Source: Hoeflea prorocentri | Lineage (GTDB): Bacteria > Pseudomonadota > Alphaproteobacteria > Rhizobiales > Rhizobiaceae | DNA length: 64,000 nt | NCBI RefSeq assembly: GCF_027944115.1 | Contig: NZ_JAPJZI010000001.1 | Span: 4,340,001 to 4,404,000 of the forward strand | Direction: 5' to 3' | In this document: positions 1-64,000 of the stretch, piece by piece | Position numbering within the stretch: position 1 is the first letter of the stretch | How the letters are laid out: each line of letters starts with the position of its first letter | Notes under the pieces: generated by a model | The model's input: the letters and a program-made list of their open reading frames with translations, nothing else | What the model was told of the DNA's origin: nothing | Database searches by the model: none | Position numbers and translations under genes: made by a program

Positions 1-1
1 G

Positions 2-379
2 CACCTTCTCGCCGCGCCGCTGATCGTGCACGCGCTGATGTATCTGGCGACCGGGATAGAGCTTGGCGGGCTGACCACGGTCGTCACGCTTGCTTCCGCC
101 TTTTGGGTCATAGCGATTTTTGTCGCCCTTTCGGTCGTCGCCCTCGTTATCGACCGGCGCGCGATCCTGGTGGCGGCCCTGACCTATCTCGGCGGGGCGC
201 TGTGGTTCATTGCCTCCAGCAGCCGATATGCCTCGAGCAATGCCGAACTGGTCTCGGTTCTCATCATCGCCATCTTCGTGATCGGCCTTGGCGTCGGTTG
301 GCATGCCATCCGCCGCACCCTATTTCGTATCCCAGTACTGCGCAGCATCGAACAGACTGTGCTTTCAAAACAGGTTTGA
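2..379 (+). CDS. Membrane protein, 5'-truncated by the window edge
   Basis: The frame is open from base 2, so the true start lies upstream of the window and only the C-terminal part (about 125 residues) is visible. It shows about four hydrophobic segments separated by short Arg-containing loops and ends in a short polar tail. The stop is five bases before the hslU ATG, which suggests co-transcription with hslU. I do not recognise the family. The visible part has no catalytic motif, so the only safe statement is a multi-spanning inner-membrane protein of unknown role. Confidence 0.6.
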
Positions 380-384
380 ATTCC

Positions 385-1692
385 ATGACGAATTATTCAC
401 CGCGCGAGATCGTTTCCGAACTCGACCGCTACATCATCGGCCAGAAGGACGCCAAGCGGGCCGTAGCCATCGCCTTGCGCAACCGCTGGCGGCGTCAGCA
501 GCTTGACGACAGCCTGCGAGACGAGGTGATGCCGAAGAACATCCTGATGATCGGCCCGACCGGGGTCGGCAAGACGGAGATCTCACGGCGGCTCGCCAAG
601 CTCGCCGGCGCGCCTTTCATCAAGGTCGAAGCGACAAAATTCACCGAAGTCGGCTATGTCGGCCGCGATGTGGAGCAGATTATCCGCGATCTCGTGGAAG
701 TTGGCATCGCGCTGGTGAAGGACCGCAAGCGCGAAGAGGTAAAGGCAAAAGCCCATATCAATGCCGAGGAACGTGTTCTTGATGCGCTGGTCGGCTCCAC
801 GGCCTCGCCGGCTACGCGTGAATCATTCCGCACCAAATTGCGCGACGGGCAGCTCGACGACAAGGAAATCGAAATCGAGGTGGCGGAGACCGGTTCGGGC
901 ATGCCGAATTTCGAGATACCGGGCATGCCGGGCGCCAATATCGGGGTTCTGAACATTTCCGAGATGCTCGGCAAGGCCATGGGTCAGCCGCAGAAGAAGA
1001 TCCGCACGACGGTCAAGGAATCCTATGCGCAACTCATCAACGATGAATCGGAAAAGCTGCTCGACCAGGATCAGATCAACCAGGAAGCGCTGCGCATCGC
1101 ACAGAATGACGGAATCGTCTTTCTCGACGAGATCGACAAGATCGCGGCGCGAGACGGCGGCATGGGCGCGGGCGTTTCGCGCGAAGGCGTTCAACGCGAC
1201 CTCCTGCCGCTTGTCGAGGGCACGACCGTTGCGACAAAATACGGTCCGGTCAAAACCGATCATATCCTTTTCATCGCATCTGGCGCATTCCACGTTTCCA
1301 AGCCTTCGGATCTACTGCCCGAGCTTCAGGGCCGGTTGCCGATCCGCGTTGAACTGCGGGCGCTGACCAAGGAGGATTTCCGCCGTATCCTCACCGAAAC
1401 CGAAGCAAGCCTCATCAAGCAATATGTCGCCTTGATGGCGACGGAAGAGGTCACGCTGACCTACACCGAGGACGCAATCGACGCGCTTGCCGATGTTGCC
1501 GTCGAACTCAACAGTTCCGTTGAGAATATCGGCGCGCGGCGCCTTCAAACGGTGATGGAACGGGTCCTCGACGACATATCCTACGAAGCGCCCGACAAAT
1601 CCGGCGATGAATTTGTCATCGATGCCGAATATGTACGCAAACATGTCGGCGATCTTGCCAAGGACGCCGATCTGTCACGCTATATTCTGTGA
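385..1692 (+). CDS. hslU: ATP-dependent protease ATPase subunit HslU
   Basis: HslU is the AAA+ unfoldase of the HslUV (ClpYQ) cytoplasmic protease. It unfolds substrates and threads them into the HslV peptidase. The 435-residue product has the family's usual length. It has Walker A GPTGVGKT at residues 57-64, the pore loop GYVG at about 90-93, Walker B VFLDEID at about 245-251, and the C-terminal tail ending SRYIL that docks into HslV. A longer in-frame extension upstream of 385 overlaps the preceding gene and lacks family residues, so the ATG at 385 is chosen. hslV itself is not in the window and presumably lies upstream. Expression is normally heat-shock linked, but no heat-shock promoter is evident just upstream. 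Confidence 0.98.
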
Positions 1693-1727
1693 CTTTTACG
1701 CATCGGTGCTGAAAAGAAGATTGTATT

Positions 1728-1753
1728 CCGCCGCCGGTCCCGACCGGCGGCGG
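1728..1753 (+). terminator. Perfect 11-bp GC hairpin downstream of hslU
   Basis: The arms at 1728-1738 and 1743-1753 are perfectly complementary around the 4-base loop CCCG, starting 36 bases after the hslU stop. No T-run follows on either strand, so this may be a 3'-end stabilising hairpin or a Rho-assisted end rather than a canonical intrinsic terminator. Confidence 0.45.
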
Positions 1754-1826
1754 AAGAAATACTCGACTTTCCATGTAATTTTCATAGAGTCCCGGCAAAG
1801 TTAAGAATTGCCCGGGGAGCCTATGG

Positions 1827-2801
1827 ATGGTGCGTCGCCATCTGTTTCAATTAGCCGCTATTGTTGTCTGCAGTCTTGTGTTTTTTGCGCCGGTCGCCAG
1901 CGCGAAACTCGTCATGGTGCCCGAAGGCAACCGCAACGAGGTTCAGCCGACTATACCCGGCGCATCGGTCAAGCGTACGAAGCAGACCAAATCGACCTTT
2001 GAACGCAAATACCGGAAAATCCACGATCTTCTAAAACGCGATACCAAGCTGCGCGGCAAAATCAAATCGGTTGCGGCGAAATATGATATCGATCCGCTGC
2101 ATATCGTCGGCGCGCTTGTGGGCGAACACACCTATAATGTCGATGCCTATGACCGGCTCCAGTCCTACTACGTCAAGGCGATGTCCTACGCGACGGGCGG
2201 CATAAATTTCCGCTATGACGGCGAAAATGTCGACACGTTCATACGGCGCGAGGAGTTTTCCGACTGCGAAAACCGGAACGGTTCTTTTGCCGTCTGGTCC
2301 TGCCGCGAGGCGGTTTGGGAAAAGAACTTCCGCAATCGCAAGGTCGATGGCAAACGCTTTCCCAACGACCGCTTCAGCGCGGTTTTCTTTCAGCCGTTCT
2401 ATGCCGGTCAGACCTTCGGCCTCGGGCAGCTCAATCCGCTGACGGCCCTGAAGCTCACCGACAAGGTCAATCGCGTTTCGGGTTACAAGAAGCTCACGCA
2501 CGAAAACGGTCAGGACGTCTACAAGGCGATCATGAATCCCGACATTACCCTTGCCTATGTCGCCGCAGCACTGCGCCATTCCATTGACGTTTACGGCGAC
2601 ATCGCCGGTTTCGACATCTCTGAAAATCCCGGCATCACCGCGACGCTTTACAATGTCGGCAACCCGGACCGCAGGGCGCGGGCCCTAGCCCGCAAGAACA
2701 AGCAGCGCAGGGCGCAGGGCAAGCGTGCGATTTACCCGAAGGAAAACTATTACGGCTGGCTGGTCAACGACAAGCTGGCCGAGCTGCGGCAGCTTTTCTG
2801 A
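1827..2801 (+). CDS. Exported DUF1402 family protein
   Basis: This 324-residue protein matches my recollection of the DUF1402 family, found mainly in Hyphomicrobiales and of unknown biochemical function. The N-terminus is a clear Sec signal peptide: Arg-rich start, hydrophobic stretch, and a cleavage site around APVASA at residues 21-26. The mature protein starts with a basic, low-complexity part and then a globular region with several Tyr/Asn-rich motifs and a VGEHTYN segment. This region is loosely reminiscent of lysozyme-like folds, but I cannot identify a catalytic Glu with confidence. ATG 1827 is preferred over other starts because it directly precedes the signal peptide. It is a monocistronic gene, convergent with the XRE gene. 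Confidence 0.8.
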   Translation: MVRRHLFQLAAIVVCSLVFFAPVASAKLVMVPEGNRNEVQPTIPGASVKRTKQTKSTFERKYRKIHDLLKRDTKLRGKIKSVAAKYDIDPLHIVGALVGEHTYNVDAYDRLQSYYVKAMSYATGGINFRYDGENVDTFIRREEFSDCENRNGSFAVWSCREAVWEKNFRNRKVDGKRFPNDRFSAVFFQPFYAGQTFGLGQLNPLTALKLTDKVNRVSGYKKLTHENGQDVYKAIMNPDITLAYVAAALRHSIDVYGDIAGFDISENPGITATLYNVGNPDRRARALARKNKQRRAQGKRAIYPKENYYGWLVNDKLAELRQLF

Positions 2802-2822
2802 TCTTCGGTGTTGTCCAAATGT

Positions 2823-3179
2823 TCAGCCCGCTTCATCCAAGGCTGATTGAAGCCGCTTGATGTCGTCTTTCTTCAGCGCGGCGATCGATCTGGCGAGATT
2901 GTTGGCCAGCGCCGTCGCCTCCGGGGAAAGGCCGGCGGTATCGATCGTCACACGCGGGTGCGAAACGGATGCGAGGCGCTGCAGTTCCTCCGCGTCGTCC
3001 CAGATGATGTTGAAAAAGCCAATAATGCGCTGAAGCAGCTCCCAGCTCGGCTGCCCCCGATGACCGTGTTCCAGCGCCGACAGATAAGCAGGCGATACGC
3101 CAATGGCCCGGGCCATTTGTTTCTGCGTGATGCCGCGTTCCGAACGCAAAGCGCGAATTTTCACACCGAAGGGCGTCAT
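2823..3179 (-). CDS. XRE-family helix-turn-helix transcriptional regulator
   Basis: This is a 118-residue DNA-binding protein. Residues about 4-60 form a Cro/CI-type HTH with the diagnostic stretch ITQKQMARAIGVSPAYLSAL followed by an Glu-His-Gly turn. The remaining part is helical and may mediate dimerisation. Its ATG overlaps the TGA of the upstream Smr gene by four bases (ATGA), so it is translationally coupled and the last gene of the Tim44-mltA-Smr-XRE run. The regulated target is unknown. The same gene order occurs in many rhizobia (from memory), suggesting a housekeeping role linked to the cell envelope genes upstream. Confidence 0.9.
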   Translation of the reverse strand: MTPFGVKIRALRSERGITQKQMARAIGVSPAYLSALEHGHRGQPSWELLQRIIGFFNIIWDDAEELQRLASVSHPRVTIDTAGLSPEATALANNLARSIAALKKDDIKRLQSALDEAG

Positions 3180-3739
3180 GTCTCCCGAGCCTTCTTTTTT
3201 ACCCTCACATAAAGTGCGCCATCACCGCCATGGCCGCGGGCGGCCGGTTCGACGCCCGATGCAAGCCCTCGGAACGGCACCGATGCAAGCCAGCGCGGCA
3301 CAGCACGTCTCAAAACACCGCCACCGGGCGAGGATCCCTTGCCGGTAATCACGAGCACATAGCGCAGACCGCGGGCATGGGCGTTCTGCAGGAACCCGTA
3401 AAGCATATCATGAGCCTCATCCTGCCTCAGCCCGTGCAGATCAATCCGGGCCTCCAGCGGCACCCGGCCCTTGGCGATCTTGCCGTAAACCGGTTTGTCG
3501 ATTGGATGGAGGGTTGGTGAAACATCTGATTTCGGCGGTTTCCGAGCGGCGCTGGGCATCTTTGCCGTGGTTGTGGGCTTCAGCGTTTTCTTAAGCCCGT
3601 CCTCTTGTGGAGGCGGTTTATCCGTCTCCGAAGACAGCAGCTCGTCCATGCGGCCCGGAAGCGGATCAACCGTTCGCGCCACCTGGCCCCACAGGATCCG
3701 ATCCTCGGCGGTCAGCTTCCTTTTCTTCCCGCCGCTCAA
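3176..3739 (-). CDS. Smr domain-containing protein
   Basis: The 187-residue protein has a charged, Pro/Lys-rich N-terminal half (residues 1-90). A Smr (small MutS-related) domain follows at about 95-185, with the DLHGL signature at 100-104, TGKG at 132-135 and the terminal HGGDGALYV segment. Smr domains are nucleic-acid binding and sometimes nuclease modules; the cellular role of stand-alone alphaproteobacterial copies is not settled. The start is TTG, overlapping the mltA TGA as TTGA, with a strong GGGAGG Shine-Dalgarno eight bases upstream. It overlaps the downstream XRE gene by four bases, so the three genes are probably translationally coupled. Confidence 0.9.
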   Translation of the reverse strand: MSGGKKRKLTAEDRILWGQVARTVDPLPGRMDELLSSETDKPPPQEDGLKKTLKPTTTAKMPSAARKPPKSDVSPTLHPIDKPVYGKIAKGRVPLEARIDLHGLRQDEAHDMLYGFLQNAHARGLRYVLVITGKGSSPGGGVLRRAVPRWLASVPFRGLASGVEPAARGHGGDGALYVRVKKKARET

Positions 3740-4839
3740 GGACCAACCCTCCCGGCCGCTTCGTTTGGCACGAGGACGAAGAACACCGCATCGTTGCGGA
3801 CCGTTCCGGCCTGTTCGCCGGCGGCCGCGCCGGAGCCAGTGAAGATATCGCCCCTGGCCGGGCCAACAATTGCCGATCCTGTATCTTGCGCAATCATCAG
3901 CCGGCGAAACGGGCCATCGGTCAGGTGGGTCAGATCGTCGGCCTGAACAAAGACGGGCGTTCCGAATGTGTGAATGTGCTTGTCAACAGCGAGCGACCGT
4001 CCGGCAATTAGCGGAACCTTGGCTGCGGCGACCGGTCCGCGGTCCGGATCGGCGACCGGCGCTGTGCGGAAGAAGATATAGGACCGGTTTTGCCACAATA
4101 TCTCATCAAGCCGCTCGGGATTTTCGGCCAGCCAGGTTCTCAGGCTCTGCATGGATACGGTTTCGGGATCCTGTTCTCCCATGGCGATGAGAACCCTGCC
4201 GATGGCCGTGAACGGATGGCCTGTTTTGGCCGCATAGGTGATGCGCTCGACCGTGCCATCGGCATATCGAAGCCGCGCTGCACCCTGGATATGAGCAAAG
4301 AACACATCGATACGGTCCCTGGCCCAGGCGATTTCAAGACCGTGCCCGTCAAGGAAACCGCTTTCTATGGCGGCGCGGTCCGGATATTCGCAAACAGCTC
4401 CGTCCGTCCTTCGGCCATAGGCAAAGCCGGGATCCATCGCCTTCGGGCGGGTTTTCATATCAAGGGCGACAAGATCGTCCGGCCGTTTGTGGAAAGCAAA
4501 CCGGTAGGGCCCGGACCGCTCACGCGCAACCCCGACTTCCGGTTCGTAATAGGCGGTGACAACCCCCCCCGATCCATCACGCGGTACGACCTTGAAGGGG
4601 GTAAAATGCCGTTCGAGGAAGCCACGGGCCTCTGCTGCATCCTGCACGCTGGACTTCCGAAGTATTTGCGAGGCAGGCACAAAGTCAGACCATTGCAGGC
4701 CGAGCGAACCCGTTTTGTGGGGTTTGACGGTCTGCGCATGATCGGCGCAGTCCAGGAAGCCGGTCAGAACATCACGCGGGTCGTCATGCGACCAGTCCGG
4801 CAAATCATCATACGATACCGGGCTCAGGTCTGCTTGCAT
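3736..4839 (-). CDS. mltA: Membrane-bound lytic murein transglycosylase A (MltA)
   Basis: MltA cleaves the MurNAc-GlcNAc bond of peptidoglycan, forming 1,6-anhydro ends during wall remodelling. The 367-residue protein carries the MltA domain, including a TAYYEPEV-type motif near residue 95. The C-terminal 3D-like domain has the conserved Asp pair in AQDTGSAI and ARGDIF. An in-frame TGA (the stop of the preceding Tim44-like gene) lies five codons upstream, so the ATG at 4839 is the only plausible start. The N-terminus therefore lacks a recognisable lipobox or signal peptide, as I recall for other rhizobial MltA annotations. It sits in the Tim44-mltA-Smr-XRE run, overlapping the Smr gene by four bases. 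Confidence 0.93.
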   Translation of the reverse strand: MQADLSPVSYDDLPDWSHDDPRDVLTGFLDCADHAQTVKPHKTGSLGLQWSDFVPASQILRKSSVQDAAEARGFLERHFTPFKVVPRDGSGGVVTAYYEPEVGVARERSGPYRFAFHKRPDDLVALDMKTRPKAMDPGFAYGRRTDGAVCEYPDRAAIESGFLDGHGLEIAWARDRIDVFFAHIQGAARLRYADGTVERITYAAKTGHPFTAIGRVLIAMGEQDPETVSMQSLRTWLAENPERLDEILWQNRSYIFFRTAPVADPDRGPVAAAKVPLIAGRSLAVDKHIHTFGTPVFVQADDLTHLTDGPFRRLMIAQDTGSAIVGPARGDIFTGSGAAAGEQAGTVRNDAVFFVLVPNEAAGRVGP

Positions 4840-4851
4840 GCGAGGATCCGA

Positions 4852-5556
4852 TCAGTCTTCCGATTCGGTCGCAATCAGTTTCCAGTTGGGATCACGGGAG
4901 CGGGTGTCGCGTGCAAAGGTCCAGACATCATTGACCTCGCCGACGCTGTCAGGGTCGCCATCGACGACATTGCCGTCCTTGTCATAGGTCGCGGTGATCA
5001 GCTGGCTCGAAATGCGCATTGTGACATTGGCTTCCGAACCCTTCATCTCGGCCTGGACAATATCGGCCTTGCCGATGCCGACAAAGGACGATTTAATCGT
5101 CTCGGAGCGGGAATCGCGATCCTTGATTGCGGAAACGAAGCCTTCGTAGACCTCTTTTGACAGCAACTGCTTCAGCGCCTTCTTGTCACCTTCGGCATAG
5201 GCATCGACGATCATCTCGTAGGCCGTTTTCGCACCGGCCACGAATTCGCGGGGATCGAATTCCGGATCGGCTGAAATGACCGAGCGAAGCGCCGTGTTCA
5301 GATCGGTGCCGGCGTCGCAATAGGCGTCCGCGGCCGCGAAGCGGTCATCGGCGGAACGGTCGCCGTCACGCCGCGGCAAGGTGATGACCTTGCTGTCATC
5401 ATCATCGCCTGCGAGATTCTCGCCGTCACGCGCGCTGTAGGGATCAAAGGGCTGCCTCTCATTGCCGGTGCGGCGACCAAGCACGTTACGCAACTGCAGA
5501 AAGATGATGACTGCGGCCACGAAAAAAAAGACTGTTACAAAATCAAAGGAGCCCAT
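4852..5556 (-). CDS. Tim44/TimA-like protein, single-pass membrane protein
   Basis: This bacterial Tim44-domain protein is related to the mitochondrial import component Tim44. In bacteria such proteins are membrane-attached and of incompletely known function. From the ATG at 5556 the product has 234 residues: one N-terminal transmembrane segment within about residues 4-20 (Phe/Val-rich), an acidic linker, and a C-terminal Tim44 domain at about 85-230. A further in-frame ATG at 5613 would add 19 residues not typical of the family, so 5556 (a start like MGSFDF) is preferred. It is the first gene of the minus-strand run and is divergent from fxsA. Confidence 0.88.
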   Translation of the reverse strand: MGSFDFVTVFFFVAAVIIFLQLRNVLGRRTGNERQPFDPYSARDGENLAGDDDDSKVITLPRRDGDRSADDRFAAADAYCDAGTDLNTALRSVISADPEFDPREFVAGAKTAYEMIVDAYAEGDKKALKQLLSKEVYEGFVSAIKDRDSRSETIKSSFVGIGKADIVQAEMKGSEANVTMRISSQLITATYDKDGNVVDGDPDSVGEVNDVWTFARDTRSRDPNWKLIATESED

Positions 5557-5832
5557 GGTGCCTGTTACCGGAATGGAAACTGATAGCGGAGGCTGCGCCC
5601 CCGTATCCTTCATATAGTCCGTCGACGTCTATCATTCAAATCCTCTTTGCCTTGCAATACAAGCGCGCAACAAAGGGTAAAACCGAGGCATTTCCGCACA
5701 TTGGCGGCGGTTTTTCCGCAAACAGGCTTAATGCATCTCTATATAGTAGACATTACCTACGAATGACGCTGCGCTTTATGGTAGCGGCTGTCAGTACTCC
5801 ATGTGCTGAAGGTCACACAGGATTTGCCGTTT

Positions 5833-6342
5833 ATGCCCTTTTCCATTGTCCCGCTTCTTCTTCTGATTGTGCCGTTAGCGGAAATCGGCGCCTTTATCGT
5901 GATCGGACGGGAAATCGGCGTCTTCTGGACGCTGGCAATGGTCTTCTTCACGGCGGTTCTCGGCTCCATCCTGCTGCGTGTTCAGGGTTTCGGGCTTGTC
6001 AGGCGCATACAACAGGAGATGGAAGCCGGCAGGGTTCCGGGCCGCGAACTCGTTCACGGGGTCATGATCATGATTGCCGGTGTCCTGCTTCTCACACCGG
6101 GTTTCATCACCGATGCAATCGGATTTCTGCTATTTGTGCCCGCAATCCGCGATGCCGGCTGGGCAATGATCAAGAGCCGCTTCACGGTTGTTCACGCCGG
6201 AGGCTTCGGTTCACGCGGTTTCGAGCGCGACCGCAAGGGCTCCGGACCCGGGACGATCGATCTCGACGAAGCGGATTTCAAACGCGATCCGGATCCCGAT
6301 TCTCCCTGGAACAAGGAGGGGCCCGACGGAAAGGACAGCTAG
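5833..6342 (+). CDS. fxsA: FxsA family membrane protein
   Basis: FxsA proteins are small inner-membrane proteins; the E. coli member was named for its effect on exclusion of phage T7 by F plasmid, and the physiological role is unknown. From ATG 5833 the protein has 169 residues, three to four hydrophobic segments in the first 110, and an acidic, Asp/Pro-rich cytoplasmic tail. The start is chosen for the AGGA about ten bases upstream; an upstream ATG at 5803 would add ten residues lacking family character. In relatives I recall secB following immediately, whereas here about 2.6 kb of accessory genes intervene. Confidence 0.88.
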   Translation: MPFSIVPLLLLIVPLAEIGAFIVIGREIGVFWTLAMVFFTAVLGSILLRVQGFGLVRRIQQEMEAGRVPGRELVHGVMIMIAGVLLLTPGFITDAIGFLLFVPAIRDAGWAMIKSRFTVVHAGGFGSRGFERDRKGSGPGTIDLDEADFKRDPDPDSPWNKEGPDGKDS

Positions 6343-6436
6343 ACCGAACGATGGCTTCACGCGGTTTTGCGGCTGGCGGGTCAAGCTCCGAACTGCCCAA
6401 GCCCGGTCGGAGCCTGCTGCGCCACAGACTGGCGCG

Positions 6437-6835
6437 CTATCCTTCCGTTAAAGGTGCTCCGTTTGGACAATCGATGAGATACCCCCATCCGCCATTGTCC
6501 AGCTTCTTTGCAACTTCTATGGATTGCCCCTCGGCAAGGACGCCCCCATCCGGATCGACGACTTGCCAGGAGGCGCTGGTCAGGGCGATATCGCCTGCGA
6601 TCACCTCACTGATAATCCTGCTTTTCAATTCAGGCCGCCTGTCGATAAAGCCCTTGAATGCCTGCCGGGCGCCGGCAAGGCCCACACGCGGCGGGTGATC
6701 CGGCGGAAAATAGATCCGGCAGTCGGGATGGAACATCGAGACGATGCCATCGAGGTCGCCCTCCTTCAGATAGGCACCGACGCATTCGGCAATCTCACGC
6801 GGACGACGCGCAATATGTTTGGCGTTTGACATCAT
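6437..6835 (-). CDS. NTF2/SnoaL-like protein (first of three, promoter-distal)
   Basis: The 132-residue protein has the cone-shaped NTF2-like pattern. It begins with an N-terminal helix containing YLKEGDLDGIVSMFHPDC, followed by alternating strands and a final Trp-Gly-Tyr strand. The opening resembles SnoaL/DUF4440 polyketide-cyclase or ketosteroid-isomerase-type folds, where the pocket binds small hydrophobic ligands. No catalytic Asp/His dyad can be assigned confidently. Adjacent ATGs at 6835 and 6832 are both possible starts behind a GAGAGA-like ribosome site. It is the last gene of a three-gene operon of mutually divergent NTF2-like proteins controlled from the 7686-7792 intergenic region. 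Confidence 0.75.
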   Translation of the reverse strand: MMSNAKHIARRPREIAECVGAYLKEGDLDGIVSMFHPDCRIYFPPDHPPRVGLAGARQAFKGFIDRRPELKSRIISEVIAGDIALTSASWQVVDPDGGVLAEGQSIEVAKKLDNGGWGYLIDCPNGAPLTEG

Positions 6836-6864
6836 ACATCTCTCGGATTGTTGGGGCTTGGCAC

Positions 6865-7302
6865 CTAAAAATCAAACCGGTCAGCCGCACGCACCTCTTC
6901 GGGCAGCCAGGTTTCCTGCAGGTGCAGCCACTGGATCGGATCTGCGAGCTTCAGCAGCACAGTAGAAAAGCGGGCATTGCGGGACTGCGCGAAGCGCTGC
7001 GCCCCGACCTGCCATTCGCTGTAGGTCGCCAGAACCTGATCCCCGCTCTGAAATCGCACGGCAACGTCGCGGATTTCAATACGAAAGCCCGGATTGGATC
7101 CAAAGGTCTGTTCGAAGCCTGTCTTCAAATGGGCCCTGGTATGTGCGGCGCCGTCAGGCGACACAATTGTAAAATCGGGGTGAAGTCGAGAGATAAACCG
7201 CGACTCCAGATGATCACGATCCGCAGTGCCGTTGGACCATTGCGTAAAAAAATCATGCAGGCTGACGATCTCTTGGGCGACGGCATTCAGAACCGAACTC
7301 AT
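6865..7302 (-). CDS. NTF2/DUF4440-like protein (second of three)
   Basis: This 145-residue protein has an N-terminal helix, a central stretch with FISRLHPDFTIVSPDG, and repeated antiparallel strands ending in a WLHLQETWL strand, as in DUF4440/NTF2 folds. It resembles proteins annotated as DUF4440 domain proteins that sense or turn over small molecules; I cannot name a substrate. Its ATG overlaps the stop of the upstream NTF2-like gene by four bases (ATGA), implying translational coupling, and the third gene follows after 29 bases. It is clearly not a recent duplicate of its neighbours, because the sequences align only in overall pattern. Confidence 0.72.
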   Translation of the reverse strand: MSSVLNAVAQEIVSLHDFFTQWSNGTADRDHLESRFISRLHPDFTIVSPDGAAHTRAHLKTGFEQTFGSNPGFRIEIRDVAVRFQSGDQVLATYSEWQVGAQRFAQSRNARFSTVLLKLADPIQWLHLQETWLPEEVRAADRFDF

Positions 7303-7685
7303 GACTTGTCATCATTGTTGTCGATGTCGATCAGCATTTTCCAACCGTCATCGTGTTTGCGGTACACCAGCAGAAGCCGTCCCTGACCGCCGCCTTCATG
7401 GCCCGTAGTCTTGTCTGTCACCTCAACGGTAAAATGGCCGATAATCATGGCGAAACCCTCGAAAACCTGGATATGCTCCAAATCGAAGCCGGATTTGAAC
7501 GTCGAAGCCTCGATACGAGGAGCGTATTTTTCACGGATGGCCGCGATCCCGTATCCCGTGGGTTGATGCTCATTGCAGGTCACGACATCGGGATCAACCG
7601 TGCGGATCATCCGTTCGATATCCCCGCTGTCCAGGCCTTCCAGCCATTCGTTCAGGGCGTGTTTAATGTCTTCAACGTCTGACAT
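7299..7685 (-). CDS. SnoaL/NTF2-like protein (first gene of the operon)
   Basis: From ATG 7685 the product has 128 residues: a helix with HALNEWLEGLDSGDIERMI, a PTGYGIAAIREKY segment and a C-terminal strand ending in the Trp-Lys-Met-Leu-Ile-Asp pattern common in SnoaL/DUF4440 proteins. The start is supported by GGAAGGAA seven bases upstream; a longer reading to 7730 adds residues without fold character. It lies divergent to a LysR regulator with 107 bases between starts, and three phased repeats in that gap probably control both. Its function is unknown; ligand binding or isomerase/hydrolase activity is possible. Confidence 0.75.
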   Translation of the reverse strand: MSDVEDIKHALNEWLEGLDSGDIERMIRTVDPDVVTCNEHQPTGYGIAAIREKYAPRIEASTFKSGFDLEHIQVFEGFAMIIGHFTVEVTDKTTGHEGGGQGRLLLVYRKHDDGWKMLIDIDNNDDKS

Positions 7686-7741
7686 ATTGTATTCCTTCCC
7701 GGTTTGAAAGCTGCAGTTGCCAACGAACATACGGTCTTGCT

Positions 7742-7794
7742 ATTGTAAGAAAATATCCTTTCTTTCTAACATTGTGATCGGTTTTTCTAACAAT
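7742..7794. promoter_or_regulatory. Three phased 11-bp repeats, probable LysR operator array
   Basis: ATTGTAAGAAA at 7742-7752 is the inverted form of TTTCTAACATT at 7763-7773 and TTTCTAACAAT at 7784-7794. The three start points are 21 bp apart, two helical turns. The last copy overlaps the ATG of the LysR gene at 7793, suggesting autorepression. Confidence 0.5.
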
Positions 7795-8701
7795 GCAACG
7801 AAGCCAGCTCAGTGATGTTTCGATCTTTGTTGAAGTTGCGCGGCTGAACGGATTTCGTGCGGCCGCTCGCAATCTGAAGCTTCAGGCAGCCTCAGTCAGC
7901 GAGGCTGTACAGCGCTTTGAAGACCGCCTGGGCGTACGCCTGTTCGAGCGATCGACACGGTCGGTGGCGCTGACCGCGATCGGCGAGCAGCTCTTTAAAC
8001 GGAGCTTGCCGGCCATCAACGACCTGGAAGCCGCGATCCGGGACCTGAATGACCAGCGAGAGGGCGTTTCGGGCACGCTTCGTCTGTCAGCGCCCTATAG
8101 TGCGGGGGCTTTTTTCCTGGATGATCTCGTCGCACGCTTCGCCATCAGGTTTCCCGACGTAAAGGTTGATCTGATCTATGACGATCAAAAGGTCGACCTG
8201 ATCGAATCGCGGATAGATGCCGCCATCCGCTCCCAGACTCTGCTGGAAGCCGACACCCATGCGGTGCCGGTGGGTCCGAACTTGAAAATGGTTGTCGTTG
8301 GGTCACCCGGCTATCTGAAACAGCACGGTGTGCCGAAAAATCCCGAGGACGTTCTGGGTCATGACGGGATCTGCTTTGCGTTCGGCAGTTCCGGCCGGCT
8401 TGCGCCCTGGGTATTTGATGGCGAGGACGGCACACTCAGCGTCATGCCCACGCCTCGCATGACCGTGAATGATCTGCGGTCGATGGTGCTTTACGCCAGT
8501 CAGGGCCTCGGACTGGCTTACGTCTATGCCGAGGTTGCAGCGCCTCTGGTCAATGCCGGCGATCTGATCGAGGTGATGGCCGACAGGCTTCCATCCCTGC
8601 CGCGCTACTCGCTCAACTATCGCAGCAAGAAGCATATGACGCGACGCCTGAGAGCCTTTATCGACATGGCGAAGGAAACGTCGAAAGGCTCCGATCAATA
8701 A
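7793..8701 (+). CDS. LysR-family transcriptional regulator
   Basis: This 302-residue LTTR has a winged HTH at residues about 5-64 (AARNLKLQAASVSEAVQRFE as recognition region) and a periplasmic-binding-like effector domain at about 90-295. Within the family it resembles the subgroup beginning LSDVSIFVEVARLNGF, often annotated as CrgA-type or LysR substrate-binding regulators. Divergent placement from the three NTF2-like genes and the repeat array in the shared promoter region point to local control of that operon and of itself. The effector is unknown. Confidence 0.92.
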   Translation: MQRSQLSDVSIFVEVARLNGFRAAARNLKLQAASVSEAVQRFEDRLGVRLFERSTRSVALTAIGEQLFKRSLPAINDLEAAIRDLNDQREGVSGTLRLSAPYSAGAFFLDDLVARFAIRFPDVKVDLIYDDQKVDLIESRIDAAIRSQTLLEADTHAVPVGPNLKMVVVGSPGYLKQHGVPKNPEDVLGHDGICFAFGSSGRLAPWVFDGEDGTLSVMPTPRMTVNDLRSMVLYASQGLGLAYVYAEVAAPLVNAGDLIEVMADRLPSLPRYSLNYRSKKHMTRRLRAFIDMAKETSKGSDQ

Positions 8702-8822
8702 GCTGCCAAACCGAAGACGGCCTGGCGGACGGGACCGCTTGAAGCAAGGTGTTGGTCAAGGTGACCGGTTATGCCCGAAAAACACAGTGTGCCGACGGCT
8801 ACGCGCTGTCGATCGATGAGCG

Positions 8823-8841
8823 CCGGCAGGCCGGTTTTTTG
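8823..8841 (+). terminator. Weak intrinsic terminator after the LysR gene
   Basis: A short GC palindrome (CCGG, loop CAGG, CCGG) is followed directly by TTTTTT about 130 bases after the LysR stop. The stem is only four to five base pairs, so strength is doubtful, but position and T-run fit termination before secB. Confidence 0.3.
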
Positions 8842-8921
8842 TTGTATGCGACCAAGTGAAATGCTAGCCAGTGGCCGAAACGCGGCCGCCGGCCGGTATT
8901 GAAGTAATCAAGGACAGTTTT

Positions 8922-9449
8922 ATGGCCAAACAGCCCGATCCGACAACACCAGCAGGCGCAGCGCCGCAAGGCACCGAAGCAGGCAACGGCCAGGCGCCGA
9001 CGCTGAATGTACTGGCTCAGTACATCAAGGATTTCTCGTTCGAGAATCCGAATGCGCCGCAGTCGCTGACCCAACGTGAAAAAGGTCCGGCCATCAACAT
9101 CAACGTGAATGTCAACGCCAATCCGCTTTCCGAAACGGATTACGATGTTGTGCTGACGCTCAATGCCGAAGCAAAAGACGGTGAAAAAATCGTCTTCAAC
9201 GTCGAGCTTGTCTACGGCGGCGTTTTCCGCATTCAGGGTTTCCCGCAGGAACACATGCTGCCGCTTCTGTTTATCGAGTGCCCGCGGCTTCTCTTCCCGT
9301 TTGCCCGTCAGATCATTGCCGACGCAACCCGCAATGGTGGTTTCCCGCCGCTGATGATCGATCCGATCGATTTTGCGCAGATGTTTGCTCAGCGCATGGC
9401 GGAAGAACAGGCAAAGGCCAAGGTCGAGGCTCCGGCCGTCACCAACTAG
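8922..9449 (+). CDS. secB: Protein-export chaperone SecB
   Basis: SecB is the homotetrameric cytoplasmic chaperone that keeps presecretory proteins unfolded and hands them to SecA. The 175-residue product has the characteristic core from [13 protein letters not shown] onwards, the GGVFRIQG segment, and [20 protein letters not shown] followed by [10 protein letters not shown], all SecB hallmarks. The N-terminal extension rich in Ala/Pro/Gly and the Ala-rich tail are typical of alphaproteobacterial SecB. The start is set at ATG 8922; an upstream ATG at 8871 adds a non-family extension. It is convergent with dnaQ, with only five bases between the stop codons. Confidence 0.97.
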
Positions 9450-9454
9450 GCCTG

Positions 9455-10159
9455 CTATTCGGCGTAGTCGTTCCAGAGGGCCTTTTCACCAAGGCCTTCT
9501 TTCATTTTGCGATGAGCGTTGATCTCTTCTTCGCTCAGCCGCGCAGCAAGCGGAACAGGCCGGGCACCGGTGCTTTTTGCCGCATCACCGTTGGATTCTT
9601 CCCGCGCTCCGGCATCCTTGTCGGCCATACCCAGCCCAAGAGCGGCCTGCCGGCCACCATTCATCTCGATATAGACTTCCGCAAGGAGTTCGGCGTCAAG
9701 AAGGGCGCCGTGTTTGGTCCGGCGTGAATTATCGATACCGTAGCGCTTGCAGAGCGCATCAAGGGAGTTCGGTCCCATGGGGTGGCGGCGGCGGGCGAGG
9801 GCAAGCGTGTCCACCACGCGCGACGGATCCACCGGCGGGAGGCCGAGCCGCGCCAGTTCCGCATTGATAAAGCCTATATCGAAACTGGCATTGTGTGCGA
9901 CGAGCTTGGCCCCGTCGAACAGCGTGCTCATATCCCCGATGATATCGCCAAAGATCGGCTTGTCTTCGAGAAACTCATCCGTGATTCCGTGAACTGCAAG
10001 CGCTTCCGGATGGACCTTTTTGCCCTGTGCGTTGATGTAAACGTGGAAGGTGCGCCCGGTCGGGAACTTGTTCGACAGTTCCACGCCGCCTATTTCGATC
10101 ACGCGGTCAGACTGGTTATCAAGGCCGGTGGTTTCCGTGTCGAATATAATCTCACGCAT
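9455..10159 (-). CDS. dnaQ: DNA polymerase III epsilon subunit (proofreading exonuclease)
   Basis: DnaQ is the 3'-5' proofreading exonuclease of the replicative polymerase. The 234-residue protein has the DEDDh motifs: Exo I DTETTGLD near residues 7-14, Exo II AHNASFDIGF near residue 90, and Exo III HGALLDAELL near 155, where the His and Asp bind metal. The C-terminal part contains a clamp/alpha-binding tail. ATG 10159 overlaps the coaE stop by eight bases, a better choice than the longer reading from 10177. Last gene of the minus-strand ppsR-maf-aroE-coaE-dnaQ run adjoining the origin. Confidence 0.96.
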   Translation of the reverse strand: MREIIFDTETTGLDNQSDRVIEIGGVELSNKFPTGRTFHVYINAQGKKVHPEALAVHGITDEFLEDKPIFGDIIGDMSTLFDGAKLVAHNASFDIGFINAELARLGLPPVDPSRVVDTLALARRRHPMGPNSLDALCKRYGIDNSRRTKHGALLDAELLAEVYIEMNGGRQAALGLGMADKDAGAREESNGDAAKSTGARPVPLAARLSEEEINAHRKMKEGLGEKALWNDYAE

Positions 10160-10751
10160 TGCCGCTTTCCTCTCCAATCAGCCGGTCGACGAGTGCATTG
10201 ATCTGCTCGCGTGTCTCGTCAAAGGGTCCTGATGTATCTATCACAAAATCCGCCCGTGCGCGCTTTTCTTCGTCCGGTACCTGACGCGCCAGTATGGCCT
10301 CGAATTTCTCTTCCGTCATGCCGGGACGGCGCAAAACCCGCTCCCTTTGCATATCCGGCGCACAGGACACGACCACGACCTTGTCCACGGCCTGTTCGCC
10401 CTTACCTTCAAACAGAAGTGGAATGTCGAGAACCACCAACGGCGCGCCGGCCTGCCTTTGGCGATCGACGAATTGCGCTCTGTTCTTTTCAACCAGAGGA
10501 TGGACGATCGATTCCAGTTTCTTGAACGCAGCCTCATTGTTCAACACCGCCGCGGACAGTCTTTGCCGATCGACAACGTTGTCCTGCACTGTTCCCGGAA
10601 ACTGCGCCTCAATAAGGGGCGCAGCCTCACCGGCATAAAGATCGTGAACGATCTGATCGGCGCTGATCACCGGAATACCGCGCTCGGCAAACATGTCCGC
10701 TGCCGTCGATTTACCCATTCCAATCGATCCCGTCAGGCCAAGAACCATCAT
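10152..10751 (-). CDS. coaE: Dephospho-CoA kinase
   Basis: CoaE performs the last step of coenzyme A synthesis, phosphorylating the 3'-OH of dephospho-CoA with ATP. The 199-residue product carries the P-loop GLTGSIGMGKST at residues about 5-16, the substrate-binding DLYAG/HP regions, LLFEG, and a CoaE lid with LARQ. Consecutive TTG-ATG-ATG codons occur at the start. ATG 10751 is chosen because it overlaps the aroE stop by a single base (TGATG) and lies six to seven bases from GGAGGT. It is translationally coupled between aroE and dnaQ. Confidence 0.95.
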   Translation of the reverse strand: MMVLGLTGSIGMGKSTAADMFAERGIPVISADQIVHDLYAGEAAPLIEAQFPGTVQDNVVDRQRLSAAVLNNEAAFKKLESIVHPLVEKNRAQFVDRQRQAGAPLVVLDIPLLFEGKGEQAVDKVVVVSCAPDMQRERVLRRPGMTEEKFEAILARQVPDEEKRARADFVIDTSGPFDETREQINALVDRLIGEESGNA

Positions 10752-11593
10752 CAATGCACCTCCAGATCCTGAACGATCCTGTTGCGCAGATCATCGGTGA
10801 CTGCGGGCCGTATGCCAAACCACTTTTCAAAGCCGGGGACGGCCTGATGAAGCAGCATGCCGAGCCCGTCGACGGTGTGGCAACCTGCTTCAGCCGCCCT
10901 TTGCAGGATCGGCGTGACGAGCGGAGTATAGACGATATCCGTGACAACGCCGTTTTTGGCCATGCTTGAAAAATCGATGTCGGGAACCGGACTGCCTTCC
11001 ATTCCAAGCGCGCTGGTGTTGACAAAGAGGCCGGCGCCGGCGACCGCAGCACCAAGATCATTAAGCGCATGAACGTGAATGGAATCGCCGAACCGGTCCG
11101 CGAGATCTTCGGCCCGTGACACTGTGCGGTTGACCAGGCGTATTGTCTTGATGCCGCGATCGCGAAGCGTTTGAAGGATCGCGCGACTGGCACCCCCGGC
11201 ACCAAGCACGACTGCGGTTTCGGTCTTATCCCAGCCCGGAGCCCTTTCATCCAGATTGGCCGAAAAGCCGTAACCATCGGTATTGGTCGCCATCAGGCGC
11301 CCGCTTTCCAGCCACAGGGTGTTGGCGGCGCCGAGCTCGGTGGCAAGAGCATCGGCGGACCCGGCAAAACGAAATGCGTCTTCCTTGTGCGGTATCGTGA
11401 CATTGCCACCCACAAAACCGCTTGAGCCGTCGGCAAGCCGTTGCATGAATTCGGGAAAGGCGTCCGGTGTGACCTGCGCAAGCTCGTAACTCCCTTCGAT
11501 ACCGGCCTGATCCAGCCAGTAACGATGGATGATGGGCGAGCGTGAGTGCTTGACCGGATAGCCGGCGACAAAGGCGCGTTTTATTTCAGCCAT
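10751..11593 (-). CDS. aroE: Shikimate dehydrogenase
   Basis: AroE reduces 3-dehydroshikimate to shikimate with NADPH in aromatic amino-acid synthesis. The 280-residue protein shows the substrate motif [10 protein letters not shown] near residue 13, the catalytic Lys in [10 protein letters not shown], and the Rossmann nucleotide motif [10 protein letters not shown] near residue 131. The NADPH-phosphate binding motif VNRT follows near 155, and a C-terminal [16 protein letters not shown] is present. ATG 11593 overlaps the maf stop by eight bases. Part of the conserved maf-aroE-coaE-dnaQ cluster. Confidence 0.96.
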
Positions 11594-12185
11594 CAATTTC
11601 TCCGCGCTCGCGCAAGGCCGCAAGGAGCGGCAGCATCGGCAGGCCGATTATGGTGAAATAATCACCCTCGATCCTGTCGAAAAGCTGGATGCCTTCGCCC
11701 TCCAGCTGATAGGCGCCGACACTGGACAAAGCCTTGTCACCGACGCGGGAAAGGTAACGGCCGATAAATCCGGGGTCGAGCGGACGCATGGTCAGGCGTG
11801 CCGAAGAGACATGCCGCCAGACGGTTTCTCCTGCCTGCACGAAGACGACGGCACTGTTGAGCTGATGGGTGCGCCCGGATAGTTTCAGGAGATGACGTCG
11901 TGCGCCTTCCATATCGGCCGGTTTGTGAAAGACTTCGTCGCCAAGCGATAGTGTCTGATCGGACCCGATCACCAAGGCGCCCGGCATCTTTTCACTGACA
12001 TTGAGTGCCTTTGCCTCCGCCAGCACCAGTGCCGTATCTTCCGGGCCGACGCCACTGTCGCGCAGCGGTGCTTCAACAGTCCGTTCATCGATCTCAGCCG
12101 GTTGCGCCGTGAAGGTCAGCCCGGCATTCTTCAAAAGCGCCTGGCGAAAGGGGCTGGCTGAAGCCAGGATCAGATCTGACGGCAT
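11586..12185 (-). CDS. maf: Maf-like nucleotide pyrophosphatase
   Basis: Maf proteins hydrolyse non-canonical or canonical nucleoside triphosphates (dTTP/UTP or 7-methyl-GTP types) and are proposed to act in house-cleaning. The 199-residue product has the opening [14 protein letters not shown], the EIDER motif near residue 32, GSDQTL near 75, and SVGAYQLEG-type residues near 155. The start at ATG 12185 is supported by GAGGGA seven bases upstream; the ATG at 12218 gives a non-conserved leader. The exact specificity cannot be assigned by eye. It overlaps aroE and follows ppsR by 39 bases. Confidence 0.93.
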
Positions 12186-12224
12186 ATGATCGTCCCTCAG
12201 GGGCATTTGTGATTTCAAACCGGC

Positions 12225-13055
12225 CTAACGTGACTTGACGCCAAGTGCAAGAATGGCCGCCGCCGTTTCCTCTATCGAACGCCGGCTGACATCGATGGTC
12301 GGCCAATTGTGGCGGGCGCAGAGGTTTCGCGCATATTTGAGTTCCTCGGCGATCGCGACCCGGTCGACATACTCCTCACCGGAATAACCCTGCGTCGTGC
12401 CAAGCAGGCGATGGCGGCGCACTTGAGAGATACGGTCGGCGGTCGCGACGAGCCCGACAATCAATGGATGATCGGCGGTGGCAAGAACCTCGGGCAATGG
12501 CACATTGTAGACAATCGGAATGTTGACGGTCTTGTAACCACGATTGGCGAGATAGATGCTGGTTGGCGTTTTTGATGTGCGGCTGATACCGACAAGCACG
12601 ATATCTGCGTCCTCAATATTGGCAGGAAGCTGGCCGTCATCATGTTCCATGGTGAAATTGAGCGCTTCCATGCGGCGGAAATACTCGGCATTCAATGTGT
12701 GCTGAGCGCCGACACGGTGTTCCGACCGCGGGCCAAGATAGGACTGAAAGAGCGAAATGACCGGATCGAGCACGGATACACAGGGAATGTTCATTTCCCG
12801 ACACCGGTCATTGATCATCTGCGACAGCTCGGCATCGACGACCGTGTAGAGCACAATGCCTGGCGCACCGTCGATTGTATCGAGAACCGGCTCAAGCTGC
12901 TTGGTGCTGCGAATCAGCGGGTAAACATGCTCAAGCGCCCGCGTTCCGGTGAATTGCGCCGCTGCGGCCCTGCCAACCGTAATCAGCGTCTCTCCGGTCG
13001 AATCTGAAATAAGGTGCAGATGGAAGTAATTTTTCGGCCGATCCACGAAATTCAT
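12225..13055 (-). CDS. ppsR: Pyruvate, phosphate dikinase regulatory protein family (PPSR/DUF299)
   Basis: This family contains bifunctional serine/threonine kinase and Pi-dependent phosphorylases that switch PEP synthase or pyruvate phosphate dikinase off and on. The 276-residue protein has the hallmark opening [14 protein letters not shown] and the P-loop-like [20 protein letters not shown] near residues 152-171. It corresponds to the gene beside hemE at alphaproteobacterial origins (RP001 homologue). ATG 13055 is chosen because the family begins there; upstream in-frame codons up to 13169 lie in the origin-like region. Confidence 0.93.
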
Positions 13056-13451
13056 CCGCTTCTGTTGATAAGTGTGCATGAACCTGGATGGTTCGGACTT
13101 TGATTTCACAGGTACGGGAAAGGGGGCCGGTTTGTCCACATGGACGGTTGTCCGGGACTGAAAACACACAGGCCTGTGGACGGATGTGCATCAACATGTC
13201 GCGCAAAGGTGATCACAGCTTACCCACAGTTTCACCGATTGCTTGATAATCCTTTAACTCTTTGTTTTATAATAATTAATATAGGATATACACGGAGTTA
13301 TACAGGGCGTTTGTATACTGTTGTATAACTGGCGCCGGTTTTCCAAACTGTGGAGGAGCTTGGGATTGTCTTTAATCCTTGATACCCACCGACTCTAAGA
13401 AATAGAAGACTCTTAAATAACCTTTCTTTTTTAATGGGTGAGGGATTCAGG
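13056..13451. other. Probable chromosomal replication origin (oriC)
   Basis: This gene-free interval lies between ppsR and hemE, the position of oriC in Caulobacter and Rickettsia and, from memory, in rhizobia. It has near-consensus DnaA boxes: TTGTCCACA (13132-13140), TTACCCACA (13220-13228) and TTATCAACA on the minus strand (13063-13071). Each has one mismatch to TTATCCACA; a weaker TGTGGACGG lies at 13175-13183. A strongly AT-rich tract follows at about 13242-13320. Two GANTC methylation sites are at 13391-13395 and 13408-13412, each inside a GACTCT repeat. Both flanking genes read away from it. Confidence 0.65.
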
Positions 13452-14483
13452 ATGGTACAGGACCGCAAGGTCATGAGGGTATTGAGTGGTGAAACCGTCT
13501 TTCCCCCACCCGTTTGGTTGATGCGTCAGGCAGGCCGGTATCTCCCCGAATACAGAGCGACGCGGAAACAGGCGGGAGGCTTTCTGGATCTTTGCTACTC
13601 TCCGGAACTGGCGACGGAAGTCACTTTGCAGCCGATACGGCGTTATGGCTTTGATGCAGCCATCCTGTTTTCCGACATACTCGTCATACCGGATGCACTT
13701 GATCGTGATGTGCGTTTTGAGGAAGGCCGTGGGCCACTCATGACGCCGATCGATGCTGCAGGTATTGCGGGTCTCGACGGAACGCGGATGCTGGATCATC
13801 TTGCCCCGGTCATGGAAACCGTTACGCGGCTTCGCAAAGAGCTGCCGGATGAGACGACACTGCTGGGTTTTTGTGGAGCGCCCTGGACGGTTGCGACCTA
13901 TATGATTGCCGGTCACGGCACGCCGGACCAGGCGCCGGCGAGGCTTTTTGCCTATCGCGAAGCTGAGGCGTTTGAAGCCCTGCTCGATCTTCTGGCCGAT
14001 CTGTCGGCTGACTATCTGTGTGCACAGATCGAAGCCGGTGCCGATGCCGTTCAGATTTTTGACTCCTGGGCCGGCGTTCTGGGCGAGACGGAATTTGAAC
14101 GGTTTTGTATCAAGCCGGTGCAGAAGATTGTCAGGACAGTGCGAGAACGCCATCCACAGGCACGGATCATAGCCTTTGCCAAGGGCGCTGGTATTCTTCT
14201 GGAGAGCTATCGTCAGAAGACGGGCGCTGACGCGATCGGACTGGATTGGGCGGTTCCGCTGTCATTTGCACAACGATTGCAGCAGGACGGGCCCGTACAG
14301 GGCAATCTGGACCCGATGCGGGTCGTTTCCGGGGGCAATGCGCTCGATGAGGGCGTCGATGCCATTCTCGAGGCGCTGGGCGACGGTCCGCTGATCTTCA
14401 ATCTCGGTCACGGCATCACGCCGCAGGCGGACCCGGACCATGTCGAGAGGCTTGTGAAGCGGTTGCGCGCGGCGCAGCGCTGA
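13452..14483 (+). CDS. hemE: Uroporphyrinogen decarboxylase
   Basis: HemE removes the four acetate carboxyls of uroporphyrinogen III to give coproporphyrinogen III in heme biosynthesis. The 343-residue protein has the N-terminal signature [17 protein letters not shown] (residues about 20-36) and [13 protein letters not shown] near 140. The active-site Asp lies in [13 protein letters not shown], and a C-terminal NLGHGI occurs. ATG 13452 with GAGGGA six bases upstream is preferred; ATG 13434 would add six residues and consume the ribosome site. It borders the probable origin and is followed by hemJ after 13 bases. Confidence 0.97.
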
Positions 14484-14496
14484 CAAGGACGGTTCC

Positions 14497-15042
14497 ATGA
14501 GCCCGCAAAACACCAATATTGACGAGATCGCCGGGAAAAAAGCGTCTGCGCGGGCGCGGATCGCGCTTGTCAGTCTTTGCGTTGTTGTTGCGGCGCTGAT
14601 GATCTGGAACCCGCCGGCGCTCTATGACTGGATGCGGGCGGTCCATGTCATGGCGATCATTTCCTGGATGGCGGGTATGTTCTATCTGCCGCGGCTGTTC
14701 GTCTATCACAGCGGTAGCGAAGTCGGATCGCAGCAATCCGAGACATTCAAGATCATGGAAGCAAGACTCTACCGGGTCATCATGACACCGGCCATGGTGA
14801 TATCCTGGGTTCTTGGACTTTGGCTGGCCTATGATGGCTTCGGTTTCTCGGGCGTTTGGCTTTGGCTCAAGATTGCCGCCGTTTTGGGCTTGTCCGCCGC
14901 GCATGGCTATTTCGGCAAGTCGCTGCGCCGTTTTGCAGCCGATCATCGTGACCATAGCGCTACACATTGGCGCAAAGTCAATGAAATCCCCACAGTGCTG
15001 ATGGTGTTCATCGTCATCATGGTGATCGTCAAACCGTTTTGA
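14497..15042 (+). CDS. hemJ: Protoporphyrinogen IX oxidase HemJ
   Basis: HemJ is the membrane protoporphyrinogen IX oxidase that replaces HemG/HemY in most alphaproteobacteria. The 181-residue protein has about four to five transmembrane helices and the conserved AVHVMAIISWMAGMFYLPRLFVYH region, quoted here only by its ends: the His in AVHVM (residue about 50) and Arg-Leu-Phe-Val-Tyr-His at about 66-71. The C-terminal NEIPTVLMVFIVIMVIVKPF is also typical. It follows hemE by 13 bases and is probably in one operon with it, giving two steps of the same pathway. Confidence 0.93.
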   Translation: MSPQNTNIDEIAGKKASARARIALVSLCVVVAALMIWNPPALYDWMRAVHVMAIISWMAGMFYLPRLFVYHSGSEVGSQQSETFKIMEARLYRVIMTPAMVISWVLGLWLAYDGFGFSGVWLWLKIAAVLGLSAAHGYFGKSLRRFAADHRDHSATHWRKVNEIPTVLMVFIVIMVIVKPF

Positions 15043-15098
15043 GCTTGCCGTTTGCCGCAAAATATGCGACAGGCGGTGCACCATATGCATTTGAGAGC

Positions 15099-15112
15099 GT
15101 TTCACGTGAATC
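15099..15112. other. parS: Near-consensus parS site
   Basis: GTTTCACGTGAATC matches the 14-base core palindrome GTTTCACGTGAAAC at 13 of 14 positions. It lies in the hemJ-rho intergenic region, about 7.5 kb from parA. Confidence 0.5.
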
Positions 15113-15225
15113 GCCCGGCTCCAGTCCTACCTTGCATATGGCGACGATCCTCGACCGTCATAGAATTTCCCCAAGTCTGACCGATACCCATGACGACCTT
15201 GCCCCCTTCAGAATCTGGAAACCTC

Positions 15226-16491
15226 ATGCAGGAAATGAAGCTTCAAGAGCTTAAGAACAAAACCCCGACGGAACTTCTCGAATTTGCCGAGACGCTCGAG
15301 GTGGAAAACGCCAGCACCATGCGCAAGCAGGAGCTGATGTTTGCGATGCTGAAGAAGCTCGCAGCCCAGGATATCGAGATCATTGGCGAGGGCGTCGTCG
15401 AAATATTGCAGGACGGTTTCGGCTTTCTGCGTTCGGCCAATGCGAATTATCTGCCGGGTCCGGACGATATCTATATATCGCCGTCGCAGATCCGCCGCTT
15501 TTCACTGAAAACCGGTGACACGGTGGAAGGTCCGATCCGCGGACCCAAGGAAGGCGAGCGCTATTTTGCGCTGCTGAAGGTCAACACGATCAATTTTGAA
15601 GATCCGGAAAAGATCAGGCACAAGACCCACTTCGACAATCTGACGCCGCTTTATCCCGATGAGCGTTTCAACATGGAATTCGACGATCCGACGTCGAAGG
15701 ACCTGTCGGCGCGGGTTATCGATCTTGTTGCACCGCTCGGCAAAGGCCAGCGCGGGCTGATCGTAGCGCCGCCGCGCACCGGTAAGACGGTTCTTCTGCA
15801 GAACATCGCCCATTCCATTACCGCCAATCATCCAGAATGCTATCTGATCGTTCTTCTGATTGACGAGCGTCCCGAGGAAGTCACGGATATGCAGCGTTCG
15901 GTGAATGGCGAGGTTGTCTCATCAACCTTTGACGAACCGGCCGCGCGGCACGTCCAGGTGGCTGAAATGGTCATCGAGAAGGCAAAACGGCTGGTTGAGC
16001 ACGGCCGCGACGTTGTCATCCTTCTTGATTCCATCACCCGTCTTGGCCGCGCCTATAACACGGTTGTCCCGTCCTCCGGCAAGGTTTTGACCGGCGGTGT
16101 CGATGCCAACGCCCTGCAACGGCCGAAACGTTTCTTCGGCGCCGCCCGCAATATCGAGGAAGGCGGATCGCTGACGATCATCGCGACGGCCCTGATCGAT
16201 ACGGGCAGCCGCATGGACGAAGTGATCTTCGAGGAATTCAAGGGAACCGGCAACTCTGAAATCGTCCTGGACCGGAAGGTCGCCGACAAGCGTATCTACC
16301 CGTCCATGGACATTCTGAAATCCGGTACGCGCAAGGAAGACCTTCTCATTCCGAAGCAGGATCTTCAGAAGATTTTTGTTCTGCGCCGTATTCTCGCGCC
16401 GATGGGAACCACCGATGCGATCGAGTTCCTGATCGACAAACTCAAGCAGACGAAGAACAATTCGGATTTCTTCGATTCCATGAACGCCTAG
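15226..16491 (+). CDS. rho: Transcription termination factor Rho
   Basis: Rho is the hexameric RNA helicase that terminates transcription at C-rich, unstructured sites. The 421-residue protein has the N-terminal Rho domain, the cold-shock-like RNA-binding domain with DGFGFLRS (residues 63-70), and Walker [13 protein letters not shown] (177-188). Walker [12 protein letters not shown] (about 263-273) and the Q/R-loop [20 protein letters not shown] region (about 285-304) are also present. ATG 15226 gives the usual length; ATG 15190 would add 12 residues. Its TAG shares bases with the stop of the convergent thioredoxin-domain gene. Confidence 0.98.
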
Positions 16492-18512
16492 CCTGCCGGC
16501 GGACGCAGAAGCTCTTCCAGGGATTTTGCGTCAAAGACAGGTGGCAGACAGACGGGACCGTTGCAAAGAAAAGCAGCGGTCCCTTTTTGTTTGCCGGAGT
16601 CAAAACCTGTCGCCCCGCCGATCAAGTCGCGAACCTCATCCTCCGTCCTTGCAACGAGATCAATGCGTGACGGGTCGGTATGACGATGCACAACGTCGAG
16701 AATTTCTTTAGCCGGATTCAGCAGTACAAGATTCTTCGGATTGGCGACGGTGTCGATGGCATTGATCGTGCCGCTTGCCGCCATGGGTATTTGCCGGATG
16801 CGGCCCCACAGCGAGGCCGAGAAGGCCGATACCTTTTGCGGCAGGTCAAGATCCGCCGAAAGACCTGATAGCCGCGCCATGGCTTCGAGAATCTGTGCGG
16901 ATGCCGATGGTGCCGCATCGTCGTGTTCGTGCCTGGCGCGTAAAAGGACATCGTCCGCATCATCTGCGGTGAAGTAGTAACCGCCGGCACCGTCGCTGTA
17001 GTGCCGATCAAGGGTCGACAGCCACGCTTCAGCGATCGCAAGGTATGATGGCTCCAGTGTCGCCTCGTAAAGGGAGATGGCGGCATTGATCATGGCGCCA
17101 TAGTCGGAGGCCAGGGCGGGATAGGTCACGCTGCCCTTGCACCAGGCATGGGCAAGCCTTCCCTCCCGAGACATCGATTCGGATACGAAATCAAAGGCGC
17201 CAACAGCAAGATCGACCCAATCAGGCCGGCCCAGGCGGTTACCGGCTTCTGCGAGCGCCCGTATCATCAGGCCGTTCCAATCGGCGAGAACCTTGTCGTC
17301 GAGGCCCGGGCGAATGCGCGATGCGCGCATCTCCAACAGTTTATCACGGCAGGCCCGCAGCCTTTTCTCCGTCGGACCGTCTGCTTGCGGTGTCTGCAGA
17401 CGGTTCAAGATGACCTTGCCTTCCCAGTTTCCACCCTCACTCACATCGTAATACTGGCAAAACAACGCGGCATCGTCACCGAGCGCGGCATCGATCTCGA
17501 CTTTCTGCCAGATGTAAAACCGCCCCTCTTCTCCCTCACTGTCGGCGTCAAGGCTGGAGGCGAAGCCCCCGCCTGGCAGGCGCATTTCACGCATGAGCCA
17601 GTCCGTTGTTTCTTCAATGCGTCGACGGAACAGGGCATCGCCGGTTTCGCCATAGGCCCACAGCAAGGCCCGGATGAACTGGCCATTGTCGTAGAGCATT
17701 TTTTCGAAATGCGGCACCAGCCAGATCGCGTCGACACAATAGCGCGCCAGTCCGCCGCCGAGATGATCGTAAATGCCTCCATTGGACAAAACCGTGATCC
17801 ATTTCAAGGCGGCGTCCCGTGCGGCCTGCGAACCGCTTCTGCGCCAATCCCGCCACAGTGTTTCGAGCATCGAGGCGTTTGGAAATTTCGGAGCCTGGCC
17901 GATCCCGCCATTTTTGCGGTCGACGATGGACAAAACGCCGGCTGCCTGGCGTTGAAGGCTATCCGGATCCGGTTGTTCAGCAGTGCCTTCAAAAGCCAGT
18001 TGCTGTTTCAGGTGGTTGTGGATGGATTGCGTGTTGCTTTCTATCTTGCCGGGCTCTTCGTGATAGATTCGGGATAGGCTTTTCAGGACGGTTTTGAAAT
18101 CCGGTCGGCCATGCGCAGCCGTTTTCGGGAAGTAGGTTCCGCCCCAGAACGGTTCGCCCTCCGGGTTAAGAAATATGGTTAACGGCCAGCCACCCTGCTC
18201 GCCCATGGCGTGAAGCGCGGCCATATAAATCTGATCGATATCCGTGCGCTCTTCGCGATCGACCTTGATGTTGATATAGAGCTCGTTCATGAGCGCAGCC
18301 GTCTCTTCATCCTCGAAGCTTTCATGGGCCATGACATGGCACCAGTGACAGGCGGCATAGCCGATGGAGAGCAAAATGGGCTTGCCCGTGCGCTTGGCCT
18401 CCTTTAAGGCGGCCTCACCCCATGTCTGCCAGTGAACCGGGTTATCTTCGTGCTGGCGCAAATAGGGGCTGGCCGATTGGCCGAGAACATTGGTCAATTC
18501 AGATGAGGACAT
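16488..18512 (-). CDS. Thioredoxin domain-containing protein (YyaL/DUF255 family)
   Basis: The 674-residue protein belongs to the YyaL/spermatogenesis-associated 20 family. Residues about 5-165 are a DUF255 thioredoxin-like domain with a CHWCHVM motif near residue 56. The rest resembles an alpha/alpha-barrel of six-hairpin glycosidase type, with repeated Trp/Asp/Gly motifs such as YDNGQFI and [10 protein letters not shown]. The biochemical activity is not established. It is convergent with rho, and the two stop codons share the tetranucleotide CTAG at 16488-16491. It starts 20 bases from the divergent mnmE. Confidence 0.93.
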
Positions 18513-18532
18513 AAATCACCGGTGTGGGCTTG

Positions 18533-19870
18533 ATGGTGGAACGGAAGGATCACTATAGGGATACGATTTTTGCGTTGTCGAGTGGCGCGGGCGTTTCCGG
18601 TGTTGCGGTTATCCGCCTGTCCGGCCCCAGTGTCCGATTCGGACTCGAAACAATGATCGGAGACGTGCCGGAGGCGCGCCACGCCACTCTTAAATCCCTA
18701 TATAGTGCAGACAAGAGAGAACTCGACCGTGGGCTGGTTTTGTATTTTCCGGGCCCGAATTCCTTTACCGGTGAGGATTGCGCCGAATTGCAGGTCCATG
18801 GCGGCCGGGCAGTGGTGCAGGCGGTTCTGGAGTGTCTGTCAGGTCTTGACGGTTTCAGGAGCGCCGAGCCGGGAGAGTTTACCCGGCGGGCCTTTGACAA
18901 CGGCAAAATGGATCTGACAGAAGTTGAAGGGCTTGCAGACCTGATTGCCGCCGAAACGGAGATGCAACGGCGGCTGGCGCTGGAGCAGTCATCCGGATCC
19001 CTGTCCGATCTTTACGACGGGTGGCGGCAACGGCTTGTCAGGGCACGGGCGATGATTGAAGCGGATTTCGATTTTGCCGACGAGGAGGATATACCCGGCT
19101 CGGTCACGGAGACGATCTGGCCGGAGCTGCGCCAGCTTCTGGGCGAGATCGACCGTCATCTCCTGTCTGCCAAAGCCGGGGAAATCATCAGGGACGGTTA
19201 CCGGGTGGTGATTCTCGGTGCGCCTAATGCCGGCAAATCGAGCCTGATGAATGCCCTGGCAAAGCGTGATATCGCTATCGTCTCGGACGAAAAGGGCACA
19301 ACACGCGATCTGTTGGAGGTCCACCTCGATCTCGACGGCTATCCTGTGATCCTGCAGGATACCGCCGGATTACGCGATGGCGCCGGGGCAGTGGAACGCG
19401 AAGGCATGCGCCGGGCCATGGACGCTGCCCGACGGGCTGATCTTATCCTGTTGCTTGATGATTTGAGCGGTCGGGCCGGCGCCGCTCCGGTCACCGACGG
19501 TGACGTTGCCAGGCTGCGTGTCGGAACCAAAGCCGATCTGGCGGCGCATATCGATCGGGATGATCTGGACTGTCTTGTTTCGGTCAAGCAGGATGACGGA
19601 CTGTCTTCGCTCCTGAGCCTTTTGCACTCTCATGTGCATGAGGCTGCGGGCCAGGCAACGGGTACGCTGCCAAACCGGCAAAGGCACAAGGAATATCTCA
19701 GGACCTGCCGAGAAGCGCTGGAAGAGGCGCTGGAAAACGATTCGGATCCGTTAGAATTAAGGGCAGAAGCGCTTCGCCGGGCGGGCAATGCCTTGGGCCG
19801 GTTGACAGGACGGATCGACGTTGAGGATCTTCTGGATCTGATATTCGGTGAATTTTGCGTGGGTAAATAA
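18533..19870 (+). CDS. mnmE: tRNA uridine-5-carboxymethylaminomethyl modification GTPase MnmE
   Basis: MnmE works with MnmG to make cmnm5U34 in tRNA anticodons, using 5,10-methylene-THF, FAD and GTP hydrolysis. The 445-residue protein has the N-terminal folate-binding domain, PGEFTRRAFDNGKMDLTEVE near residue 108, and G1 GAPNAGKSS near 230. DTAGLRD (G3) lies near 276 and the C-terminal catalytic Cys is in FCVGK. GTG 18524 is also in frame, but ATG 18533 fits the family start better. mnmE-mnmG-rsmG-parA-parB is a conserved origin-side cluster. Confidence 0.97.
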   Translation: MVERKDHYRDTIFALSSGAGVSGVAVIRLSGPSVRFGLETMIGDVPEARHATLKSLYSADKRELDRGLVLYFPGPNSFTGEDCAELQVHGGRAVVQAVLECLSGLDGFRSAEPGEFTRRAFDNGKMDLTEVEGLADLIAAETEMQRRLALEQSSGSLSDLYDGWRQRLVRARAMIEADFDFADEEDIPGSVTETIWPELRQLLGEIDRHLLSAKAGEIIRDGYRVVILGAPNAGKSSLMNALAKRDIAIVSDEKGTTRDLLEVHLDLDGYPVILQDTAGLRDGAGAVEREGMRRAMDAARRADLILLLDDLSGRAGAAPVTDGDVARLRVGTKADLAAHIDRDDLDCLVSVKQDDGLSSLLSLLHSHVHEAAGQATGTLPNRQRHKEYLRTCREALEEALENDSDPLELRAEALRRAGNALGRLTGRIDVEDLLDLIFGEFCVGK

Positions 19871-19906
19871 CGTATGGGTTGCGGCATTTGTCCTTTGCCG
19901 GCTGCG

Positions 19907-19922
19907 TGTTTCACGTGAAACA
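19907..19922. other. parS: Perfect parS site
   Basis: TGTTTCACGTGAAACA is the exact 16-base palindromic consensus for chromosomal ParB. It sits in the mnmE-mnmG intergenic region, 2.7 kb upstream of parA. Confidence 0.93.
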
Positions 19923-19977
19923 GAGCCCTTGACAAATGGCGCGGGGAATCCGATTTCAGGCGCCACAGGAGTAAACC

Positions 19978-21873
19978 ATGTCACAACAGGACCAACAGGC
20001 TTATGACGTCGTCGTCATTGGTGGTGGGCATGCCGGCTGTGAAGCTGCGGCAGCCGCTGCGCGCCTTGGTGCATCCACCGCGCTGATCACGCATCGGCGC
20101 GACACAATCGGCGTGATGTCGTGCAACCCGGCGATTGGCGGGCTGGGCAAGGGCCACCTTGTGCGTGAGATCGATGCGCTTGATGGGTTGATGGGCCGTG
20201 TGGCGGATCAATCAGGTATTCAGTTTCGCCTGCTCAACCGAAGCAAGGGCCCGGCCGTGCGTGGTCCGCGGACACAGGCAGACCGCAAGCTCTATCGCGA
20301 GGCCATGCTCCGCGCCGTTGAAGAGACGGACAATCTGGATATTGTTGAAGCGGAGGTCAGCGATTTCGAAATATCCGGCGGAAAGATTGTCGCCGTTGTT
20401 CTTTCGGACGGCAGGGCAATCCGCTGTGGTGCGGCGGTGCTGACGACCGGAACGTTTCTGCGCGGCCTTATTCATATCGGCAAGAAGCAGATTCCGGCGG
20501 GCCGCATGGGCGACAAGCCCGCTTCCGGTCTTTCAACGACATTGATGGGACTGGGGTTTGAACTCGGCCGGCTGAAAACCGGGACCCCTGCCCGACTGGA
20601 TACGCGGACAATAGACTGGGATTCGGTTGGCCGACAATCGGCGGACGCGGATCCAGTGCCGTTTTCATTCATGACGGATCGGATTACGGTTCCGCAGATT
20701 GATTGCGGCATAACGCATACAACGCCTGAGACACACGAGATCATCGCAGACAATATTGATGAGTCGGCGATGTATTCCGGACGTATTGAAGGAACCGGAC
20801 CGCGCTATTGCCCGTCTGTAGAGGACAAGATCGTACGGTTCGCGGATCGCGACCGACACCAGGTTTTTCTCGAGCCGGAAGGTCTCGACGACATCAATGT
20901 CTATCCCAACGGTATTTCGACCTCTCTGCCGGAGGATGTTCAAGATCGCTTTATCAGAACGATTCCCGGCCTTGAGAACGTAGAGATCCTGCAGCCCGGA
21001 TATGCGATCGAATATGACCATATCGACCCGCGGGAGCTGCGCCCGACACTTGAGACAAAACGCGTTTCCGGTCTCTACCTTGCCGGCCAGATCAATGGGA
21101 CGACCGGCTATGAGGAAGCGGGCGGTCAGGGGCTCGTTGCAGGCCTGAACGCCGCACTCGCAGTTGCCGGAAAAGAGCCATGGATATTCAGCCGAACAGA
21201 TTCCTATCTCGGTGTGATGATCGATGATCTGACAACCCGCGGCGTGTCGGAACCGTACCGTATGTTCACCTCGCGCGCCGAATACCGGCTGACCCTGCGG
21301 GCGGACAATGCCGATTTGCGTCTGACACCGCGCGGTATTGAGCGGGGACTTGTCGGATTAACAAGGCGTAAGGAGTTTGAGTCCTGGAAGGCGGATGTCG
21401 ATCAGCTGCGCGATCATTTGCAAGAGCTGACCTTAACACCGGCCGAGGCGCAAAGGCATGATCTCAAGGTCAATCAGGATGGGCAGCGCCGATCCGCCTA
21501 TGCGCTGCTTGCCTATACGGAAAACGATGTCGCTCGCCTCTCCGCCATCTGGCCGGAACTTGGCGATGTTGATCGGCGCGTCGCAGAGCCGGTTCAGACA
21601 GAGGCCGCCTATGCGGTCTATCTGGAACGGCAGAGCCGCGATATAGCGATCCAGCGCAAGGAAGAGGAACGATTCATACCCGAAACGTTTGACTATGATG
21701 ACCTGCCGGGCCTTTCGAACGAACTTAGTCACAAGCTGAAAAGTGCAAGGCCAAGAACAATCGCGCATGCCAGCCAGATTGAGGGCATGACACCCGCAGC
21801 GATCACGCTTGTCCTGTCACGTCTGCGCAAGAGTGAGGTTTCTTCGACCGATCGTGTCGCCAAAGTGTCCTGA
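19978..21873 (+). CDS. mnmG: tRNA uridine-5-carboxymethylaminomethyl modification enzyme MnmG
   Basis: MnmG is the FAD partner of MnmE in wobble-uridine modification. The 631-residue protein starts with the dinucleotide-binding motif [12 protein letters not shown] (residues about 13-24). It contains [20 protein letters not shown] near 42-61 and a second conserved [20 protein letters not shown] near 362-381, and has the C-terminal helical domain with [11 protein letters not shown]. It begins 55 bases after the perfect parS. Confidence 0.98.
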
Positions 21874-21898
21874 ATGTGAAAACAGCCGGAAAACGACA

Positions 21899-22528
21899 TT
21901 GCACAAACAGATAGCGGATCGCCTGCAATCTCTGCACCCCGTTTCACGTGAAACATTGCGTCGGCTAGAGGTCTTTGTCGGGCTCTTTGAAAAATGGTCC
22001 CGCAGCATTAATCTGGCAGCGCCCTCCACATTGCCGCATATATGGGAGCGGCATATTCTGGACAGTGCCCAGATATTTGCCCTGAACCCGGGTCCGAAAG
22101 CCTGGCTGGATATTGGCAGCGGAGGCGGATTTCCGGGGATCGTGACTGCCGTCCTGCTTTGCGAGCAGGGTGCCGGTCACGTTGATCTGGTGGAAAGCAA
22201 TCAGAAGAAGGCCGCCTTTCTTCGGCGCGCCCTTGCAGAAACCGGTGGGCGCGGGGCGGTCCATGCAATCCGGATCGAGCAGGCGCAAAAGACGCTGAGC
22301 GGCTTTGACGCGGTGTCCGCAAGGGCGGTTGCGGATCTCGACATGGTGCTCGGCTATTGTTCTTCCTGGCTTGAAGAAGGCGCGACCGCCTATTTTCACA
22401 AAGGCCGGGATTACCGGCGCGAGATCGACAAAGCCCGTAGAAGCTGGTCCTTCGATCTGGTAGAACATACAAGTATAGTCGATGCGGATTCCGTCATATT
22501 GCAGATCAGTAAACCTGTGCGTACATGA
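21899..22528 (+). CDS. rsmG: 16S rRNA (guanine527-N7)-methyltransferase RsmG
   Basis: RsmG methylates G527 of 16S rRNA using S-adenosylmethionine. The product has the SAM-binding motif [11 protein letters not shown] near residue 71 and the family markers RHILDS and VSAR-AVADL. Start choice is uncertain: the frame is open back to ATG 21809 (239 residues) but that would overlap mnmG by 65 bases. TTG 21899, just after the mnmG stop with a GGAAAA eight bases upstream, gives 209 residues and about 14 residues before the conserved VSRET, as in relatives. The codons for VSRET contain a parS palindrome. Confidence 0.9.
21940..21955. other. parS: parS site inside the rsmG coding region
   Basis: CGTTTCACGTGAAACA matches the 16-base parS consensus except for the first base; the 14-base core at 21941-21954 is a perfect palindrome. 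It encodes Val-Ser-Arg-Glu-Thr of RsmG. Confidence 0.85.
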
Positions 22529-22588
22529 CGGATTATCGAGGTGTTGGTGAAGTTGCTTGGCAAAGGCAATATGACGAGGCGCTGACAG

Positions 22589-23383
22589 ATGTTGGGTAAT
22601 GGCAAGAGAATTATAACCGTCGCCAACCAGAAGGGCGGTGTCGGAAAGACCACGACCGCGATCAATCTCGCAACTGCGCTGGCGGCCATTGGCGAGCGGG
22701 TGCTGATCATTGATCTCGACCCTCAGGGCAATGCCAGCACGGGTCTGGGGATCGAGCGGCAGGACCGGGTTAAATCATCCTATCATCTGATGCTTGGCCA
22801 GACCGGAATCGCCGAAGCGGCGATGAAAACCGATGTACCCAATCTGTCAATCGTGCCGTCGACGATGGATCTGCTTGGTGTCGAGATGGAAATCTCAGGC
22901 CAGAAGGATCGGGTCTTTCGGCTCAAGAATGCGATCGCCGCACACCGGGTCGGCGACTATGACTATATCCTTATCGACTGCCCACCGTCGCTCAATCTTC
23001 TGACCATCAACGCCATGGCTGCGGCTCATTCCGTTCTTGTGCCGCTACAGTGCGAGTTTTTTGCGCTTGAGGGTCTCAGCCAGCTTCTGGAGACGGTGGG
23101 CCAGGTGCGCTCCACACTCAATCCGAGCCTGGATATCCAGGGCATCGTCATGACCATGTACGATTCGCGCAACAACCTGGCGCAGCAGGTCGTCGACGAT
23201 GTGCGGTCCTATCTCGGCGATAAAGTTTACCGTACTCTCATTCCACGCAATGTTCGCGTGTCAGAAGCGCCATCCTATGGTAAGCCGGCTATACTTTACG
23301 ACCTCAGATGTTCTGGCAGCCAGGCCTATCTGAAACTGGCATCTGAGGTCATTCAGCGGGAACGCGAGCGCAAAGCCGCCTGA
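22589..23383 (+). CDS. parA: Chromosome-partitioning ATPase ParA
   Basis: ParA/Soj is the deviant-Walker ATPase that binds nucleoid DNA and moves the ParB-parS complex. The 264-residue protein has NQKGGVGKTTTAINLA (deviant Walker A, residues about 13-28), the DLDPQGNAST motif near 42, and the Walker B-type IDCPPSLNLLT near 130. It lacks the N-terminal HTH of plasmid repABC-type ParA, in line with a chromosomal type I locus. Three parS sites lie within 8 kb upstream, one of them perfect. parB follows after 35 bases. Confidence 0.97.
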   Translation: MLGNGKRIITVANQKGGVGKTTTAINLATALAAIGERVLIIDLDPQGNASTGLGIERQDRVKSSYHLMLGQTGIAEAAMKTDVPNLSIVPSTMDLLGVEMEISGQKDRVFRLKNAIAAHRVGDYDYILIDCPPSLNLLTINAMAAAHSVLVPLQCEFFALEGLSQLLETVGQVRSTLNPSLDIQGIVMTMYDSRNNLAQQVVDDVRSYLGDKVYRTLIPRNVRVSEAPSYGKPAILYDLRCSGSQAYLKLASEVIQRERERKAA

Positions 23384-23418
23384 TAAGGCATGAAGATCAA
23401 ACACTTAACGGTGTAGAG

Positions 23419-24300
23419 ATGAGTGATGAAAATTCAAAGAAGAGGCTGGGACGGGGACTTGCCGCGCTGATCGGCGAGATGGACCAGCCTTATGAAGCCC
23501 AGGAAACGCCTGTGGCTGAGACGGCCGATCAATTCGTACCGATCGAATTTGTCAGCCGCAATCCAAACAACCCGCGTCGGAATTTTGACGAATCGGACCT
23601 GGAAGATCTCGCCCGCTCGATCAACCAGCACGGCATTGTCCAGCCGGTCGTGGTTCGGCCGATGGGCGACGGGCGCTACGAGATCATTGCCGGCGAGCGG
23701 CGCTGGCGGGCAGCTCAACGGGCAGGCCTTGTCGAAATTCCTGTTCTGATCCGCGATGTGGACGACCGAATGGCGCTGGAGATCGCCATCGTCGAAAATG
23801 TTCAGCGTTCGGACCTCAATCCGCTTGACGAGGCGCTCGGATATGAGCAGCTGATCGCCGATCACGGTTATACGCAAAATGACCTCGGCGATATTATCGG
23901 CAAAAGCCGCAGCCATGTGGCGAACAGCCTCAGATTGCTGAAATTGCCGGAAAAGGTCCGTGATATGCTCTCCGATGGCGCATTGACCGCCGGGCATGCG
24001 CGGGCCATCGCCTCCACCTCTGATCCGGTGAAGCTGGCGCGGCAGATTGTTTCGAAGGGCATGTCCGTGCGCGATGCCGAGCGATTGGCTCAAAAGGACG
24101 GAGAACCTGCCACGTCCAGATCTAAGTCTACCGCTCCGGCAAAGGATGCCGATACGCTGGCCCTGGAAAAGATGCTGACCGATAATCTTGGTCTCAAGGT
24201 CACGATCAGTCACCGCGGCGGCGGTGGCCAGGTCAAGGTTGACTATCGCACCCTTGAACAGCTGGACGAGCTTTGCCGGCTGCTTCAGGCGCAACGGTAA
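23419..24300 (+). CDS. parB: Chromosome-partitioning protein ParB
   Basis: ParB is a CTP-dependent DNA clamp loaded at parS. The 293-residue protein has the N-terminal ParA-interacting KKRLGRGLAALIGE (residues about 6-19), the CTP-binding ParB/Srx motif GERRWRAAQRAGL with VEN(V)QR, and an HTH near 140-180 (GKSRSHVANSLRLLKLP). A C-terminal dimerisation domain completes it. It is convergent with holA, with 16 bases between the stops and no obvious terminator. Confidence 0.97.
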   Translation: MSDENSKKRLGRGLAALIGEMDQPYEAQETPVAETADQFVPIEFVSRNPNNPRRNFDESDLEDLARSINQHGIVQPVVVRPMGDGRYEIIAGERRWRAAQRAGLVEIPVLIRDVDDRMALEIAIVENVQRSDLNPLDEALGYEQLIADHGYTQNDLGDIIGKSRSHVANSLRLLKLPEKVRDMLSDGALTAGHARAIASTSDPVKLARQIVSKGMSVRDAERLAQKDGEPATSRSKSTAPAKDADTLALEKMLTDNLGLKVTISHRGGGGQVKVDYRTLEQLDELCRLLQAQR

Positions 24301-24316
24301 TCCAACCAGTAGCCGG

Positions 24317-25360
24317 CTATCTACTTGTCAGTTTCGATGATCTGAGCGCAATTGCGAGCAATGCCTGGCGGGCAATGCTGTTTTGCAATGCGGGCTGTTT
24401 GCGGGTTTCAAGGATTGCGTTCTGCAGATGCTGCAAAACATCATCCGTTGCGCGGCCATTCCAGCCGCGAACGGCCTTTTCCAGAGCGGGTTTGCGGCGA
24501 AAGTGTACGCGCCGGCCATATTCGCCAAGGACCTCGGAAACCCGCTTGCGTTCGCCCTCGATCAGTCCGCGCATGACGGCAATCATCTGGAACTGCCGCA
24601 TGCAGGCCTGAAGTACCAGAAAAACCTGTGCTTTTGAGGCAATAATGCGTGTGAGTGCGTGATCGAGACCGGATACGTTCCCGGTCAGGACGCAATCCAC
24701 CGCCTCGTCGATTGACAGGGAGGACGCATCGCCTGAAATGGCGCGGACATCCTCTTCGGTTACCTCACCGCGCCCATGGCAATAAAGGGCGAGCTTTTGC
24801 AGTTCCTTTCGGCTTGCCAGCCGGTCGCCACCGAGATTTTCAACGAGATGCTGACGCGCAGGCGGACTGATATTGAGACCCGACTGCCCAAGTTCTTCGT
24901 CGATCAACGCGTGAATGGCCCGCCCGTCATCAGCATAACAGGGCAGCGCCATTGATGCTTTGCCCGTTTCGGCGGTCTTGCGCAGGGACGAGCCCTTTTT
25001 GAGGTCGCCAGCCTCGATAATGAGCGTTGTATCGGCCGGCGGGTCGGCGGCCATGGCCGCAACGGCGTCGACGACCGCCTTGTCATTGCCGGCGCCCCGG
25101 AGCCAGATGAGCCGATCACCACCAAACAGAGCGATGGCGTTGATTTCGTCGAGCAGCCGTGCCGGATCTTCCTTCAGATCCGAGTTGTCCAGTTTCACGA
25201 CATTAAAATCATCGGTGAGGTCGACATTGACCGTTCTGGAAAGGGCTGCTGCCCGTTCGGATACGAGGCCACGGTCCGGTCCGTAGATCAGCAGCGCCCG
25301 GTAACTCGGGTCTGGCCGCTTGATGAAACCGTCGACTTCGTGGGCCTTTTTCTGTGCCAT
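24317..25360 (-). CDS. holA: DNA polymerase III delta subunit
   Basis: HolA opens the beta sliding clamp as part of the clamp-loader complex. The 347-residue product shows the N-terminal ALLIYGPDRGLVSERA near residue 22, the DL-KKGSSLRKTAE region near 113, and the C-terminal helical collar domain. As usual for delta it lacks a functional Walker A. It lies downstream of leuS and lptE on the minus strand, with two bases between lptE and holA, the conserved alphaproteobacterial order leuS-lptE-holA. Confidence 0.94.
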   Translation of the reverse strand: MAQKKAHEVDGFIKRPDPSYRALLIYGPDRGLVSERAAALSRTVNVDLTDDFNVVKLDNSDLKEDPARLLDEINAIALFGGDRLIWLRGAGNDKAVVDAVAAMAADPPADTTLIIEAGDLKKGSSLRKTAETGKASMALPCYADDGRAIHALIDEELGQSGLNISPPARQHLVENLGGDRLASRKELQKLALYCHGRGEVTEEDVRAISGDASSLSIDEAVDCVLTGNVSGLDHALTRIIASKAQVFLVLQACMRQFQMIAVMRGLIEGERKRVSEVLGEYGRRVHFRRKPALEKAVRGWNGRATDDVLQHLQNAILETRKQPALQNSIARQALLAIALRSSKLTSR

Positions 25361-25362
25361 TT

Positions 25363-25860
25363 CTATCGGGTAATCAGCGCCGCCGTGTCCGCCCGGATGA
25401 TTTCGGCCAATTCGCCGGCCGCCCGGTCTTCCGCATCGCGAAGAGCGCGCCTGTTGGCAAATTCCTGGGTTGTCTGATCATAGAAGGTCACGACCGTGCG
25501 CTTGCCGCTGCCGATAATTTCCTTGGTTTTGTTATCCCGCAGGGAATAGGTGGCAATCGCACTGTAGCGCTGTGCGGTGATGCCGTCAGTCAGCTGCTCG
25601 CGCAATGCGGCGCTGGCGCTGCCGGCGACGGCAAGATCAAGCGTGTAGTCGGGATGCGCGGGCTCACCTTTGCCGCCTGAGAACATAAAAATCAAACGGT
25701 TACGCAATACCTGCTCAACCCGGTCGTCGGCCGGGTTGATGCCTACGGACAGGAGTTTCGATTCCGTTCCCGCCGATGTGGAATAGAGCGGTTTGACCTG
25801 GCATGCCTGGAGAATGGAAACGCCGAATACCAGAAGCACGGCAAGCAGAATATGTCTCAT
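25363..25860 (-). CDS. lptE: LPS-assembly lipoprotein LptE
   Basis: LptE plugs the LptD barrel and delivers LPS to the outer-membrane surface. The 165-residue product begins with a short signal sequence and lipobox LQAC (Cys at residue about 20), followed by a beta-rich LptE domain. ATG 25860 is preceded by GGAAGGT at five bases. The longer reading to 25884 overlaps leuS and is less likely. Sequence conservation in this family is low; the call rests on lipobox, size and the leuS-lptE-holA order. Confidence 0.87.
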   Translation of the reverse strand: MRHILLAVLLVFGVSILQACQVKPLYSTSAGTESKLLSVGINPADDRVEQVLRNRLIFMFSGGKGEPAHPDYTLDLAVAGSASAALREQLTDGITAQRYSAIATYSLRDNKTKEIIGSGKRTVVTFYDQTTQEFANRRALRDAEDRAAGELAEIIRADTAALITR

Positions 25861-25873
25861 TCGGACCTTCCCA

Positions 25874-28492
25874 TCATAGGACAACGTTTACGATCCTTTG
25901 CGGAACGACGATGATCTTGCGCGGAGCGTTTCCATTCAGCGCCGCCTGCACCACCGCCAACTCCAGAACGGCTGTCTCGACAGCCACTTGATCGGCATCG
26001 CGGGCAATTGTCAAATCACCTCGTTTCTTACCGTTTATCTGTACGGGAAGCGTGATCTGATCGTCGACGACAAGCTCCTTGTCGAATTGCGGCCATTGGG
26101 ACTGGGCAATCAGGCTGTTCCCGCCAAGCAGCGTGTTACATTCCTCGCAAAGATGCGGCGTCATCGGGGCCATGATGCGGATCAGGATATCAACCGCATC
26201 CCTGACGGCGGCAAGGGTTGCTGCATCGGCACGACCGCCCGCGACCGAGGAAAGCGGCGCGGCCAGCGTGTTGACCAGCTCATGCATGCGGGCAATCGCC
26301 TTGTTGAAGGCAAGCTTGTCGAGATCTTCGCCAACCGCCTTCAGCGCTTTGTGTGCTGCCTTGGAAATCTCGGCTGCCTCACCCTGTTTCGCCGGTGCTG
26401 CATGCGCCGATTTGAGCGCCGGCGCGGCTTCTCCGAGAAGGCGCCAGACGCGCTGGACGAACCGGTGGGCGCCGTCGACGCCTGCCTCGGTCCAGATGAC
26501 ATCGCGTTCGGGCGGCGAATCCGACAGCATGAAGAAACGTGCCGCGTCCGCACCACAGGAATCGATGATATCGTCCGGATCGACCACGTTCTTTTTGGAC
26601 TTCGACATCTTTTCAATGGAGCCGATCGTCACTTCATCGCCATTGTCGAGCCGGTAGGCACGGCGGTCGCCCTCGGTCTCTTCCACGCGGACATCGGCCG
26701 GCATCAGCCAGCCCTCATCGCCCTTATAAGTCTCGTGCACCACCATGCCTTGGGTAAACAGGCCCTTGAACGGCTCCTTTATGCCGACATGGCCGGCAAT
26801 CCGCATCGCGCGGGTGAAGAAGCGCGAATAGAGCAAATGAAGGATCGCGTGCTCAATGCCGCCAATATACTGATCGACCGGCAGCCAGCTATCTGCGGCG
26901 GCCGCTTCCGTCGGCTCTGGGGATTTCGGTGCCGTAAATCGGGCGAAATACCAGGAAGAATCGACAAATGTGTCCATCGTATCGGTTTCACGGCGGGCAT
27001 CGGCACCACATTTCGGACATGCCACAGAGCGCCATGAGGGATGGCGATCAAGCGGATTGCCAGGTTTTTCAAAGTCGATGTCGTCGGGCAGTTCGACCGG
27101 CAGATCGGACCGAGGAACCGGTACAACGCCGCAACTGTCACAATGGATGACCGGGATCGGGCAGCCCCAATAGCGCTGGCGTGAAATACCCCAGTCGCGA
27201 AGCCGGTAGTTGGTTTCGCGGCGCGCCTGCGGTTTGCCGTCAAGCTCGATGGATTCAAGCCTATTTGCGACCTCGTCGAAAGCATCACCGGGCGACATGC
27301 CATCCAGGAAGCGTGAATTGATCATCACGCCGTCGCCGACATAGGCCTCTTCCGTGATCTGGAACGTTGCGGCATCAGCATCGTCGGGCATGACGACAGC
27401 GGTGACCGGCAGACCGTATTTGTTGGCGAAGTCGAGATCGCGCTGGTCGCCCGAGGGGCATCCGAAAATCGCACCCGTGCCGTAATCCATAAGCACAAAG
27501 TTGGCGACGTAAACCGGCAGAAGCCAATCCGGATCAAAGGGATGGCGTACCTTGATGCCCGTGTCGAAACCCTGTTTCTCGGCTGTTTCGAGCGCTGCGA
27601 CCGATGTGCCCATGCGGCGGCATTGGTCGCAGAAAGCTGCGAGGTCGGCATTGTCCTCAGCCGCTTTGACGGCAAGCGGATGGTCCGCGGCAATCGCCAT
27701 GAAGGATGCGCCGAAAAGCGTGTCCGGACGCGTGGTGTAAACCTCCAGCACGGTTTCGCCCGCCGGTGCGGTCTCCGAAACGATCTGCCATCCCATATGC
27801 AGGCCTTCGGAGCGGCCGATCCAGTTTTTCTGCATCAGCCGGACCTTTTCCGGCCACTGATCGAGATCGTTCAGGGCTTCCAGCAGCTCCTGGCTGAAAT
27901 CGGTGATTTTGAAGAACCACTGGGTCAGCTCGCGCTGCTCGACAAGCGCGCCTGAGCGCCAGCCGCGTCCGTCCACCACTTGTTCATTGGCAAGGACGGT
28001 CTGATCGACGGGATCCCAATTGACCTTCGACTGTTTGCGATAGACCAGATCATGCTCGAGGAAATCGAGGAAAAGCTGCTGCTGGTGATGATAATAGTCG
28101 ACATCGCAGGTCGCGAATTCGCGCGACCAGTCGAGCGACAGGCCCATGGATTTGAGCTGCGCGCGCATGATGTCGATATTCTGGTAGGTCCAGTCGCGCG
28201 GATGCACCTTGTTTTGCATGGCGGCGTTTTCGGCGGGCATGCCGAACGCATCCCAGCCCATCGGGTGAAGCACGTTATAGCCGCAGGCGCGCTTGTAGCG
28301 AGCAATGACGTCACCCATGGCGTAATTGCGCACATGGCCGATATGGATGCGGCCCGACGGATAGGGAAACATCTCCAGGACGTAATATTTCGGCCTTGGA
28401 TCGTCATTATCCGCTTCGAACAGTTTCCGCTCGTCCCAGATCTTGCGCCAGCGCGGTTCCGCTTCGCGCGGATTGTAACGTTCAATGGCCAT
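25874..28492 (-). CDS. leuS: Leucyl-tRNA synthetase
   Basis: LeuS charges tRNA-Leu; it is a class I synthetase with a CP1 editing domain. The 872-residue protein shows the HIGH motif in [13 protein letters not shown] near residue 48 and the KMSKS motif in [11 protein letters not shown] near residue 630. Zinc-type CDSCG and CPKCG clusters lie between, and a C-terminal anticodon domain with [17 protein letters not shown] is present. It has the usual bacterial length. First gene of leuS-lptE-holA and divergent from yggS. Confidence 0.98.
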
Positions 28493-28704
28493 CGAAAGGG
28501 GGTCCGTTGCTATTCTGAAACTTTGCGCGGAGCTTCACCACGAAACCCGGCGAGCGTCAACTGTCCGGCCTTCAAATTGGCGCGAATGAGCCGCAAAACG
28601 GGATTGCGGACGGCTTGTCAGCCGGAGAAGAATCCATTGTGCCGCAGCCACGGCTATGTCATGAGGCTCTGGAAGTCTGGAAGATTACCCGGAAGCAGAA
28701 CATT

Positions 28705-29385
28705 ATGAGTGCCACGGACAGATTGAAGCTGGTTCGCGAAGAGGTGGCGAAAGCGTCGGTCGATACCGGACGCGCCGGCGATGCGGTTACGATTGTTGCG
28801 GTCTCGAAAACCTTCGACGCCGACGCCATCGTCCCGGTGATCGCGGCCGGGCAACGCGTGTTTGGCGAAAACCGGGTCCAGGAAGCGCAGGGAAAATGGC
28901 CTGCGCTGAAAGAGAAAAATGCCGATATCGAACTGCGCCTCATCGGGCCGCTGCAATCCAACAAGGCGGCGGATGCCGTAGCCCTGTTTGATGTGATCGA
29001 AACCATCGATCGGGAGAAGATTGCCAAGGCGATCGCGGCTGAAATGAAAAAACAAGGCCGGCAGCCCAGGCTGTTTGTTCAGGTCAATACCGGCTCTGAG
29101 CCGCAAAAGGCGGGTGTCGAACCGAAGGATCTAGTGGCGTTCGTCGACCGTTGCCGTCGTGCGCACGGCCTTACCATTGAGGGATTGATGTGCATTCCGC
29201 CGATTGCCGAAAATCCCGGCCCGCATTTTGCCTTGCTTGCCAAGCTTGCCGAAGAGACGGGGTTGCAAAAACTGTCGATGGGCATGTCCGCCGACTACCA
29301 GACGGCCATCGCGTTCGGGGCGACGTCGGTGCGGGTCGGATCGGCAATATTTGGCAGCCGAGACAAACCGGTCGCCGCGCCGTAG
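28705..29385 (+). CDS. yggS: YggS/PLPBP family pyridoxal-phosphate homeostasis protein
   Basis: YggS-type proteins bind PLP in a single TIM-like barrel and keep the vitamin B6 and amino-acid pools balanced; no catalytic reaction is known. The 226-residue product has the PLP Lys in VAVSKTF (residue 35), FGENRVQEA, LIGPLQSNKA, and C-terminal SMGMSADYQTAI with GATSVRVGSAIFG. ATG 28705 is chosen over an open frame from 28615 whose extra residues are non-family. It is divergent from leuS, as in many Hyphomicrobiales. Confidence 0.95.
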   Translation: MSATDRLKLVREEVAKASVDTGRAGDAVTIVAVSKTFDADAIVPVIAAGQRVFGENRVQEAQGKWPALKEKNADIELRLIGPLQSNKAADAVALFDVIETIDREKIAKAIAAEMKKQGRQPRLFVQVNTGSEPQKAGVEPKDLVAFVDRCRRAHGLTIEGLMCIPPIAENPGPHFALLAKLAEETGLQKLSMGMSADYQTAIAFGATSVRVGSAIFGSRDKPVAAP

Positions 29386-29618
29386 AAGCCGCGCCCAACC
29401 CGTCGCATTGATCTAAGGTCTGATTTACCCTGGACGCTCCGCTTTGTATGTGTGGCGGCGCAGATGCCGGGTATTGCAGCGGCCGGGAACCGGTGTTTAC
29501 TCACATCTGCGGCTGATATGGCTCCGGCCTGGCGATGGGAACGTCCTGCTCGAGGCGCCAGACCGCAAGAGCGGATGAGGAACCCACGGTTCCGGCAGGT
29601 CCGCGATGGGAGGAAAAA

Positions 29619-31529
29619 ATGGGCAGCAGCTATCAATCGGTTTATGACGGATGGACATCTGATCCTGAAGGTTTCTGGGCGAAAGCCGCAGAAGAAATCG
29701 ACTGGTTTTCGCCCTATGACAAGGTGTTTGACCCCGATCAGGGGACCTATGGCCGGTGGTTTGCCGGCGGCAAAACCAATACCTGTTTCAATTGCCTCGA
29801 CCGTCATGTGGAGCGCGGCCGCGCCGACCAGCCAGCCATCATCTATGACAGCCCGATCACCGGTGCGAAAAAGAACTACAGCTATGGCGAGCTTCTGGTC
29901 GAGGTCAAGGCGCTTGCCGCCGTTCTACAGGATCAGGAGATCGGCAAGGGAGACCGGGTGATCATCTATATGCCGATGATCTCGGAAGCCGTCATGGCAA
30001 TGCTCGCCTGCGCCCGTCTCGGCGCGATTCACTCGGTGGTTTTCGGCGGGTTTGCCGGCCATGAGCTTGCAACCCGGATCGACGACGCAAAACCGAAACT
30101 GATCATTGCCGCCTCCTGTGGCATCGAGCCCAACCGGGTGGTCGCCTACATGCCGATGCTGGAAGAGGCGATTGCCGAGGCCAAACACAAACCGCAGGGC
30201 TGTCTTGTCCTGCAGCGTCCGCAGGAAACGGCTCCGCTGACGCAGGGACGTGACACCGATTTTGCCGAGGCAATGGAGAAGGCGCGCGCTGAGGGCCGCG
30301 ACGTGGCCTGTGTGCCGGTCGATGCGACCGATCCACTCTATATTCTTTATACGTCCGGCACGACCGGACAGCCGAAGGGCGTCGTCCGTGACAATGGCGG
30401 CCACATGGTTGCGCTCAACTGGACCATGAACGCCATTTACGGGGTTAATCCCGGAGAGGTGTTCTGGGCAGCGTCCGATGTCGGCTGGGTGGTGGGCCAT
30501 TCCTATATCGCCTACGCGCCGCTCTTGCATGGAAACACGACCATCGTCTTTGAAGGAAAACCGGTCGGAACGCCGGATGCCGGCACGTTCTGGCGTGTGA
30601 TTTCCGAACACAAGGTCGCTGCACTCTTTACGGCCCCGACGGCCTTCCGCGCCATCAAGAAGGAAGATCCACAGGGTGATCTTATCGGCCAATACGACCT
30701 CTCCGACTTCCGGACACTGTTCCTGGCGGGCGAACGGGCCGATCCGGACACGATCGAATGGGCGCGCGAAAAACTCCGCGTTCCGGTAATCGATCACTGG
30801 TGGCAGACGGAAACGGGCTGGACCATTGCCGGCAATCCGGTGGGTCTTGGCATGCTGCCGGTCAAACTGGGCTCGCCCACGGTCGCCATGCCGGGCTACG
30901 ATATTCAGGTTCTCGACGATGAGGGCCATCCCGTCGAACGCGGCACACTTGGCAATATCGTCGTCAAACTGCCGATGCCGCCCGGCTGCCTGCCGACACT
31001 TTGGAATGCGGAGGACCGGTTCCGGGAAGCCTATCTTGCCGAATTTCCAGGTTACTACAAAACCGCCGATGCCGGTTTCATGGATGAAGACGGATATCTG
31101 TTCATCATGGCGCGCACCGACGACATCATCAACGTGGCCGGTCACCGGCTGTCTACCGGCGCAATGGAAGAAGCCATCGCCTATCATCCCGATGTTGCCG
31201 AATGCGCCGTGATCGGCATTGCCGACAGTCTGAAAGGACAGGTCCCGGCAGGTTTCCTGGTTCTCAACTCCGGCGTGGAGAGAAGCCCCCAGGATATCGA
31301 GAAGGAAGTCGTCAAGCTGGTGCGGGAGCAGATCGGGCCCGTCGCCGCCTTCAAGCAGGCCCTTACGGTCGTACGTCTGCCGAAAACGCGTTCAGGAAAG
31401 ATCCTGCGCGGAACCATGCAGAAGATTGCCGATGGCGAGGCCTGGAAGATGCCCGCGACGATCGACGATCCAGCGATACTCGACGAAATCGGCGAGGCGC
31501 TGCAGACCCGAGGTATCGGCCGCCCCTGA
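29619..31529 (+). CDS. prpE: Propionyl-CoA synthetase (propionate-CoA ligase)
   Basis: PrpE activates propionate to propionyl-CoA through an adenylate. The 636-residue AMP-forming ligase has the P-loop-like YTSGTTGQPKGVVRD near residue 241, the A5-type WQTETGW near 396, and the TADAGF/MARTDD core. The acylation-regulated Lys is in TRSGKILRGTM near 595. It has the PrpE-specific GIEPNRVVAYMP segment, which distinguishes it from acetyl-CoA synthetase. ATG 29619 follows GGGAGG. An SDR gene follows 123 bases downstream. Neither methylcitrate-cycle nor propionyl-CoA carboxylase genes are in the window. Confidence 0.93.
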   Translation: MGSSYQSVYDGWTSDPEGFWAKAAEEIDWFSPYDKVFDPDQGTYGRWFAGGKTNTCFNCLDRHVERGRADQPAIIYDSPITGAKKNYSYGELLVEVKALAAVLQDQEIGKGDRVIIYMPMISEAVMAMLACARLGAIHSVVFGGFAGHELATRIDDAKPKLIIAASCGIEPNRVVAYMPMLEEAIAEAKHKPQGCLVLQRPQETAPLTQGRDTDFAEAMEKARAEGRDVACVPVDATDPLYILYTSGTTGQPKGVVRDNGGHMVALNWTMNAIYGVNPGEVFWAASDVGWVVGHSYIAYAPLLHGNTTIVFEGKPVGTPDAGTFWRVISEHKVAALFTAPTAFRAIKKEDPQGDLIGQYDLSDFRTLFLAGERADPDTIEWAREKLRVPVIDHWWQTETGWTIAGNPVGLGMLPVKLGSPTVAMPGYDIQVLDDEGHPVERGTLGNIVVKLPMPPGCLPTLWNAEDRFREAYLAEFPGYYKTADAGFMDEDGYLFIMARTDDIINVAGHRLSTGAMEEAIAYHPDVAECAVIGIADSLKGQVPAGFLVLNSGVERSPQDIEKEVVKLVREQIGPVAAFKQALTVVRLPKTRSGKILRGTMQKIADGEAWKMPATIDDPAILDEIGEALQTRGIGRP

Positions 31530-31652
31530 GCCGGTTGCAGTCTTGTCCGCGACCGGTACGGCCCTATGATTATTTGTCATTGACCGGCGCAGCCATCGCG
31601 TTCACTGTCTGCCGTCGGAACGGACAAGTCTGTTGGGCTGGGGGCGGAACAC

Positions 31653-32435
31653 ATGGACGGCAAGAATGCCATAGTTACGGGCGGTGCGCGCGGCATCGGT
31701 TATGCCATTGCAAAGCGGTTCCTGATTGACGGCGCCCGAGTTGTTGTCGCCGATGTGGATGAAAAGGCCGGTGAAGCCGCGTGCGAAGAGCTTTCAGCCC
31801 TGGGTGATGTCCGGTTTGTGGCCGCCGATGTCGCAGAACGGCTGGATGTTCGAAATCTTGTCGCCAATGCGCTTGATGCATTCGGCGACATAGATGTTCT
31901 GGTCAACAATGCCGGAACGTCCCACAAGGCGGATTTTCTGGAGCTGAAGGAGACCGATTTCGATCGGGTCATGGGCGTCAATCTGAAGGGCGTATTCCTG
32001 TGCGGCCAGTCGGTTGCGCGCCATATGGTCGACAAGATCGAGAAAGGCGGCGATCCCGGCTGTATTATCAATATCTCCTCGATCAATGCAGTGGTCGGGA
32101 TACCCGATCAGGTTGCCTATACAGCCTCAAAGGGTGGCGTTGTGCAGTTGACGCGCGTCATGGCGCTGGCACTTGCGCAATATGGCATCCGCGTTAACGC
32201 AATTGGTCCGGGATCGATTATGACCGATATGCTCAAGGCGGTTGTGACAGACCGCGAGGCGCGCGAACGCGTCCTGTCGCGCACGCCGCTCGGGCGTATC
32301 GGCGAGCCGGAGGAAATTGCCGGTATAGCCGCGTTTCTGGCGTCAAAGGATGCAGGCTATGTGACCGGGCAGACCGTCTACGCCGATGGCGGGCGCCTGC
32401 CGCTCAACTATACAGTGCCGCCGAACGACAACTGA
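31653..32435 (+). CDS. Short-chain dehydrogenase/reductase (classical SDR)
   Basis: The 260-residue NAD(P)-dependent oxidoreductase has the cofactor motif TGGARGIG (residues 9-16) and NNAG (85-88). The catalytic Ser is in ISSINAV and Tyr156/Lys160 in YTASK. The Asp of VVADVDE after the second strand favours NAD over NADP. It ends with the family tail TGQTVYADGGR. The substrate is not predictable by eye; glucose, 3-hydroxyacid or sugar alcohol dehydrogenases are all possible. It follows prpE on the same strand and might act on a related hydroxy acid, which is inference only. Confidence 0.9.
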   Translation: MDGKNAIVTGGARGIGYAIAKRFLIDGARVVVADVDEKAGEAACEELSALGDVRFVAADVAERLDVRNLVANALDAFGDIDVLVNNAGTSHKADFLELKETDFDRVMGVNLKGVFLCGQSVARHMVDKIEKGGDPGCIINISSINAVVGIPDQVAYTASKGGVVQLTRVMALALAQYGIRVNAIGPGSIMTDMLKAVVTDREARERVLSRTPLGRIGEPEEIAGIAAFLASKDAGYVTGQTVYADGGRLPLNYTVPPNDN

Positions 32436-32521
32436 CTGCCGACCCCTGTCATGCTCCTGACAGAATGTTGTCAGGAGGCCTGTGTCATAAGATCTTCGTA
32501 GACATGATTACGGAGATGACA

Positions 32522-32896
32522 ATGTCCTCTAATACACCTGAACATGCCGCTGTCTGGTTTGAAATCCCGGTCAGCGACCTGAAGGCCGGGATGGCGTTTT
32601 ACAACGCGGTTCTTCAGACCGAACTGGTCGAGACCGATATGGGGCCTCAGACCATCGGTATCTTCCCGAACAAGGAGCCCGCCACTGGCGTGGCCGGCCA
32701 CATATATGCCGGAAACCCGGGTGTTGCGGGCAAGGGAAGCACTGTTCACCTTGCCGTGCAGGAGAAGCTTGAATCAGCCATGGACCGTGTTGTCGAGAAC
32801 GGTGGAAAGGTTGTTTCGGATATCGTGACCATCGATTCCGGACGCTTTGTCTATTGTCTCGATCCGGATGGAAACAGCATCGGGCTGTTCAACTGA
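32522..32896 (+). CDS. VOC-family (glyoxalase/bleomycin resistance-like) protein
   Basis: This 124-residue single-domain protein has the paired beta-alpha-beta-beta-beta modules of vicinal oxygen chelate proteins: WFEIPVSDLKAGMAFYNAVL at residues about 12-31 and HLAVQEKLESAMDRVVENGG near 78. It ends with the CLDPDGNSIGLF strand that carries the metal-binding region in enzymatic members. The start at 32522 is preferred because GGAG lies six bases upstream. It precedes a WYL-type regulator; VOC plus YafY-like regulator pairs are common in rhizobia. No substrate can be assigned. Confidence 0.88.
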   Translation: MSSNTPEHAAVWFEIPVSDLKAGMAFYNAVLQTELVETDMGPQTIGIFPNKEPATGVAGHIYAGNPGVAGKGSTVHLAVQEKLESAMDRVVENGGKVVSDIVTIDSGRFVYCLDPDGNSIGLFN

Positions 32897-32977
32897 CCGG
32901 GCCTGGCGATAAGGTTGAGCCGTGTGTTCGGGCCATGAGCGGCCCGGGCGCACTCCTGACAGTGCGGGGGCCATGAC

Positions 32978-33688
32978 ATGCGTCGTGCAGACCGATTGTT
33001 CCAGATTGTTCAGTATCTGCGGGGTGGCCGTCTGGTTACCGCCGCCTCTCTTGCTGAGCGATTGGAGGTTTCCGAGCGTACCATCTACCGCGATATCGCC
33101 GACCTGCAATCAACGGGGGTCCCGATTGATGGGGAGGCTGGCGTTGGTTACATCATGCGCGAGGGTTTTGATCTGCCGCCGCTGATGTTTTCGCGCGACG
33201 AAATTGTCGCTCTTGTCACCGGCGCGCGCATGGCGCGGGCTTGGGGTGGCGCCGCGGTGGCGCGGGCTGCCGAAGAGGCGCTGGTCAAGATCGAGGCCGT
33301 CCTGCCCGATGGCGAGCGCAACCGGATTCAACAGACGGAAATTCACGCCCCGGATTTCATGATGCCGGATGAGGATCGCCACCGCTTCGACTTGCTTGAA
33401 AGGGCCGCCGACCGCAGGCAAGTGCTGGATGTGGAGTACCGGGATGCCGAGGGCGCAGCTACGGCACGGCGTATCCGTCCGCTCGGCCTTTGGTTCTGGG
33501 GCAAGGTGTGGACACTTGCGGCCTGGTGTGAGCTCAGATCCGATTTCAGGACATTCCGGCTCGATCGGATGGACAAGATCCGCGAAACCGGTGAAATCTT
33601 CCGGCCGGAACGCGGCCGGACGCTGGCCGACTACTACCGCAGGGTGGAACGGGATCAGGAGCCGAAAGGCCCGGACCGTTATCCATAA
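32978..33688 (+). CDS. YafY/WYL-type transcriptional regulator
   Basis: The 236-residue regulator has an N-terminal DeoR-like winged HTH (residues about 1-60, SERTIYRDIADLQSTGVPID). A C-terminal WYL domain at about 135-215 recognises ligands or nucleic acid. It begins 81 bases after the VOC gene and lies on the same strand, so it may control it. The window gives no hint of the ligand. A membrane permease gene follows after 97 bases. Confidence 0.9.
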   Translation: MRRADRLFQIVQYLRGGRLVTAASLAERLEVSERTIYRDIADLQSTGVPIDGEAGVGYIMREGFDLPPLMFSRDEIVALVTGARMARAWGGAAVARAAEEALVKIEAVLPDGERNRIQQTEIHAPDFMMPDEDRHRFDLLERAADRRQVLDVEYRDAEGAATARRIRPLGLWFWGKVWTLAAWCELRSDFRTFRLDRMDKIRETGEIFRPERGRTLADYYRRVERDQEPKGPDRYP

Positions 33689-33785
33689 GGTCTGCCGGGC
33701 CCCTGTTGTCGCACGCTTGCATCGGCCCCATGCAAGGCGTATTGCCGTTGGACCTGATTGACGCGCAATCCGGAAGGCAGGTGTT

Positions 33786-34529
33786 GTGGGCGCCGATGTA
33801 TATACCCTTGATCTGCCGCTTACGTTTATCGCAGCGGTCGGGTTGATCGTTATGGCCGGCTCGATTGTCCAGTCGGGCCTGGGAATGGGATTTGGTCTGA
33901 CCGTCGCCCCGCTTTTGGCATTGCTCAATCCCGAGCTGGTGCCTGCACCGACTCTTTTTCTTGGTATGTTGACGGCAGCCTGGGGCGCCCTGGCTGAGCG
34001 GGCGCATATTCGCTGGAACGAGGTTGCGGTGGCGACGGGAGGGCGGCTTATCGGCGCGGTGTTGGGTCTCGTCCTGTTGTTGATCGTCTCGACTGCATCC
34101 GGTTTCAGTCTGCTGTTTGGCGCAATGGTTCTTGTCGCGGTGGGGCTGTCGGCCGCCGGGCGATCCCTGCCTTTCAACTGGGGCTCGCTGGGATCGATGG
34201 GTTTCATATCCGGAGCGATGGGAACGATCACGTCTGTTGGCGCGCCGCCGCTGGCCCTTGTCTATCAGGGACGCGAGCCCGATGCGGCACGCGCCACCCT
34301 TGCGGCCTTCTTTGCCATCGGCTGCGGCATTTCACTTGCGGGCCTTTACTGGGCCGGTTGGGCAGGATGGCGCGATGCCGCGCTGGCGCTGGCCATGTTG
34401 CCGCCCATGTTCGCAGGCCTTTGGGTCGCCCGTTTCTTCAGACTGCGGTTCTTGCGCTGGTATCGACCATGGTTGCTCGGCGTTGCCGGGATGGCCGGAA
34501 TTCTGCTGGTTCTGCGGGGGCTGACGTGA
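33786..34529 (+). CDS. TauE/SafE-family sulfite or organic anion exporter
   Basis: The 247-residue protein has about seven to eight transmembrane helices and the TauE/SafE repeat architecture with SGLGMGFGL and GAMGTITSVGAPPLALVYQ-type loops. Members export or import small sulfur-containing anions such as sulfite or sulfoacetate, but substrates are known for only a few. The start is GTG 33786, preceded by GGAAGG. Its TGA overlaps the GTG of the next transporter gene (GTGA), so the two are translationally coupled. Confidence 0.85.
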   Translation: MGADVYTLDLPLTFIAAVGLIVMAGSIVQSGLGMGFGLTVAPLLALLNPELVPAPTLFLGMLTAAWGALAERAHIRWNEVAVATGGRLIGAVLGLVLLLIVSTASGFSLLFGAMVLVAVGLSAAGRSLPFNWGSLGSMGFISGAMGTITSVGAPPLALVYQGREPDAARATLAAFFAIGCGISLAGLYWAGWAGWRDAALALAMLPPMFAGLWVARFFRLRFLRWYRPWLLGVAGMAGILLVLRGLT

Positions 34530-35446
34530 CCCCGGTACTTTCCGTTCTGCAGTTTGCCGCGCGCCACGGGCGCTGGCTCCTTGTCCTTGGGTTGGTCGCC
34601 GGTGTCGCGTTGCCAGGCATTGCCGCCTTCATGGAAAAGCAGCTTCCGATAGCCGTGGCGCTGCTGTTGTTCTTCTCCGCTTTGCGTGTCGGGCCCCGGC
34701 AGGCTTTTGGCGCGACACGGGATATCGGCCAGTCTCTCTACTTTGTTCTGGCCCTGCAACTGGCCTTGCCGATCATTTTTGTTCTAGTGCTGATTGCAAC
34801 GGACTGGCGGAGCCCGCTGGCTTTCGGATTGGCGCTGATGCTCGCGGCTTCGCCGATTTCCGGAAGTCCGAGCCTGGCTATCCTGCTTGGCAAGGACAGC
34901 GCGCCTTCGTTACGGCTGTTGATCGCAGGTACGGCGCTGCTTCCCCTGACCACGATCCCGGTTTTCTGGATGATGCCGGACCTGGTTGCCGGCAAAAGCG
35001 TTTTGGGTGCGGCTCTGCGGTTGCTTCTCATCATCGGCATTGCAACGGCCATTGCCTTTGTCATTCGAGGGTTCTTTTTGAAAAATCCCGGTCCGGCGGG
35101 TCTTGGCGCCATCGATGGATTGGCAGCGCTCACCATGGCTATCATGGTTGTCGGGCTGATGGCCGCCGTTCGTCCGGCCCTGGAGAACAACCCCGGCGGA
35201 CTGGCGTTTAACCTCTTTATTGCCTTTGTTGCCAATTTCGGACTGCAGGCAAGCGTCTATCTCATTTTGAAGCGACCCTTGCCGGATCAAAGCGCTGGAA
35301 TCGCGGTGTGTGCCGGTAATCGCAACATTGCGCTGTTCCTGGCAGCCTTGCCGGCTGGCGTCATGGAGCCGTTGCTGCTGTTTATCGGCTGCTATCAGGT
35401 TCCGATGTATCTGACACCCATCCTGCTCAGGCGCTTTTACCGCTGA
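34526..35446 (+). CDS. Bile acid:sodium symporter-like (BASS-type) transporter
   Basis: The 306-residue protein has about nine to ten transmembrane segments. A C-terminal GNRNIALFLAALP motif resembles the conserved GxRNxxL signature of BASS-family transporters. GTG 34526 overlaps the previous stop by four bases; upstream in-frame ATG codons lie inside the TauE-like gene and give non-hydrophobic residues. The substrate is not known. Two coupled transporters of different families in one transcript suggests a shared, unidentified anion. Confidence 0.75.
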   Translation: MTPVLSVLQFAARHGRWLLVLGLVAGVALPGIAAFMEKQLPIAVALLLFFSALRVGPRQAFGATRDIGQSLYFVLALQLALPIIFVLVLIATDWRSPLAFGLALMLAASPISGSPSLAILLGKDSAPSLRLLIAGTALLPLTTIPVFWMMPDLVAGKSVLGAALRLLLIIGIATAIAFVIRGFFLKNPGPAGLGAIDGLAALTMAIMVVGLMAAVRPALENNPGGLAFNLFIAFVANFGLQASVYLILKRPLPDQSAGIAVCAGNRNIALFLAALPAGVMEPLLLFIGCYQVPMYLTPILLRRFYR

Positions 35447-35520
35447 ACCACAGCTTGCGACGAAAAGCGTCGCTGTAGCGGCTGTCTGTTGAACAGATTC
35501 GCGGTAAGCTGCTTGGGTAA

Positions 35521-35697
35521 AGGTTCTTTGCCGCGATTCGCGCTGATAAGCGCAAGTTTGGCAAAGCCAAGAGGGAAGCCGGTGCAAATCCGGCGCTGCC
35601 CCCGCAACTGTAAGCGGCGAGCCTCTCCCAAAAGCCACTGGCCTTGACAGCCGGGAAGGCAGGAGACGGTGATGACCCGCAAGCCAGGAGACCTGCC
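35521..35697 (+). promoter_or_regulatory. Cobalamin (B12) riboswitch
   Basis: The conserved elements occur in order on the plus strand. AGGGAAGCCGGTGCAAATCC (35571-35590) is followed by CTGCCCCCGCAACTGTAAGC (35596-35615), GCCACTGG (35634-35641), GCCGGGAAGGC (35650-35660), and the B12 box AAGCCAGGAGACCTGCC (35681-35697). No T-rich terminator follows directly; complementary arms CCGGGC (35715-35720) and GCCCGG (35744-35749) may form part of the expression platform. Downstream plus-strand genes are a 21-codon leader ORF and a 105-residue unknown protein. Confidence 0.93.
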
Positions 35698-35806
35698 TTT
35701 ACGTGAACTGCAAGCCGGGCGGGGTGCCCCGGAAGAGCGGCGAGCCCGGTCCTGGCCGGCACCTGCGCTTTCTTATGCCCCGTCTCTGCCTTTTGAGGAG
35801 AGACAT

Positions 35807-35872
35807 GTGAACCACATCAAACAAACAGACGATCTTCACAGATGTCCTTCACCCGGCCGAATGGGAGGGTGA
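35807..35872 (+). CDS. Putative 21-residue leader ORF between riboswitch and downstream gene
   Basis: GTG 35807 lies six bases after a strong AGGAG (35796-35800). The ORF encodes MNHIKQTDDLHRCPSPGRMG plus a final Gly and stops at 35872, three bases before the ATG of the next gene. Its last codons run through the hairpin that masks the ribosome site of that gene, so its translation could be needed to open it. It might equally be a non-functional reading frame; no homologue is known to me. Confidence 0.45.
   Translation: MNHIKQTDDLHRCPSPGRMGG
35849..35872 (+). promoter_or_regulatory. Hairpin masking the Shine-Dalgarno site of the 105-residue gene
   Basis: TCACCC at 35849-35854 pairs with GGGTGA at 35867-35872 across a 12-base loop. 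The right arm is part of the GGGAGGGTGAG ribosome site just before ATG 35876. Confidence 0.45.
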
Positions 35873-35875
35873 GCG

Positions 35876-36193
35876 ATGTTTCCCGTACAAGATAGTGACA
35901 TTGGCCGTATCGTCCGCAGGATTGGCCGGCCTGACGGAACCAACATCGTCGCGTTGCGCAAGGACCGGTCGTATCGGCCGCTTTCTGCCGAGGAAGCGCT
36001 GATCCAGTGGATGCTCGACCTTCCAACGGGCGCAGCGATCGACAAAGCGGCGCGATATGCGCTGCGCGTCGTGGATGCGGGCCCTGCCATGTCACCCGAT
36101 GTTCAGCTGTTTTGCGATTATCTGAGGCAGGCCATCGAGGCATCGCAAATACCGGTTTCACCGAACCGGCGCAGGCGCAGGCGGCAACCCTGA
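35876..36193 (+). CDS. Unrecognised 105-residue protein downstream of a B12 riboswitch
   Basis: I do not recognise this protein. It is soluble, without signal peptide or membrane segment. It contains a segment LSAEEALIQWMLDLPTGAAI near residues 37-56, a predicted helix AARYALRVV, and ends with a run of six Arg within RRRRRR near residues 98-103, which could bind nucleic acid or be an unstructured tail. It is the first sizeable gene after the cobalamin riboswitch on the same strand, 178 bases from the B12 box, which is the only hint about its role. It is convergent with the DUF1737 gene. Confidence 0.6.
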   Translation: MFPVQDSDIGRIVRRIGRPDGTNIVALRKDRSYRPLSAEEALIQWMLDLPTGAAIDKAARYALRVVDAGPAMSPDVQLFCDYLRQAIEASQIPVSPNRRRRRRQP

Positions 36194-36206
36194 TATAAAA
36201 CCGGGC

Positions 36207-36413
36207 TTATTGCTCGGAGAGTTTCATGTCCGGGCTGTAGGTTTTTCCGGAGACATGCTTGATGACGGCCTGGGCGCATTGCATGCGCCCGGATTCATTG
36301 TTGAAACCGTAGGCTGGATCACCATGGAGCTCCCATCCCTGTGACAAAGCTTCGCTGACCTTATGGCAGAAACTGGCATCGTCTGGCCCGGTCAGCAATC
36401 TGTAGAGTTTCAT
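36207..36413 (-). CDS. DUF1737 domain-containing protein
   Basis: The 68-residue product opens with MKLYRLLTGPDDASFCHKVS and continues with LSQGWELHGDP, matching my recollection of DUF1737, a short alphaproteobacterial domain of unknown function. It ends with a charged tail. It starts 24 bases after the stop of the CitE-like lyase gene on the same strand, so the two are probably one transcript. The short GW-rich core suggests an SH3-like or Tudor-like mini domain, but that is only an impression. Confidence 0.8.
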   Translation of the reverse strand: MKLYRLLTGPDDASFCHKVSEALSQGWELHGDPAYGFNNESGRMQCAQAVIKHVSGKTYSPDMKLSEQ

Positions 36414-36437
36414 CGTGCAGCTCCAATTCGTGTCAGG

Positions 36438-37328
36438 TTACCGGATGCCGGCTTTTGCCAAAAGCGCCTCGGCCTGTTCCAGATGCAGGCGCTCTACCAT
36501 GCGCCCGTCGATCTTTATCACCCCTTTGCCGGCGTTTTCGGGCAGGGAAAACGCTTCCACGATCGCTTTTGCCTGCGCAAGTGCGTCCTTGCCAGCTCCG
36601 AATGCCTCATTGGCACCGCCGATCTGGCTTGGATGGATAAGGGTTTTTCCGTCGAAGCCCATCAGGTGGCCTTCGGCGCATTCGGCAAGAAAACCGGCCT
36701 CGTCGTGAAAATCATTATAAACGCCGTCGAGCACATCGACGCCGGCGGCTTTGGCGGCAAGCACCACCTGCATAAGCCAGGGTGTCATAAATTGTCTTCC
36801 GTCCGGAAGGGGGATGTCCGTTTCCTTGGACAGATCATTGGATCCGATCACCAGACAATCGAGGCGGCCGCCGGGCCGATGCGCGGTGTCGGCTGTGGTG
36901 AGAACGTTTGCGATACCGCGCGGTGTTTCGATCATTGCCCAGAGCCCGATGGCCGGTTCAGCCCCAACGTCCCGCAGCGCCGCCTCGGCCTGGTCAATGT
37001 CGGCTGCACCGTTGACCTTTGGCAGCAGGATGGCGTCGGGGCGCAGACGCGCAGCCTCGACAATGTCGTCATGACCCCATTTGCTTGAAAGGGCGTTGAT
37101 CCGGATGATCCATTCCTTGCCTGGCGGCCCGGTCCTTGAAAGACGGTCCTCGAGCGCATTGCGCGCTGCCGGTTTTTCATCAGGTGCGATGGAATCTTCA
37201 AGATCGACGATAATTGTATCGCAATCGAGCCCGGTAGCCTTTTCCATGGCCCGTTCATTGTTGGCGGGTATGTAAAGGACCGAGCGGCGGGTCTGTTTTT
37301 GGCGGTGATGTATGCCTGTTTTTTTCAT
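36438..37328 (-). CDS. HpcH/HpaI aldolase/citrate lyase family protein (CitE-like CoA-ester lyase)
   Basis: The 296-residue protein belongs to the TIM-barrel CoA-ester lyases (CitE, malyl-CoA, citramalyl-CoA and beta-methylmalyl-CoA lyases). It shows RSVLYIPANNERAMEKA near residues 15-31 and IIVDLEDSIAPDEK with the metal-binding acidic pair near 40-52. IGLWAMIETPRGIANV has the metal-binding Glu near 134, and DCLVIGSNDLSKET and DGKTLIHPSQI follow. The exact substrate cannot be fixed by eye. It is followed on the same strand by a DUF1737 gene. A B12 riboswitch lies nearby but faces the other way. Confidence 0.9.
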   Translation of the reverse strand: MKKTGIHHRQKQTRRSVLYIPANNERAMEKATGLDCDTIIVDLEDSIAPDEKPAARNALEDRLSRTGPPGKEWIIRINALSSKWGHDDIVEAARLRPDAILLPKVNGAADIDQAEAALRDVGAEPAIGLWAMIETPRGIANVLTTADTAHRPGGRLDCLVIGSNDLSKETDIPLPDGRQFMTPWLMQVVLAAKAAGVDVLDGVYNDFHDEAGFLAECAEGHLMGFDGKTLIHPSQIGGANEAFGAGKDALAQAKAIVEAFSLPENAGKGVIKIDGRMVERLHLEQAEALLAKAGIR

Positions 37329-37441
37329 GGCGTCTTAATGCCTTTCGCCGGGCCGCATCGCAAGGCTGTGTTGTGAGCTCCGACGGTTTTGGAGCTGCAT
37401 CCTTTACGAATTGTAAGGCGGCGGCGGTTGAAACTGTACCG

Positions 37442-37458
37442 TTCAATGACCAATTGAA
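37442..37458. repeat. Perfect 6-bp inverted repeat upstream of a small membrane protein gene
   Basis: TTCAAT (37442-37447) and ATTGAA (37453-37458) are separated by GACCA. It lies about 86 bases before ATG 37545 and could be an operator. The remainder of 37329-37544 shows nothing I can identify. Confidence 0.35.
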
Positions 37459-37544
37459 TGGAAGCAGACCCGATCTCCAGCGGGTTTACACGGCTGCCGG
37501 CTGTTTTGCGGTTCGCCGAATTTGAGAAAGCGGGAGGTAATACG

Positions 37545-37769
37545 ATGGCAAATCTTCGCGCAATCATTGTTGCAGTTGTCGGGCTCGGCATTGCCGCCCT
37601 GATCATCGTCGTCATGGCGACCGTCGGGCTGGCTATTGTCGGTTTTGCCGCTGTCGCCTGCGTGGTCGGCCTGATCGCCGCCCGGTTCAATCGGCGCAAC
37701 CGCGTCCACAAACGCGAGAATGGTCCACGTGTCTGGGACGACGGGAACGGCAAGATTATCGATATGTGA
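37545..37769 (+). CDS. Small membrane protein, 74 residues
   Basis: Two hydrophobic stretches fill residues about 6-45 and are followed by an Arg/Lys-rich cytoplasmic tail with RFNRRNRVHKRE. ATG 37545 has a strong GGGAGG eight bases upstream, which decides it over an upstream in-frame ATG at 37458. I do not recognise the family. It lies alone between the CitE-like gene (divergent) and leuD, and an imperfect GC hairpin with a short T-run occurs just after its stop. Codon use and the ribosome site support a real gene. Confidence 0.65.
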   Translation: MANLRAIIVAVVGLGIAALIIVVMATVGLAIVGFAAVACVVGLIAARFNRRNRVHKRENGPRVWDDGNGKIIDM

Positions 37770-37906
37770 TCGGCGATTCTCACCGCCGGGGCCTTCTTTT
37801 TCTGTTTCAGCTTTGATAAACGCTTGGCAAAGTTCGCCTGGCGGGCGTTTGTTATGCCTGCTGGCCATCGTCGGCTAAAGCCGGGAAGTATATTGAGGTT
37901 CTCGCG

Positions 37907-38512
37907 ATGAAGAAATTTTCAAGACACAGCGGTGTCGCTGCACCCATGCCCATTGTCAATGTCGATACCGACATGATCATCCCGAAGGACTATCTGAAGA
38001 CAATCAAGCGCACGGGCCTTGGCAAGGGCCTTTTTGCGGAGATGCGTTTTAATGAGGACGGATCCGAGAACGAGGAGTTCGTGCTCAACAAGCCGGCCTA
38101 TGAGAATGCGACGATCCTGGTAGCGGGTGATAATTTCGGTTGCGGCTCCTCACGCGAGCATGCGCCCTGGGCGCTGATGGATTTCGGCATACAATGCGTC
38201 ATCTCGACGAGTTTCGCCGATATTTTCTACAATAACTCCTTCAAGAACGGCCTGTTGCCGATCGTCGTGACCCCGGAGGAGCTTGAAATGCTCCTTGACG
38301 ACGCGTCGCGCGGCGCCAATGCGACCCTGACCGTCGATCTCGTAACCCAGGAAATCCACGGCCCCGATGGCGGCATTATCAAATTCGACATCGATCCGTT
38401 CAAGAAACACTGCCTTCTCAACGGTCTCGATGATATCGGTCTGACGATGGAAAAGGACCACCATATCGACAGCCACGAAGAACACATTTCCAACCATCGT
38501 CCGTGGCACTGA
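37907..38512 (+). CDS. leuD: 3-isopropylmalate dehydratase small subunit
   Basis: LeuD is the small subunit of the LeuCD isomerase converting 2- to 3-isopropylmalate in leucine synthesis. The 201-residue product has [16 protein letters not shown] near residues 17-32, the signature [16 protein letters not shown] near 76-91, and the swivel-domain ending. leuC is not in the window. It is followed by a RidA-family gene after 32 bases and then leuB. Confidence 0.96.
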
Positions 38513-38544
38513 GCGGAACGGCGGATCGCAAATCGGAGTTCGGC

Positions 38545-38928
38545 ATGCGCAAACTCATCTCCTCCGGTTCGCCCATGGAAGAGGCGGCCGGATATTCGCG
38601 GGCGGTTGTGCAAGGCGATTTCTGCTTCGTGGCGGGCACGACCGGTTACGATTACGAGACCATGGAAATGCCGGAAAGCATCGAGGCACAGACTCGAAAC
38701 GCCCTTTCAACGATAGAGCGGACGCTGACGGATGCCGGTTTCGGCCTCGCCGATATCGCCCGCGTGAAATACTACATCACCGATGCCGCGGACGCCGGCC
38801 GGGTCTTTCCCGTTGTCGGGGAATTCTTTGCCGAAGTCAGGCCTGCCGCAACAATGGTTGTCACCGGTCTGATCAGGCCGGAAATGCGCATTGAAATCGA
38901 GGCTACCGCCTATAAACCGAAAGACTGA
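38545..38928 (+). CDS. RidA family protein
   Basis: RidA/YjgF-type proteins hydrolyse reactive enamine/imine intermediates released by PLP enzymes such as threonine dehydratase. The 127-residue product has [20 protein letters not shown] in the N-terminal half and [10 protein letters not shown] near 76. The conserved Arg occurs in the [20 protein letters not shown] segment, quoted here only in part ([14 protein letters not shown]). ATG 38545 is supported by GGAG seven bases upstream. It sits between leuD and leuB in apparent operon, so a role in protecting branched-chain synthesis is plausible. Subfamily assignment needs alignment. Confidence 0.9.
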
Positions 38929-38969
38929 CCGGGCTCTTGTCCGACACGAAGACAAACAAGGAATGTTCC

Positions 38970-40082
38970 ATGGCAACGCGTAAACTCCTTCTTCTGCCCG
39001 GCGACGGGATCGGCCCGGAAACCATGGCCGAGGTCCGCAAGCTGATCGGTTTCATGAATGAGAGCCACGGCGCGGGTTTTGAGATCGAGGAAGGGCTGGT
39101 GGGCGGATCGGCCTATGATGCGCACGGCAAGTCCATTTCCGAAGAAGACATGGCAAAAGCCGATGCGGCCGATGCCGTGCTGTTCGGCGCGGTGGGCGGG
39201 CCCAAATGGGACAGCGTTGCCTATGATGTCCGCCCGGAAGCCGGCCTCTTGCGTTTGCGCAAGGATATGGAGCTCTTTGCCAATCTGCGTCCGGCAATCT
39301 GCTATCCGGCGCTTTCCGATGCATCCTCTCTGAAGAAGGATGTCATTGAGGGTCTCGATATCCTGATCGTACGTGAGTTGACCGGCGGCGTCTATTTCGG
39401 CGAGCCGAAGGAAATCATCGATCTCGGGAACGGCCAAAAACGCGGGATCGACACGCAGGTTTACGACACCTACGAGATCGAGCGCATTGCCGGGGTGGCA
39501 TTTGAACTGGCGCGCACGCGACAGAACAAAGTCACGTCGATGGAAAAGCGCAACGTCATGAAATCCGGGGTCCTGTGGAACGAGGTCGTCACACGGACCC
39601 ACGCCGAGAAATACAGCGATGTGGCGCTTGACCACATGCTGGCCGACGCCGGCGGCATGCAGCTTGTGCGCTGGCCCAAGCAGTTCGACGTCATTGTCTG
39701 CGACAACCTCTTCGGTGATATGCTGTCTGATGTCGCGGCCATGCTGACCGGTTCGCTGGGCATGTTGCCGTCGGCTTCCTTCGGTGCGCCGGACGGGAAA
39801 ACCGGCATGCGCAAGGCGCTTTACGAGCCGGTGCATGGGTCAGCTCCGGATATTTCGGGCAAAGGCCTTGCCAACCCGATTGCCATGATTGCCTCATTTG
39901 CGATGTGCCTGCGCTACTCCTTCGATATGGTGAAGGAGGCGGAGATGCTTGAAAAGGCGATTGCCGATGTTCTGGAGAACGGATTGCGCACAACCGATAT
40001 CGCCGCCCCCCATGCTGAAACCGTTTCAACGTCTGAAATGGGTGATGCGGTCCTTGAACGGTTCCGTTCTTTGACTGCCTGA
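38970..40082 (+). CDS. leuB: 3-isopropylmalate dehydrogenase
   Basis: LeuB oxidatively decarboxylates 3-isopropylmalate with NAD to 2-oxoisocaproate in leucine synthesis. The 370-residue protein has the nucleotide motif [11 protein letters not shown] (residues about 6-16). The substrate segment has [11 protein letters not shown] and the catalytic Tyr lies in a [10 protein letters not shown]-type region. The Lys/Asp block has [18 protein letters not shown], quoted in two parts as [11 protein letters not shown] and VAAMLTG, and [14 protein letters not shown] follows. ATG 38970 has an AAGGAA upstream. Last gene of the leuD-ridA-leuB run. Confidence 0.97.
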
Positions 40083-40123
40083 TCGATCAAGGAACCGCCG
40101 CTAAAGCAGCGGTTGGCGAAACA

Positions 40124-40975
40124 ATGGACCATCAGGACAAGGCGGATACGGAAAACCCGGCAGGTTTCGCATCTTCGATGCGCGCTGTCGGCCGCCGTCT
40201 GTCGGATCGGTTCAGGTCGAATGTCGTTGCAAACCGTTCACTTTTGAAGCGGCGGCAGTCCTTTATCAAACGGTCCTTCCGCGTGCGAGGCTGGCGCTAC
40301 CTGTTCCTGACCGTCATGGTGGTTATCCTGGTGGCGGTGGTGCTTGACAACCCGGTGGGCGCTTACCGGCATCAATGGCCGGCGGATATTCTCAGATGGG
40401 CCTTCCGCTTGACCGATATCGGCAAGTCGGGCTGGATCCTTGTTCCGACCGGCATCCTGGTGCTGGCCGGATTCCTCATCGACTGGTCCGGCTTTAAGGC
40501 GCGAACACGGCTCGTGATGGCGAAATGGGTCGCCGCCAGCGCGTATATCTTTCTATCGGTGGGTATATCCGGACTGATCGTTGCGGTCCTGAAACGAGTT
40601 ATAGGGCGTGCGCGGCCTGTCCACTATGAAGAGCTTGGAGCGTTTTACTTCCAGCCCTTTTCAAATGCCAGCTTCGCCAGTTTCCCGTCCGGCCATTCAA
40701 CCACATCCGGCGCGTTTTTCGCCGCCGTTGCCATCTTTTTCCCGAGCTTGCGATTTCCCGCCCTGGTGCTTGCCGTCTGGCTGGGGTTCACACGGGTTCT
40801 TGTCGGTGCCCACTATCCGAGCGATGTGATTGCCGGTGTTGCCTTCGGAGCTTGGTATGCCTATTTCACCGCGCTTTTCTTTGCCGGCTATGGAATACTT
40901 TTCAAGGTTCATGAGAACGGAATGCCGGTGCGAAGGCCAGGCTATCAGCTGCAAAAGTTCCTCTTAAGGGGCTGA
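40124..40975 (+). CDS. PAP2-family phosphatase, integral membrane
   Basis: The 283-residue protein has about six transmembrane helices and the three PAP2 signatures: KRVIGRARP near residue 161, PSGHS near 190, and RVLVGAHYPSDV near 227. These place a lipid phosphate phosphatase active site at the periplasmic face. Possible substrates are undecaprenyl pyrophosphate, phosphatidic acid or lipid A phosphates; the sequence alone does not separate BacA-type, LpxE-type or PgpB-type. A basic cytoplasmic N-terminus with about 50 residues precedes the first helix. It lies between leuB and the asd leader, 41 bases after leuB. Confidence 0.9.
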   Translation: MDHQDKADTENPAGFASSMRAVGRRLSDRFRSNVVANRSLLKRRQSFIKRSFRVRGWRYLFLTVMVVILVAVVLDNPVGAYRHQWPADILRWAFRLTDIGKSGWILVPTGILVLAGFLIDWSGFKARTRLVMAKWVAASAYIFLSVGISGLIVAVLKRVIGRARPVHYEELGAFYFQPFSNASFASFPSGHSTTSGAFFAAVAIFFPSLRFPALVLAVWLGFTRVLVGAHYPSDVIAGVAFGAWYAYFTALFFAGYGILFKVHENGMPVRRPGYQLQKFLLRG

Positions 40976-41051
40976 TTGACCGCCTCTCGGCTTCTTTCAG
41001 CGATTGACTCCAACGACAGGCGATGTAAAAGGCCTGCGAACGGAGATGAAA

Positions 41052-41171
41052 ATGCACGTTTCAGAACTGCATAGCTGGCATGAGTGCCGTCCGGCCGATC
41101 GGGCCGGCGACCTTCTTGCATACATCCGTTTTGTCAAAACAACGGCCACGAAGACGACCAAAACGGTCTGA
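41052..41171 (+). CDS. Thr/Lys-rich leader peptide upstream of asd (candidate attenuator peptide)
   Basis: A 39-codon ORF starts at ATG 41052, six bases after GGAG (41042-41045); ATG 41046 in the same frame is an alternative. The last part has six Thr codons (41139, 41142, 41148, 41154, 41157, 41163) and three Lys codons (41136, 41151, 41160) in ten, then GTC and TGA at 41169. Thr and Lys are end products of the pathway containing Asd, whose gene begins 99 bases later. This is the architecture of a ribosome-mediated attenuator, as in E. coli thrL, but I know of no described case for asd in these bacteria. Confidence 0.6.
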   Translation: MHVSELHSWHECRPADRAGDLLAYIRFVKTTATKTTKTV

Positions 41172-41236
41172 CGTCTCTGGCTTGTCCGCGCTCTTCCCGG
41201 TCCAGCCGGGGAAGGGACCCGCAATGGCCGGCGGGT
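41152..41236 (+). promoter_or_regulatory. Hairpin series between leader peptide and asd
   Basis: AGACGACC (41152-41159), within the Thr/Lys codon run, can pair with GGT (41165-41167) and CGTCT (41172-41176). Downstream, CTTCCCGG (41193-41200) pairs with CCGGGGAAG (41206-41214, one bulged G), and ACCCGC (41217-41222) with GCGGGT (41231-41236). No long T-run follows, so the mechanism could be transcriptional or translational. Confidence 0.45.
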
Positions 41237-41269
41237 TGCGAACAGGAAGAGAGACAGGAGTAGGACACC

Positions 41270-42304
41270 ATGGGATTTCGTGTCGCAGTCGCCGGTGCCA
41301 CAGGCAATGTGGGCCGGGAAATGCTGGAGATTTTGTCGGAGCGCAATTTTCCGGCGGACGAGGTCATCGCGCTGGCATCCAGCCGCTCGGTGGGCAAGGA
41401 GGTTTCCTTCGGAGACGGGACTCTGACCGTCAAGAACCTGGAAACACACGATTTTTCCGATACCGACATCTGCCTGATGTCGGCCGGCGGGTCAGTGTCA
41501 CAGAAATGGTCGCCGAAGATCGGCCAGCAGGGATGCGTGGTAATCGATAACTCTTCGGCCTGGCGTTATAATGCCGATGTTCCGCTGATCGTGCCGGAAG
41601 TCAATGCCGACGCGATCAGCGAATTTTCCAGGAAGAACATTATTGCCAATCCGAACTGTTCAACGGCCCAGCTGGTTGTCGCCCTCAAGCCGCTTCATGA
41701 TGCAGCCGTCATCAAGCGTGTCGTGGTTTCGACCTACCAGTCGGTTTCAGGCAGCGGCAAGGACGGTATGGACGAGTTGTTCAACCAGACACGGGCCGTC
41801 TTCGTGAACGACCCTGTCGAGAAGGGCATCTATACCAAGCGCATCGCCTTTAACGTCATTCCGCATATCGATAGCTTCATGGAAGACGGATATACCAAGG
41901 AAGAATGGAAGGTTCTGGCAGAAACCAAGAAAATGCTGGATCCGAAGATCAAGGTGACGTGCACCGCTGTGCGGGTTCCGGTCTTCATTGGCCATTCCGA
42001 AGCTGTCAATCTCGAGTTCGAGAAAGAGATCACGGCCGAACAGGCCCGTGACATCCTGCGCGATGCGCCCGGTTGCCTTGTTGTCGACAAGGCCGAAGAT
42101 GGCGGTTATGTCACGCCGCATGAATGCGCCGGCGAGGATGCGACCTATATCTCGCGTATTCGCGAGGATGCGACGGTCGAAAACGGTCTGAACATGTGGG
42201 TGGTATCGGATAATCTGCGCAAGGGTGCGGCGCTCAATGCGATCCAGATAGCCGAACTACTGGTCGCACGCGGCCTTATCAAATCGAAGAACCAGGCCGC
42301 CTGA
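41270..42304 (+). CDS. asd: Aspartate-semialdehyde dehydrogenase
   Basis: Asd reduces aspartyl phosphate to aspartate semialdehyde, the branch point of lysine/diaminopimelate, threonine and methionine synthesis. The 344-residue protein has the NADPH motif AVAGATGNVGREML near residue 6 and SAGGSVS near 71. The catalytic Cys130 is in NPNCST and IPHID lies near residue 200. A Thr/Lys-rich leader ORF and hairpins precede it, and a strong intrinsic terminator follows, so it is probably a single-gene transcript. Confidence 0.96.
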   Translation: MGFRVAVAGATGNVGREMLEILSERNFPADEVIALASSRSVGKEVSFGDGTLTVKNLETHDFSDTDICLMSAGGSVSQKWSPKIGQQGCVVIDNSSAWRYNADVPLIVPEVNADAISEFSRKNIIANPNCSTAQLVVALKPLHDAAVIKRVVVSTYQSVSGSGKDGMDELFNQTRAVFVNDPVEKGIYTKRIAFNVIPHIDSFMEDGYTKEEWKVLAETKKMLDPKIKVTCTAVRVPVFIGHSEAVNLEFEKEITAEQARDILRDAPGCLVVDKAEDGGYVTPHECAGEDATYISRIREDATVENGLNMWVVSDNLRKGAALNAIQIAELLVARGLIKSKNQAA

Positions 42305-42328
42305 TAGCTGGTTTGCCGGGTTAAAAAG

Positions 42329-42362
42329 GACGGGCTGCTCTTTGCGGCCCGTCTTTTGTTTT
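42329..42362 (+). terminator. Rho-independent terminator of asd
   Basis: GACGGGCTGC (42329-42338) and GCGGCCCGTC (42344-42353) form a ten-pair stem with one G-T wobble around TCTTT. It is followed by TTTTGTTTT. The remainder of 42363-42620 holds only a second weak GGCC hairpin with T-run near 42375-42402 and the promoter listed separately. Confidence 0.88.
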
Positions 42363-42547
42363 CAAGGTAAACAGGCGGCCTCGCTTGTCGGCCTTTTGTT
42401 TCGATGCCGGAACGAGCGTTGAAATTGTTAAGCCCTTTTGGATTTAACCTTGGATTTGAACGGACCATCTGCGCAACGTTCATATCAGGCACCGACCGTT
42501 TAAGCTGTCGCCAGAAGCTCCGATGGCGCCGGCAAGCGGTCTAGACT

Positions 42548-42576
42548 TTGAAAAACCGTCACAGTGATTGTATAAA
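42548..42576 (+). promoter_or_regulatory. Sigma-70-type promoter for the lytic transglycosylase gene
   Basis: TTGAAA (42548-42553) and TATAAA (42571-42576) are separated by 17 bases. The expected transcript starts around 42583, 38 bases before the TTG start codon. Confidence 0.55.
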
Positions 42577-42620
42577 ATTCACAGACTTCACGCTTTAAAA
42601 GAAATTCGAGGGGGCTTTTC

Positions 42621-43448
42621 TTGAGATCCGCGACGATAAACGGCTTTTTCAAAGTGGCGCTTGTTTTGACCGCAACGGTCATGGCCGGCGGACCGGCACT
42701 TGCCGCCAAATGCGGCAATACAGCCGCAGGATTTCCGCGCTGGGTGGAAGAAACCAAAAAGGAAGCGGCGCGCAAGGGCTTTAACCAGAGGACCATCAAT
42801 GCGACGCTCGGTAATGTCTCTTACAAGACCAAGACTATCCGGCTTGACCGCAATCAGCGCAGTTTCAAGCTGTCGTTGAACCAGTTCATGCAAAAACGCG
42901 GCGCAAATGCCATTGTCAGCCGCGGCAAGCAGATGAAGAAACGTCACGCAAAGCTGCTGAACTCGTTGGAGAGGCGCTACGGTGTGCCGCCAGGGGTCAT
43001 TCTGGCAATCTGGGGCATGGAAACCGGCTTCGGCGGCTATATGGGCAAGGAAGACACGATTTCAGCCCTGGCGACGCTTGCCTATGACTGCCGCCGTTCC
43101 GCTTTCTTCACAAATGAGCTTTATGCGGCCATGACCATCATCCAGCAGGGTCAGCTTACGCGCAAGCAAATGCGAGGCGCCGGGCACGGCGAGCTCGGCC
43201 ACACCCAGTTTCTACCGTCCAGCTATCTGAAGTTCGCCGTGGACGGGGATGGCAACGGCCGCCGTGACCTTGTGGGCTCGCGCACCGACGCGCTGGCCTC
43301 GACGGCAAATTATCTGCGTGCCTATGGCTGGAAGCGTGGACGCGGCTATCAGCCTGGCGAGACAAACTTCCGGGCTATCCAGGCCTGGAATGCCGCGAAG
43401 GTCTACCAGCAGGCCATTGCCATCATCGCCCTGAGAATCGACAGCTAG
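42621..43448 (+). CDS. Lytic murein transglycosylase (MltB/SLT_2-like)
   Basis: This exported enzyme cleaves peptidoglycan glycan strands with 1,6-anhydro product formation. The 275-residue protein has a signal peptide (cleavage near GPALAA, residues 24-29) and the MltB-type core. Catalytic Glu134 is in AIWGMETGFG, then AYDCRRSAFF, and GELGHTQFLPSSYLKFAVDG (quoted as 20 residues) with the second conserved motif. The start is TTG 42621 after GAGGGGG. No lipobox is seen, so the protein is probably periplasmic and soluble. Monocistronic, convergent with a LysR gene. Confidence 0.92.
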   Translation: MRSATINGFFKVALVLTATVMAGGPALAAKCGNTAAGFPRWVEETKKEAARKGFNQRTINATLGNVSYKTKTIRLDRNQRSFKLSLNQFMQKRGANAIVSRGKQMKKRHAKLLNSLERRYGVPPGVILAIWGMETGFGGYMGKEDTISALATLAYDCRRSAFFTNELYAAMTIIQQGQLTRKQMRGAGHGELGHTQFLPSSYLKFAVDGDGNGRRDLVGSRTDALASTANYLRAYGWKRGRGYQPGETNFRAIQAWNAAKVYQQAIAIIALRIDS

Positions 43449-43481
43449 GTTTTCGGCTGTCCGCCTGTCCGATCGTGCTAT

Positions 43482-43510
43482 TCACCCGCGCCTTATCCTT
43501 GCGCGGGTGA
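43482..43510. terminator. Perfect 10-bp hairpin between convergent genes
   Basis: TCACCCGCGC (43482-43491) and GCGCGGGTGA (43501-43510) surround a nine-base loop. The right arm overlaps the 3' end of the LysR gene. Neither strand shows a T-run after it, so it is a bidirectional 3' hairpin of uncertain strength. Confidence 0.4.
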
Positions 43511-44407
43511 GGCCACGGCCCCTCCTTCAAACAACCGCCTGTGGCGCCTGATGAGATCGGCGATGCTTCTGATCACATCGGTGATATGCGGCTCATGACG
43601 ATCTTCATCGTGGCTGACAAGCCACTGGTCGTGCGCCAGTTCAGCAATCGGCTCGCTGCATCGCACCAGCCGCGGCGAAGCGTCACCGATGAAACAGGGC
43701 AGAACAGCGAGGCCGGTTCCGGTGGTCAGCGCGGCCATCAGCGCAGCCGGTGAATTGCATGTCAGGACTGCATCGCGTTCAAGATGGGTGTCGAGCCAGG
43801 CCGCCGAAGGCGGCTTCGGCCCGTCGTGAAAAATGGTCAGCCAGTCGCAATCCCAAAAGCGTCGCCGGGCCTTGGCGGCGGGGTGGGTTTCTACGTAATC
43901 CTTGTCGCCGTAGATGGAGAACTCGACCCTGACGAGACGCTGTCCGGCAAGCCCCAACCGTTCCGGCCGCCGGTTGCGCAAACCGATGTTCGCCTGTCGG
44001 CGTTGAAGGTCCATTTCGCCGATGCCGGTGATCAGGACGAGGTCGGCCTTGCCATCCTTCGGGCGCAGCTCGGAGAGCTTGTGGGCGAGGAAGAGGCCGG
44101 TCCAGAAACCGACCGCGATCCTGATTTTTCTCGACGGTTGAGTCCGGTCGCGCCAGCGGTCCACCTTTGCGGCCTCGTTCTCGACACCCTCGGCGATCTC
44201 GAGCAGCTCGTAGCCGGCCGTTGTCGGTGTGTACCCGTCCTGGCTTCGGTGAAACAGTTCCATCTCCAACGCACGTTCAAGCGCCAGAATGCGGCGGCCC
44301 AGAGTGGGCGCGCTCAGCCCGGTTGTCTGGGTGGCCATGGACAACCCACCGGCCCTCGCGACGGCGATGAAGACCCGCAAATCCTCCCATTTCCACTTTT
44401 CATTCAT
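43493..44407 (-). CDS. LysR-family transcriptional regulator
   Basis: The 304-residue LTTR has a HTH in residues about 5-64 (WEDLRVFIAVARAGGLSMAT, then GLSAPTLGRRILALE) and a C-terminal effector domain. The LTTR opens with an atypical MNEKWKWEDL start seen in a subgroup of rhizobial regulators. It is divergent from an aldo/keto reductase gene with 97 bases between start codons, where a TTTTC/GAAAA inverted repeat lies, so control of that gene is the likely job. The inducer is unknown. Confidence 0.92.
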   Translation of the reverse strand: MNEKWKWEDLRVFIAVARAGGLSMATQTTGLSAPTLGRRILALERALEMELFHRSQDGYTPTTAGYELLEIAEGVENEAAKVDRWRDRTQPSRKIRIAVGFWTGLFLAHKLSELRPKDGKADLVLITGIGEMDLQRRQANIGLRNRRPERLGLAGQRLVRVEFSIYGDKDYVETHPAAKARRRFWDCDWLTIFHDGPKPPSAAWLDTHLERDAVLTCNSPAALMAALTTGTGLAVLPCFIGDASPRLVRCSEPIAELAHDQWLVSHDEDRHEPHITDVIRSIADLIRRHRRLFEGGAVASPAQG

Positions 44408-44432
44408 GAAAAGATCCTAACAAAACTGTCCG

Positions 44433-44447
44433 TTTTCATGACGAAAA
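44433..44447. promoter_or_regulatory. Candidate LysR operator
   Basis: TTTTC (44433-44437) and GAAAA (44443-44447) form an inverted repeat with a five-base spacer in the LysR/aldo-keto reductase gap. An 8-base palindrome TTCATGAA lies at 44403-44410, over the LysR start codon. Confidence 0.35.
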
Positions 44448-44504
44448 AGGTCGATTATGGCTTGCATGTGCTGACCAGTCTCGACGTGACCATATGGGGT
44501 ACGG

Positions 44505-45524
44505 ATGATGAAAACAAACAAAAACAGTTATATAGAACTATTTGGGATGAATGATACGCCGCTGGGCATGGGAAGTTGGGCTTTGGGCGGCCCTTTTTTC
44601 AGTGGTGAAAAATGGCTTCTGCCTAAGGGTGCGCCCCTTGGATATGGAAAAACCAGCGACCCGGTATCGATCCGCGCCATCCATTGTGCCATCGACCACG
44701 GTGCGGCTGTCATCGACACAGCTGATGCCTATGGAACCGGCCACAGTGAAAGGGTGATCGCCAGAGCCCTGAGGAACCATCGCGATGGTGTTCTTCTAGC
44801 AACGAAGTTCGGCAATGTCATCGACGAAAGGACAAAGGAGCTGATTGGTACACAATGGTCCGAAGGCTATATCAGGGCGGCTCTGGAGGCCTCTTTGCGG
44901 CGTCTCGAAACAGATGTGATCGACATATACCAGCTTCACATTTCTGAGCTGGCCATGGATGAGGCGGAGCGTGTTGGAGAGACCCTTGCCGCCTTATGTC
45001 GGGAAGGAAAAGTCCGTTATTACGGATGGAGCACCGACGATCCCGAGCGGGCGAAACTGCTCGCCGCGAAGCATGGGGCGCAGATGGCCCAGTTCAATAT
45101 GAATGTGTTGCAGCCGGCAACCCGGATGGTGGAGATGTGCGAGGCGCATGATCTGTTCGGGCTGGTCCGACTGCCGCTCGCCATGGGGTTTCTGAGCGGA
45201 AAATACACAGCGCAAAGCAGCTTGCCGGAGGACGATATACGCTCCGCGCCACCGCCGGATCTGGTCTATTTCGAAAGCGGTGGCCGTGCCAATGCTGAAT
45301 GGGCCGCGCGCCGTGATGCAATACGCGATATCCTTACGAGCAGTGGCCGCACCCTTGCACAAGGAGCACTGGCCTGGCTGTGGGCGCAGAGCGACCGTAT
45401 TATTCCAATCCCAGGCATTCGCACAGAGGCGCAGGCGAAAGAGAATTTCGGGGCCAGGGCGCATGGCCCGCTCCTTGAGGAGCAGGTTATTGAGATCGAC
45501 AACATTCTGGACCGGAGGGTCTAG
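44505..45524 (+). CDS. Aldo/keto reductase
   Basis: This 339-residue NADPH-dependent carbonyl reductase has the AKR barrel with the tetrad residues visible: Asp and Tyr in DTADAYGTG near residue 71, Lys in LLATKFGNV near 98, and His in YQLHIS near 143. The C-terminal cofactor segment includes IIPIPGIRTEAQAKEN. The start is ambiguous between ATG 44505, 44508 and 44547; the family core begins at about residue 15. The N-terminal stretch is somewhat AT-rich compared with the rest. It is convergent with the carbonic anhydrase gene, and the stops share CTAG at 45521-45524. Confidence 0.9.
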   Translation: MMKTNKNSYIELFGMNDTPLGMGSWALGGPFFSGEKWLLPKGAPLGYGKTSDPVSIRAIHCAIDHGAAVIDTADAYGTGHSERVIARALRNHRDGVLLATKFGNVIDERTKELIGTQWSEGYIRAALEASLRRLETDVIDIYQLHISELAMDEAERVGETLAALCREGKVRYYGWSTDDPERAKLLAAKHGAQMAQFNMNVLQPATRMVEMCEAHDLFGLVRLPLAMGFLSGKYTAQSSLPEDDIRSAPPPDLVYFESGGRANAEWAARRDAIRDILTSSGRTLAQGALAWLWAQSDRIIPIPGIRTEAQAKENFGARAHGPLLEEQVIEIDNILDRRV

Positions 45525-46225
45525 GCGTCTTCCTCGGCCTCGGCGCGGGCGGTATTGGCCAATGACTGATCAAGCTGTTTTTGTTCCGGGCGGACAAACT
45601 CGCCGCTGCCGGCGTCCATGACCCATAATTCGCCTGTCGAAATGTCGAACCAGGCCCCATGAAGATCGAGCTTGCCGCGCTTTTCGAGGATCCGAACGCA
45701 GGGAAATGTCCGCAGGTTGGTTATGGAATTGCGGACCGAGACCCGTTCCAGCGCGGTCTGCCGTTCCTGCCCGTCGGCGAGTGCACCGGACTGCATCTCC
45801 GATTTGACCGGATCAAGCAGGCTCATCCACTGGCCGATAAAATCGCCCGGCGAAAGAGGGGTCGCGCCGGGATTGAGCGCTGCGGATATGCCGCCGCAGC
45901 GGCCGTGTCCCATCACCACGATATCGCGCACGCGAAGAGACTGGACGGCAAATTCCAGTGCCGCCGATGTGGAATGAAAGGATCCGTCCGGCGCATAGGG
46001 CGGAACGAGGTTGGCGACATTGCGCACAACAAACAGTTCTCCGGGCCCGGCATTGAATATGGTTTCGGGAGCCGCGCGCGAGTCGCAGCATGCGACGATC
46101 AGTGTTTTGGGCTTTTGCCCCCTGTCGGCAAGTTCCCTGTATCGGTCACTTTCTTCGCCGTAACGGCCGGACATGAACTGGCTGTATCCGGCAAGCAGCC
46201 GGTCTGGAAAGGTGTTCATGGTCAT
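45521..46225 (-). CDS. Beta-class carbonic anhydrase
   Basis: The enzyme interconverts CO2 and bicarbonate with a Zn ion. The 234-residue protein has the CxDSR ligand motif (Cys46, Asp48, Arg50) and HGRC (His107, Cys110). It continues with the conserved AALEFAVQSL and GGI segments around them. Its ATG overlaps the pyridoxal kinase stop by four bases (ATGA); an internal ATG two codons later is also possible. The pdxY-carbonic anhydrase pair is, from memory, a common Hyphomicrobiales arrangement. Confidence 0.95.
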   Translation of the reverse strand: MTMNTFPDRLLAGYSQFMSGRYGEESDRYRELADRGQKPKTLIVACCDSRAAPETIFNAGPGELFVVRNVANLVPPYAPDGSFHSTSAALEFAVQSLRVRDIVVMGHGRCGGISAALNPGATPLSPGDFIGQWMSLLDPVKSEMQSGALADGQERQTALERVSVRNSITNLRTFPCVRILEKRGKLDLHGAWFDISTGELWVMDAGSGEFVRPEQKQLDQSLANTARAEAEEDA

Positions 46226-47127
46226 TGTCTCCCTATAACCCGCTTACGCGGGGAGGCCGGCCTCATCAGCCGGCGCATATTAACGAGAGCAAAGGGGCGC
46301 TTCAGACTGTCCGCCTCGCTCTCCAGCGCAAGTTCGTCGGCGCCGCGCTTGACCGTGCGGGCCAGGATTTCAAATACGGAGGCGCTTGCCGACTGCAGCG
46401 ATTTTTCGTCTGCCTTGCCGTTCATGACATGGGCGAGCATCAGCGAGGCCAGGAGATCGCCCGGTCCGTTCGGCGGTCTGGCGATTTCCTGATGTTCGGC
46501 CATCAGGGCGTCCTGCGCCGTTACAAGAATGTTTCCGGTACATCCGGACATCATGGGCAGGGCGGATGTGACAACCACGCGCTTGGGGCCAAGAGACCGC
46601 GCCGCCTCGACGATCTGCATGTTGTCGTCAAAGGTTGTGGAGCAGATCCATTCAAGTTCAAAACGGTTGGGCGTGGTCATCGTGGCAAGCGGGATCAGAC
46701 GGTCGCGGACCTCTGAAGCCGTTTCCTCCGGCACATAAAGGCCATTTGCATCCCCGATGACCGGATCGCAGACATAGTGGGCGTCCGGGTTCTGGTCCCG
46801 GATCGTTTTGACGAGCCGCTCGATTGCCGGCGCCTGTCTGGCGTCACCGAGATATCCGGAGAGCACGGCGCCGACTTCTCCTATCCAGGGTGCACGGCAA
46901 AGATCGTCGACAATGGCGGCAAAATCCTCGATCGGCAGCATCGAACGGGTCGCCGGTCCATGCCCCGGGTGCCAGGGCAGGACGACAGTGGGCAGGGCCC
47001 AGACCGGATGGCCAAGCGTTTCCAGCGCAAAGACCGCCGCACGGTTACCGACCGAGCCCCGGACCACGTGGCTCGATATGACCAGGACCGCTCCCTGATC
47101 CGGTTTGTGATGCGTGTCGACGGACAT
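46222..47127 (-). CDS. pdxY: Pyridoxal kinase
   Basis: PdxY phosphorylates pyridoxal to PLP in the B6 salvage pathway. The 301-residue protein has the ribokinase-like fold with VISSHVVRGSVGNRAAVFAL near residue 16, the YVCDPVIGD region near 120, and TPNRFELEWI near 151. The catalytic-loop motif GPGDLLASLMLAH lies near 240 (Asp is the base). ATG 47127 with GAGGAA is chosen over an open frame from 47223 that overlaps the upstream gene. Operon with the small membrane-anchored gene upstream (eight bases) and carbonic anhydrase downstream. Confidence 0.93.
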   Translation of the reverse strand: MSVDTHHKPDQGAVLVISSHVVRGSVGNRAAVFALETLGHPVWALPTVVLPWHPGHGPATRSMLPIEDFAAIVDDLCRAPWIGEVGAVLSGYLGDARQAPAIERLVKTIRDQNPDAHYVCDPVIGDANGLYVPEETASEVRDRLIPLATMTTPNRFELEWICSTTFDDNMQIVEAARSLGPKRVVVTSALPMMSGCTGNILVTAQDALMAEHQEIARPPNGPGDLLASLMLAHVMNGKADEKSLQSASASVFEILARTVKRGADELALESEADSLKRPFALVNMRRLMRPASPRKRVIGRQ

Positions 47128-47135
47128 GAGCTTCC

Positions 47136-47384
47136 TCAGTTGCTCTGAAGGAAATTGGCCAACCAGATAACGAGGGCGACGAGTGCGATCAAGGAAAGAA
47201 TTCGCCCGATACGTGTTCCCCAAACCTCAATCTTATCCGAAGGATCGACATCCTTTGCCATGAAGTGACCGGTTACCGTCTTCGACTTGGTCTTGAGTTT
47301 CGGCGCGTGGAGGAGATTGCCTTCGTCCTTGAGTTTTTCAAGGTCCTGCAGCGCCTTGCGAGACTGATCGTCGTGGTCTGCCAT
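47136..47384 (-). CDS. Small C-terminally membrane-anchored protein, unrecognised
   Basis: The 82-residue protein has a charged, soluble N-terminal part with EKLKDEGNLLHAPKLKTKSK-type residues and one C-terminal hydrophobic segment (residues about 60-78). This makes it a likely tail-anchored or single-pass protein. I know no function for it. It lies eight bases before pdxY and on the same strand, so it appears to be the first gene of the pdxY-carbonic anhydrase operon. Confidence 0.75.
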   Translation of the reverse strand: MADHDDQSRKALQDLEKLKDEGNLLHAPKLKTKSKTVTGHFMAKDVDPSDKIEVWGTRIGRILSLIALVALVIWLANFLQSN

Positions 47385-47456
47385 TATTGCGATCCCGTGA
47401 TGGCATCATGATATAGGCATCGGATGCGATAGAGAAGCATCTGAATACGCTTCATC

Positions 47457-48308
47457 CTATTTGCCGGCGGGGTCGGGCGGTGCCGGTGGAAGAATGCCAT
47501 TGCGGTTGAGAAAATCAATTGCGCTTGGCCATAGGCCCATTGTCCAAAGATTGCTGTGTCCGCCCTTGTCAAATACTATCAGCTCTTTCGGATCGTTGGC
47601 CATGGCAAAGAGCGCTTCTCCATGCTCGAAAGGGATGACTCCATCGGCCTTGCCGTGAACAATTAGAAGCGGCGCATCCACCTCGCCGATCCGTTCCCGG
47701 CTTGGGAAGGGATCTCTCATCAAAGTTCTGGCCGGCAGCCACGGATAGGTCGCTGCAGCGACATCAACGGCCGCCGTATAGGGCGCTTCAAGGATCAGTG
47801 CCTTTGCGTCCCGCTGTTGCGCCACGGCGACGGCAACGCCGGTTCCAAGCGATTCGCCATGGAGAATAATGTCCGGTGTCCCGGCGCGCAGACGGTCGAA
47901 ATGCTCCAACGCATCGGAGATGAGCGCGGTTTCCGATGGTGAGCCATCGGCCCCCGCATAGCCTCGATAGGTCGGAGCATAAAGACCAAGGCCGCTGTCT
48001 ACGATCTGCCTATAGCGGCCTGCCCGGAGGGTGAGGTTTCCGCCATTGCCGTGGAAATAGAGAACTGTCGGCAGGTCCGGTGTTGCCGGTGCCTTGCGCC
48101 ACACAGCGATACGGGTGCCGTCAGCCATTTCCGCATGGTCAAACGCGACATCGGAAAGGCCATTCTCCACCGGAGCCGTCAAATCGCCGAAGGGCTGGAA
48201 AACAAGTTGCCGCTGATAAAGATACATCAGTGCGGCGATGGCGCCGTAAGCAACCAGAACCGTGAGGACGGGGCCGGCCATGCGGCGTGCGAAACGCAAA
48301 ATCGCCAC
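47457..48308 (-). CDS. Alpha/beta hydrolase
   Basis: The 283-residue protein starts with one transmembrane or uncleaved signal segment (residues about 10-32). An alpha/beta hydrolase domain follows with oxyanion loop HGNGG near 85, nucleophile elbow GESLG near 150, acid in HGKADGVIP near 220, and His in GGHSNL near 250. It resembles the BEM46/YfhR-like serine hydrolases, typically peri-membrane with unknown substrate. It stands alone upstream (by transcription) of the small membrane gene, with 72 bases between. Confidence 0.9.
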   Translation of the reverse strand: MAILRFARRMAGPVLTVLVAYGAIAALMYLYQRQLVFQPFGDLTAPVENGLSDVAFDHAEMADGTRIAVWRKAPATPDLPTVLYFHGNGGNLTLRAGRYRQIVDSGLGLYAPTYRGYAGADGSPSETALISDALEHFDRLRAGTPDIILHGESLGTGVAVAVAQQRDAKALILEAPYTAAVDVAAATYPWLPARTLMRDPFPSRERIGEVDAPLLIVHGKADGVIPFEHGEALFAMANDPKELIVFDKGGHSNLWTMGLWPSAIDFLNRNGILPPAPPDPAGK

Positions 48309-48410
48309 GTGATAACCTCTTGATCAGGACGTTCCAGCGTCGATACGCCAAAAGACCCGCCGCGTCCATCCGGCTATGGACCGGGATTGAACCGCAAACC
48401 CGCCGGGTCG

Positions 48411-48791
48411 CTATAGCGCGCCCTCCTCCTCGAGCACTTTGCGGGCGATACGAAAACACTCCAGCGCCTGCGGTACACCGCAATAGATGCCGACCACGTG
48501 GATGATCGCTCTTATCTCTTCCAGCGACACCCCGTTGTTGCGGGCTCCACGGCAGTGAATTTCCCATTCATGCATCTTGCCGAGCGCGCCGATCATCGCG
48601 AGGTTCATCATCGAACGTGTCTTCGGGTCGATCGTCTCGTCGCCCCAGCCAAAGCCCCAGCACCACTCTGTCATGGCCTCCTGAAAAGGCCGGGTAAACT
48701 CGTCGGCGGCTTCAAGATTGCGCTCAACATACTCCGCGCCCAGTGTGGCCTTGCGCTGCGAAAGACCCTTTTCAAACCGTTCCTTGTCCAT
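48411..48791 (-). CDS. Carboxymuconolactone decarboxylase (CMD/AhpD-like) family protein
   Basis: The 126-residue all-helical protein shows the CMD pattern: KTRSMMNLAMIGAL near residue 57, HEWEIHCRGARNNGVSLEEI near 74, and AIIHVVGIYCGVPQALECF near 94. It lacks the CxxC of AhpD peroxidoreductases, so it is closer to PcaC. The true PcaC reaction is not supported, because no protocatechuate genes are near. Its stop is 102 bases from the adjacent hydrolase, and its ATG abuts the ALDH stop without gap, so it is co-transcribed with ALDH and the Rieske gene. Confidence 0.88.
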   Translation of the reverse strand: MDKERFEKGLSQRKATLGAEYVERNLEAADEFTRPFQEAMTEWCWGFGWGDETIDPKTRSMMNLAMIGALGKMHEWEIHCRGARNNGVSLEEIRAIIHVVGIYCGVPQALECFRIARKVLEEEGAL

Positions 48792-50252
48792 CTAGCCGTT
48801 CCCCTTGAGCCTGATCGCGATATTCTTTGTCTGTACGTAGTTCCAAAGCGATTCGCGTCCCTTTTCTCGCCCATAACCCGATTTGCCGTAGCCGCCGAAC
48901 GGTGTTTCCACCCCACCCGCATACCATTCGTTGACGAAGACCTGCCCGGCCCGCAACCCGGCGGCCGCGCGGGTTGCCCGGTCGAGGTCGGCGGTGAAGA
49001 CGCCGCCGACGAGACCGTAGGGCGTGTTGTTGGCAATGGCGATGGCCTCGTCATCGTCGCTGAATTCCAGAATCGACAAAACCGGTCCGAAAACCTCGTT
49101 ACGGGCAATGTCCATTTCAGGGGAAACGTCGGTGATCACAGTTGGCTGCATGAAATAACCTGGCCGGTTCAGTGCATGGCCGCCGGTTGCCAGGGTTGCG
49201 CCCTGGCGCTCGGCATCGGCGCACATTCCAACCGCCCGTTCGCGTTGCCGCTCGGAAATCATCGCCCCCATATTGGGCCCGAAATCGGCCCGGTTCATGC
49301 CGTCGCCCACCGAGATGCTGTCAGCTAGCACCACAATGGCTTCGGTGAGCCTTCTGGCGATGCTACGATGGGCAATCACCCGAGACATTGCGGAGCAGAC
49401 CTGGCCGGCATTGAAATAAATGCCCCAACGCACATCGTCCATGAAGGCATCGATGTCGGCGTCGTCATGGACGATCGCTGCCGATTTGCCACCCAGTTCG
49501 AGAACGCAGGGGACGATATTTTCAGCTGCCGAGCGGGCAATTGAAATACCAGTGGGCACGGAACCGGTGAAAACGACCTGGTTGATATCCGGATGGGCCG
49601 CGAGCGCCGCTCCGGCCTCCTTTCCATGTCCGCAGACGATGTTCACGGCACCGGCGGGAAACCCCGCCGCCTCAGCCGCCTGGGCCATGAAGCCGTTTGT
49701 GAGCGGATCAAGTTCCGGCGGCTTGACGATGCAGGCGTTCCCTGTGGCAAGCGCTGCCGACAGCGATCGTGCGGTCATCTCCAGCGGGTAGTTCCACGGG
49801 ATGATCTGTGCCGACACGCCAAGTGGTTCGTGGACGGTGAAATCGAAATAGCCGGCGCCCAGCGGGATCGAACGACCCTCAACCGTTTCGGCCTGGTTGC
49901 CGTAATACTCGAAATAGCGGGCCGCTCCCTCGATTTCGAGGCGCGCTTCCCAAAGCGGCTTGCCGGATTCCTTTGTAAGAACCGGTGCAATCTCGTCGAT
50001 CCTCTCAAGTAGGTGATCGCCCATGGCGCGCACCATCCGGCCGCGCTCCACTGGTCTCAGATCGCTGAGCGCGCCGCTTTCATGGCATTGTCTTGCTGCC
50101 CCGACGGCCCGATCGATATCGTAGACATCAGCAAGCGCCTGTTCTGCAATGGTATCGCCTGTTGCCGGATCATTCACGGCAAGCCGCCCGGCCCCACCGT
50201 CGACAAACGCGCCATTTATATAGTTTTGCCAGTAGGGGCGACTGTCAGCCAT
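48792..50252 (-). CDS. NAD(P)-dependent aldehyde dehydrogenase
   Basis: The 486-residue ALDH has the structural N-terminal Rossmann part, IPWNYP with Asn154, ELGGKS with the general base Glu252, and FNAGQVCSA with nucleophile Cys286. A C-terminal FGGYGKSGYGREKG motif completes the core. Substrate specificity is not predictable; betaine-aldehyde or semialdehyde dehydrogenase types would fit the neighbourhood. It overlaps the Rieske gene by eight bases at 50245-50252 and is followed directly by the CMD gene, so it belongs to the leftward catabolic operon. Confidence 0.93.
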   Translation of the reverse strand: MADSRPYWQNYINGAFVDGGAGRLAVNDPATGDTIAEQALADVYDIDRAVGAARQCHESGALSDLRPVERGRMVRAMGDHLLERIDEIAPVLTKESGKPLWEARLEIEGAARYFEYYGNQAETVEGRSIPLGAGYFDFTVHEPLGVSAQIIPWNYPLEMTARSLSAALATGNACIVKPPELDPLTNGFMAQAAEAAGFPAGAVNIVCGHGKEAGAALAAHPDINQVVFTGSVPTGISIARSAAENIVPCVLELGGKSAAIVHDDADIDAFMDDVRWGIYFNAGQVCSAMSRVIAHRSIARRLTEAIVVLADSISVGDGMNRADFGPNMGAMISERQRERAVGMCADAERQGATLATGGHALNRPGYFMQPTVITDVSPEMDIARNEVFGPVLSILEFSDDDEAIAIANNTPYGLVGGVFTADLDRATRAAAGLRAGQVFVNEWYAGGVETPFGGYGKSGYGREKGRESLWNYVQTKNIAIRLKGNG

Positions 50253-51336
50253 CGGCGGCTTCTCTCATCCATTGCTGCAGGACATGGATCGAGTGTTCGG
50301 AATTCACACCCGACGCCGGATCAAGCACCAGCGGACCGGGCTTATAGCCGCGGCTTTTCAGCCCCTTATGGACCGCTTCAACGAGATGGATGTCCTCTTC
50401 GACCGTTGTCTGCCGGTCCTGGACGGCCAGTTGGCGGATGACGTCGGAATCCTCGCCGCCCTTGGTGTACCACCCGCGCCAGACAATTACATGTTCGCTG
50501 TCGATGGCACGCCAGTGATAGGTGTTGAGCACATTGCCGGGATAGACCTGGAATGAAAACATCGGCCAGAGAAACCACGAGGAGTAATCGCCGGCGTGGT
50601 CGTTTGCGGACAAATCCACCGAATAGGTCATCTTTTCGAGATTCTGGCACTGCGTTGTGTGCCTCAGGCAGTAACCCTGCGGCTGGATGTCATAGGTTTC
50701 GGGCTTGATCACGCCATTGGCGAAGGTGTGGTGATTGATCTTGCAGTGATAGCACTCCGAATAATTCTCAACCGAGACCTTCCAATTGCAGTTCTCGGGA
50801 ATCTCCACCCATTCTAACGGTTCGAGTTCGCCGTAATGCGGTACGAAGGCCGCCAGTTCCTCGCGTGCGCCGGGAAACCACTCGTCCATCGGCCGGGCGT
50901 CCGGGTCCAGGTTGACAAAGAGAAATCCGCAGAACTCCTCAACGGACACGGAGGTCAGGCAGATTTTTGTCCGGTCGAAACCGGGGACGGACTTGATATT
51001 CGGGCCCGAGCGCAATTCGCCCGTCAGTTCATAGGTCCAAGCATGGTACGGACAAACAATCAGCGGCGCGTTGCCCTGCCCGCTGACAAGCCTGTGGGCG
51101 CGATGCTGGCAGACATTGTAGTAGCCGCGAATTTCACCATCGCGGCCGCGAATGCAGAACAGGCTTTCGCCGGCGATGTCGCAGGTGATGAAGTCACCGG
51201 GTTTTTTGAGTGCAGAGGCATGGCCGGCAAACTGCCATGTGCGGGCAAGCAGCCCCTGGCATTCCGCACGGAATATGTCGGGATCTGTGTAGTAGCGCGC
51301 ATCAAGCGTTCGGATCATGTTGACAGGCGCATTCAT
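50245..51336 (-). CDS. Rieske non-heme iron oxygenase, quaternary-amine oxygenase type
   Basis: The 363-residue alpha-subunit has the Rieske [2Fe-2S] site Cys76-x-His78 and Cys95-x2-His98 and the mononuclear iron site His197, His202 and probably Asp315. The bridging residue three before His197 is Glu194 (YSECYH), not the Asp of aromatic-ring dioxygenases. A Glu bridge is reported for carnitine monooxygenase CntA and, as I recall, for relatives acting on glycine betaine, choline and stachydrine. An N-demethylase or C-N-cleaving oxygenase for a quaternary amine is therefore inferred. No reductase or ferredoxin gene lies nearby. Confidence 0.88.
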   Translation of the reverse strand: MNAPVNMIRTLDARYYTDPDIFRAECQGLLARTWQFAGHASALKKPGDFITCDIAGESLFCIRGRDGEIRGYYNVCQHRAHRLVSGQGNAPLIVCPYHAWTYELTGELRSGPNIKSVPGFDRTKICLTSVSVEEFCGFLFVNLDPDARPMDEWFPGAREELAAFVPHYGELEPLEWVEIPENCNWKVSVENYSECYHCKINHHTFANGVIKPETYDIQPQGYCLRHTTQCQNLEKMTYSVDLSANDHAGDYSSWFLWPMFSFQVYPGNVLNTYHWRAIDSEHVIVWRGWYTKGGEDSDVIRQLAVQDRQTTVEEDIHLVEAVHKGLKSRGYKPGPLVLDPASGVNSEHSIHVLQQWMREAADG

Positions 51337-51345
51337 CTCGACACC

Positions 51346-52251
51346 TCATTCCTCAGGTTGATAAATTCCCAGTGTGTGGCGGCGTTCATGAAATCGCTCG
51401 ATGTTGGAGATCACCTCGGGCGCTGCATCAGCGATGACAAAGGCCATCAGCGCTTCAAGCAATGCGATGTTGGACACCGATGAGGGGAAGAACTGAGGCG
51501 TATCGGCCGCCACGATAAATGCATGGTCGCTGCCGATCACGATCGGCGAGGCGGGGCTGTCCGAAAGGGCAATCACTGTCAGCCCCTGGCGGCGCGCCAG
51601 GCTGACAGCTTCGACAACTTCCGAGCGATAGGGTTTGCATGTCATGGCGATCAGCACGTCGCCCGGTCCGGCCCGCGCCAGATCGTCAATAGCGACGCTT
51701 CCAGGACGCGGGATCGCCTCGATGGTGTCGACCGCCATGTCCGCCAGATAGGTAAAGTTTCGGGCATTGGAGCTGTTGACGCCGACGCCAAGAACATAGG
51801 TCCTGCGTGAGGCGACGACCGCATCGGCTGCTGCTTTCATCGCCGTGTCATCGGTGGCGGCAAATGTTTCCTCGATATTGCGGATGGCGCTGGCCGCCAT
51901 GTCCGCATAAAGCCGGGCAAGTTCTCCGCCGCGCGCCAGCGATTGCAGCCAGCGGGCACGGTCGGGAAAGCTGACAACGCCTCGCCGGATCTCTTCACGG
52001 AACGGCTCGCGAAAATCGTCATACCCCTCAAAACCGACGGATCTGGCCATCCGCACAAAGGTGTTCGGCTTGACCCGCGCTGCCTCAGCGATTTCCCGAA
52101 TGGAGGAAACGCCCACATCATTGGGGTTTTCCAGCACATAGGCCGCAGCCTTGCGGGTTTCCGGCGTCAGCTCCTCCAGTGCGGCGGAAAGGTTTTTCAG
52201 AACCTTGGTCGGCGCCGAGTACTCTGGGTTTGGTACATTTATATTATTCAT
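51346..52251 (-). CDS. RpiR/MurR-family transcriptional regulator
   Basis: The 301-residue regulator has the N-terminal RpiR HTH (residues about 15-85, SSIREIAEAARVKPNTFVRM as recognition part). A C-terminal SIS sugar-isomerase-like domain follows at about 130-260, with VLGVGVNSSNA and IALSDSPASPI. SIS domains usually bind phosphosugars but some RpiR proteins control amine or amino-acid catabolism. It lies at the head of the leftward operon, 9 bases before the Rieske gene, and is divergent from the rightward operon. A palindrome in the shared 67-base gap is the likely binding site. Confidence 0.92.
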   Translation of the reverse strand: MNNINVPNPEYSAPTKVLKNLSAALEELTPETRKAAAYVLENPNDVGVSSIREIAEAARVKPNTFVRMARSVGFEGYDDFREPFREEIRRGVVSFPDRARWLQSLARGGELARLYADMAASAIRNIEETFAATDDTAMKAAADAVVASRRTYVLGVGVNSSNARNFTYLADMAVDTIEAIPRPGSVAIDDLARAGPGDVLIAMTCKPYRSEVVEAVSLARRQGLTVIALSDSPASPIVIGSDHAFIVAADTPQFFPSSVSNIALLEALMAFVIADAAPEVISNIERFHERRHTLGIYQPEE

Positions 52252-52262
52252 GGTTGACGAGA

Positions 52263-52274
52263 GTACATTTGTAC
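52263..52274. promoter_or_regulatory. Palindromic operator of the RpiR regulator
   Basis: GTACA-TT-TGTAC is a perfect five-base inverted repeat in the RpiR/flavoprotein gap. A half-conserved copy (GTACA-TT-TATAT) lies at 52233-52244 in the first RpiR codons, and GTACA-TT-TGTGC at 55995-56006 in the first enolase-like gene. Confidence 0.55.
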
Positions 52275-52318
52275 GATTAGCCTGTCCACATAATTGTCAG
52301 CCATTTGGGAAGAAACCT

Positions 52319-54796
52319 GTGACAGAGCTAAATCCGGTTTCAGTGCCTTCAACCGCGCGCGTGGTCATTGTTGGCGGCGGCGTGATGGGCTGCGGGCTCG
52401 CCTATCATCTGGCACATGAGGGCTGGACGGATGTCGTTCTGCTGGAAAAGGCGGAATTGACGTCGGGATCGACCTGGCATGCCGCCGGCCAGATCACCCA
52501 TTCGACGTCAAGCTTCGGGCTTGGCAAATGTGTTGATTACAATATCGGGCTTTATTCAGGGAAACTGGAGGCTGAGACCGGTCAATCGGTGACCTGGCAT
52601 GGCTGCGGATCGTTTCGGCTTGCCTATGACGAAGATGAAATGGACTGGCTACGCCATACGCTGAGTGTTGGGCGGTCTCTTGGTTTCAATATCGAGCTGG
52701 TCGGCAAAGAGCGGATCCGGGAACTCCATCCATTTTACAATCTCGACGGTGTGCTCGGCGCGCTGCATACGCCCGATGACGGTCATGCCGATCCGTCGGG
52801 CATCACGCAGGCGCTGGCGGCCGGCGCTCGCCAGTTGGGCGTGCGGATCATTCGCCGTTGCCGGGCAACCGATATCAAGCAGATGCCAAACGGAGAGTGG
52901 CGCGTCTCCTCGGAGCGCGGCGACATCACATGCGAGCATGTGGTCAATGCCGGAGGAACCTATGCGCGCCAGATGGGCGAGTGGAGCGGGCTGCAATTGC
53001 CCATGACCTCCATGACGCATCACTACCTTGTCACCGACACGGTTCCGGAATTTCTGGACCTGGAAAGAGAACTGCCGGTCATCAGGGACGACCAAAAGGT
53101 TTCCGGTTACATCCGCATGGAGCAGAAATCCGGCCTGATCGGTATCTATGAAAAGGAAAACCCGAACACCGTTTGGGAGGATCACTGCCCCTGGGAGGCG
53201 GAAAACGAGCTTTTCGAGGCCGATTATGACCGCATCATGCCGTGGCTGGAAAACGCCATGGAGCGTATGCCTGCTCTGGCGGAACTCGGTATCAAACGGG
53301 AGGTTCACGGCGCCATATCGCATCCGCCGGACGGCAATCCTTTGATTGGACCCGCGCCCGGTGCGCGAAATTACTGGTGCTGCTGCGGTACACAGATCGG
53401 TATCGGCTGGGGGCCGGGCCTGACACGCGAACTGGCGCGCTGGATGGTGCATGGTGCGGCGGATATCTCGATGCGGGATTACGACCCGTGCCGGTTTGGA
53501 GCCTATGCCGACAAAAAATGGCAGGTGACCAAGGCAAGGGAAGACTATTGCCTGAGGCACGAAATTCCGTTTCCGCATTTCAACCGACTGGCCGGCAGAC
53601 CTGTCAAACCCAGCCCTCTTTATGAGCGCCTCAAGGCAAGGGGTGCCGTTTATGAAGAAGTATACGGGCATGAACGGCCGCGCTGGTTTGCAAAGGACGG
53701 CGTCGCGCAAAAGGATCACTATTCCTTCAGGCGCACGGCCGTTGACGACATGATCGAACAGGAGGTCCGAGCGGTCCGTGGTTCCGTCGGAATCATGGAT
53801 ATTTCCGCCTTCACCAAGGTAGAAGTCAGCGGCGCCGGCGCTGAAGCTCTGCTCGACCGTCTGTCGGCAAACAGGCTGCCGCAAAAAACCGGTGGCATCG
53901 TGCTCAGCCATCTTTTGAACCGACGCGGGCGTATCGAGCTCGAGCTGACAATCGTTAAGCTGGCCAAGGAACGTTATTACCTGGTTTGTGCGGCATTCTT
54001 CGAACAGCGGTTGCTTGATCATCTGGAGCGTCACCGCACCGGGGGGAACGTCCTGATCAACAAGCTGTCGGACGATTGGGCGGCGATCTCCTTGCAGGGG
54101 CCCAGATCGCGGGCAGTTCTGGCTGAAAACACCACGGTTCCGTTGGACAATGCGCATTTCCGCTGGCTCACAGCACAGGAAATCGACATTGCAGGCCGCC
54201 CGATATGGGCATTCCGTATGTCCTATTGCGGCGAGCTCGGCTGGGAACTCCATGGACCGCGTGACCATATCCTTGCTGTTTATGATGCGCTTTGGGAATC
54301 GGGCAAGGCTTTCGGTATCGCCAATTACGGCTCGTTCGCGATGAATGCGATGCGGCTTGAAAAAATGTTCAAGGGCGCCGGTGAATTGACCAATGAGGTA
54401 ACGCTGCGGGAAGCCGACGTCATGCGATTTGTCAAAATGGACAAGGGCGACTTCATCGGCAAGGAGGCGACGCAGCAAGGACTTGACGGCGACATGCCGT
54501 GGATTTGCACTTATCTCTCTATCGAACCTGATGGCGTTGTGGACGGGCATGGCGGAGAAGCCGTGTTGCGCGGCGGCGACGTAGTGGGCTCGACCACCTC
54601 CGTTGCCTACGGTCCGACGGTCGGCAAAATCCTTGCTTTTGCCTATATCAAGCCGGATGCCGCCGTGCCCGGCACCGCGCTGACCGTGCTGATTGCGGGT
54701 GAACCACGAAACGCCGTCGTACTTGGTGAGCCGGCTTATGATTCTCAAAACCAACGTCCGCGCACGGAAGCGGCCGTTTCGGAGGCAGCCGAATGA
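52319..54796 (+). CDS. Dimethylglycine/sarcosine dehydrogenase-like flavoprotein fused to a GcvT domain
   Basis: The 825-residue protein has an FAD Rossmann motif VGGGVMG (residues 18-24) and STWHAAG with His54, the covalent-flavin position of dimethylglycine and sarcosine dehydrogenases. The C-terminal half (about 440-800) is an aminomethyltransferase/GcvT fold that in relatives binds tetrahydrofolate and accepts the formaldehyde unit. The likely reaction is oxidative demethylation of an N-methylated amino acid. The start is GTG 52319 with GGGAAG seven bases upstream; an open frame from 52151 overlaps the divergent regulator. It heads the rightward operon and overlaps the next gene by four bases. 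Confidence 0.88.
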   Translation: MTELNPVSVPSTARVVIVGGGVMGCGLAYHLAHEGWTDVVLLEKAELTSGSTWHAAGQITHSTSSFGLGKCVDYNIGLYSGKLEAETGQSVTWHGCGSFRLAYDEDEMDWLRHTLSVGRSLGFNIELVGKERIRELHPFYNLDGVLGALHTPDDGHADPSGITQALAAGARQLGVRIIRRCRATDIKQMPNGEWRVSSERGDITCEHVVNAGGTYARQMGEWSGLQLPMTSMTHHYLVTDTVPEFLDLERELPVIRDDQKVSGYIRMEQKSGLIGIYEKENPNTVWEDHCPWEAENELFEADYDRIMPWLENAMERMPALAELGIKREVHGAISHPPDGNPLIGPAPGARNYWCCCGTQIGIGWGPGLTRELARWMVHGAADISMRDYDPCRFGAYADKKWQVTKAREDYCLRHEIPFPHFNRLAGRPVKPSPLYERLKARGAVYEEVYGHERPRWFAKDGVAQKDHYSFRRTAVDDMIEQEVRAVRGSVGIMDISAFTKVEVSGAGAEALLDRLSANRLPQKTGGIVLSHLLNRRGRIELELTIVKLAKERYYLVCAAFFEQRLLDHLERHRTGGNVLINKLSDDWAAISLQGPRSRAVLAENTTVPLDNAHFRWLTAQEIDIAGRPIWAFRMSYCGELGWELHGPRDHILAVYDALWESGKAFGIANYGSFAMNAMRLEKMFKGAGELTNEVTLREADVMRFVKMDKGDFIGKEATQQGLDGDMPWICTYLSIEPDGVVDGHGGEAVLRGGDVVGSTTSVAYGPTVGKILAFAYIKPDAAVPGTALTVLIAGEPRNAVVLGEPAYDSQNQRPRTEAAVSEAAE

Positions 54797-55893
54797 GCGC
54801 GATCCCTGCAGCAATGAATGCTTTTGTTCTCACCGGCCACGGCGAAATGGACATGTTGCAATACCGGACAGACTGGCCAGTCCCGGAGCCGGCGGAAGGC
54901 GAGGTCCTGATCCGGGTTCACGCCTGCGGCCTGAACAATACCGACGTCAATACCCGCACCGGCTGGTACTCAAAAACTGTGACTGCGGCGACGACCGGAA
55001 GCGGTTTCGATGATGTCGGCGAAGAGGACCCGTCCTGGGGCGGGGCGCCCATATCCTTTCCGCGGATACAGGGCGCCGATGTCGCCGGTACGGTGGTCGC
55101 GGCGGGCAAGAAGGCTGATCCTTCACTCATTGGCCGGCGCGTGTTGGTCGAAACGTGGATCCGCGATCCCGAAGACCCATTGAACATGAGCAAATGCCGC
55201 TATCTCGGCTCGGAGCTCGATGGCGGTTTTGCGGACTATCTCGCCGTTCCCGACCGGGCGGTGTTTCCAATTGAATGCGACCTCAGTCACGCAGAACTTG
55301 CGACATTCGCCACCTCCTGGGTGACGGCGGAAAACATGCTCAACCGGGCAAAGGTCACCGATGGCGATACGGTTCTTATACCGGGTGCCTCCGGCGGTGT
55401 CGGGTCGGCTCTTGTCCAGCTTGCCGCCCGCCGTGGCGCGCGCACGATCGCCATGGCCGGTACCGACAAACATGAACAGGTTGCAGCACTTGGATGTGAC
55501 GCCGTTCTTGCACGGGCGCCTGCTGATTTGAAGGCAGCGCTTCGTGAGGCCATCGGTTCGGCCTCGGTCAGCGTTGTGGCCGATGTTGTCGGCGGACCGC
55601 AATTTCCATCGCTGATCGATGTCCTGGAGCGCGGCGGCCGTTATACGGTCGCGGGTGCCATCGCCGGACCGCTTGTCGAGTTGGATCTTCGCACGCTTTA
55701 TCTGCGTGATCTCACATTCACCGGTGCGACGGTCGTCCCTCCGGGCACGTTTGGCGATCTTGTCGGTTATATCGAACGCGGCGAAGTCAGGCCGGTTCTC
55801 GCTCAAACCTTCCCGCTGGAACAACTGCACGACGCGCAACGCGCCTTTATCGAGAAGAAGCATATTGGCAATATCGTCGTGACCATGGACTAG
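54793..55893 (+). CDS. MDR-family alcohol dehydrogenase/quinone oxidoreductase-like protein
   Basis: The 366-residue medium-chain dehydrogenase has a GroES-like N-terminal half and the nucleotide motif GASGGVGS (198-205). The typical GHE zinc motif of alcohol dehydrogenases is replaced by QGADVAG (93-99), so a zinc-independent reductase or an atypical metal site is possible. An Asn/Thr/Asp-rich GLNNTD precedes it. It overlaps the flavoprotein gene by ATGA and is followed by the first enolase-like gene after 5 bases. Substrate unknown. Confidence 0.88.
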   Translation: MSAIPAAMNAFVLTGHGEMDMLQYRTDWPVPEPAEGEVLIRVHACGLNNTDVNTRTGWYSKTVTAATTGSGFDDVGEEDPSWGGAPISFPRIQGADVAGTVVAAGKKADPSLIGRRVLVETWIRDPEDPLNMSKCRYLGSELDGGFADYLAVPDRAVFPIECDLSHAELATFATSWVTAENMLNRAKVTDGDTVLIPGASGGVGSALVQLAARRGARTIAMAGTDKHEQVAALGCDAVLARAPADLKAALREAIGSASVSVVADVVGGPQFPSLIDVLERGGRYTVAGAIAGPLVELDLRTLYLRDLTFTGATVVPPGTFGDLVGYIERGEVRPVLAQTFPLEQLHDAQRAFIEKKHIGNIVVTMD

Positions 55894-55898
55894 CCGTC

Positions 55899-57005
55899 AT
55901 GAAGATATCCCGCATATCGGTCTGGCAGGTGACGCTTCCGCTGAGCGTTCCATACAGGCTTTCCGGCGGGCGGCTCCAATTTGACGAGCTGGACAGTACA
56001 TTTGTGCGCATCGACACGGATGAAGGCGTTTGCGGGTGGGGAGAAGCCTGCCCCTGGGGGCACACGTATCTGCCGGCGCACGGTGCGGGCGTACGCGCCG
56101 GGCTGGAACTTCTTGCACCGGCGCTGCTCGGACAGGATCCGCGGGCACTCGATGCACTAAACCGCCGGATGGATGCGACGCTTCCGGGGCATGCCTATGC
56201 CAAATCGGCACTCGACATAGCCTGTTGGGATATTCTCGGCAAAGCAGCCGGACTTCCATTGTGGATGCTGCTCGGTGGCGACCTGGCCGACCCGGTGGCA
56301 ATCAACTCTTCCATATCGACCGGTACGCCTGAAGAAATGGTCACGCTGATCCGGCAGGCGCGCGAAAAGGGCTATCGTACCCATTCGGCCAAAATCGGCG
56401 GTAGCGATGTCACGCTGGACATTGCCCGGATCGACGCAATCTCGGCCGATCTGCCCGAAGGAGAACATGTCACCTATGATGTGAACCGGGCCTGGACGCC
56501 GGGGACGGCCTTGATGGTCCTTAACTCTGTCATATCCCGGGACTGGGTGGAGCAGCCCTGCGAATCCGTGGAGGCATGCGCGCATGTCGCCAGACGGGTC
56601 GCCAATCCGATTATGCTCGATGAATGCCTGCATTCGTTTCAGGATCACCTCAACGCCTGGAACCTGGGCGCCTGTGAGGGTGCAAAGGTCAAACCAAACC
56701 GGCTGGGCGGCCTGACGAAGGCAAGGCAGGTGCGTGATTTCGGTGTCAGCGTCGGCTGGCAGATGCATATTGAAGATGTCGGCGGTTCGGCCTTGGCCGA
56801 CACCGCCGCGATCCACCTGGCGAGCGCCACGCCAAAGGCCAACAGGCTGGCAAGCTGGCTTTGCCATGATCATCTCGCCCTGGACCCGGTGCCGCAACAG
56901 GGCGCGCGCAACAAAGGCGGTTTTGTGGTCCCGCCATCGCAGCCGGGCCTTGGCGTCGAGCCCGTCGCCGACCTGATCGGTGAGCCGGTCGCAGTTTACG
57001 GGTAG
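55899..57005 (+). CDS. Enolase-superfamily (mandelate racemase/muconate lactonizing) enzyme 1
   Basis: This 368-residue protein has the two-domain enolase-superfamily layout. Metal ligands fit Asp194 (YDVN), Glu219 (VEQP) and Asp241 (LDE). Catalytic Lys165 (SAKIGG) and Lys265 (KVKPNRLGG) face each other, which fits racemisation or epimerisation. A Trp at position 320 (ASWLCHD) corresponds in number to the cation-pi Trp I recall for hydroxyproline-betaine epimerase HpbD. Dehydration or other superfamily reactions remain possible. It starts 5 bases after the MDR gene and its stop is 4 bases before enzyme 2. Confidence 0.88.
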   Translation: MKISRISVWQVTLPLSVPYRLSGGRLQFDELDSTFVRIDTDEGVCGWGEACPWGHTYLPAHGAGVRAGLELLAPALLGQDPRALDALNRRMDATLPGHAYAKSALDIACWDILGKAAGLPLWMLLGGDLADPVAINSSISTGTPEEMVTLIRQAREKGYRTHSAKIGGSDVTLDIARIDAISADLPEGEHVTYDVNRAWTPGTALMVLNSVISRDWVEQPCESVEACAHVARRVANPIMLDECLHSFQDHLNAWNLGACEGAKVKPNRLGGLTKARQVRDFGVSVGWQMHIEDVGGSALADTAAIHLASATPKANRLASWLCHDHLALDPVPQQGARNKGGFVVPPSQPGLGVEPVADLIGEPVAVYG

Positions 57006-57009
57006 GGCG

Positions 57010-58113
57010 ATGAAGATTACCCGGATAACAATCTGGAAAGTCCCACTTGAGAGCCACACACCCTATCTCATGGCGTCGGGAAAAGCCTGCAAACAAGTCG
57101 ACACCATGGTGGTCCGACTCGAGACGAATGGCGGGGTCGACGGGTGGGGCGAGGTATGCCCGATTCCGCACTATCTACCGGCCTATGCGGGCGGTGTAGC
57201 ACCGGCGATTGAAGAAATGGCGCCTGTCGTCCTTGGAAGCGATCCTGTTGGTCCCGATGCAGTGATGGAACGGCTGGACGGTTTTCTGATCGGGCACGAT
57301 TATGCAAAATCGCCGCTGGACATTGCATTGTGGGATATCACCGCGAAGGTTGCCGGACTACCTCTATATACTGTTTTAGGCGGCCGGATTGCCGAGAAGC
57401 TTCCGCTCTATCACTCGATTACCTGCATTGCAGCCGATGAAATGGTGCGGATTGCGAAAGAAGCCTTTGCGTCCGGAATTCGGCAGTTCCAGGTCAAGCT
57501 GGGCGCCGATGACGACTGGCAGGCCGATGTTGAGCGGCTGGTCAAGGTGCGTGAGGCCGTTGGAGACGGGCCGCTGGTCTATGGGGACTGGAACTGCGGT
57601 GCGCGGCGGCTTGATGCCATAAGGGTCGGTCGAGCGGTTGCACATCTTGATATCATGCTGGAGCAGCCCTGCCGGACACTGAATGATTGTGCCGCCGTTA
57701 AAACCGCAACAGGCCTTCCGATGAAAATCGACGAAGGCGCGCATGACGTCGCTTCCCTGCTTGAGGCCCACCGTCTCGGCTGCCTCGATGCGGTGGCGGT
57801 GAAGCTCTCCAAATTCGGCGGGCTTGGAGCCTGTCGAAGGGCGCGGGATCTGTGCGAGCATCTGGGTGCCCTGATGTGTGTCGAAGATACCTGGGGCTCA
57901 GACATTGCGACAGCAGCGTCGCTCCATCTTGGTGCGACCTGCCGCCGGGGATCGCTCATGAACGTCTGTGATCTGTCCGGTTACGTCTCTCCGCGCATTG
58001 CACCGGACTGCCCGGTGCGTGATGGCGGCCATATCGCGCCACCGAGCGGGCCGGGGCTTGGGATCACGCCCGATCCGGACAGGCTGGGTTCGCCGGTTGC
58101 GGTCATTGATTGA
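57010..58113 (+). CDS. Enolase-superfamily (mandelate racemase/muconate lactonizing) enzyme 2
   Basis: The 367-residue paralogue of the preceding gene has Lys163 (QVKLGA), Asp193 (GDWN), Glu219 (LEQP), Asp241 (IDEG) and Lys265 (VKLSKFGG). The same racemase-type Lys pair and metal triad are therefore present. Position 320 is Cys, not Trp, so its substrate pocket differs. ATG 57010 is chosen; an ATG at 56980 lies inside the previous gene. Two such enzymes in tandem may handle two stereocentres, two substrates, or epimerisation and dehydration. Confidence 0.88.
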   Translation: MKITRITIWKVPLESHTPYLMASGKACKQVDTMVVRLETNGGVDGWGEVCPIPHYLPAYAGGVAPAIEEMAPVVLGSDPVGPDAVMERLDGFLIGHDYAKSPLDIALWDITAKVAGLPLYTVLGGRIAEKLPLYHSITCIAADEMVRIAKEAFASGIRQFQVKLGADDDWQADVERLVKVREAVGDGPLVYGDWNCGARRLDAIRVGRAVAHLDIMLEQPCRTLNDCAAVKTATGLPMKIDEGAHDVASLLEAHRLGCLDAVAVKLSKFGGLGACRRARDLCEHLGALMCVEDTWGSDIATAASLHLGATCRRGSLMNVCDLSGYVSPRIAPDCPVRDGGHIAPPSGPGLGITPDPDRLGSPVAVID

Positions 58114-58126
58114 GGAAACACAGCCG

Positions 58127-59410
58127 ATGAGCAAATCACAGCAGGACTGGATTGAACGTGCGCGGGCAGTGTTGCCTGCCGGTGGTTTCGGTAATTTTTC
58201 TCCCGATATCGTGATCCGGGAGGGCAAGGGGTCGCGGGTCTGGGATGAAGACGGCAATGAATATGTCGATTATCTGATCGGCTCCGGGCCGATGCTGCTT
58301 GGCCACGGCCATGCGGAGGTGCTGGATGCGGTCAACGAACAGATTGGCAAGGGCATGACCTTTTTCGCCAACAACGCACGCGGCATCGAACTTGCCGAGG
58401 AAATCTGCCGGGCCGTCGATTGTGCGCAAAGGGTTCGTTACGTCTCCTCGGGAGGTGAGGCGGACATGTACGCCATGCGGCTCGCGCGCGCCTTTACCGG
58501 CCGCGAGAAGATCATCAAATTCGAGGGCGGCTATCATGGGATGTCGGCGGAGGCGCAGATGAGCCTTGCGCCCTCAAGGCTGATCAATTTCCCTCTGGCG
58601 GTTCCCGATTCAGCCGGTATTCCGGCAAGTGTGCGCGACAGTGTGCTGGTCGCGCCGTTCAATGATATCGGATTTGTGGAGTCGCTGATTGCCGAACAGG
58701 GGCCGGAGATTGCCGCGATTATCGTCGAGCCGCTGCAGCGTATCGTTCCACCGGAACCGGGGTTTCTTGAGGCGCTTAGAACTCTTTGCTCGGCCAACGG
58801 CATCGTTTTGATTTTCGACGAGATCGTTACCGGTTTCCGCCTCGCCTATGGCGGCGCGCAGCAACATTACGGCGTCACGCCCGACCTTTGCACGCTCGGC
58901 AAGATCATTGGCGGCGGATTTGCCCTCGCCGCGATTGCGGGCCGCAGCGACATCATGGATCATTTCGACAAGGAGGCCGTCGGCGAAGAGGGTTTCCTCA
59001 TGCAGCTTGGAACGCTGAGCGGCAATCCGGTTGCTGCCGTGGCGGGTCTGAAGACGATGGAAATCCTGCGCCGTCCGGGTGCTTATGAGCAATTGCGTGC
59101 GACCGGTGAAACGCTCATGGCAGCACTCAAACGGTCTTTGGGCAAGGCCGGCATCGATTACAGGATCGTTGGAGATGCGACGCTGTTCGATGTCGTGTTT
59201 ACGGATGCCGACGTACGCGATTACCGCAATGTGTTCAAGGCAGATGCGACGCGCAACGCCCTTTTCAATGCCGCGTTGCGGGAAAAGGGCATCTTCAAAT
59301 CGCCGGGCAAGCTTTATCCTTCCCTGGCGATCACCGAGGACGATATCGCCCGGACGATCGAGGCGATCGAATTCGCGGCCGGACACGTCAGCATGGAACC
59401 GGTTGCCTGA
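58127..59410 (+). CDS. Class III aminotransferase (glutamate-1-semialdehyde aminomutase-like)
   Basis: The 427-residue PLP enzyme has VSSGGEADMYAMRLARAFTG (106-125), GGYHG near 134-138, the PLP-phosphate-contacting Asp231 (FDEIVTGFR), and Lys259 (TLGKIIGGG) that forms the Schiff base. It resembles GSAM-like aminotransferases used in amine and beta-amino-acid catabolism. A housekeeping hemL is not implied because this gene sits in the catabolic operon. ATG 58127 with GAGGAA nine bases upstream is chosen over an open upstream frame. It is the last gene of the rightward operon, 13 bases after enzyme 2. Confidence 0.9.
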   Translation: MSKSQQDWIERARAVLPAGGFGNFSPDIVIREGKGSRVWDEDGNEYVDYLIGSGPMLLGHGHAEVLDAVNEQIGKGMTFFANNARGIELAEEICRAVDCAQRVRYVSSGGEADMYAMRLARAFTGREKIIKFEGGYHGMSAEAQMSLAPSRLINFPLAVPDSAGIPASVRDSVLVAPFNDIGFVESLIAEQGPEIAAIIVEPLQRIVPPEPGFLEALRTLCSANGIVLIFDEIVTGFRLAYGGAQQHYGVTPDLCTLGKIIGGGFALAAIAGRSDIMDHFDKEAVGEEGFLMQLGTLSGNPVAAVAGLKTMEILRRPGAYEQLRATGETLMAALKRSLGKAGIDYRIVGDATLFDVVFTDADVRDYRNVFKADATRNALFNAALREKGIFKSPGKLYPSLAITEDDIARTIEAIEFAAGHVSMEPVA

Positions 59411-59494
59411 CGACGTCTCTTTACCGGGGAAAAATGCCGGTTCCGCCTTTGCCGTTGATCCGATATGGTGTGAGCTCAATTGCGGGGGTTCCAT

Positions 59495-60115
59495 ATGATG
59501 ACAGTGGCGATCAAGGGGTACACGGGAACGCGCGCCGGCATGGCGGCCCTTTTCCTTCTTCTGGTGCCTCTGCTGAGCGGTTGCGGGATCAATGCCATCC
59601 CGACCTATGAGGAGCAGGCGAAAGCTGCCTGGAGCCAGGTGCTCAATCAATATCAACGGCGCGCCGACCTGATCCCGAACCTGATCGAAACGGTAAAGGG
59701 ATTTGCGGCCCAGGAACGCGACGTCATGACATCGGTTGTCGAGGCGCGGGCCAAGGCAACGTCGATCCAGATTCCTGCGGACGTGCTGACCAATCCGCAG
59801 GCCTTTGAAACGTTCCAGCAGAACCAGTCGGCGCTGACATCGGCGCTTTCGCGGCTTATCGCGGTGTCGGAGGCCTATCCGGATCTGAAATCCAACCAGA
59901 ACTTCCTGGCGCTGCAATCGCAGCTTGAGGGAACTGAAAACCGGATCGCCGTTGCCCGGCGCGACTACATAGAAGCCGTGAGGAAATACAACACGGAACT
60001 CAAAACCATCCCCGGCCGGTGGTGGAAGTCATGGTTCTATCCGGATGCTCTGCCGATGCAGACATTCACCATCGATGCGGAAAGCCGCGATGTTCCAAAG
60101 GTCAGTTTCGACTAA
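59495..60115 (+). CDS. LemA family protein
   Basis: The 206-residue protein has an N-terminal membrane segment with a lipobox-like LLSGC (Cys near residue 30). The long helical LemA domain follows, with RRADLIPNLIETVKGFAAQE near 52 and NIAVARRDYI-type NRIAVARRDYIEAV near 155. LemA proteins are membrane-associated and of unclear function. It forms an apparent operon with two TPM-domain genes, a common combination. ATG 59495 and 59498 are both possible behind a GGGGG site; an upstream TTG is unlikely. Confidence 0.88.
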   Translation: MMTVAIKGYTGTRAGMAALFLLLVPLLSGCGINAIPTYEEQAKAAWSQVLNQYQRRADLIPNLIETVKGFAAQERDVMTSVVEARAKATSIQIPADVLTNPQAFETFQQNQSALTSALSRLIAVSEAYPDLKSNQNFLALQSQLEGTENRIAVARRDYIEAVRKYNTELKTIPGRWWKSWFYPDALPMQTFTIDAESRDVPKVSFD

Positions 60116-60130
60116 GGCGAGCCCTTCAAG

Positions 60131-60928
60131 ATGAAACGCATCGGACGTGCACCGGCTGTTCTCATTCTGCTGATCGGGCTTTTGGCTATCGGTCTTACGG
60201 CTGTTCGGGCGCAGGATATTCCGCCACTGACGGGCCGTGTGGTGGACTCGGCAGGTATTTTGCCGGCAAATGTCCGAGATAGTCTGGTCGCTAAACTTGC
60301 CGCTTTTGAGCAGAAATCCTCCGATCAGGTGGTCGTCGCGACCATCGACACGACCGGCGAATGGACCATCGAACACTATGCCAATCTGATGTTCCGCCGT
60401 TGGGGCCTTGGACAGGCGGAGGAAAATAACGGTGTCTTGCTGCTGGTCGCCGTCAGTGACCGGCAATTGCGCATCGAGGTTGGATACGGTCTTGAGGGAA
60501 CGCTGACCGATGTATTGTCCAAGCTTATTATTGACGATGTCATTGTACCGGAATTCCGGGAAGGTGACTTTCCAGGCGGCATAGAAGCCGGTGTCGACAG
60601 CATCATAGATGTTCTGGAAGGCGATGCCGCAGAACTTGAAGCGCGGGCGGAGCGCAATCACAGCCGGTTCGATACTGACGACTTGTTTGCCGTCGGGTTC
60701 TTCAGCCTTTTCGGCCTGTTTTTTGGCGGCACGATCCTGTTTTCGATCTTTGCGCCCATTTTCGGAACCAAGATCGGGCCGGGCCGGTATAAATGGCTTG
60801 GCGTTCACGTCTCTTACAACAGCTCAGGCGGTTCTTCGGGTAGCCGCTCGTCAAGCTGGGGCAGCTCCGGCGGGTTTTCCGGCGGTGGCGGTTCGTCCGG
60901 CGGCGGAGGGGCTTCAGGGAGTTGGTGA
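60131..60928 (+). CDS. TPM-domain (YgcG-like) membrane protein
   Basis: The 265-residue protein has a signal peptide or N-terminal anchor (residues about 8-27) and a TPM_phosphatase domain (about 35-150, LTGRVVDSAGILPANVRDSL onward). A transmembrane segment lies at about 186-212, and the tail is Gly/Ser-rich with GGFSGGGGSSGGGGASGSW near the end. TPM domains are named from a plant thylakoid phosphatase; bacterial activity is unproven. It lies 15 bases after the LemA gene and overlaps the following gene start (TGATG). Confidence 0.85.
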   Translation: MKRIGRAPAVLILLIGLLAIGLTAVRAQDIPPLTGRVVDSAGILPANVRDSLVAKLAAFEQKSSDQVVVATIDTTGEWTIEHYANLMFRRWGLGQAEENNGVLLLVAVSDRQLRIEVGYGLEGTLTDVLSKLIIDDVIVPEFREGDFPGGIEAGVDSIIDVLEGDAAELEARAERNHSRFDTDDLFAVGFFSLFGLFFGGTILFSIFAPIFGTKIGPGRYKWLGVHVSYNSSGGSSGSRSSSWGSSGGFSGGGGSSGGGGASGSW

Positions 60929-61554
60929 TGCTGACGGATCAGGAACACAGACAGGTTGCAGATGCGATCAAGGCGGCAGAGGAAAAGACCAGCGGCGAGA
61001 TTTACTGTGTTGTCTGCCGCCAGTCGGACCCGTATTTCATGGCGGCTGCCTTTGTCCTGTCCTGTGCGGCACTGGTCATCGGTACATTGTCGGCCTGGGT
61101 GCTTTACTGGCTGTGGATTGATATCGGCACAGCGACGTTCACTACCGCACTGTTTTGTGCATGGCTCCTTGCCATTATCCTGATCTGGCAGTTTCCGGCA
61201 TTGCGGCTGCGGTTCGTGACCAAGGCGGTGCGTTACCGGCGTTCCCATGCCCAGGCCGTTCAGCAATTTCTTGCACACAATATCCATGCCACGCCTGAGC
61301 GGACGGGCGTGCTTGTTTTTGTGTCTTTGGCCGAGCGGTATGCTGAAGTTGTCGCCGATAGCGGCATATCCGAAAGAGTTGGCCAGGAAAACTGGAACTC
61401 GGTTGTCGCAATCATTATCGACGGCGCAGCCAAAGGCCGGTTGGCAGACGCGCTGACAACCGCCGCACAGGATATCGGCGCACATCTTGCGCGGCATTTT
61501 CCCGCAAGCTCAACGGACCGGAACGAACTGCCCGATCGCGTTGTGGAAATGTAA
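60928..61554 (+). CDS. TPM-domain membrane protein without signal peptide
   Basis: The 208-residue product begins with LTDQEHRQVADAIKAAEEKT, typical of a second class of TPM proteins. It has two transmembrane segments in about 35-90, then a C-terminal TPM-like half with VFVSLAERYAEVVAD. It may be a companion of the preceding TPM protein. ATG 60928 overlaps the previous stop (TGATG). It is convergent with the peroxidase-related gene, with 16 bases between the stops. Confidence 0.8.
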   Translation: MLTDQEHRQVADAIKAAEEKTSGEIYCVVCRQSDPYFMAAAFVLSCAALVIGTLSAWVLYWLWIDIGTATFTTALFCAWLLAIILIWQFPALRLRFVTKAVRYRRSHAQAVQQFLAHNIHATPERTGVLVFVSLAERYAEVVADSGISERVGQENWNSVVAIIIDGAAKGRLADALTTAAQDIGAHLARHFPASSTDRNELPDRVVEM

Positions 61555-61570
61555 TTTCGGGCGCTGATGT

Positions 61571-62146
61571 CTAGCGCGCCATGGCGTGATAGTCGTCATT
61601 GGGACGCATATCCGTTGCCGCTGCCATCCGGTTGGACATGTTGAAGAAGGATGCGGTTGCCGCGATATCCCATATATCGCGGTCGCTGAAACCGGCATCG
61701 CGCAGCACCTGCCGGTCGGCCTCGACGATCTTGGCCGGTTCTTCGGTCAGTTTGACGGCAAAATCGAGCATGGCCATCTGCTTTTCGTCCAGATCGGCGG
61801 CGCGGTAGTTCATCACCATCTGCTCGCCGAGTGCGGGGTTTCCCGAAAGCTGGCGCACGGCGGCACCATGGGCCGTCAGGCAATAATAACAATGATTTAC
61901 GGACGATACGGCGACAGCGATCATCTCGCGTTCCAGCTTGGTCAGCCCCGAATCGCCGAGCATGAGATCGTTATACATCGTGCTGAAGCCGGTGAGTTTT
62001 GCCTCGTCAAAAGCGTAGGCAAGCAGGACGTTGGGAATCATGCCCAGCTTTTCCTGACATTTGTCGAAATATGCCTGTGTTTTCGGCCCGAGATCTTCGG
62101 CAGGTTTCAAGTCGAGTGCGGTAATGCGTTTGTCTGTGCTGCTCAT
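61571..62146 (-). CDS. Peroxidase-related enzyme (AhpD/CMD-like)
   Basis: The 191-residue protein contains an AhpD-type motif: HCYYC (Cys86, Cys89) followed by LTAHGAAVR with His93. In AhpD the Cys pair and His relay electrons to peroxides. The rest is helical with LREMIAVAVSSVN-type sequence near 72-84. It resembles proteins annotated as peroxidase-related or uncharacterised YciW-like. It is divergent from the glutamate dehydrogenase gene, 165 bases apart, with nothing recognised in between. Confidence 0.88.
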   Translation of the reverse strand: MSSTDKRITALDLKPAEDLGPKTQAYFDKCQEKLGMIPNVLLAYAFDEAKLTGFSTMYNDLMLGDSGLTKLEREMIAVAVSSVNHCYYCLTAHGAAVRQLSGNPALGEQMVMNYRAADLDEKQMAMLDFAVKLTEEPAKIVEADRQVLRDAGFSDRDIWDIAATASFFNMSNRMAAATDMRPNDDYHAMAR

Positions 62147-62311
62147 GGCTGTGCTCCGGTTAAATTTTTCGGCGATGAAAAATCACGCTGTATCCGCTGA
62201 CACTTTGGTCTAAGGTCCTAGTGGTCGAAAGCTGAATGCTGACCAGGCAACGGTCTAACACCGCAAGCAAGGCAAGGTCGAGAACCTTGAGGCACTGAGG
62301 GGGAGAAAGAC

Positions 62312-64000
62312 ATGGGGACGCGACGGCACCCAAAGCGTGACAAGCAGATTGCACGCATCGCGGAAATCCTCAGCAAAAGCAAGAAACCCTATATCGATCC
62401 GGATCAGATTTTCGGGCATGTGAGCGCCGATGACGTGCTGCTTTACCGGCCGGAGGCGCTTGCCGCGGCCGCTGCGCACGCGCGCGCGCATCTGGAGAAG
62501 TGGAACGGGAACGACATGCACATCCATGTCGGACCGGTCGAGGGTGTGGACCTTGCCGGGCGCACACTGACGGTCATTACCGTGATCGACAGGAATATGC
62601 CGTTCATTTTTGATTCCGTGATGGGCGAGGTTTCCCATGCCCATCGCGATATCTGCCTGGCGGCGCATCCGGTGCTCAAACTGCAGCGTTCGACGGACGG
62701 GACCATCAAGGATATCGATCTGGCGGTTGCGGGAAAGACAACCGACGGGTGGGAAAAGGTCAGCCTGATCCAGATACATCTGCCGCGTATTTCGGCCGAG
62801 GCGATCAAGCTTTTGACGATAAACCTCATGCGGGTGCTTGATCAGGTGCACCGGGCGGTTGCCGATTGGCGGCCCATGCTGGAACGGCTCGACCGGACGG
62901 TGACGGAAATCCAGAACGCCGGAGGCAGCCAGCATCTGGCCGAGCGGCAGGAGGCGCTGGCCTTTCTCGAATGGCTGCGTGACGACAATTTCACGTTCCT
63001 CGGCATGCGCGATTACCATTTCCGGGGAAGCGGGCGTGACGCTGCGGTCGAGCGCGCCGAAAAAACCGGCCTCGGCATCCTCTCCGATCCGGAAGTCAGG
63101 GTTTTGCGGCGCGGCAACGATCCCGTTACCACCACGCCGGAACTGTTGGCGTTCCTTCAGGGCCCGGATGCGCTGATTGTTACCAAGGCCAACGTACGCT
63201 CACTGGTACACCGCCGGACCTACATGGATTATGTGGGAGTCAAACGCTACGACGAGAACGGCCGGGTGACCGGCGAACTGCGCATCGTCGGCCTGTTTAC
63301 CTCAACGGCCTACACACGCTCGGTCCAGCGCATACCCCTGCTGCGGTCGAAGGTGGATGCGGTGGTGGAGAGTTTCGGGTTCGACCAGGAAAGCCATTCG
63401 GGCAAAGTGCTGCTCAACGCGCTTGAAAGCTATCCGCGTGACGAGCTGTTCCAGGTTGATGTGCCCATGCTTGCAGGGTTTTGCGAGCAGATCATCGAAC
63501 TGAGCGACCGGCCCCGCGTTCGTGTGCTGCCACGCATCGACCGGTTTGATCGCTTCGTTTCCGTCCTCGTCTATGTTCCAAGGGACCAGTATGACACGGA
63601 CGCACGCAGCCGGATCGGGGCTTACCTGAGGGAAGCGTTCGATGCGCGCCTGTCCGCATACTATCCGGCATTTCCAGAAGGGAGCGTCGCGCGGGTGCAT
63701 TTTGTACTCGGACGCTCCGGCGGGCGCACGCCGCGTATCTCGCAAGAGGTTCTAGAAAATGCGGTGCGCCGCATCGTGACACGCTGGGAAGACCGGTTTT
63801 CCAACCTTGCCGGCGTCGATGCGCTGGCACTCCACACATCCGACGGCTACCGCGACCACTTCACCCCGGAAGAGGCGGTCGAGGACCTGCCGAGTTTCCT
63901 GCAGTGCAGCCAGGACCATCCGATCTGCATTGATTTTTATCAGCGCGACGGTGAAGCGAGTGAAAATCTCTCACTCAAGATCTTTCATATCGACGCGCCC
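62312..64000 (+). CDS. NAD-specific glutamate dehydrogenase, large type, 3'-truncated by the window edge
   Basis: The frame runs from ATG 62312 to the end of the window (563 codons) without a stop. The ATG follows GGGGGAG. The visible residues resemble the N-terminal regulatory part of the about 1,600-residue bacterial NAD-GDH family, such as the opening MGTRRHPKRDKQIARIAE, AAAAAHARAHLEKW, the DRNMPFIFDSVMGE segment and EALAFLEWLRDDNFTFLGMR. The catalytic domain lies beyond the window. These enzymes deaminate glutamate to 2-oxoglutarate and NH4+ in catabolism. Confidence 0.92.
   Translation, partial: MGTRRHPKRDKQIARIAEILSKSKKPYIDPDQIFGHVSADDVLLYRPEALAAAAAHARAHLEKWNGNDMHIHVGPVEGVDLAGRTLTVITVIDRNMPFIFDSVMGEVSHAHRDICLAAHPVLKLQRSTDGTIKDIDLAVAGKTTDGWEKVSLIQIHLPRISAEAIKLLTINLMRVLDQVHRAVADWRPMLERLDRTVTEIQNAGGSQHLAERQEALAFLEWLRDDNFTFLGMRDYHFRGSGRDAAVERAEKTGLGILSDPEVRVLRRGNDPVTTTPELLAFLQGPDALIVTKANVRSLVHRRTYMDYVGVKRYDENGRVTGELRIVGLFTSTAYTRSVQRIPLLRSKVDAVVESFGFDQESHSGKVLLNALESYPRDELFQVDVPMLAGFCEQIIELSDRPRVRVLPRIDRFDRFVSVLVYVPRDQYDTDARSRIGAYLREAFDARLSAYYPAFPEGSVARVHFVLGRSGGRTPRISQEVLENAVRRIVTRWEDRFSNLAGVDALALHTSDGYRDHFTPEEAVEDLPSFLQCSQDHPICIDFYQRDGEASENLSLKIFHIDAP

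Follow-up and report, generated by a model that had tools for sequence, protein, structure and literature searches.

A cobalamin riboswitch of Hoeflea prorocentri is followed by a short leader ORF and then by the gene of a 105-aa protein, and this arrangement is best read as a B12-repressed translational relay leading to an undescribed B12-limitation protein that would be made when B12 is low (probability about 0.8). The window analyzed here is a stretch of 64,000 nucleotides of the H. prorocentri genome (contig 1, 4340001-4404000); coordinates are positions in this window, and the features of the riboswitch locus all lie on the forward strand. Cobalamin riboswitches are normally explained by the gene that they control, and those of alphaproteobacteria control uptake and synthesis genes. 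The window riboswitch belongs to the same aptamer family, but the protein presumably under its control belongs to none of the known families of transport proteins, synthesis proteins or B12-independent enzymes, and a protein family without a curated domain follows such riboswitches in dozens of genera.

Riboswitch, leader ORF and hairpins

A full-length cobalamin riboswitch aptamer was identified at 35504-35714 with cmscan (Rfam RF00174; 145.5 bits against a curated gathering threshold of 31.5, E 8e-37), with model positions 1-189 covered. The original prediction had recognized this riboswitch, placing its start at 35521 and thus 17 nt late. It is the best-scoring of the four cobalamin riboswitches in the 5.04-Mb host genome, the other three of which lie ahead of a DUF1636-like gene with transport genes, of a membrane-protein gene and of a cobU/cobW-type operon, respectively (genes named from sequence). 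Pairing between L5 and L13 is an established feature of class I cobalamin riboswitches. A P13-like hairpin, CCGGG-CGGGGTGC-CCCGG, was read from the sequence at 35715-35732 and is present in three congeners; its loop (CGGGG) could pair with loop L5 of the aptamer (CCCCG, 35600-35604), and this complementarity, kept by inspection, makes the two loops a candidate L5-L13 kissing pair.

A leader ORF of 21 codons (MNHIKQTDDLHRCPSPGRMGG) extends from a GTG start at 35807 to a TGA stop at 35870-35872, and its Shine-Dalgarno sequence AGGAG (35796-35800) is separated from the start by a spacer of 6 nt, in agreement with the earlier claim of a 21-codon ORF with a strong ribosome site behind the riboswitch. 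Equivalent leaders of 21-23 codons occupy the same place in three congeners. The leader start is ambiguous, as an ATG-TGA at 35805-35810 overlaps the GTG; the GTG was preferred because its Shine-Dalgarno spacing of 6 nt agrees with the 6-7 nt found for the homologous leaders, which begin with ATG. The overlapping ATG-TGA start-stop could itself influence leader initiation.

Two hairpins were predicted downstream of the P13-like hairpin, from which hairpin 1 is separated by about 50 nt. Hairpin 1 (35782-35804; RNAfold -11.3 kcal/mol, z -2.3) sequesters the leader Shine-Dalgarno sequence and is almost identical across the congeners. Hairpin 2 (35840-35881; RNAfold -19.1 kcal/mol, z -2.95, with only 2 of 200 shuffles equally stable) encloses both the Shine-Dalgarno sequence and the ATG with which the 105-aa ORF begins; the leader stop sits in its right arm, 3 nt before this ATG at 35876, exactly as had been described from the sequence. 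The original prediction was therefore right that the next ribosome site is masked, but it counted one hairpin where there are two and missed that the leader's own site is masked as well; hairpin 1, not hairpin 2, would be the element by which the riboswitch reaches the leader. As a switching step, release of hairpin 1 through an alternative pairing of its left arm with the aptamer segment AAGGCAGGAGACGG was considered but not adopted: with -23.5 kcal/mol (1.3% of shuffles) this pairing is strong in the window, but in the congeners it is no better than in shuffled sequence.

Conservation in congeneric genomes

Homologues of the 105-aa protein were found in three of seven congeneric genomes (46-63% protein identity; 47-64% in the homology search), each preceded by a strong cobalamin riboswitch (129-145 bits), and the homology search detected none in the other four (G002-G005). 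The window and the three congeners have a common gene neighbourhood, in which the locus is flanked by a membrane-protein gene and a convergent DUF1737 gene. The upstream membrane protein, encoded at 34358-35446 in the window (TTG start as called) and found in the corresponding position in the congeners, has no Pfam match.

The whole arrangement of riboswitch, leader, hairpins and protein recurs in the three congeners. The leader ORFs of the four genomes have 21, 23, 23 and 21 codons and encode peptides that share little beyond their ends, and the distances from leader stop to protein start are -3, -2, -2 and +4 nt, in two different frames. By dinucleotide shuffling, the chance that a leader stop falls within -6 to +10 nt of the next start was estimated at 0.07-0.11 per genome; the product of the four probabilities is 6e-5, a value that comes from related and thus not independent sequences. 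The position of the leader is conserved and its peptide is not, as is expected of a coupling device. All four genomes therefore have the geometry of the mycobacterial uPPE2 type, namely a short ORF with a ribosome site behind a riboswitch and a stop codon close to the next start. The translational coupling of leader and protein that had been proposed is supported by this geometry, which is preserved within the genus and recurs across the family where an enzyme gene takes the leader's position, and it remains a prediction drawn from sequence comparison.

The 105-aa protein

The protein encoded at 35876-36193 founds a family whose small helical members follow cobalamin riboswitches. It had been noted as an unrecognized 105-residue protein with an Arg-rich tail, and this description stands; purifying selection on the ORF is indicated by a pN/pS of 0.19 between the two closest congeners (0.39-0.55 for the other congener pairs, in which synonymous sites are saturated). 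Searches of Pfam and NCBIfam with the window protein and 67 relatives gave no credible profile match, including none to a DNA-binding domain, and no cobalamin-binding Pfam family was matched at E<=0.05. Solved structures searched by sequence yielded nothing (best E 0.69), and public genome contigs searched with the window protein alone yielded no relative. Arg-rich tails (RRRRRRR; RRRGGARARR) occur in the subfamily of the window protein and in its nearest relatives, and most other members are without the tail. The predicted structure of the window protein has five helices (mean pLDDT 71), and in that of a Mesorhizobium-type relative a core of three helices is predicted with confidence (block means about 92).

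Identification of the family and its riboswitch linkage

A protein profile of four sequences was used to search for weak relatives in other genera, nearly all of which turned out to lie behind cobalamin riboswitches, and a profile of eleven sequences was then used for the host family, taken as Rhizobiaceae in the broad sense (including Mesorhizobium, Aquamicrobium and Aminobacter), and for the order. At E<=0.01 the latter profile matched 85 of 395 family genomes (35 of 109 genera) and 19 of 297 genomes of the order, belonging to sister families, the weak end of both sets including chance matches. The family core surrounds an invariant Trp and reads roughly E-x4-5-W-[LMF]-x3-P-x2-A-D-x3-A-A, followed by a Leu-rich third helix. 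The window protein has both the W-x4-P ... A core and the same-strand upstream cobalamin riboswitch by which members are recognized.

About 8 kb around each match was scanned with a nucleotide profile built from Rfam-confirmed riboswitches. A same-strand upstream cobalamin riboswitch was present in 68 of 68 members of the first set and, once the window's genus, a second set and weaker matches were added, in 94 of the 96 assessable members. The two members without a riboswitch (L147 and L151) are decayed copies, and one further member at a contig end (L146) stands outside the 96. From riboswitch density, linkage by chance is expected at about 0.3%; among 15 weak chance matches that are not family-like, used as a negative control, none has a riboswitch; and Infernal confirmed 18 of 18 sampled riboswitches in addition to the earlier ones. 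Since only protein sequence went into the profiles, the linkage was not selected for, save that the founding sequence itself had been picked for its riboswitch. The suggestion that the protein is a new B12-related factor, which homologues lacking this linkage would have spoken against, is thus supported. Such near-complete guilt by association makes the family a concrete candidate for an unrecognized component of the response to B12 shortage.

No family members were found in the plasmid collection, and a class-wide search with the window's subfamily gave nothing convincing outside the order, with two weak matches in incomplete genomes. No description of these proteins was found in the open-access literature, which is not proof of absence, and the family, with members of about 65-115 aa that are helical and come from Rhizobiaceae and sister families, appears to be new.

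Genomic contexts

The contexts of 68 members were classified: 34 follow gbcAB (from domains, a Rieske oxygenase, GbcA, and a GbcB-like reductase), 6 follow nrdAB (class I ribonucleotide reductase), 26 stand alone behind a riboswitch and 2 are in other operons. Members linked to gbcAB or nrdAB are the last gene of the operon (40 of 68). Solo members are often located just upstream of metH, and some precede cobF, a receptor-like gene or a BtuF-like gene; L075, L076, L101, L133 and similar loci have a riboswitch and the small gene directly upstream of metH, which encodes a B12-dependent enzyme. Some genomes have two or three members in different contexts. In L022 (G372) and L127 (G406), for example, an nrdAB-small protein-cobF operon lies near a gbcAB-small protein operon, giving two riboswitch operons with two paralogues.

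In 33 of 38 cases the gbcB or nrdB stop codon falls -6 to +10 nt from where the member starts; ATGA-type overlaps account for 12, and the other 5 of the 38 probably result from the scripted choice of start codons. The stop/start geometry is therefore shared with the enzyme operons, and the leader ORF of the window repeats in miniature the arrangement of an enzyme gene before the small protein. The short leader thus stands where the enzyme gene stands in other genomes, a placement that reads as a conserved translational relay. Other solo members follow the riboswitch immediately, with no leader ORF in between. Taken together, relays through a leader ORF or an enzyme gene form a natural series for how a riboswitch may signal to a gene that it does not touch.

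Two further loci are worth recording. L021 (5562-6403) has a riboswitch, remnants of gbcA and gbcB and an intact small gene, reflecting either an internal deletion or an assembly fault (the genome is 81% complete), and L200 (3941-6216, Mesorhizobium) has the order riboswitch-gbcA-riboswitch-small gene, in which the small gene has its own second switch. Both fit a retention of the small protein for its own sake, with the reservation that the L021 assembly is incomplete.

The host genome was searched for the corresponding enzymes, and no close GbcA, no class I NrdA and no riboswitch-linked gbcAB was found. As neither a close GbcA nor a class I NrdA was found there, the protein would be independent of them in this host. 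The window encodes a GbcA-like Rieske oxygenase (35% identical) at 50245-51336. It is part of a cluster at 48792-54796 with an aldehyde dehydrogenase, an RpiR-type regulator and a dimethylglycine or sarcosine dehydrogenase-like protein, which looks like a quaternary-amine catabolism locus and is without a riboswitch.

Proposed mechanism and alternative explanations

Cobalamin riboswitches ordinarily turn B12-independent substitute genes off when B12 is present. On this pattern we infer an OFF switch in the window. When cobalamin is plentiful, the bound riboswitch would allow hairpin 1 to form, which would hide the leader ribosome site and prevent downstream translation. When cobalamin is scarce, the leader ORF would be translated, and the ribosome would melt hairpin 2, end the leader 3 nt before the next ATG and then re-initiate on the 105-aa protein. 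The protein travels behind the switch with gbcAB, with nrdAB, with metH and alone, and is therefore best read as a part of the B12-shortage response: the family would be made either alone, often beside metH, or last behind the B12-independent enzymes NrdAB or GbcAB. Glycine betaine is demethylated by cobalamin enzymes or, in aerobic bacteria, by GbcAB (PMC12478193), and NrdAB is the B12-independent counterpart of the cobalamin-dependent NrdJ (PMC4991794). Members directly upstream of metH, which encodes a B12-dependent enzyme, fit this role less simply. As to what the protein does, our tentative guess, possible but hardly probable, is that its targets are B12-dependent enzymes or cobalamin allocation (MetH, NrdJ) and that it is not a co-encoded enzyme subunit. 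Somewhat more doubtful is the wider idea that the family constitutes a dedicated arm of B12 homeostasis, in which a scarcity-only effector would act directly on B12 enzymes or cobalamin allocation while riboswitches activate B12-independent substitutes.

Alternatively, the protein may assist oxygen-dependent iron enzymes (GbcAB, NrdAB) as an accessory subunit or a maturation factor, with solo copies serving related oxygenases encoded elsewhere. The terminal position of 40 of the 68 members in gbcAB or nrdAB operons and the Rieske oxygenase encoded in the window agree with this, but the 26 solo members have their own riboswitch, the host showed neither a riboswitch-linked gbcAB nor a class I nrdA, and the preceding enzymes, a Rieske oxygenase and a ribonucleotide reductase, are mutually unrelated; we regard this explanation as unlikely. 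The Arg-rich tail could point instead to a nucleic-acid-binding regulator that binds RNA or DNA, for example riboswitch transcripts, and so tunes the B12 regulon. A functional analogue would be NrdS, described as an AraC-like regulator of the Streptomyces nrdABS operon, which is under a B12 riboswitch (Borovok et al. 2006, as summarized in PMC4991794). That operon resembles the loci of nrdAB-linked members in that class I ribonucleotide reductase genes and a third gene are placed behind a cobalamin riboswitch, but, as summarized there, NrdS is a different kind of protein and family-wide riboswitch linkage is not part of the system. The absence of the tail from most other members and the lack of a credible DNA-binding domain match in the profile searches make a regulator of this kind improbable.

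A third alternative concerns the fold, as the protein might be a free-standing counterpart of the four-helix cap found in cobalamin-binding domains (AerR, MetH, CarH type), acting on cobalamin or on apo-B12 enzymes. The N-terminal part of the B12-binding antirepressor AerR is such a cap (PMC9144470), and this cap (7te2 residues 0-83) was ranked 3 in Foldseek (E 2.9) and 2 in VIA (Z 5.1, rmsd 3.0, 72 aligned) for the model of the window protein, while the linkage of the family to metH would also suit this idea. The resemblance is nevertheless weak, limited to one model and not significant: the unrelated chain INTS3 scored higher in VIA (Z 5.3), AerR did not recur with the better model of another member, the window protein is without the cobalamin-binding Rossmann domain of AerR, and the absence of any cobalamin-binding Pfam match tells against it too. 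The similarity falls within the noise expected of helical bundles and can serve as a lead only, and the cap explanation is very unlikely. It is also quite improbable, if less so, that the leader ORF plays no part and the 105-aa protein relies on a ribosome site of its own, or that the 105-aa ORF is not made at all. The solo members placed directly behind their riboswitches would favour an incidental leader, but the leader position, its Shine-Dalgarno sequence and its stop placement are kept in four genomes, the internal site is hidden by hairpin 2, and the 105-aa ORF is under purifying selection. A B12-repressed relay to a B12-limitation protein is thus the reading that we prefer.

Comparison with the mycobacterial uPPE2-PPE2 system

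The closest described system for such a relay is uPPE2-PPE2 of Mycobacterium tuberculosis, in which expression of the downstream protein depends on translation of a short ORF under riboswitch control, through termination-reinitiation at stop and start codons that touch (PMC11260477). The B12 riboswitch, the short upstream ORF and the nearby stop and start codons are common to both, and in the window the coupling itself is predicted. The two differ in riboswitch subclass, in organism and in the downstream protein, which is unrelated, and the PPE2 start is without a Shine-Dalgarno sequence, whereas that of the window protein is present but lies inside a hairpin. In two solo loci of Mesorhizobium (L114 and L123), an upstream ORF of 15 codons with a Shine-Dalgarno sequence reaches the small gene through an ATGA overlap, perhaps an independent leader relay.

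Follow-up and report, generated by a model that had tools for sequence, protein, structure and literature searches.

A conserved threonine- and lysine-rich leader peptide upstream of asd, a candidate attenuator in Hoeflea prorocentri and its relatives

Aspartate-semialdehyde dehydrogenase (Asd) is the branch enzyme for lysine, threonine and methionine as well as for the diaminopimelate of the cell wall. In enterobacteria, thrL encodes a threonine-rich leader peptide in front of aspartate-pathway genes; it relies on codons for Thr and Ile and on an intrinsic terminator. In contrast to thrL, the leader described here has Thr and Lys codons, no terminator and asd alone as its target.

The closest described element is SEP5 of Sinorhizobium meliloti 2011, a small ORF that carries six Thr codons and three Lys codons toward its 3' end and sits in the 5'-UTR of a gene that its authors call aspartate dehydrogenase (Hadjeras et al. 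2023, PMC10117765). According to the passages on SEP5, its translation was detected by Ribo-seq and Western blot, and the peptide was described as "possibly a leader peptide" and as conserved only in Sinorhizobium (PMC10117765). The original prediction for the locus studied here knew of no described counterpart for asd; SEP5, published in 2023, overturns this, and it is the sole description of the element that we found in the open literature. As a translated Thr/Lys small ORF before the aspartate (semialdehyde) dehydrogenase gene, proposed to be a leader peptide, SEP5 is the same kind of element. The difference is that those passages describe SEP5 without an RNA structure or an output and for Sinorhizobium only, whereas the present element is found in many families.

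Stalling at end-product codons switches RNA structures at trpL of S. meliloti, with a transcription terminator and a released sRNA as output (PMC7298713). As far as that account goes, the stalling and RNA switch resemble those proposed here, and in a related bacterium, but there is no terminator at the asd leader. Upstream of Salmonella speF, orf34 carries codons for the amino acid that is sensed, and RNA folding conceals the ribosome site of the gene that follows (PMC6386406); it differs, in the part of the study concerned, in that arginine is sensed for polyamine synthesis and that Rho and RNase G are involved. Candidate cys leader peptides of Actinobacteria have end-product codons and no obvious terminator (PMC1262725), but they concern another amino acid and another phylum, and a search there for conserved hairpins found none.

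We analyzed a stretch of 64,000 nucleotides from Hoeflea prorocentri (contig NZ_JAPJZI010000001.1, positions 4,340,001 to 4,404,000), hereafter the window, whose own coordinates are used throughout. The leader and its target gene comprise the following features.

41004-41031, + strand: promoter-like element 5' of the leader, TTGACT then GATGTAAAAG
41042-41045, + strand: leader ribosome site, GGAG, 6 nt 5' of the ATG
41052-41171, + strand: leader ORF of 39 codons, product MHVSELHSWHECRPADRAGDLLAYIRFVKTTATKTTKTV followed by the stop
41136-41165, + strand: control codons KTTATKTTKT, six Thr, three Lys and one Ala
41256-41260, + strand: asd ribosome site, AGGAG, from the sequence
41270-42304, + strand: asd, aspartate-semialdehyde dehydrogenase (NCBIfam NF011456, E 8e-157; also Pfam)

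The original prediction, namely six Thr and three Lys codons within ten codons at the end of a 39-codon ORF with a good ribosome site in front of asd, is borne out by the control codons, by the GGAG site and by the assignment of the downstream gene to asd in both NCBIfam and Pfam. After the ten-codon run come a single Val codon and the stop TGA (tail KTTATKTTKTV), and 98 nt separate the leader stop codon from asd. A second in-frame ATG of the leader ORF lies at 41046. Upstream of the leader are an ORF that we take, from its translation, to be leuB, and a PAP2-family gene. Elsewhere in the window, a cobalamin riboswitch occupies 35504-35714 on the + strand (Rfam RF00174, 145.5 bits).

The leader ORF has the densest Thr/Lys run among the 2245 ORFs of the window (stop to stop, at least 11 codons, both strands). 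It alone has seven or more Thr and Lys among its last 16 residues, with nine, and three other ORFs have six. In the flanks of 80 relatives, seven or more were found in 2 of 7060 ORFs. Pfam and NCBIfam searches returned no model for the leader peptide, and Rfam at its gathering score returned nothing at the leader locus, neither a thr or asd leader model nor any other family.

Close relatives retain the codon run, the point on which the original prediction had staked itself. We collected 173 asd upstream regions, comprising 54 from host-family genomes, 80 from genome contigs and 39 stretches picked by place, and scored a run where the last 16 residues of an ORF ending no more than 250 nt from asd included seven or more Thr and Lys. 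The run precedes asd in 146 of the 173 regions, a count that includes duplicates, since some genomes entered twice through overlapping collections; one locus (L025), whose scoring began two codons into the gene, was entered as lacking it. A looser cut-off of at least six gives 155 of 173. Genera with the run include Rhizobium, Sinorhizobium, Agrobacterium, Shinella, Ciceribacter, Neorhizobium, Martelella, Hoeflea and Roseibium. In other families of the order, each represented by one genome, the run was found in 11 of 20 and was absent from nine. A class-wide sample of 29 retrieved loci, 27 of them scored by script, gave a run in two of the 27. These two loci (L190 and L211) are Thr/Lys-rich ORFs 5' of asd in two genomes beyond the order.

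The N-terminal part of the peptide drifts freely; what stays is its Thr/Lys tail, together with the paired RNA segments described below. Of 75 non-redundant leaders, 56 have an in-frame ATG 34-44 codons ahead of their stop. The promoter-like element at 41004-41031 was missed by a sigma-70 consensus scan of the window; among the same 75 leaders, TTGAC occurs 25-75 nt 5' of an in-frame leader ATG in 57, where chance, by a rough estimate, would give 0.04 per sequence. This recurrence suggests that the leader may have a dedicated promoter.

All 75 non-redundant leaders contain both Thr and Lys. The share of Thr is 42.6% in the last 12 residues and 5.0% in the 18 before, and the corresponding values for Lys are 23.9% and 1.5%; neither Ile (4.8 vs 5.0) nor Met (1.7 vs 3.2) is enriched in the tail. 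The leaders had been chosen on Thr and Lys, which biases these totals, and the missing enrichment of Ile and Met less so. The order of the run differs by family (KTTTTTKTT, TTKTTTKT, TTKAAKKTGTGTT) at constant composition, a pattern more in keeping with codon counting than with an arrest peptide. It is very unlikely, in our judgment, that the tail acts as a nascent-chain arrest peptide or a functional small protein, although AKTTTKTV is almost invariant in one large group and tagged SEP5 was reported to be stable enough to detect as a protein (PMC10117765, passages on SEP5): the order and number of Thr and Lys shift between families while composition is kept, and the N-terminal part varies freely. 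We consider it highly probable that the leader run senses Thr and Lys.

To follow the leader across the order, we built a covariance model (R1) from 48 sequences and ran it on 249 whole genomes. It matched 33 genomes once each, a lower bound because R1 misses known leaders, for example in G040, G041 and G046. Thirty-one of the 33 matched genomes lie outside the model, and G000 and G036 are in it. All 32 matches that were read run into the start of asd and contain a Thr/Lys ORF, and the 33rd (G059) adjoins asd by the separately found position of that gene; since R1 contains the codon run, the Thr/Lys content of the matches is partly built in, but the link to asd is not. In the window itself, R1 gave one strong match. 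No comparable Thr/Lys run was found near hom (12 loci) or near lysC, thrC and dapA (nine loci each). The highest Thr and Lys count in these samples, seven, comes from a K/R-rich ORF that lies 1.4 kb 5' of one thrC match, and the second, six, to a K-rich ORF before one dapA. Together, these comparisons support a conserved Thr/Lys leader peptide that appears to be dedicated to asd.

Complementary segments overlapping and following the control codons, also part of the original description, are present in the window. The RNA features referred to below are:

41156-41168, + strand: segment 1, hairpin GACC-AAAAC-GGUC inside the control codons, with double changes
41174-41182, + strand: segment 2, UCUCUGGCU, 2 nt 3' of the leader stop, pairing with segment 3
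41191-41216, + strand: local hairpin CUCUUCCCGG/CCGGGGAAGGG, competing with the 2:3 pairing, the predicted nascent fold with the ribosome at the stop
41204-41212, + strand: segment 3, AGCCGGGGA, putative antisequestor partner of segment 2
41217-41236, + strand: middle hairpin CCCGC/GCGGG, with a hairpin here in 89 of 92 sequences
41245-41258, + strand: segment 4, GGAAGAG and GACAGG, complementary to CUCUUCC (41191-41197) and CUUGUC (41181-41186)

The structural comparison used 155 of the 173 regions (the 146 with at least seven Thr and Lys and nine lower ones added by eye), which were thinned by similarity to 75 sequences; 48 picked from these form alignment A1. In swap tests, segments were exchanged between sequences in 20000 permutations. 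One test set comprised 29 of the 75 sequences, and another 27 of 29 sequences from outside the host family; for upstream coding stretches, 35 of the 75 were used.

Covariation, of the kind that the original prediction named as a check, supports the codon hairpin, the 2:3 pairing and the closing helix before asd. The codon hairpin reads GACG-AAAAC-CGUC in most relatives and GACC-AAAAC-GGUC in others, and both sides are changed, G-C to C-G and mostly through synonymous Thr codons, in 15 of the 48 sequences of A1. For segments 2 and 3, none of the 20000 permutations matched the true pairing in 29 divergent sequences (on average -26.3 vs -22.3 kcal/mol), and the result was again 0/20000 in the 27 sequences outside the host family. 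On A1, 90.8% of the cells of the 2:3 helix are paired, against 87.8% when shuffled and at most 63% when slid; double-change cells number 11 at the true register and 21 at slide +2, and slide +1 has as many or more. Pairing of segments 1 and 2 was supported in the mixed set and was not significant outside the host family (1393/20000). The middle hairpin reaches -6 kcal/mol or lower in 82 of the 89 sequences that have it.

The closing helix joins the pyrimidine block to the purine block before asd, with 97.6% of A1 cells paired. In its CUCUCC/GGAGAG form, C-G is replaced by U-A in 6 of 48 sequences, perhaps through a single event. Its swap test gave 58/20000 outside the host family and was not significant within it. 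The purine block lies 5' of the asd ribosome site, not within it, in several families. None of the control pairings A:C, S1:C and S1:B was significant in swap tests. Segment 3 with C was significant (7/20000), which we ascribe to the arms of the middle hairpin because they sit in those two windows. Upstream coding stretches were rejected as partners of segment 2 (S0:A, 15557/20000; Sm:A, 10458/20000). RNAalifold on A1 returned the codon hairpin and the local hairpin and nothing else. These comparisons support conserved, mutually exclusive RNA pairings that extend from the stop-codon region to asd, with weaker support for the last helix in the host family.

Taken in bulk, the folding energy of the leader is ordinary (z -0.90), so the case for structure rests on comparison and not on stability. 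This ordinary value would also suit a composition accident inherited by ancestry, with no regulation at all, but we regard that reading as extremely improbable in view of the compensatory changes, the order-wide conservation, the unique density of the run and its exclusive link to asd.

We propose a ribosome-mediated attenuator that ties asd expression to charged tRNA-Thr and tRNA-Lys with translation initiation as its output, and we favor this reading with modest confidence. When Thr or Lys is scarce, the ribosome would stall within the codon run and leave segment 2 free to pair with segment 3; the purine block by the asd ribosome site would then stay open, and asd would be translated. When both amino acids are ample, the ribosome would arrive at the stop codon and mask segment 2, the local hairpin would form, the pyrimidine block would close on its purine partner, and translation of asd would be hindered at initiation.

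In folding calculations on the window, the predicted nascent structures switch as this model expects: before segment 4 is made, RNA free from 41166 (ribosome stalled upstream) folds into the 2:3 pairing, and RNA free from 41184 (ribosome on the stop) folds into the local hairpin at 41191-41216. Many Rhizobium-type folds contain a helix between GCUCUCU and AGAGAGC, the latter belonging to the asd ribosome site. For the window, CUUGUC is able to form a helix with GACAGG, which extends into the AGGAG site; this segment-4 closed form lies at -50.6 kcal/mol, 2.3 kcal/mol above the unconstrained fold at -52.9. Stepping the ribosome along the leader under equilibrium folding left the accessibility of the asd site unchanged (stalled above stop in 33 of 75). 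Forcing the 2:3 pairing made the asd site more open in 46 of 75 and left the window equal (0.49 and 0.49). Because this calculation bars pseudoknots, the closing helix is necessarily lost in it.

In the window, the interval separating the leader from asd has no intrinsic terminator on the + strand, and across 89 sequences there is no U-tract after the middle hairpin (T fraction 0.03-0.16 per position over 10 positions). Blocked translation initiation is favored because no U-tract terminator is conserved, and, given the sensing half, we consider a translation-level output probable. Intrinsic transcription attenuation of the trp type matches the layout of codon run, competing hairpins and structural gene, and a few relatives (for example L170, L026 and L163) have a T-rich end of the middle hairpin or T-rich sequence after it; with no + strand terminator in the window and so low a T fraction past the hairpin, we judge it quite improbable. 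The proposal of attenuation by both amino acids stands as regards a Thr/Lys leader dedicated to asd and exclusive pairings, but its classical trp sense is not shown by the sequence because there is no intrinsic terminator.

Rho-dependent termination, or mRNA decay, between leader and asd could instead follow from the same Thr/Lys sensing; whether Rho gains access would then depend on RNA structure and on the stalled ribosome. The absence of an intrinsic terminator between leader and asd agrees with this alternative, and the conserved C/U block past the stop (CUCUCUCCCC) could load Rho. Published parallels, as far as the cited accounts extend, are Salmonella speF, which joins an Arg-codon ORF with Rho and RNA folding (PMC6386406), and an S. 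meliloti uORF with C-rich codons that governs attenuation of a DUF1127 gene (PMC12218461). However, the stretch is not richer in C than in G overall (C 0.306, G 0.331), and the conserved purine partner near the asd ribosome site would be left without a role; we consider Rho or decay unlikely as the output.

The translational reading can be extended to the whole group: an ancient attenuator over much of Hyphomicrobiales, and perhaps in two genomes outside it, in which one run reads Thr and Lys and an antisequestor acts on translation initiation without a terminator. We put forward this full version tentatively, as somewhat short of an even bet. At the level of the peptide, the present comparison supports the leader-peptide proposal made for SEP5, widens its range and adds a predicted RNA architecture. 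In four Sinorhizobium loci (L055, L056, L057 and L059), as in the window, six Thr and three Lys codons lie near the 3' end of the leader before asd, and the range of a peptide described as restricted to Sinorhizobium reaches many families. The pathway beyond Asd leads to Thr and Lys, two of its end products; if the proposal is true, the plant symbionts and soil bacteria of a large group couple the Asd step to both together. The leader-asd unit would then offer a compact system in which to probe two-signal attenuation without a terminator.

Several loci depart from the common pattern. Shorter leader variants occur at L024, L027, L029 and L141, with tails STIKTSIS, LTKKTSIS, SLTKTSIS or STIKTAII that have less Thr and Lys, along with Ser and Ile; the variant at L024 has strong segment 2:3 complementarity all the same. 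In one genus of the host family (L019 and L168), asd has no Thr/Lys leader, and sequence resembling segments 3 and 4 (GTGCTCTTCCGG ... GAAGAAGAGACAGGAG) remains before the gene; possibly the sensor was lost here and the output half left behind. In another genome without the leader (L145), a long, nearly perfect hairpin lies just 5' of asd.

Follow-up and report, generated by a model that had tools for sequence, protein, structure and literature searches.

We describe a nine-gene locus in Hoeflea prorocentri that probably (at a probability of roughly 0.6) encodes a locally regulated pathway in which a quaternary ammonium compound with a carboxyl group, or betaine, is broken down by N-demethylation. 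The gene cluster is carried by many bacteria, many of them marine, and was analysed here within a 64,000-nucleotide stretch of DNA, hereafter the window. Each of the nine open reading frames scored above the Pfam cut-off of its family, bearing out the gene set proposed in an earlier note on this DNA. The genes and two operator sites are as follows:

48411..48791, minus strand: PcaC-like carboxymuconolactone decarboxylase family protein (CMD), 126 aa (PF02627)
48792..50252, minus strand: aldehyde dehydrogenase (ALDH; PF00171)
50245..51336, minus strand: Rieske oxygenase, quaternary-amine type (Rieske + Ring_hydroxyl_A)
51346..52251, minus strand: RpiR-family regulator (HTH_6 + SIS)
52233..52244, unstranded: upstream, partial operator copy GTACATTTATAT, 8/10 match
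52263..52274, unstranded: palindromic operator GTACATTTGTAC, 10/10 match, presumed RpiR site
52319..54796, plus strand: DMGDH-like flavoprotein with GcvT folate domain (DAO + FAO_M + GCV_T + GCV_T_C)
54793..55893, plus strand: MDR-family reductase, quinone oxidoreductase/enoyl reductase-like (ADH_N/ADH_zinc_N)
55899..57005, plus strand: enolase superfamily protein, type A (MR_MLE_N/C)
57010..58113, plus strand: enolase superfamily protein, type B, start near 57010 (corrected; MR_MLE_N/C)
58127..59410, plus strand: class III aminotransferase, start near ATG 58127 (corrected; PF00202, Aminotran_3)

The ALDH and Rieske genes overlap, and the flavoprotein frame is open from 52151, its start being probably GTG 52319 since the first part of this frame contains the conserved operator. 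CMD scored below the TIGR02425 cut-off (125.6 against 155.7 bits). In agreement with the earlier note, Pfam identified none of nine ORFs flanking the locus (43.5-48.3 and 59.5-62.1 kb) as a proline gene, a transporter or a partner reductase, and the three PF00970 reductase-type domains of the genome all lie about 160 kb or more from the locus.

The nine genes form a conserved unit. With the flavoprotein gene as anchor we collected 85 loci, among them that of the window and one of Roseovarius mucosus DSM 17069 (L083), and determined their gene content by tblastn; counts over 59, 63 and 47 loci omit contigs cut less than 7 kb to the right or less than 6.5 kb to the left of the flavoprotein gene. 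Where enough left-hand sequence was available, the Rieske gene was present in 61 of 63 loci, RpiR in 58, CMD in 41 and ALDH in 32; to the right, an enolase of any type was found in 56 of 59 loci, an aminotransferase of the window kind in 53 (any class III aminotransferase in 57) and MDR in 41. As the linkage is kept in 85 loci it is more than chance, so the search in relatives suggested by the earlier note left its reading standing, and the lower frequencies of ALDH and CMD mean that the lower pathway must vary between loci. Additional members include a formaldehyde-activating (GFA) family gene in 9/85 loci and an arylmalonate-decarboxylase-like gene in 20/85, the latter a weak match (29.4 bits, cut-off 25.9). 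With the assigned genes masked, no recurrent transporter-like neighbour occurred in more than 8/84 loci; the commonest remaining ORF clusters, loosely clustered and named by reading, were two ABC-ATPase-like groups (8 and 5 of 84 loci), followed by groups in three, and a general transporter is therefore lacking. One plasmid carries an annotated ABC set directly downstream of the locus. The locus also occurs on a Mesorhizobium plasmid from Lotus, a setting that gives no hint of a purely marine algal compound as substrate.

The locus enolases comprise four types (A-D), with pocket residues invariant within each type and the catalytic residues Lys/Lys, Asp, Glu and Asp in every member; 135 full-length enolases were considered, partial sequences being left out, with four classed as 'other' and two resembling 2ps2. 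Enolases A and B of the window share 37% identity, and each falls in a type that is conserved separately from the other, so they are not a recent duplication. Three types match solved structures deposited under generic names (2qdd, 3eez and 2rdx), which we take to be from Ruegeria pomeroyi and Roseovarius nubinhibens. Both window enolases have the Lys/Lys pair, enolase A being 71% identical to 2qdd and enolase B 33-37% identical to 2rdx, 4e8g (HpbD) and 4mgg. At the column of the HpbD Trp, presumably a betaine-binding position, every sequence of type A (14/14) and of type C (38/38) has Trp, whereas type B always has Cys (54/54) and type D Thr (23/23). Across 72 typed loci, type C was present in 38 and type A in 14, never both (A + C together in 0/59 loci, Fisher p = 1.2e-4), and type B was the sole type in 15. 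MDR accompanied A or C in 31/34 loci compared to 3/13 without them (p = 1.2e-5); all association p values derive from nine tests and are uncorrected.

These enolases bear directly on a proline-betaine or hydroxyproline-betaine pathway, in which an HpbD-like enolase racemises the substrate and the Rieske enzyme and flavoprotein demethylate it to (hydroxy)proline. HpbD clusters likewise contain a Rieske demethylation, both window enolases fall in the subgroup of HpbD (224 bits for B against 4e8g) and of cis-3-hydroxyproline dehydratase, and the Trp column is conserved in types A and C, although not in B or D. However, identity to 4e8g is 33% for A and 35% for B, below what orthology to HpbD would call for, and the best NCBIfam match for both, NF043002, scored 317.4 and 301.7 bits against a cut-off of 500; enolase B is 37% identical to 4mgg, presumably a cis-3-hydroxy-L-proline dehydratase. 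No proline gene was detected among the nine locus proteins or the nine flanking ORFs, and this pathway leaves the aminotransferase, ALDH and MDR unexplained; relative to HpbD clusters, the DMGDH-GcvT protein, aminotransferase, MDR and RpiR are all extra. We therefore consider it unlikely, consistent with the earlier note's suspicion that the substrate differs from proline betaine.

The N-demethylation reading draws on the two proteins that face each other across the operator. The closest solved relative of the Rieske enzyme is carnitine monooxygenase, a member of the same family that shares the Glu before CYHC (73/75 locus copies), which we take to be the bridging position; the locus enzyme differs from carnitine monooxygenase and GbcA in having no adjoining reductase partner, and scored 148.4 of the 670 bits required by the GbcA model NF058607 (residues 11-210). 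Opposite lies the flavoprotein, a near whole-length match to mitochondrial DMGDH (5l46, 534.6 bits; 1pj5, 269.6 bits) with the domain order of DMGDH and N,N-dimethylglycine oxidase and a GSTWH motif in 84/85 copies, its His presumably having the covalent-FAD role. It falls in a group with 84 other members here, all at least 70% identical, whilst the window genome holds four further DMGDH-like matches, none of them more than 41% identical to it. Because a Rieske enzyme near carnitine monooxygenase is paired in this way with a DMGDH-GcvT protein, and because their linkage is conserved in 85 loci with a GFA gene in some, betaine catabolism by N-demethylation appears the best supported function, as the earlier note had proposed for a locus sharing an RpiR regulator.

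The same enzymes could be arranged into a carnitine/gamma-butyrobetaine route, in which an enolase dehydrates carnitine to crotonobetaine, MDR reduces this to gamma-butyrobetaine, the Rieske enzyme and flavoprotein yield GABA, and the aminotransferase and ALDH lead to succinate. Besides the Rieske relationship, this would suit the ALDH, whose closest models are betaine-aldehyde and aminobutyraldehyde dehydrogenases (none above cut-off; TIGR01804, 423.3 of 668.6 bits), and the presence of a class III aminotransferase, itself near glutamate-1-semialdehyde aminomutase and beta-amino-acid aminotransferases (NF000818, 393.6 of 398 bits; PDB 2cfb, 306.6 bits). It would also suit the MDR enzyme, which lacks the usual zinc-ligand motifs and so resembles enzymes that reduce activated double bonds more than it does alcohol dehydrogenases, a refinement of the 'MDR enzyme' of the earlier note. 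Yet carnitine has no alpha stereocentre, so that the alpha-carbon enolases, of which a locus has between one and four, would be unneeded; the loci with enolase B alone and the arylmalonate-decarboxylase-like partner also fit poorly, and we judge this route improbable.

Carnitine monooxygenase cleaves a C-N bond, releasing trimethylamine. By analogy, the locus Rieske enzyme might release trimethylamine and an aldehyde for the neighbouring ALDH, leaving the flavoprotein to demethylate something else. The structural kinship, the common Glu and the overlap of the ALDH and Rieske genes are in line with such cleavage, but the DMGDH-GcvT and Rieske genes flank the same operator, the Rieske gene is the most constant partner and the GFA gene in nine loci suggests formaldehyde, so little probability is given to this alternative either.

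A further feature of the locus is its association with the 'DMSP lyase' DddQ. A DddQ-type cupin was found in 17/85 loci (E < 1e-67 to DddQ structures), of which 16 contained MDR and the same number an enolase typed as A or C, and among two-arm loci it co-occurred with MDR and with A/C in 13/13 (p = 0.009 each). Relatives such as L098, L051 and L074 carry the MDR ortholog before the cupin, with enolases after it; two cupin loci (L031 and L169) have no MDR. Associations of the cupin with GFA (p = 0.08) and with the arylmalonate-decarboxylase-like gene (p = 0.07) were not significant; for its association with enolase D the uncorrected value was p = 0.017. A weak cupin-profile match in L079 (E 2.7e-13) was dropped, because three of the ORFs behind that profile had been extended too far upstream.

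A family-level scan for DddQ gave 51 places, 48 of them covered by 42 stretches (L140, L141, L150-L189) and those on G689, G578 and G698 contig 139 being omitted; some genomes occur in both the locus and DddQ sets (contigs of equal length for L039/L150, L072/L151 and L066/L181). Read independently, 18 of the 42 stretches lay inside the locus, a share that may be too high because the search profile was built from in-locus cupins, and 24 lay outside, which counts against including DddQ in a betaine pathway; three others hold an MttB-like gene. Class-wide, 34/385 genomes had a DddQ match at E<=1e-20, and of ten such sites read, only L140 lay in the locus, L144 lay in a divergent version and eight in neither. 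The window represents a DddQ-less, A+B version of the locus, and the cupin profile, with 8/42 first-look candidates scored, gave no match in its genome at E<=1e-20. The only Pfam match to a DddQ-like cupin there (146 aa, contig 2) was weak and was rejected, covering 78/162 Pfam model positions and lying in a different enolase cluster.

Among known systems, the dddQ clusters of two roseobacters come close. In Ruegeria pomeroyi (cluster with SPO1593 and SPO1596) and in Roseovarius nubinhibens (ISM_14095 beside dddQ1 and dddQ2), dddQ is linked to an MDR028-family gene (PMC3338564), a pairing that loci here show too, SPO1596 being DddQ itself (PMC5395565); the passages of PMC3338564 on this linkage name only the MDR gene, and no Rieske, flavoprotein, enolase or aminotransferase genes. 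The earlier note's term 'undescribed' may hold for the whole set, for which we found neither a description nor an assigned substrate in a partial coverage of the literature that does not prove absence, and fails for the dddQ-MDR028 pairing. A homarine operon was considered as the identity of the locus and set aside, no matching gene set having been found in the literature. Of the bacterial 'DMSP lyase' genes in marine metagenomes, dddQ is one of the most abundant, yet the affinity of the enzyme for DMSP lies in the millimolar range; the review suggests that high internal DMSP makes this workable (PMC5395565). That DddQ defines a locus for DMSP or related sulfonium compounds, processed by the other genes, is very improbable. 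The cupin loci favour it, as does the demonstrated role of DddQ with DMSP in vivo: R. pomeroyi dddQ mutants make 97% less DMS, and DMSP induces dddQ (PMC5395565). This role also weighs against DddQ as part of a betaine locus. However, DddQ is not seen in 68/85 loci, that of the window among them (some contigs end early), the Rieske, DMGDH-GcvT and aminotransferase genes imply nitrogen chemistry, and an E. coli yhdH mutant stayed sensitive to acrylate when given ISM_14095, the MDR gene linked to dddQ (PMC3338564).

Regulation appears to be local. A palindrome, GTACAWWTGTAC, conserved across loci, lies between the divergent operons, and RpiR, presumed from its family to pair with the palindromes, would control both operons from the paired sites. 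The best operator site reached at least 8/10 in 64/74 loci, compared to 6.3% of shuffles (mononucleotide shuffles only), and the spacing was 30 bp in 29/32 loci with at least two sites. The 5.04 Mb window genome contains two perfect sites, against six for a reversed control pattern; the second, at 3518704 on contig 1, is next to two ORFs that match no Pfam family and was taken as chance rather than as a regulon elsewhere. A longer form of the motif had no matches. A sigma-70 scan of the divergent region found no promoter (0.1 expected), so none is claimed. The operator, the enolase typing and the DddQ link all go beyond the earlier note.

The gene content and its linkage, the types of the enolases, the modules and the conservation of the operator were all computed; they allow a pathway to be proposed, every reaction of which is inferred from protein families. 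The type A (or C) enolase would abstract the proton next to the betaine carboxylate to epimerise or beta-eliminate, MDR saturating the alkene if one forms, and in some relatives the DddQ cupin might perform related alpha-proton/beta-elimination chemistry. The Rieske enzyme would then remove the first N-methyl as formaldehyde and the flavoprotein-GcvT protein transfer the next methyls to tetrahydrofolate, after which enolase B may act on the alpha-carbon of the demethylated intermediate. The aminotransferase would convert the primary amine to an aldehyde and ALDH the aldehyde to an acid, to be decarboxylated by CMD or, in relatives, possibly by the arylmalonate-decarboxylase-like protein. The earlier note's placing of racemisation first is unproven, because an enolase of these types might equally be an epimerase or a dehydratase as a racemase.

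As to the substrate, our best guess, a tentative one, is a 2-substituted beta-ammonio carboxylate of the beta-alanine-betaine type, because DddQ acts on a beta-onium propionate and because of the aminotransferase relatives and the arylmalonate-decarboxylase-like gene; the DddQ- and decarboxylase-based arguments apply to relatives, as the window is without both genes. DGTA is a betaine lipid made by many algae, and its head group would be the most attractive natural candidate within this class. A bolder and doubtful extension is that 2-substituted beta-ammonio acids, especially the DGTA head group, have in this locus their first bacterial pathway, and DddQ its ancestral home; DddQ would then cleave DMSP only incidentally, as a sulfur compound that mimics its natural nitrogen substrate.

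The occurrence of many DddQ genes in a locus of nitrogen-betaine type provides a specific, testable context for DddQ and its neighbouring enolases, whose three matching solved structures have no assigned role; DddQ and these enolases are predicted to share one substrate class. If that substrate is a betaine-lipid head group, the locus would lead into a part of the marine carbon and nitrogen cycles that has not yet been studied.

All nine genes that the earlier note had claimed (CMD, ALDH, Rieske and RpiR genes on the left; DMGDH-GcvT flavoprotein, MDR, enolase A, enolase B and class III aminotransferase genes on the right) were present at 48411-59410 of the window, with the named families each above Pfam cut-offs. 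The window occupies 4,340,001-4,404,000 of contig 1 in a 5.04 Mb genome, and its flanking ORFs matched the Pfam families of LysR, aldo/keto reductase, carbonic anhydrase, pyridoxal-kinase-type protein, alpha/beta hydrolase, LemA, two TPM-domain proteins and another CMD-family protein; the pyridoxal-kinase-type ORF among these (PF08543, pyridoxal/phosphomethylpyrimidine kinase) lies at 46222-47223, two genes outside the locus. On contig 2 of the same genome (stretch L097, 2094-12269), a separate enolase and ALDH accompany ABC transporter, GntR/FadR-type regulator, small cupin and GMC-oxidoreductase-like genes; this group, with families read from sequence except for the enolase and cupin, looks like another catabolic cluster.

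Conservation was assessed across 85 loci, comprising the best 80 of 129 relatives from a genome-contig scan with the flavoprotein, four plasmid copies and the window, using tblastn with the nine locus proteins and five extra neighbours and counting only loci with enough flank. Rieske (61/63), RpiR (58/63), CMD (41/63) and ALDH (32/63) genes were recovered on one side, and MDR (41/59), at least one enolase of any type (56/59) and any class III aminotransferase (57/59) on the other. The locus is real and conserved and is probably a variant of the known betaine catabolic clusters. It fell outside the hydroxyproline-betaine, glycine-betaine and DMSP clusters in membership tests run for each. Hosts among the best 80 of 129 relatives were alpha- and gammaproteobacteria, many of marine genera, and one copy resides on a Mesorhizobium plasmid from Lotus. 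In the relatives search of 61 genomes, flavoprotein orthologs (75-83% identity) occurred in five besides the window's own, after which identity dropped to 50% with nothing between; this suggests that the locus is patchy and probably mobile.

Between RpiR and the flavoprotein lies the palindrome GTACAWWTGTAC, with two copies in the window:
52263-52274, perfect palindrome copy
52233-52244, partial palindrome copy

The best palindrome score reached at least 8/10 in 64 of 74 loci, compared to 6.3% of mononucleotide shuffles. Of the 32 loci having two or more copies, 29 had a pair with a spacing of 30 bp. The window's genome holds a single further perfect site, whose neighbouring ORFs belong to no known family. 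Within the type A enolase coding sequence, positions 55996-56007 match the palindrome at 9 of 10. We infer that RpiR binds the palindrome, the position of which makes GTG 52319, preceded by GGGAAG, the likely flavoprotein start.

Comparison of 135 full-length locus enolases with six solved ones gave four types, with six sequences outside them:
Type A, 14 members, like PDB 2qdd
Type B, 54 members, without a close solved relative
Type C, 38 members, like PDB 3eez
Type D, 23 members, like PDB 2rdx

Members of all four types retained the enolase family's two lysines and its three metal ligands, and pocket columns were invariant within each type. At the column of the tryptophan of the hydroxyproline-betaine epimerase HpbD, a residue with a role in binding a quaternary nitrogen, types A and C carry Trp, B carries Cys and D carries Thr. 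Window enolases are A and B, whereas those of L009, the locus of the genus mate Nitratireductor sp. XY-223, are C and B, such that A and C occupy the same position within one genus while other genes are 75-89% identical. Since A and C were also never found together (0/59 loci, p = 1.2e-4), the two types appear to be interchangeable in a single role; neither was present in 20 of 72 typed loci. MDR was present in 31 of 34 loci with A or C versus 3 of 13 without (p = 1.2e-5). Where alcohol dehydrogenases have their zinc-ligand motifs, full-length MDR copies carried GLNN (41/50) and GAD or GGD (42/50), the remainder being unread by the search pattern, which suggests an enoyl-type reductase.

Seventeen of the 85 loci share a recurrent extra gene, whose product is a cupin with a match to Pfam DMSP_lyase. 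At E < 1e-67, the profile of these 17 cupins matched DMSP lyases of solved structure, represented by five distinct sequences of which three are named DddQ; just one other protein matched, at 1.7e-6. MDR accompanied 16 of the 17 (exception, locus L031), as did a typed A or C enolase (that of locus L042 being partial); among 47 loci with both arms, all 13 cupin loci carried MDR and A/C (p = 0.009 each, uncorrected).

Searched from the other side, a single family with 295 genomes yielded 42 that hold cupins of DddQ grade. Of 42 stretches read around such cupins, 18 were inside the locus by the criterion of at least three locus genes; among these, L176 and L180 are short, L169 is without MDR and the flavoprotein of L186 is divergent. 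A further seven (L152, L158, L172, L173, L174, L179 and L184) had one or more neighbours of locus grade, and 17 had none. Beyond this family the DddQ link is weaker: among ten class-wide cupin sites, one belonged to the locus and another to a divergent form of it. Three of the 24 out-of-locus stretches (L155, L178 and L179) shared an MttB-like gene, the L178 copy being the one compared with Pfam, where it matched; MttB-like trimethylamine methyltransferases are another quaternary-amine demethylation family. The divergent relatives L144 and L186 (flavoprotein ~55% identical) carry cupin, MDR and Rieske genes, L186 with several enolases in addition, and possibly represent a sister pathway.

PMC3338564 reports linkage of dddQ to an MDR028 gene in both R. 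pomeroyi and R. nubinhibens, and states that the R. nubinhibens copy did not rescue acrylate sensitivity; PMC10686828 describes DddQ as more efficient with DMSOP. These published results, including the R. pomeroyi dddQ mutant, show that the sulfur role of DddQ is real, which counts against calling DMSP cleavage accidental.

Family roles support a carboxylate-bearing quaternary amine as the candidate substrate: a carboxylate that has an alpha proton is required by enolases, N-methyl groups are suggested by the Rieske and DMGDH-GcvT enzymes, and a primary amine by the class III aminotransferase. The reaction order would likewise be that predicted from the families. Twenty loci encode both a sulfotransferase-like protein and a weakly matching arylmalonate-decarboxylase-like protein, and nine encode a GFA formaldehyde-type protein. 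DddQ chemistry and the decarboxylase-like partner, both from relatives of the locus, together with the protein families nearest to the aminotransferase, raise the idea that the substrate may be a beta-ammonio compound. We propose the head group of DGTA, a betaine lipid made by many algae; a literature search touching its bacterial catabolism found no description. In Roseovarius sp. THAF8 (L089, 14882-18675), an annotated ABC transporter set directly follows the aminotransferase and offers a lead to the substrate. Through this locus, DddQ and three enolase structures of unassigned role gain one shared, testable context.
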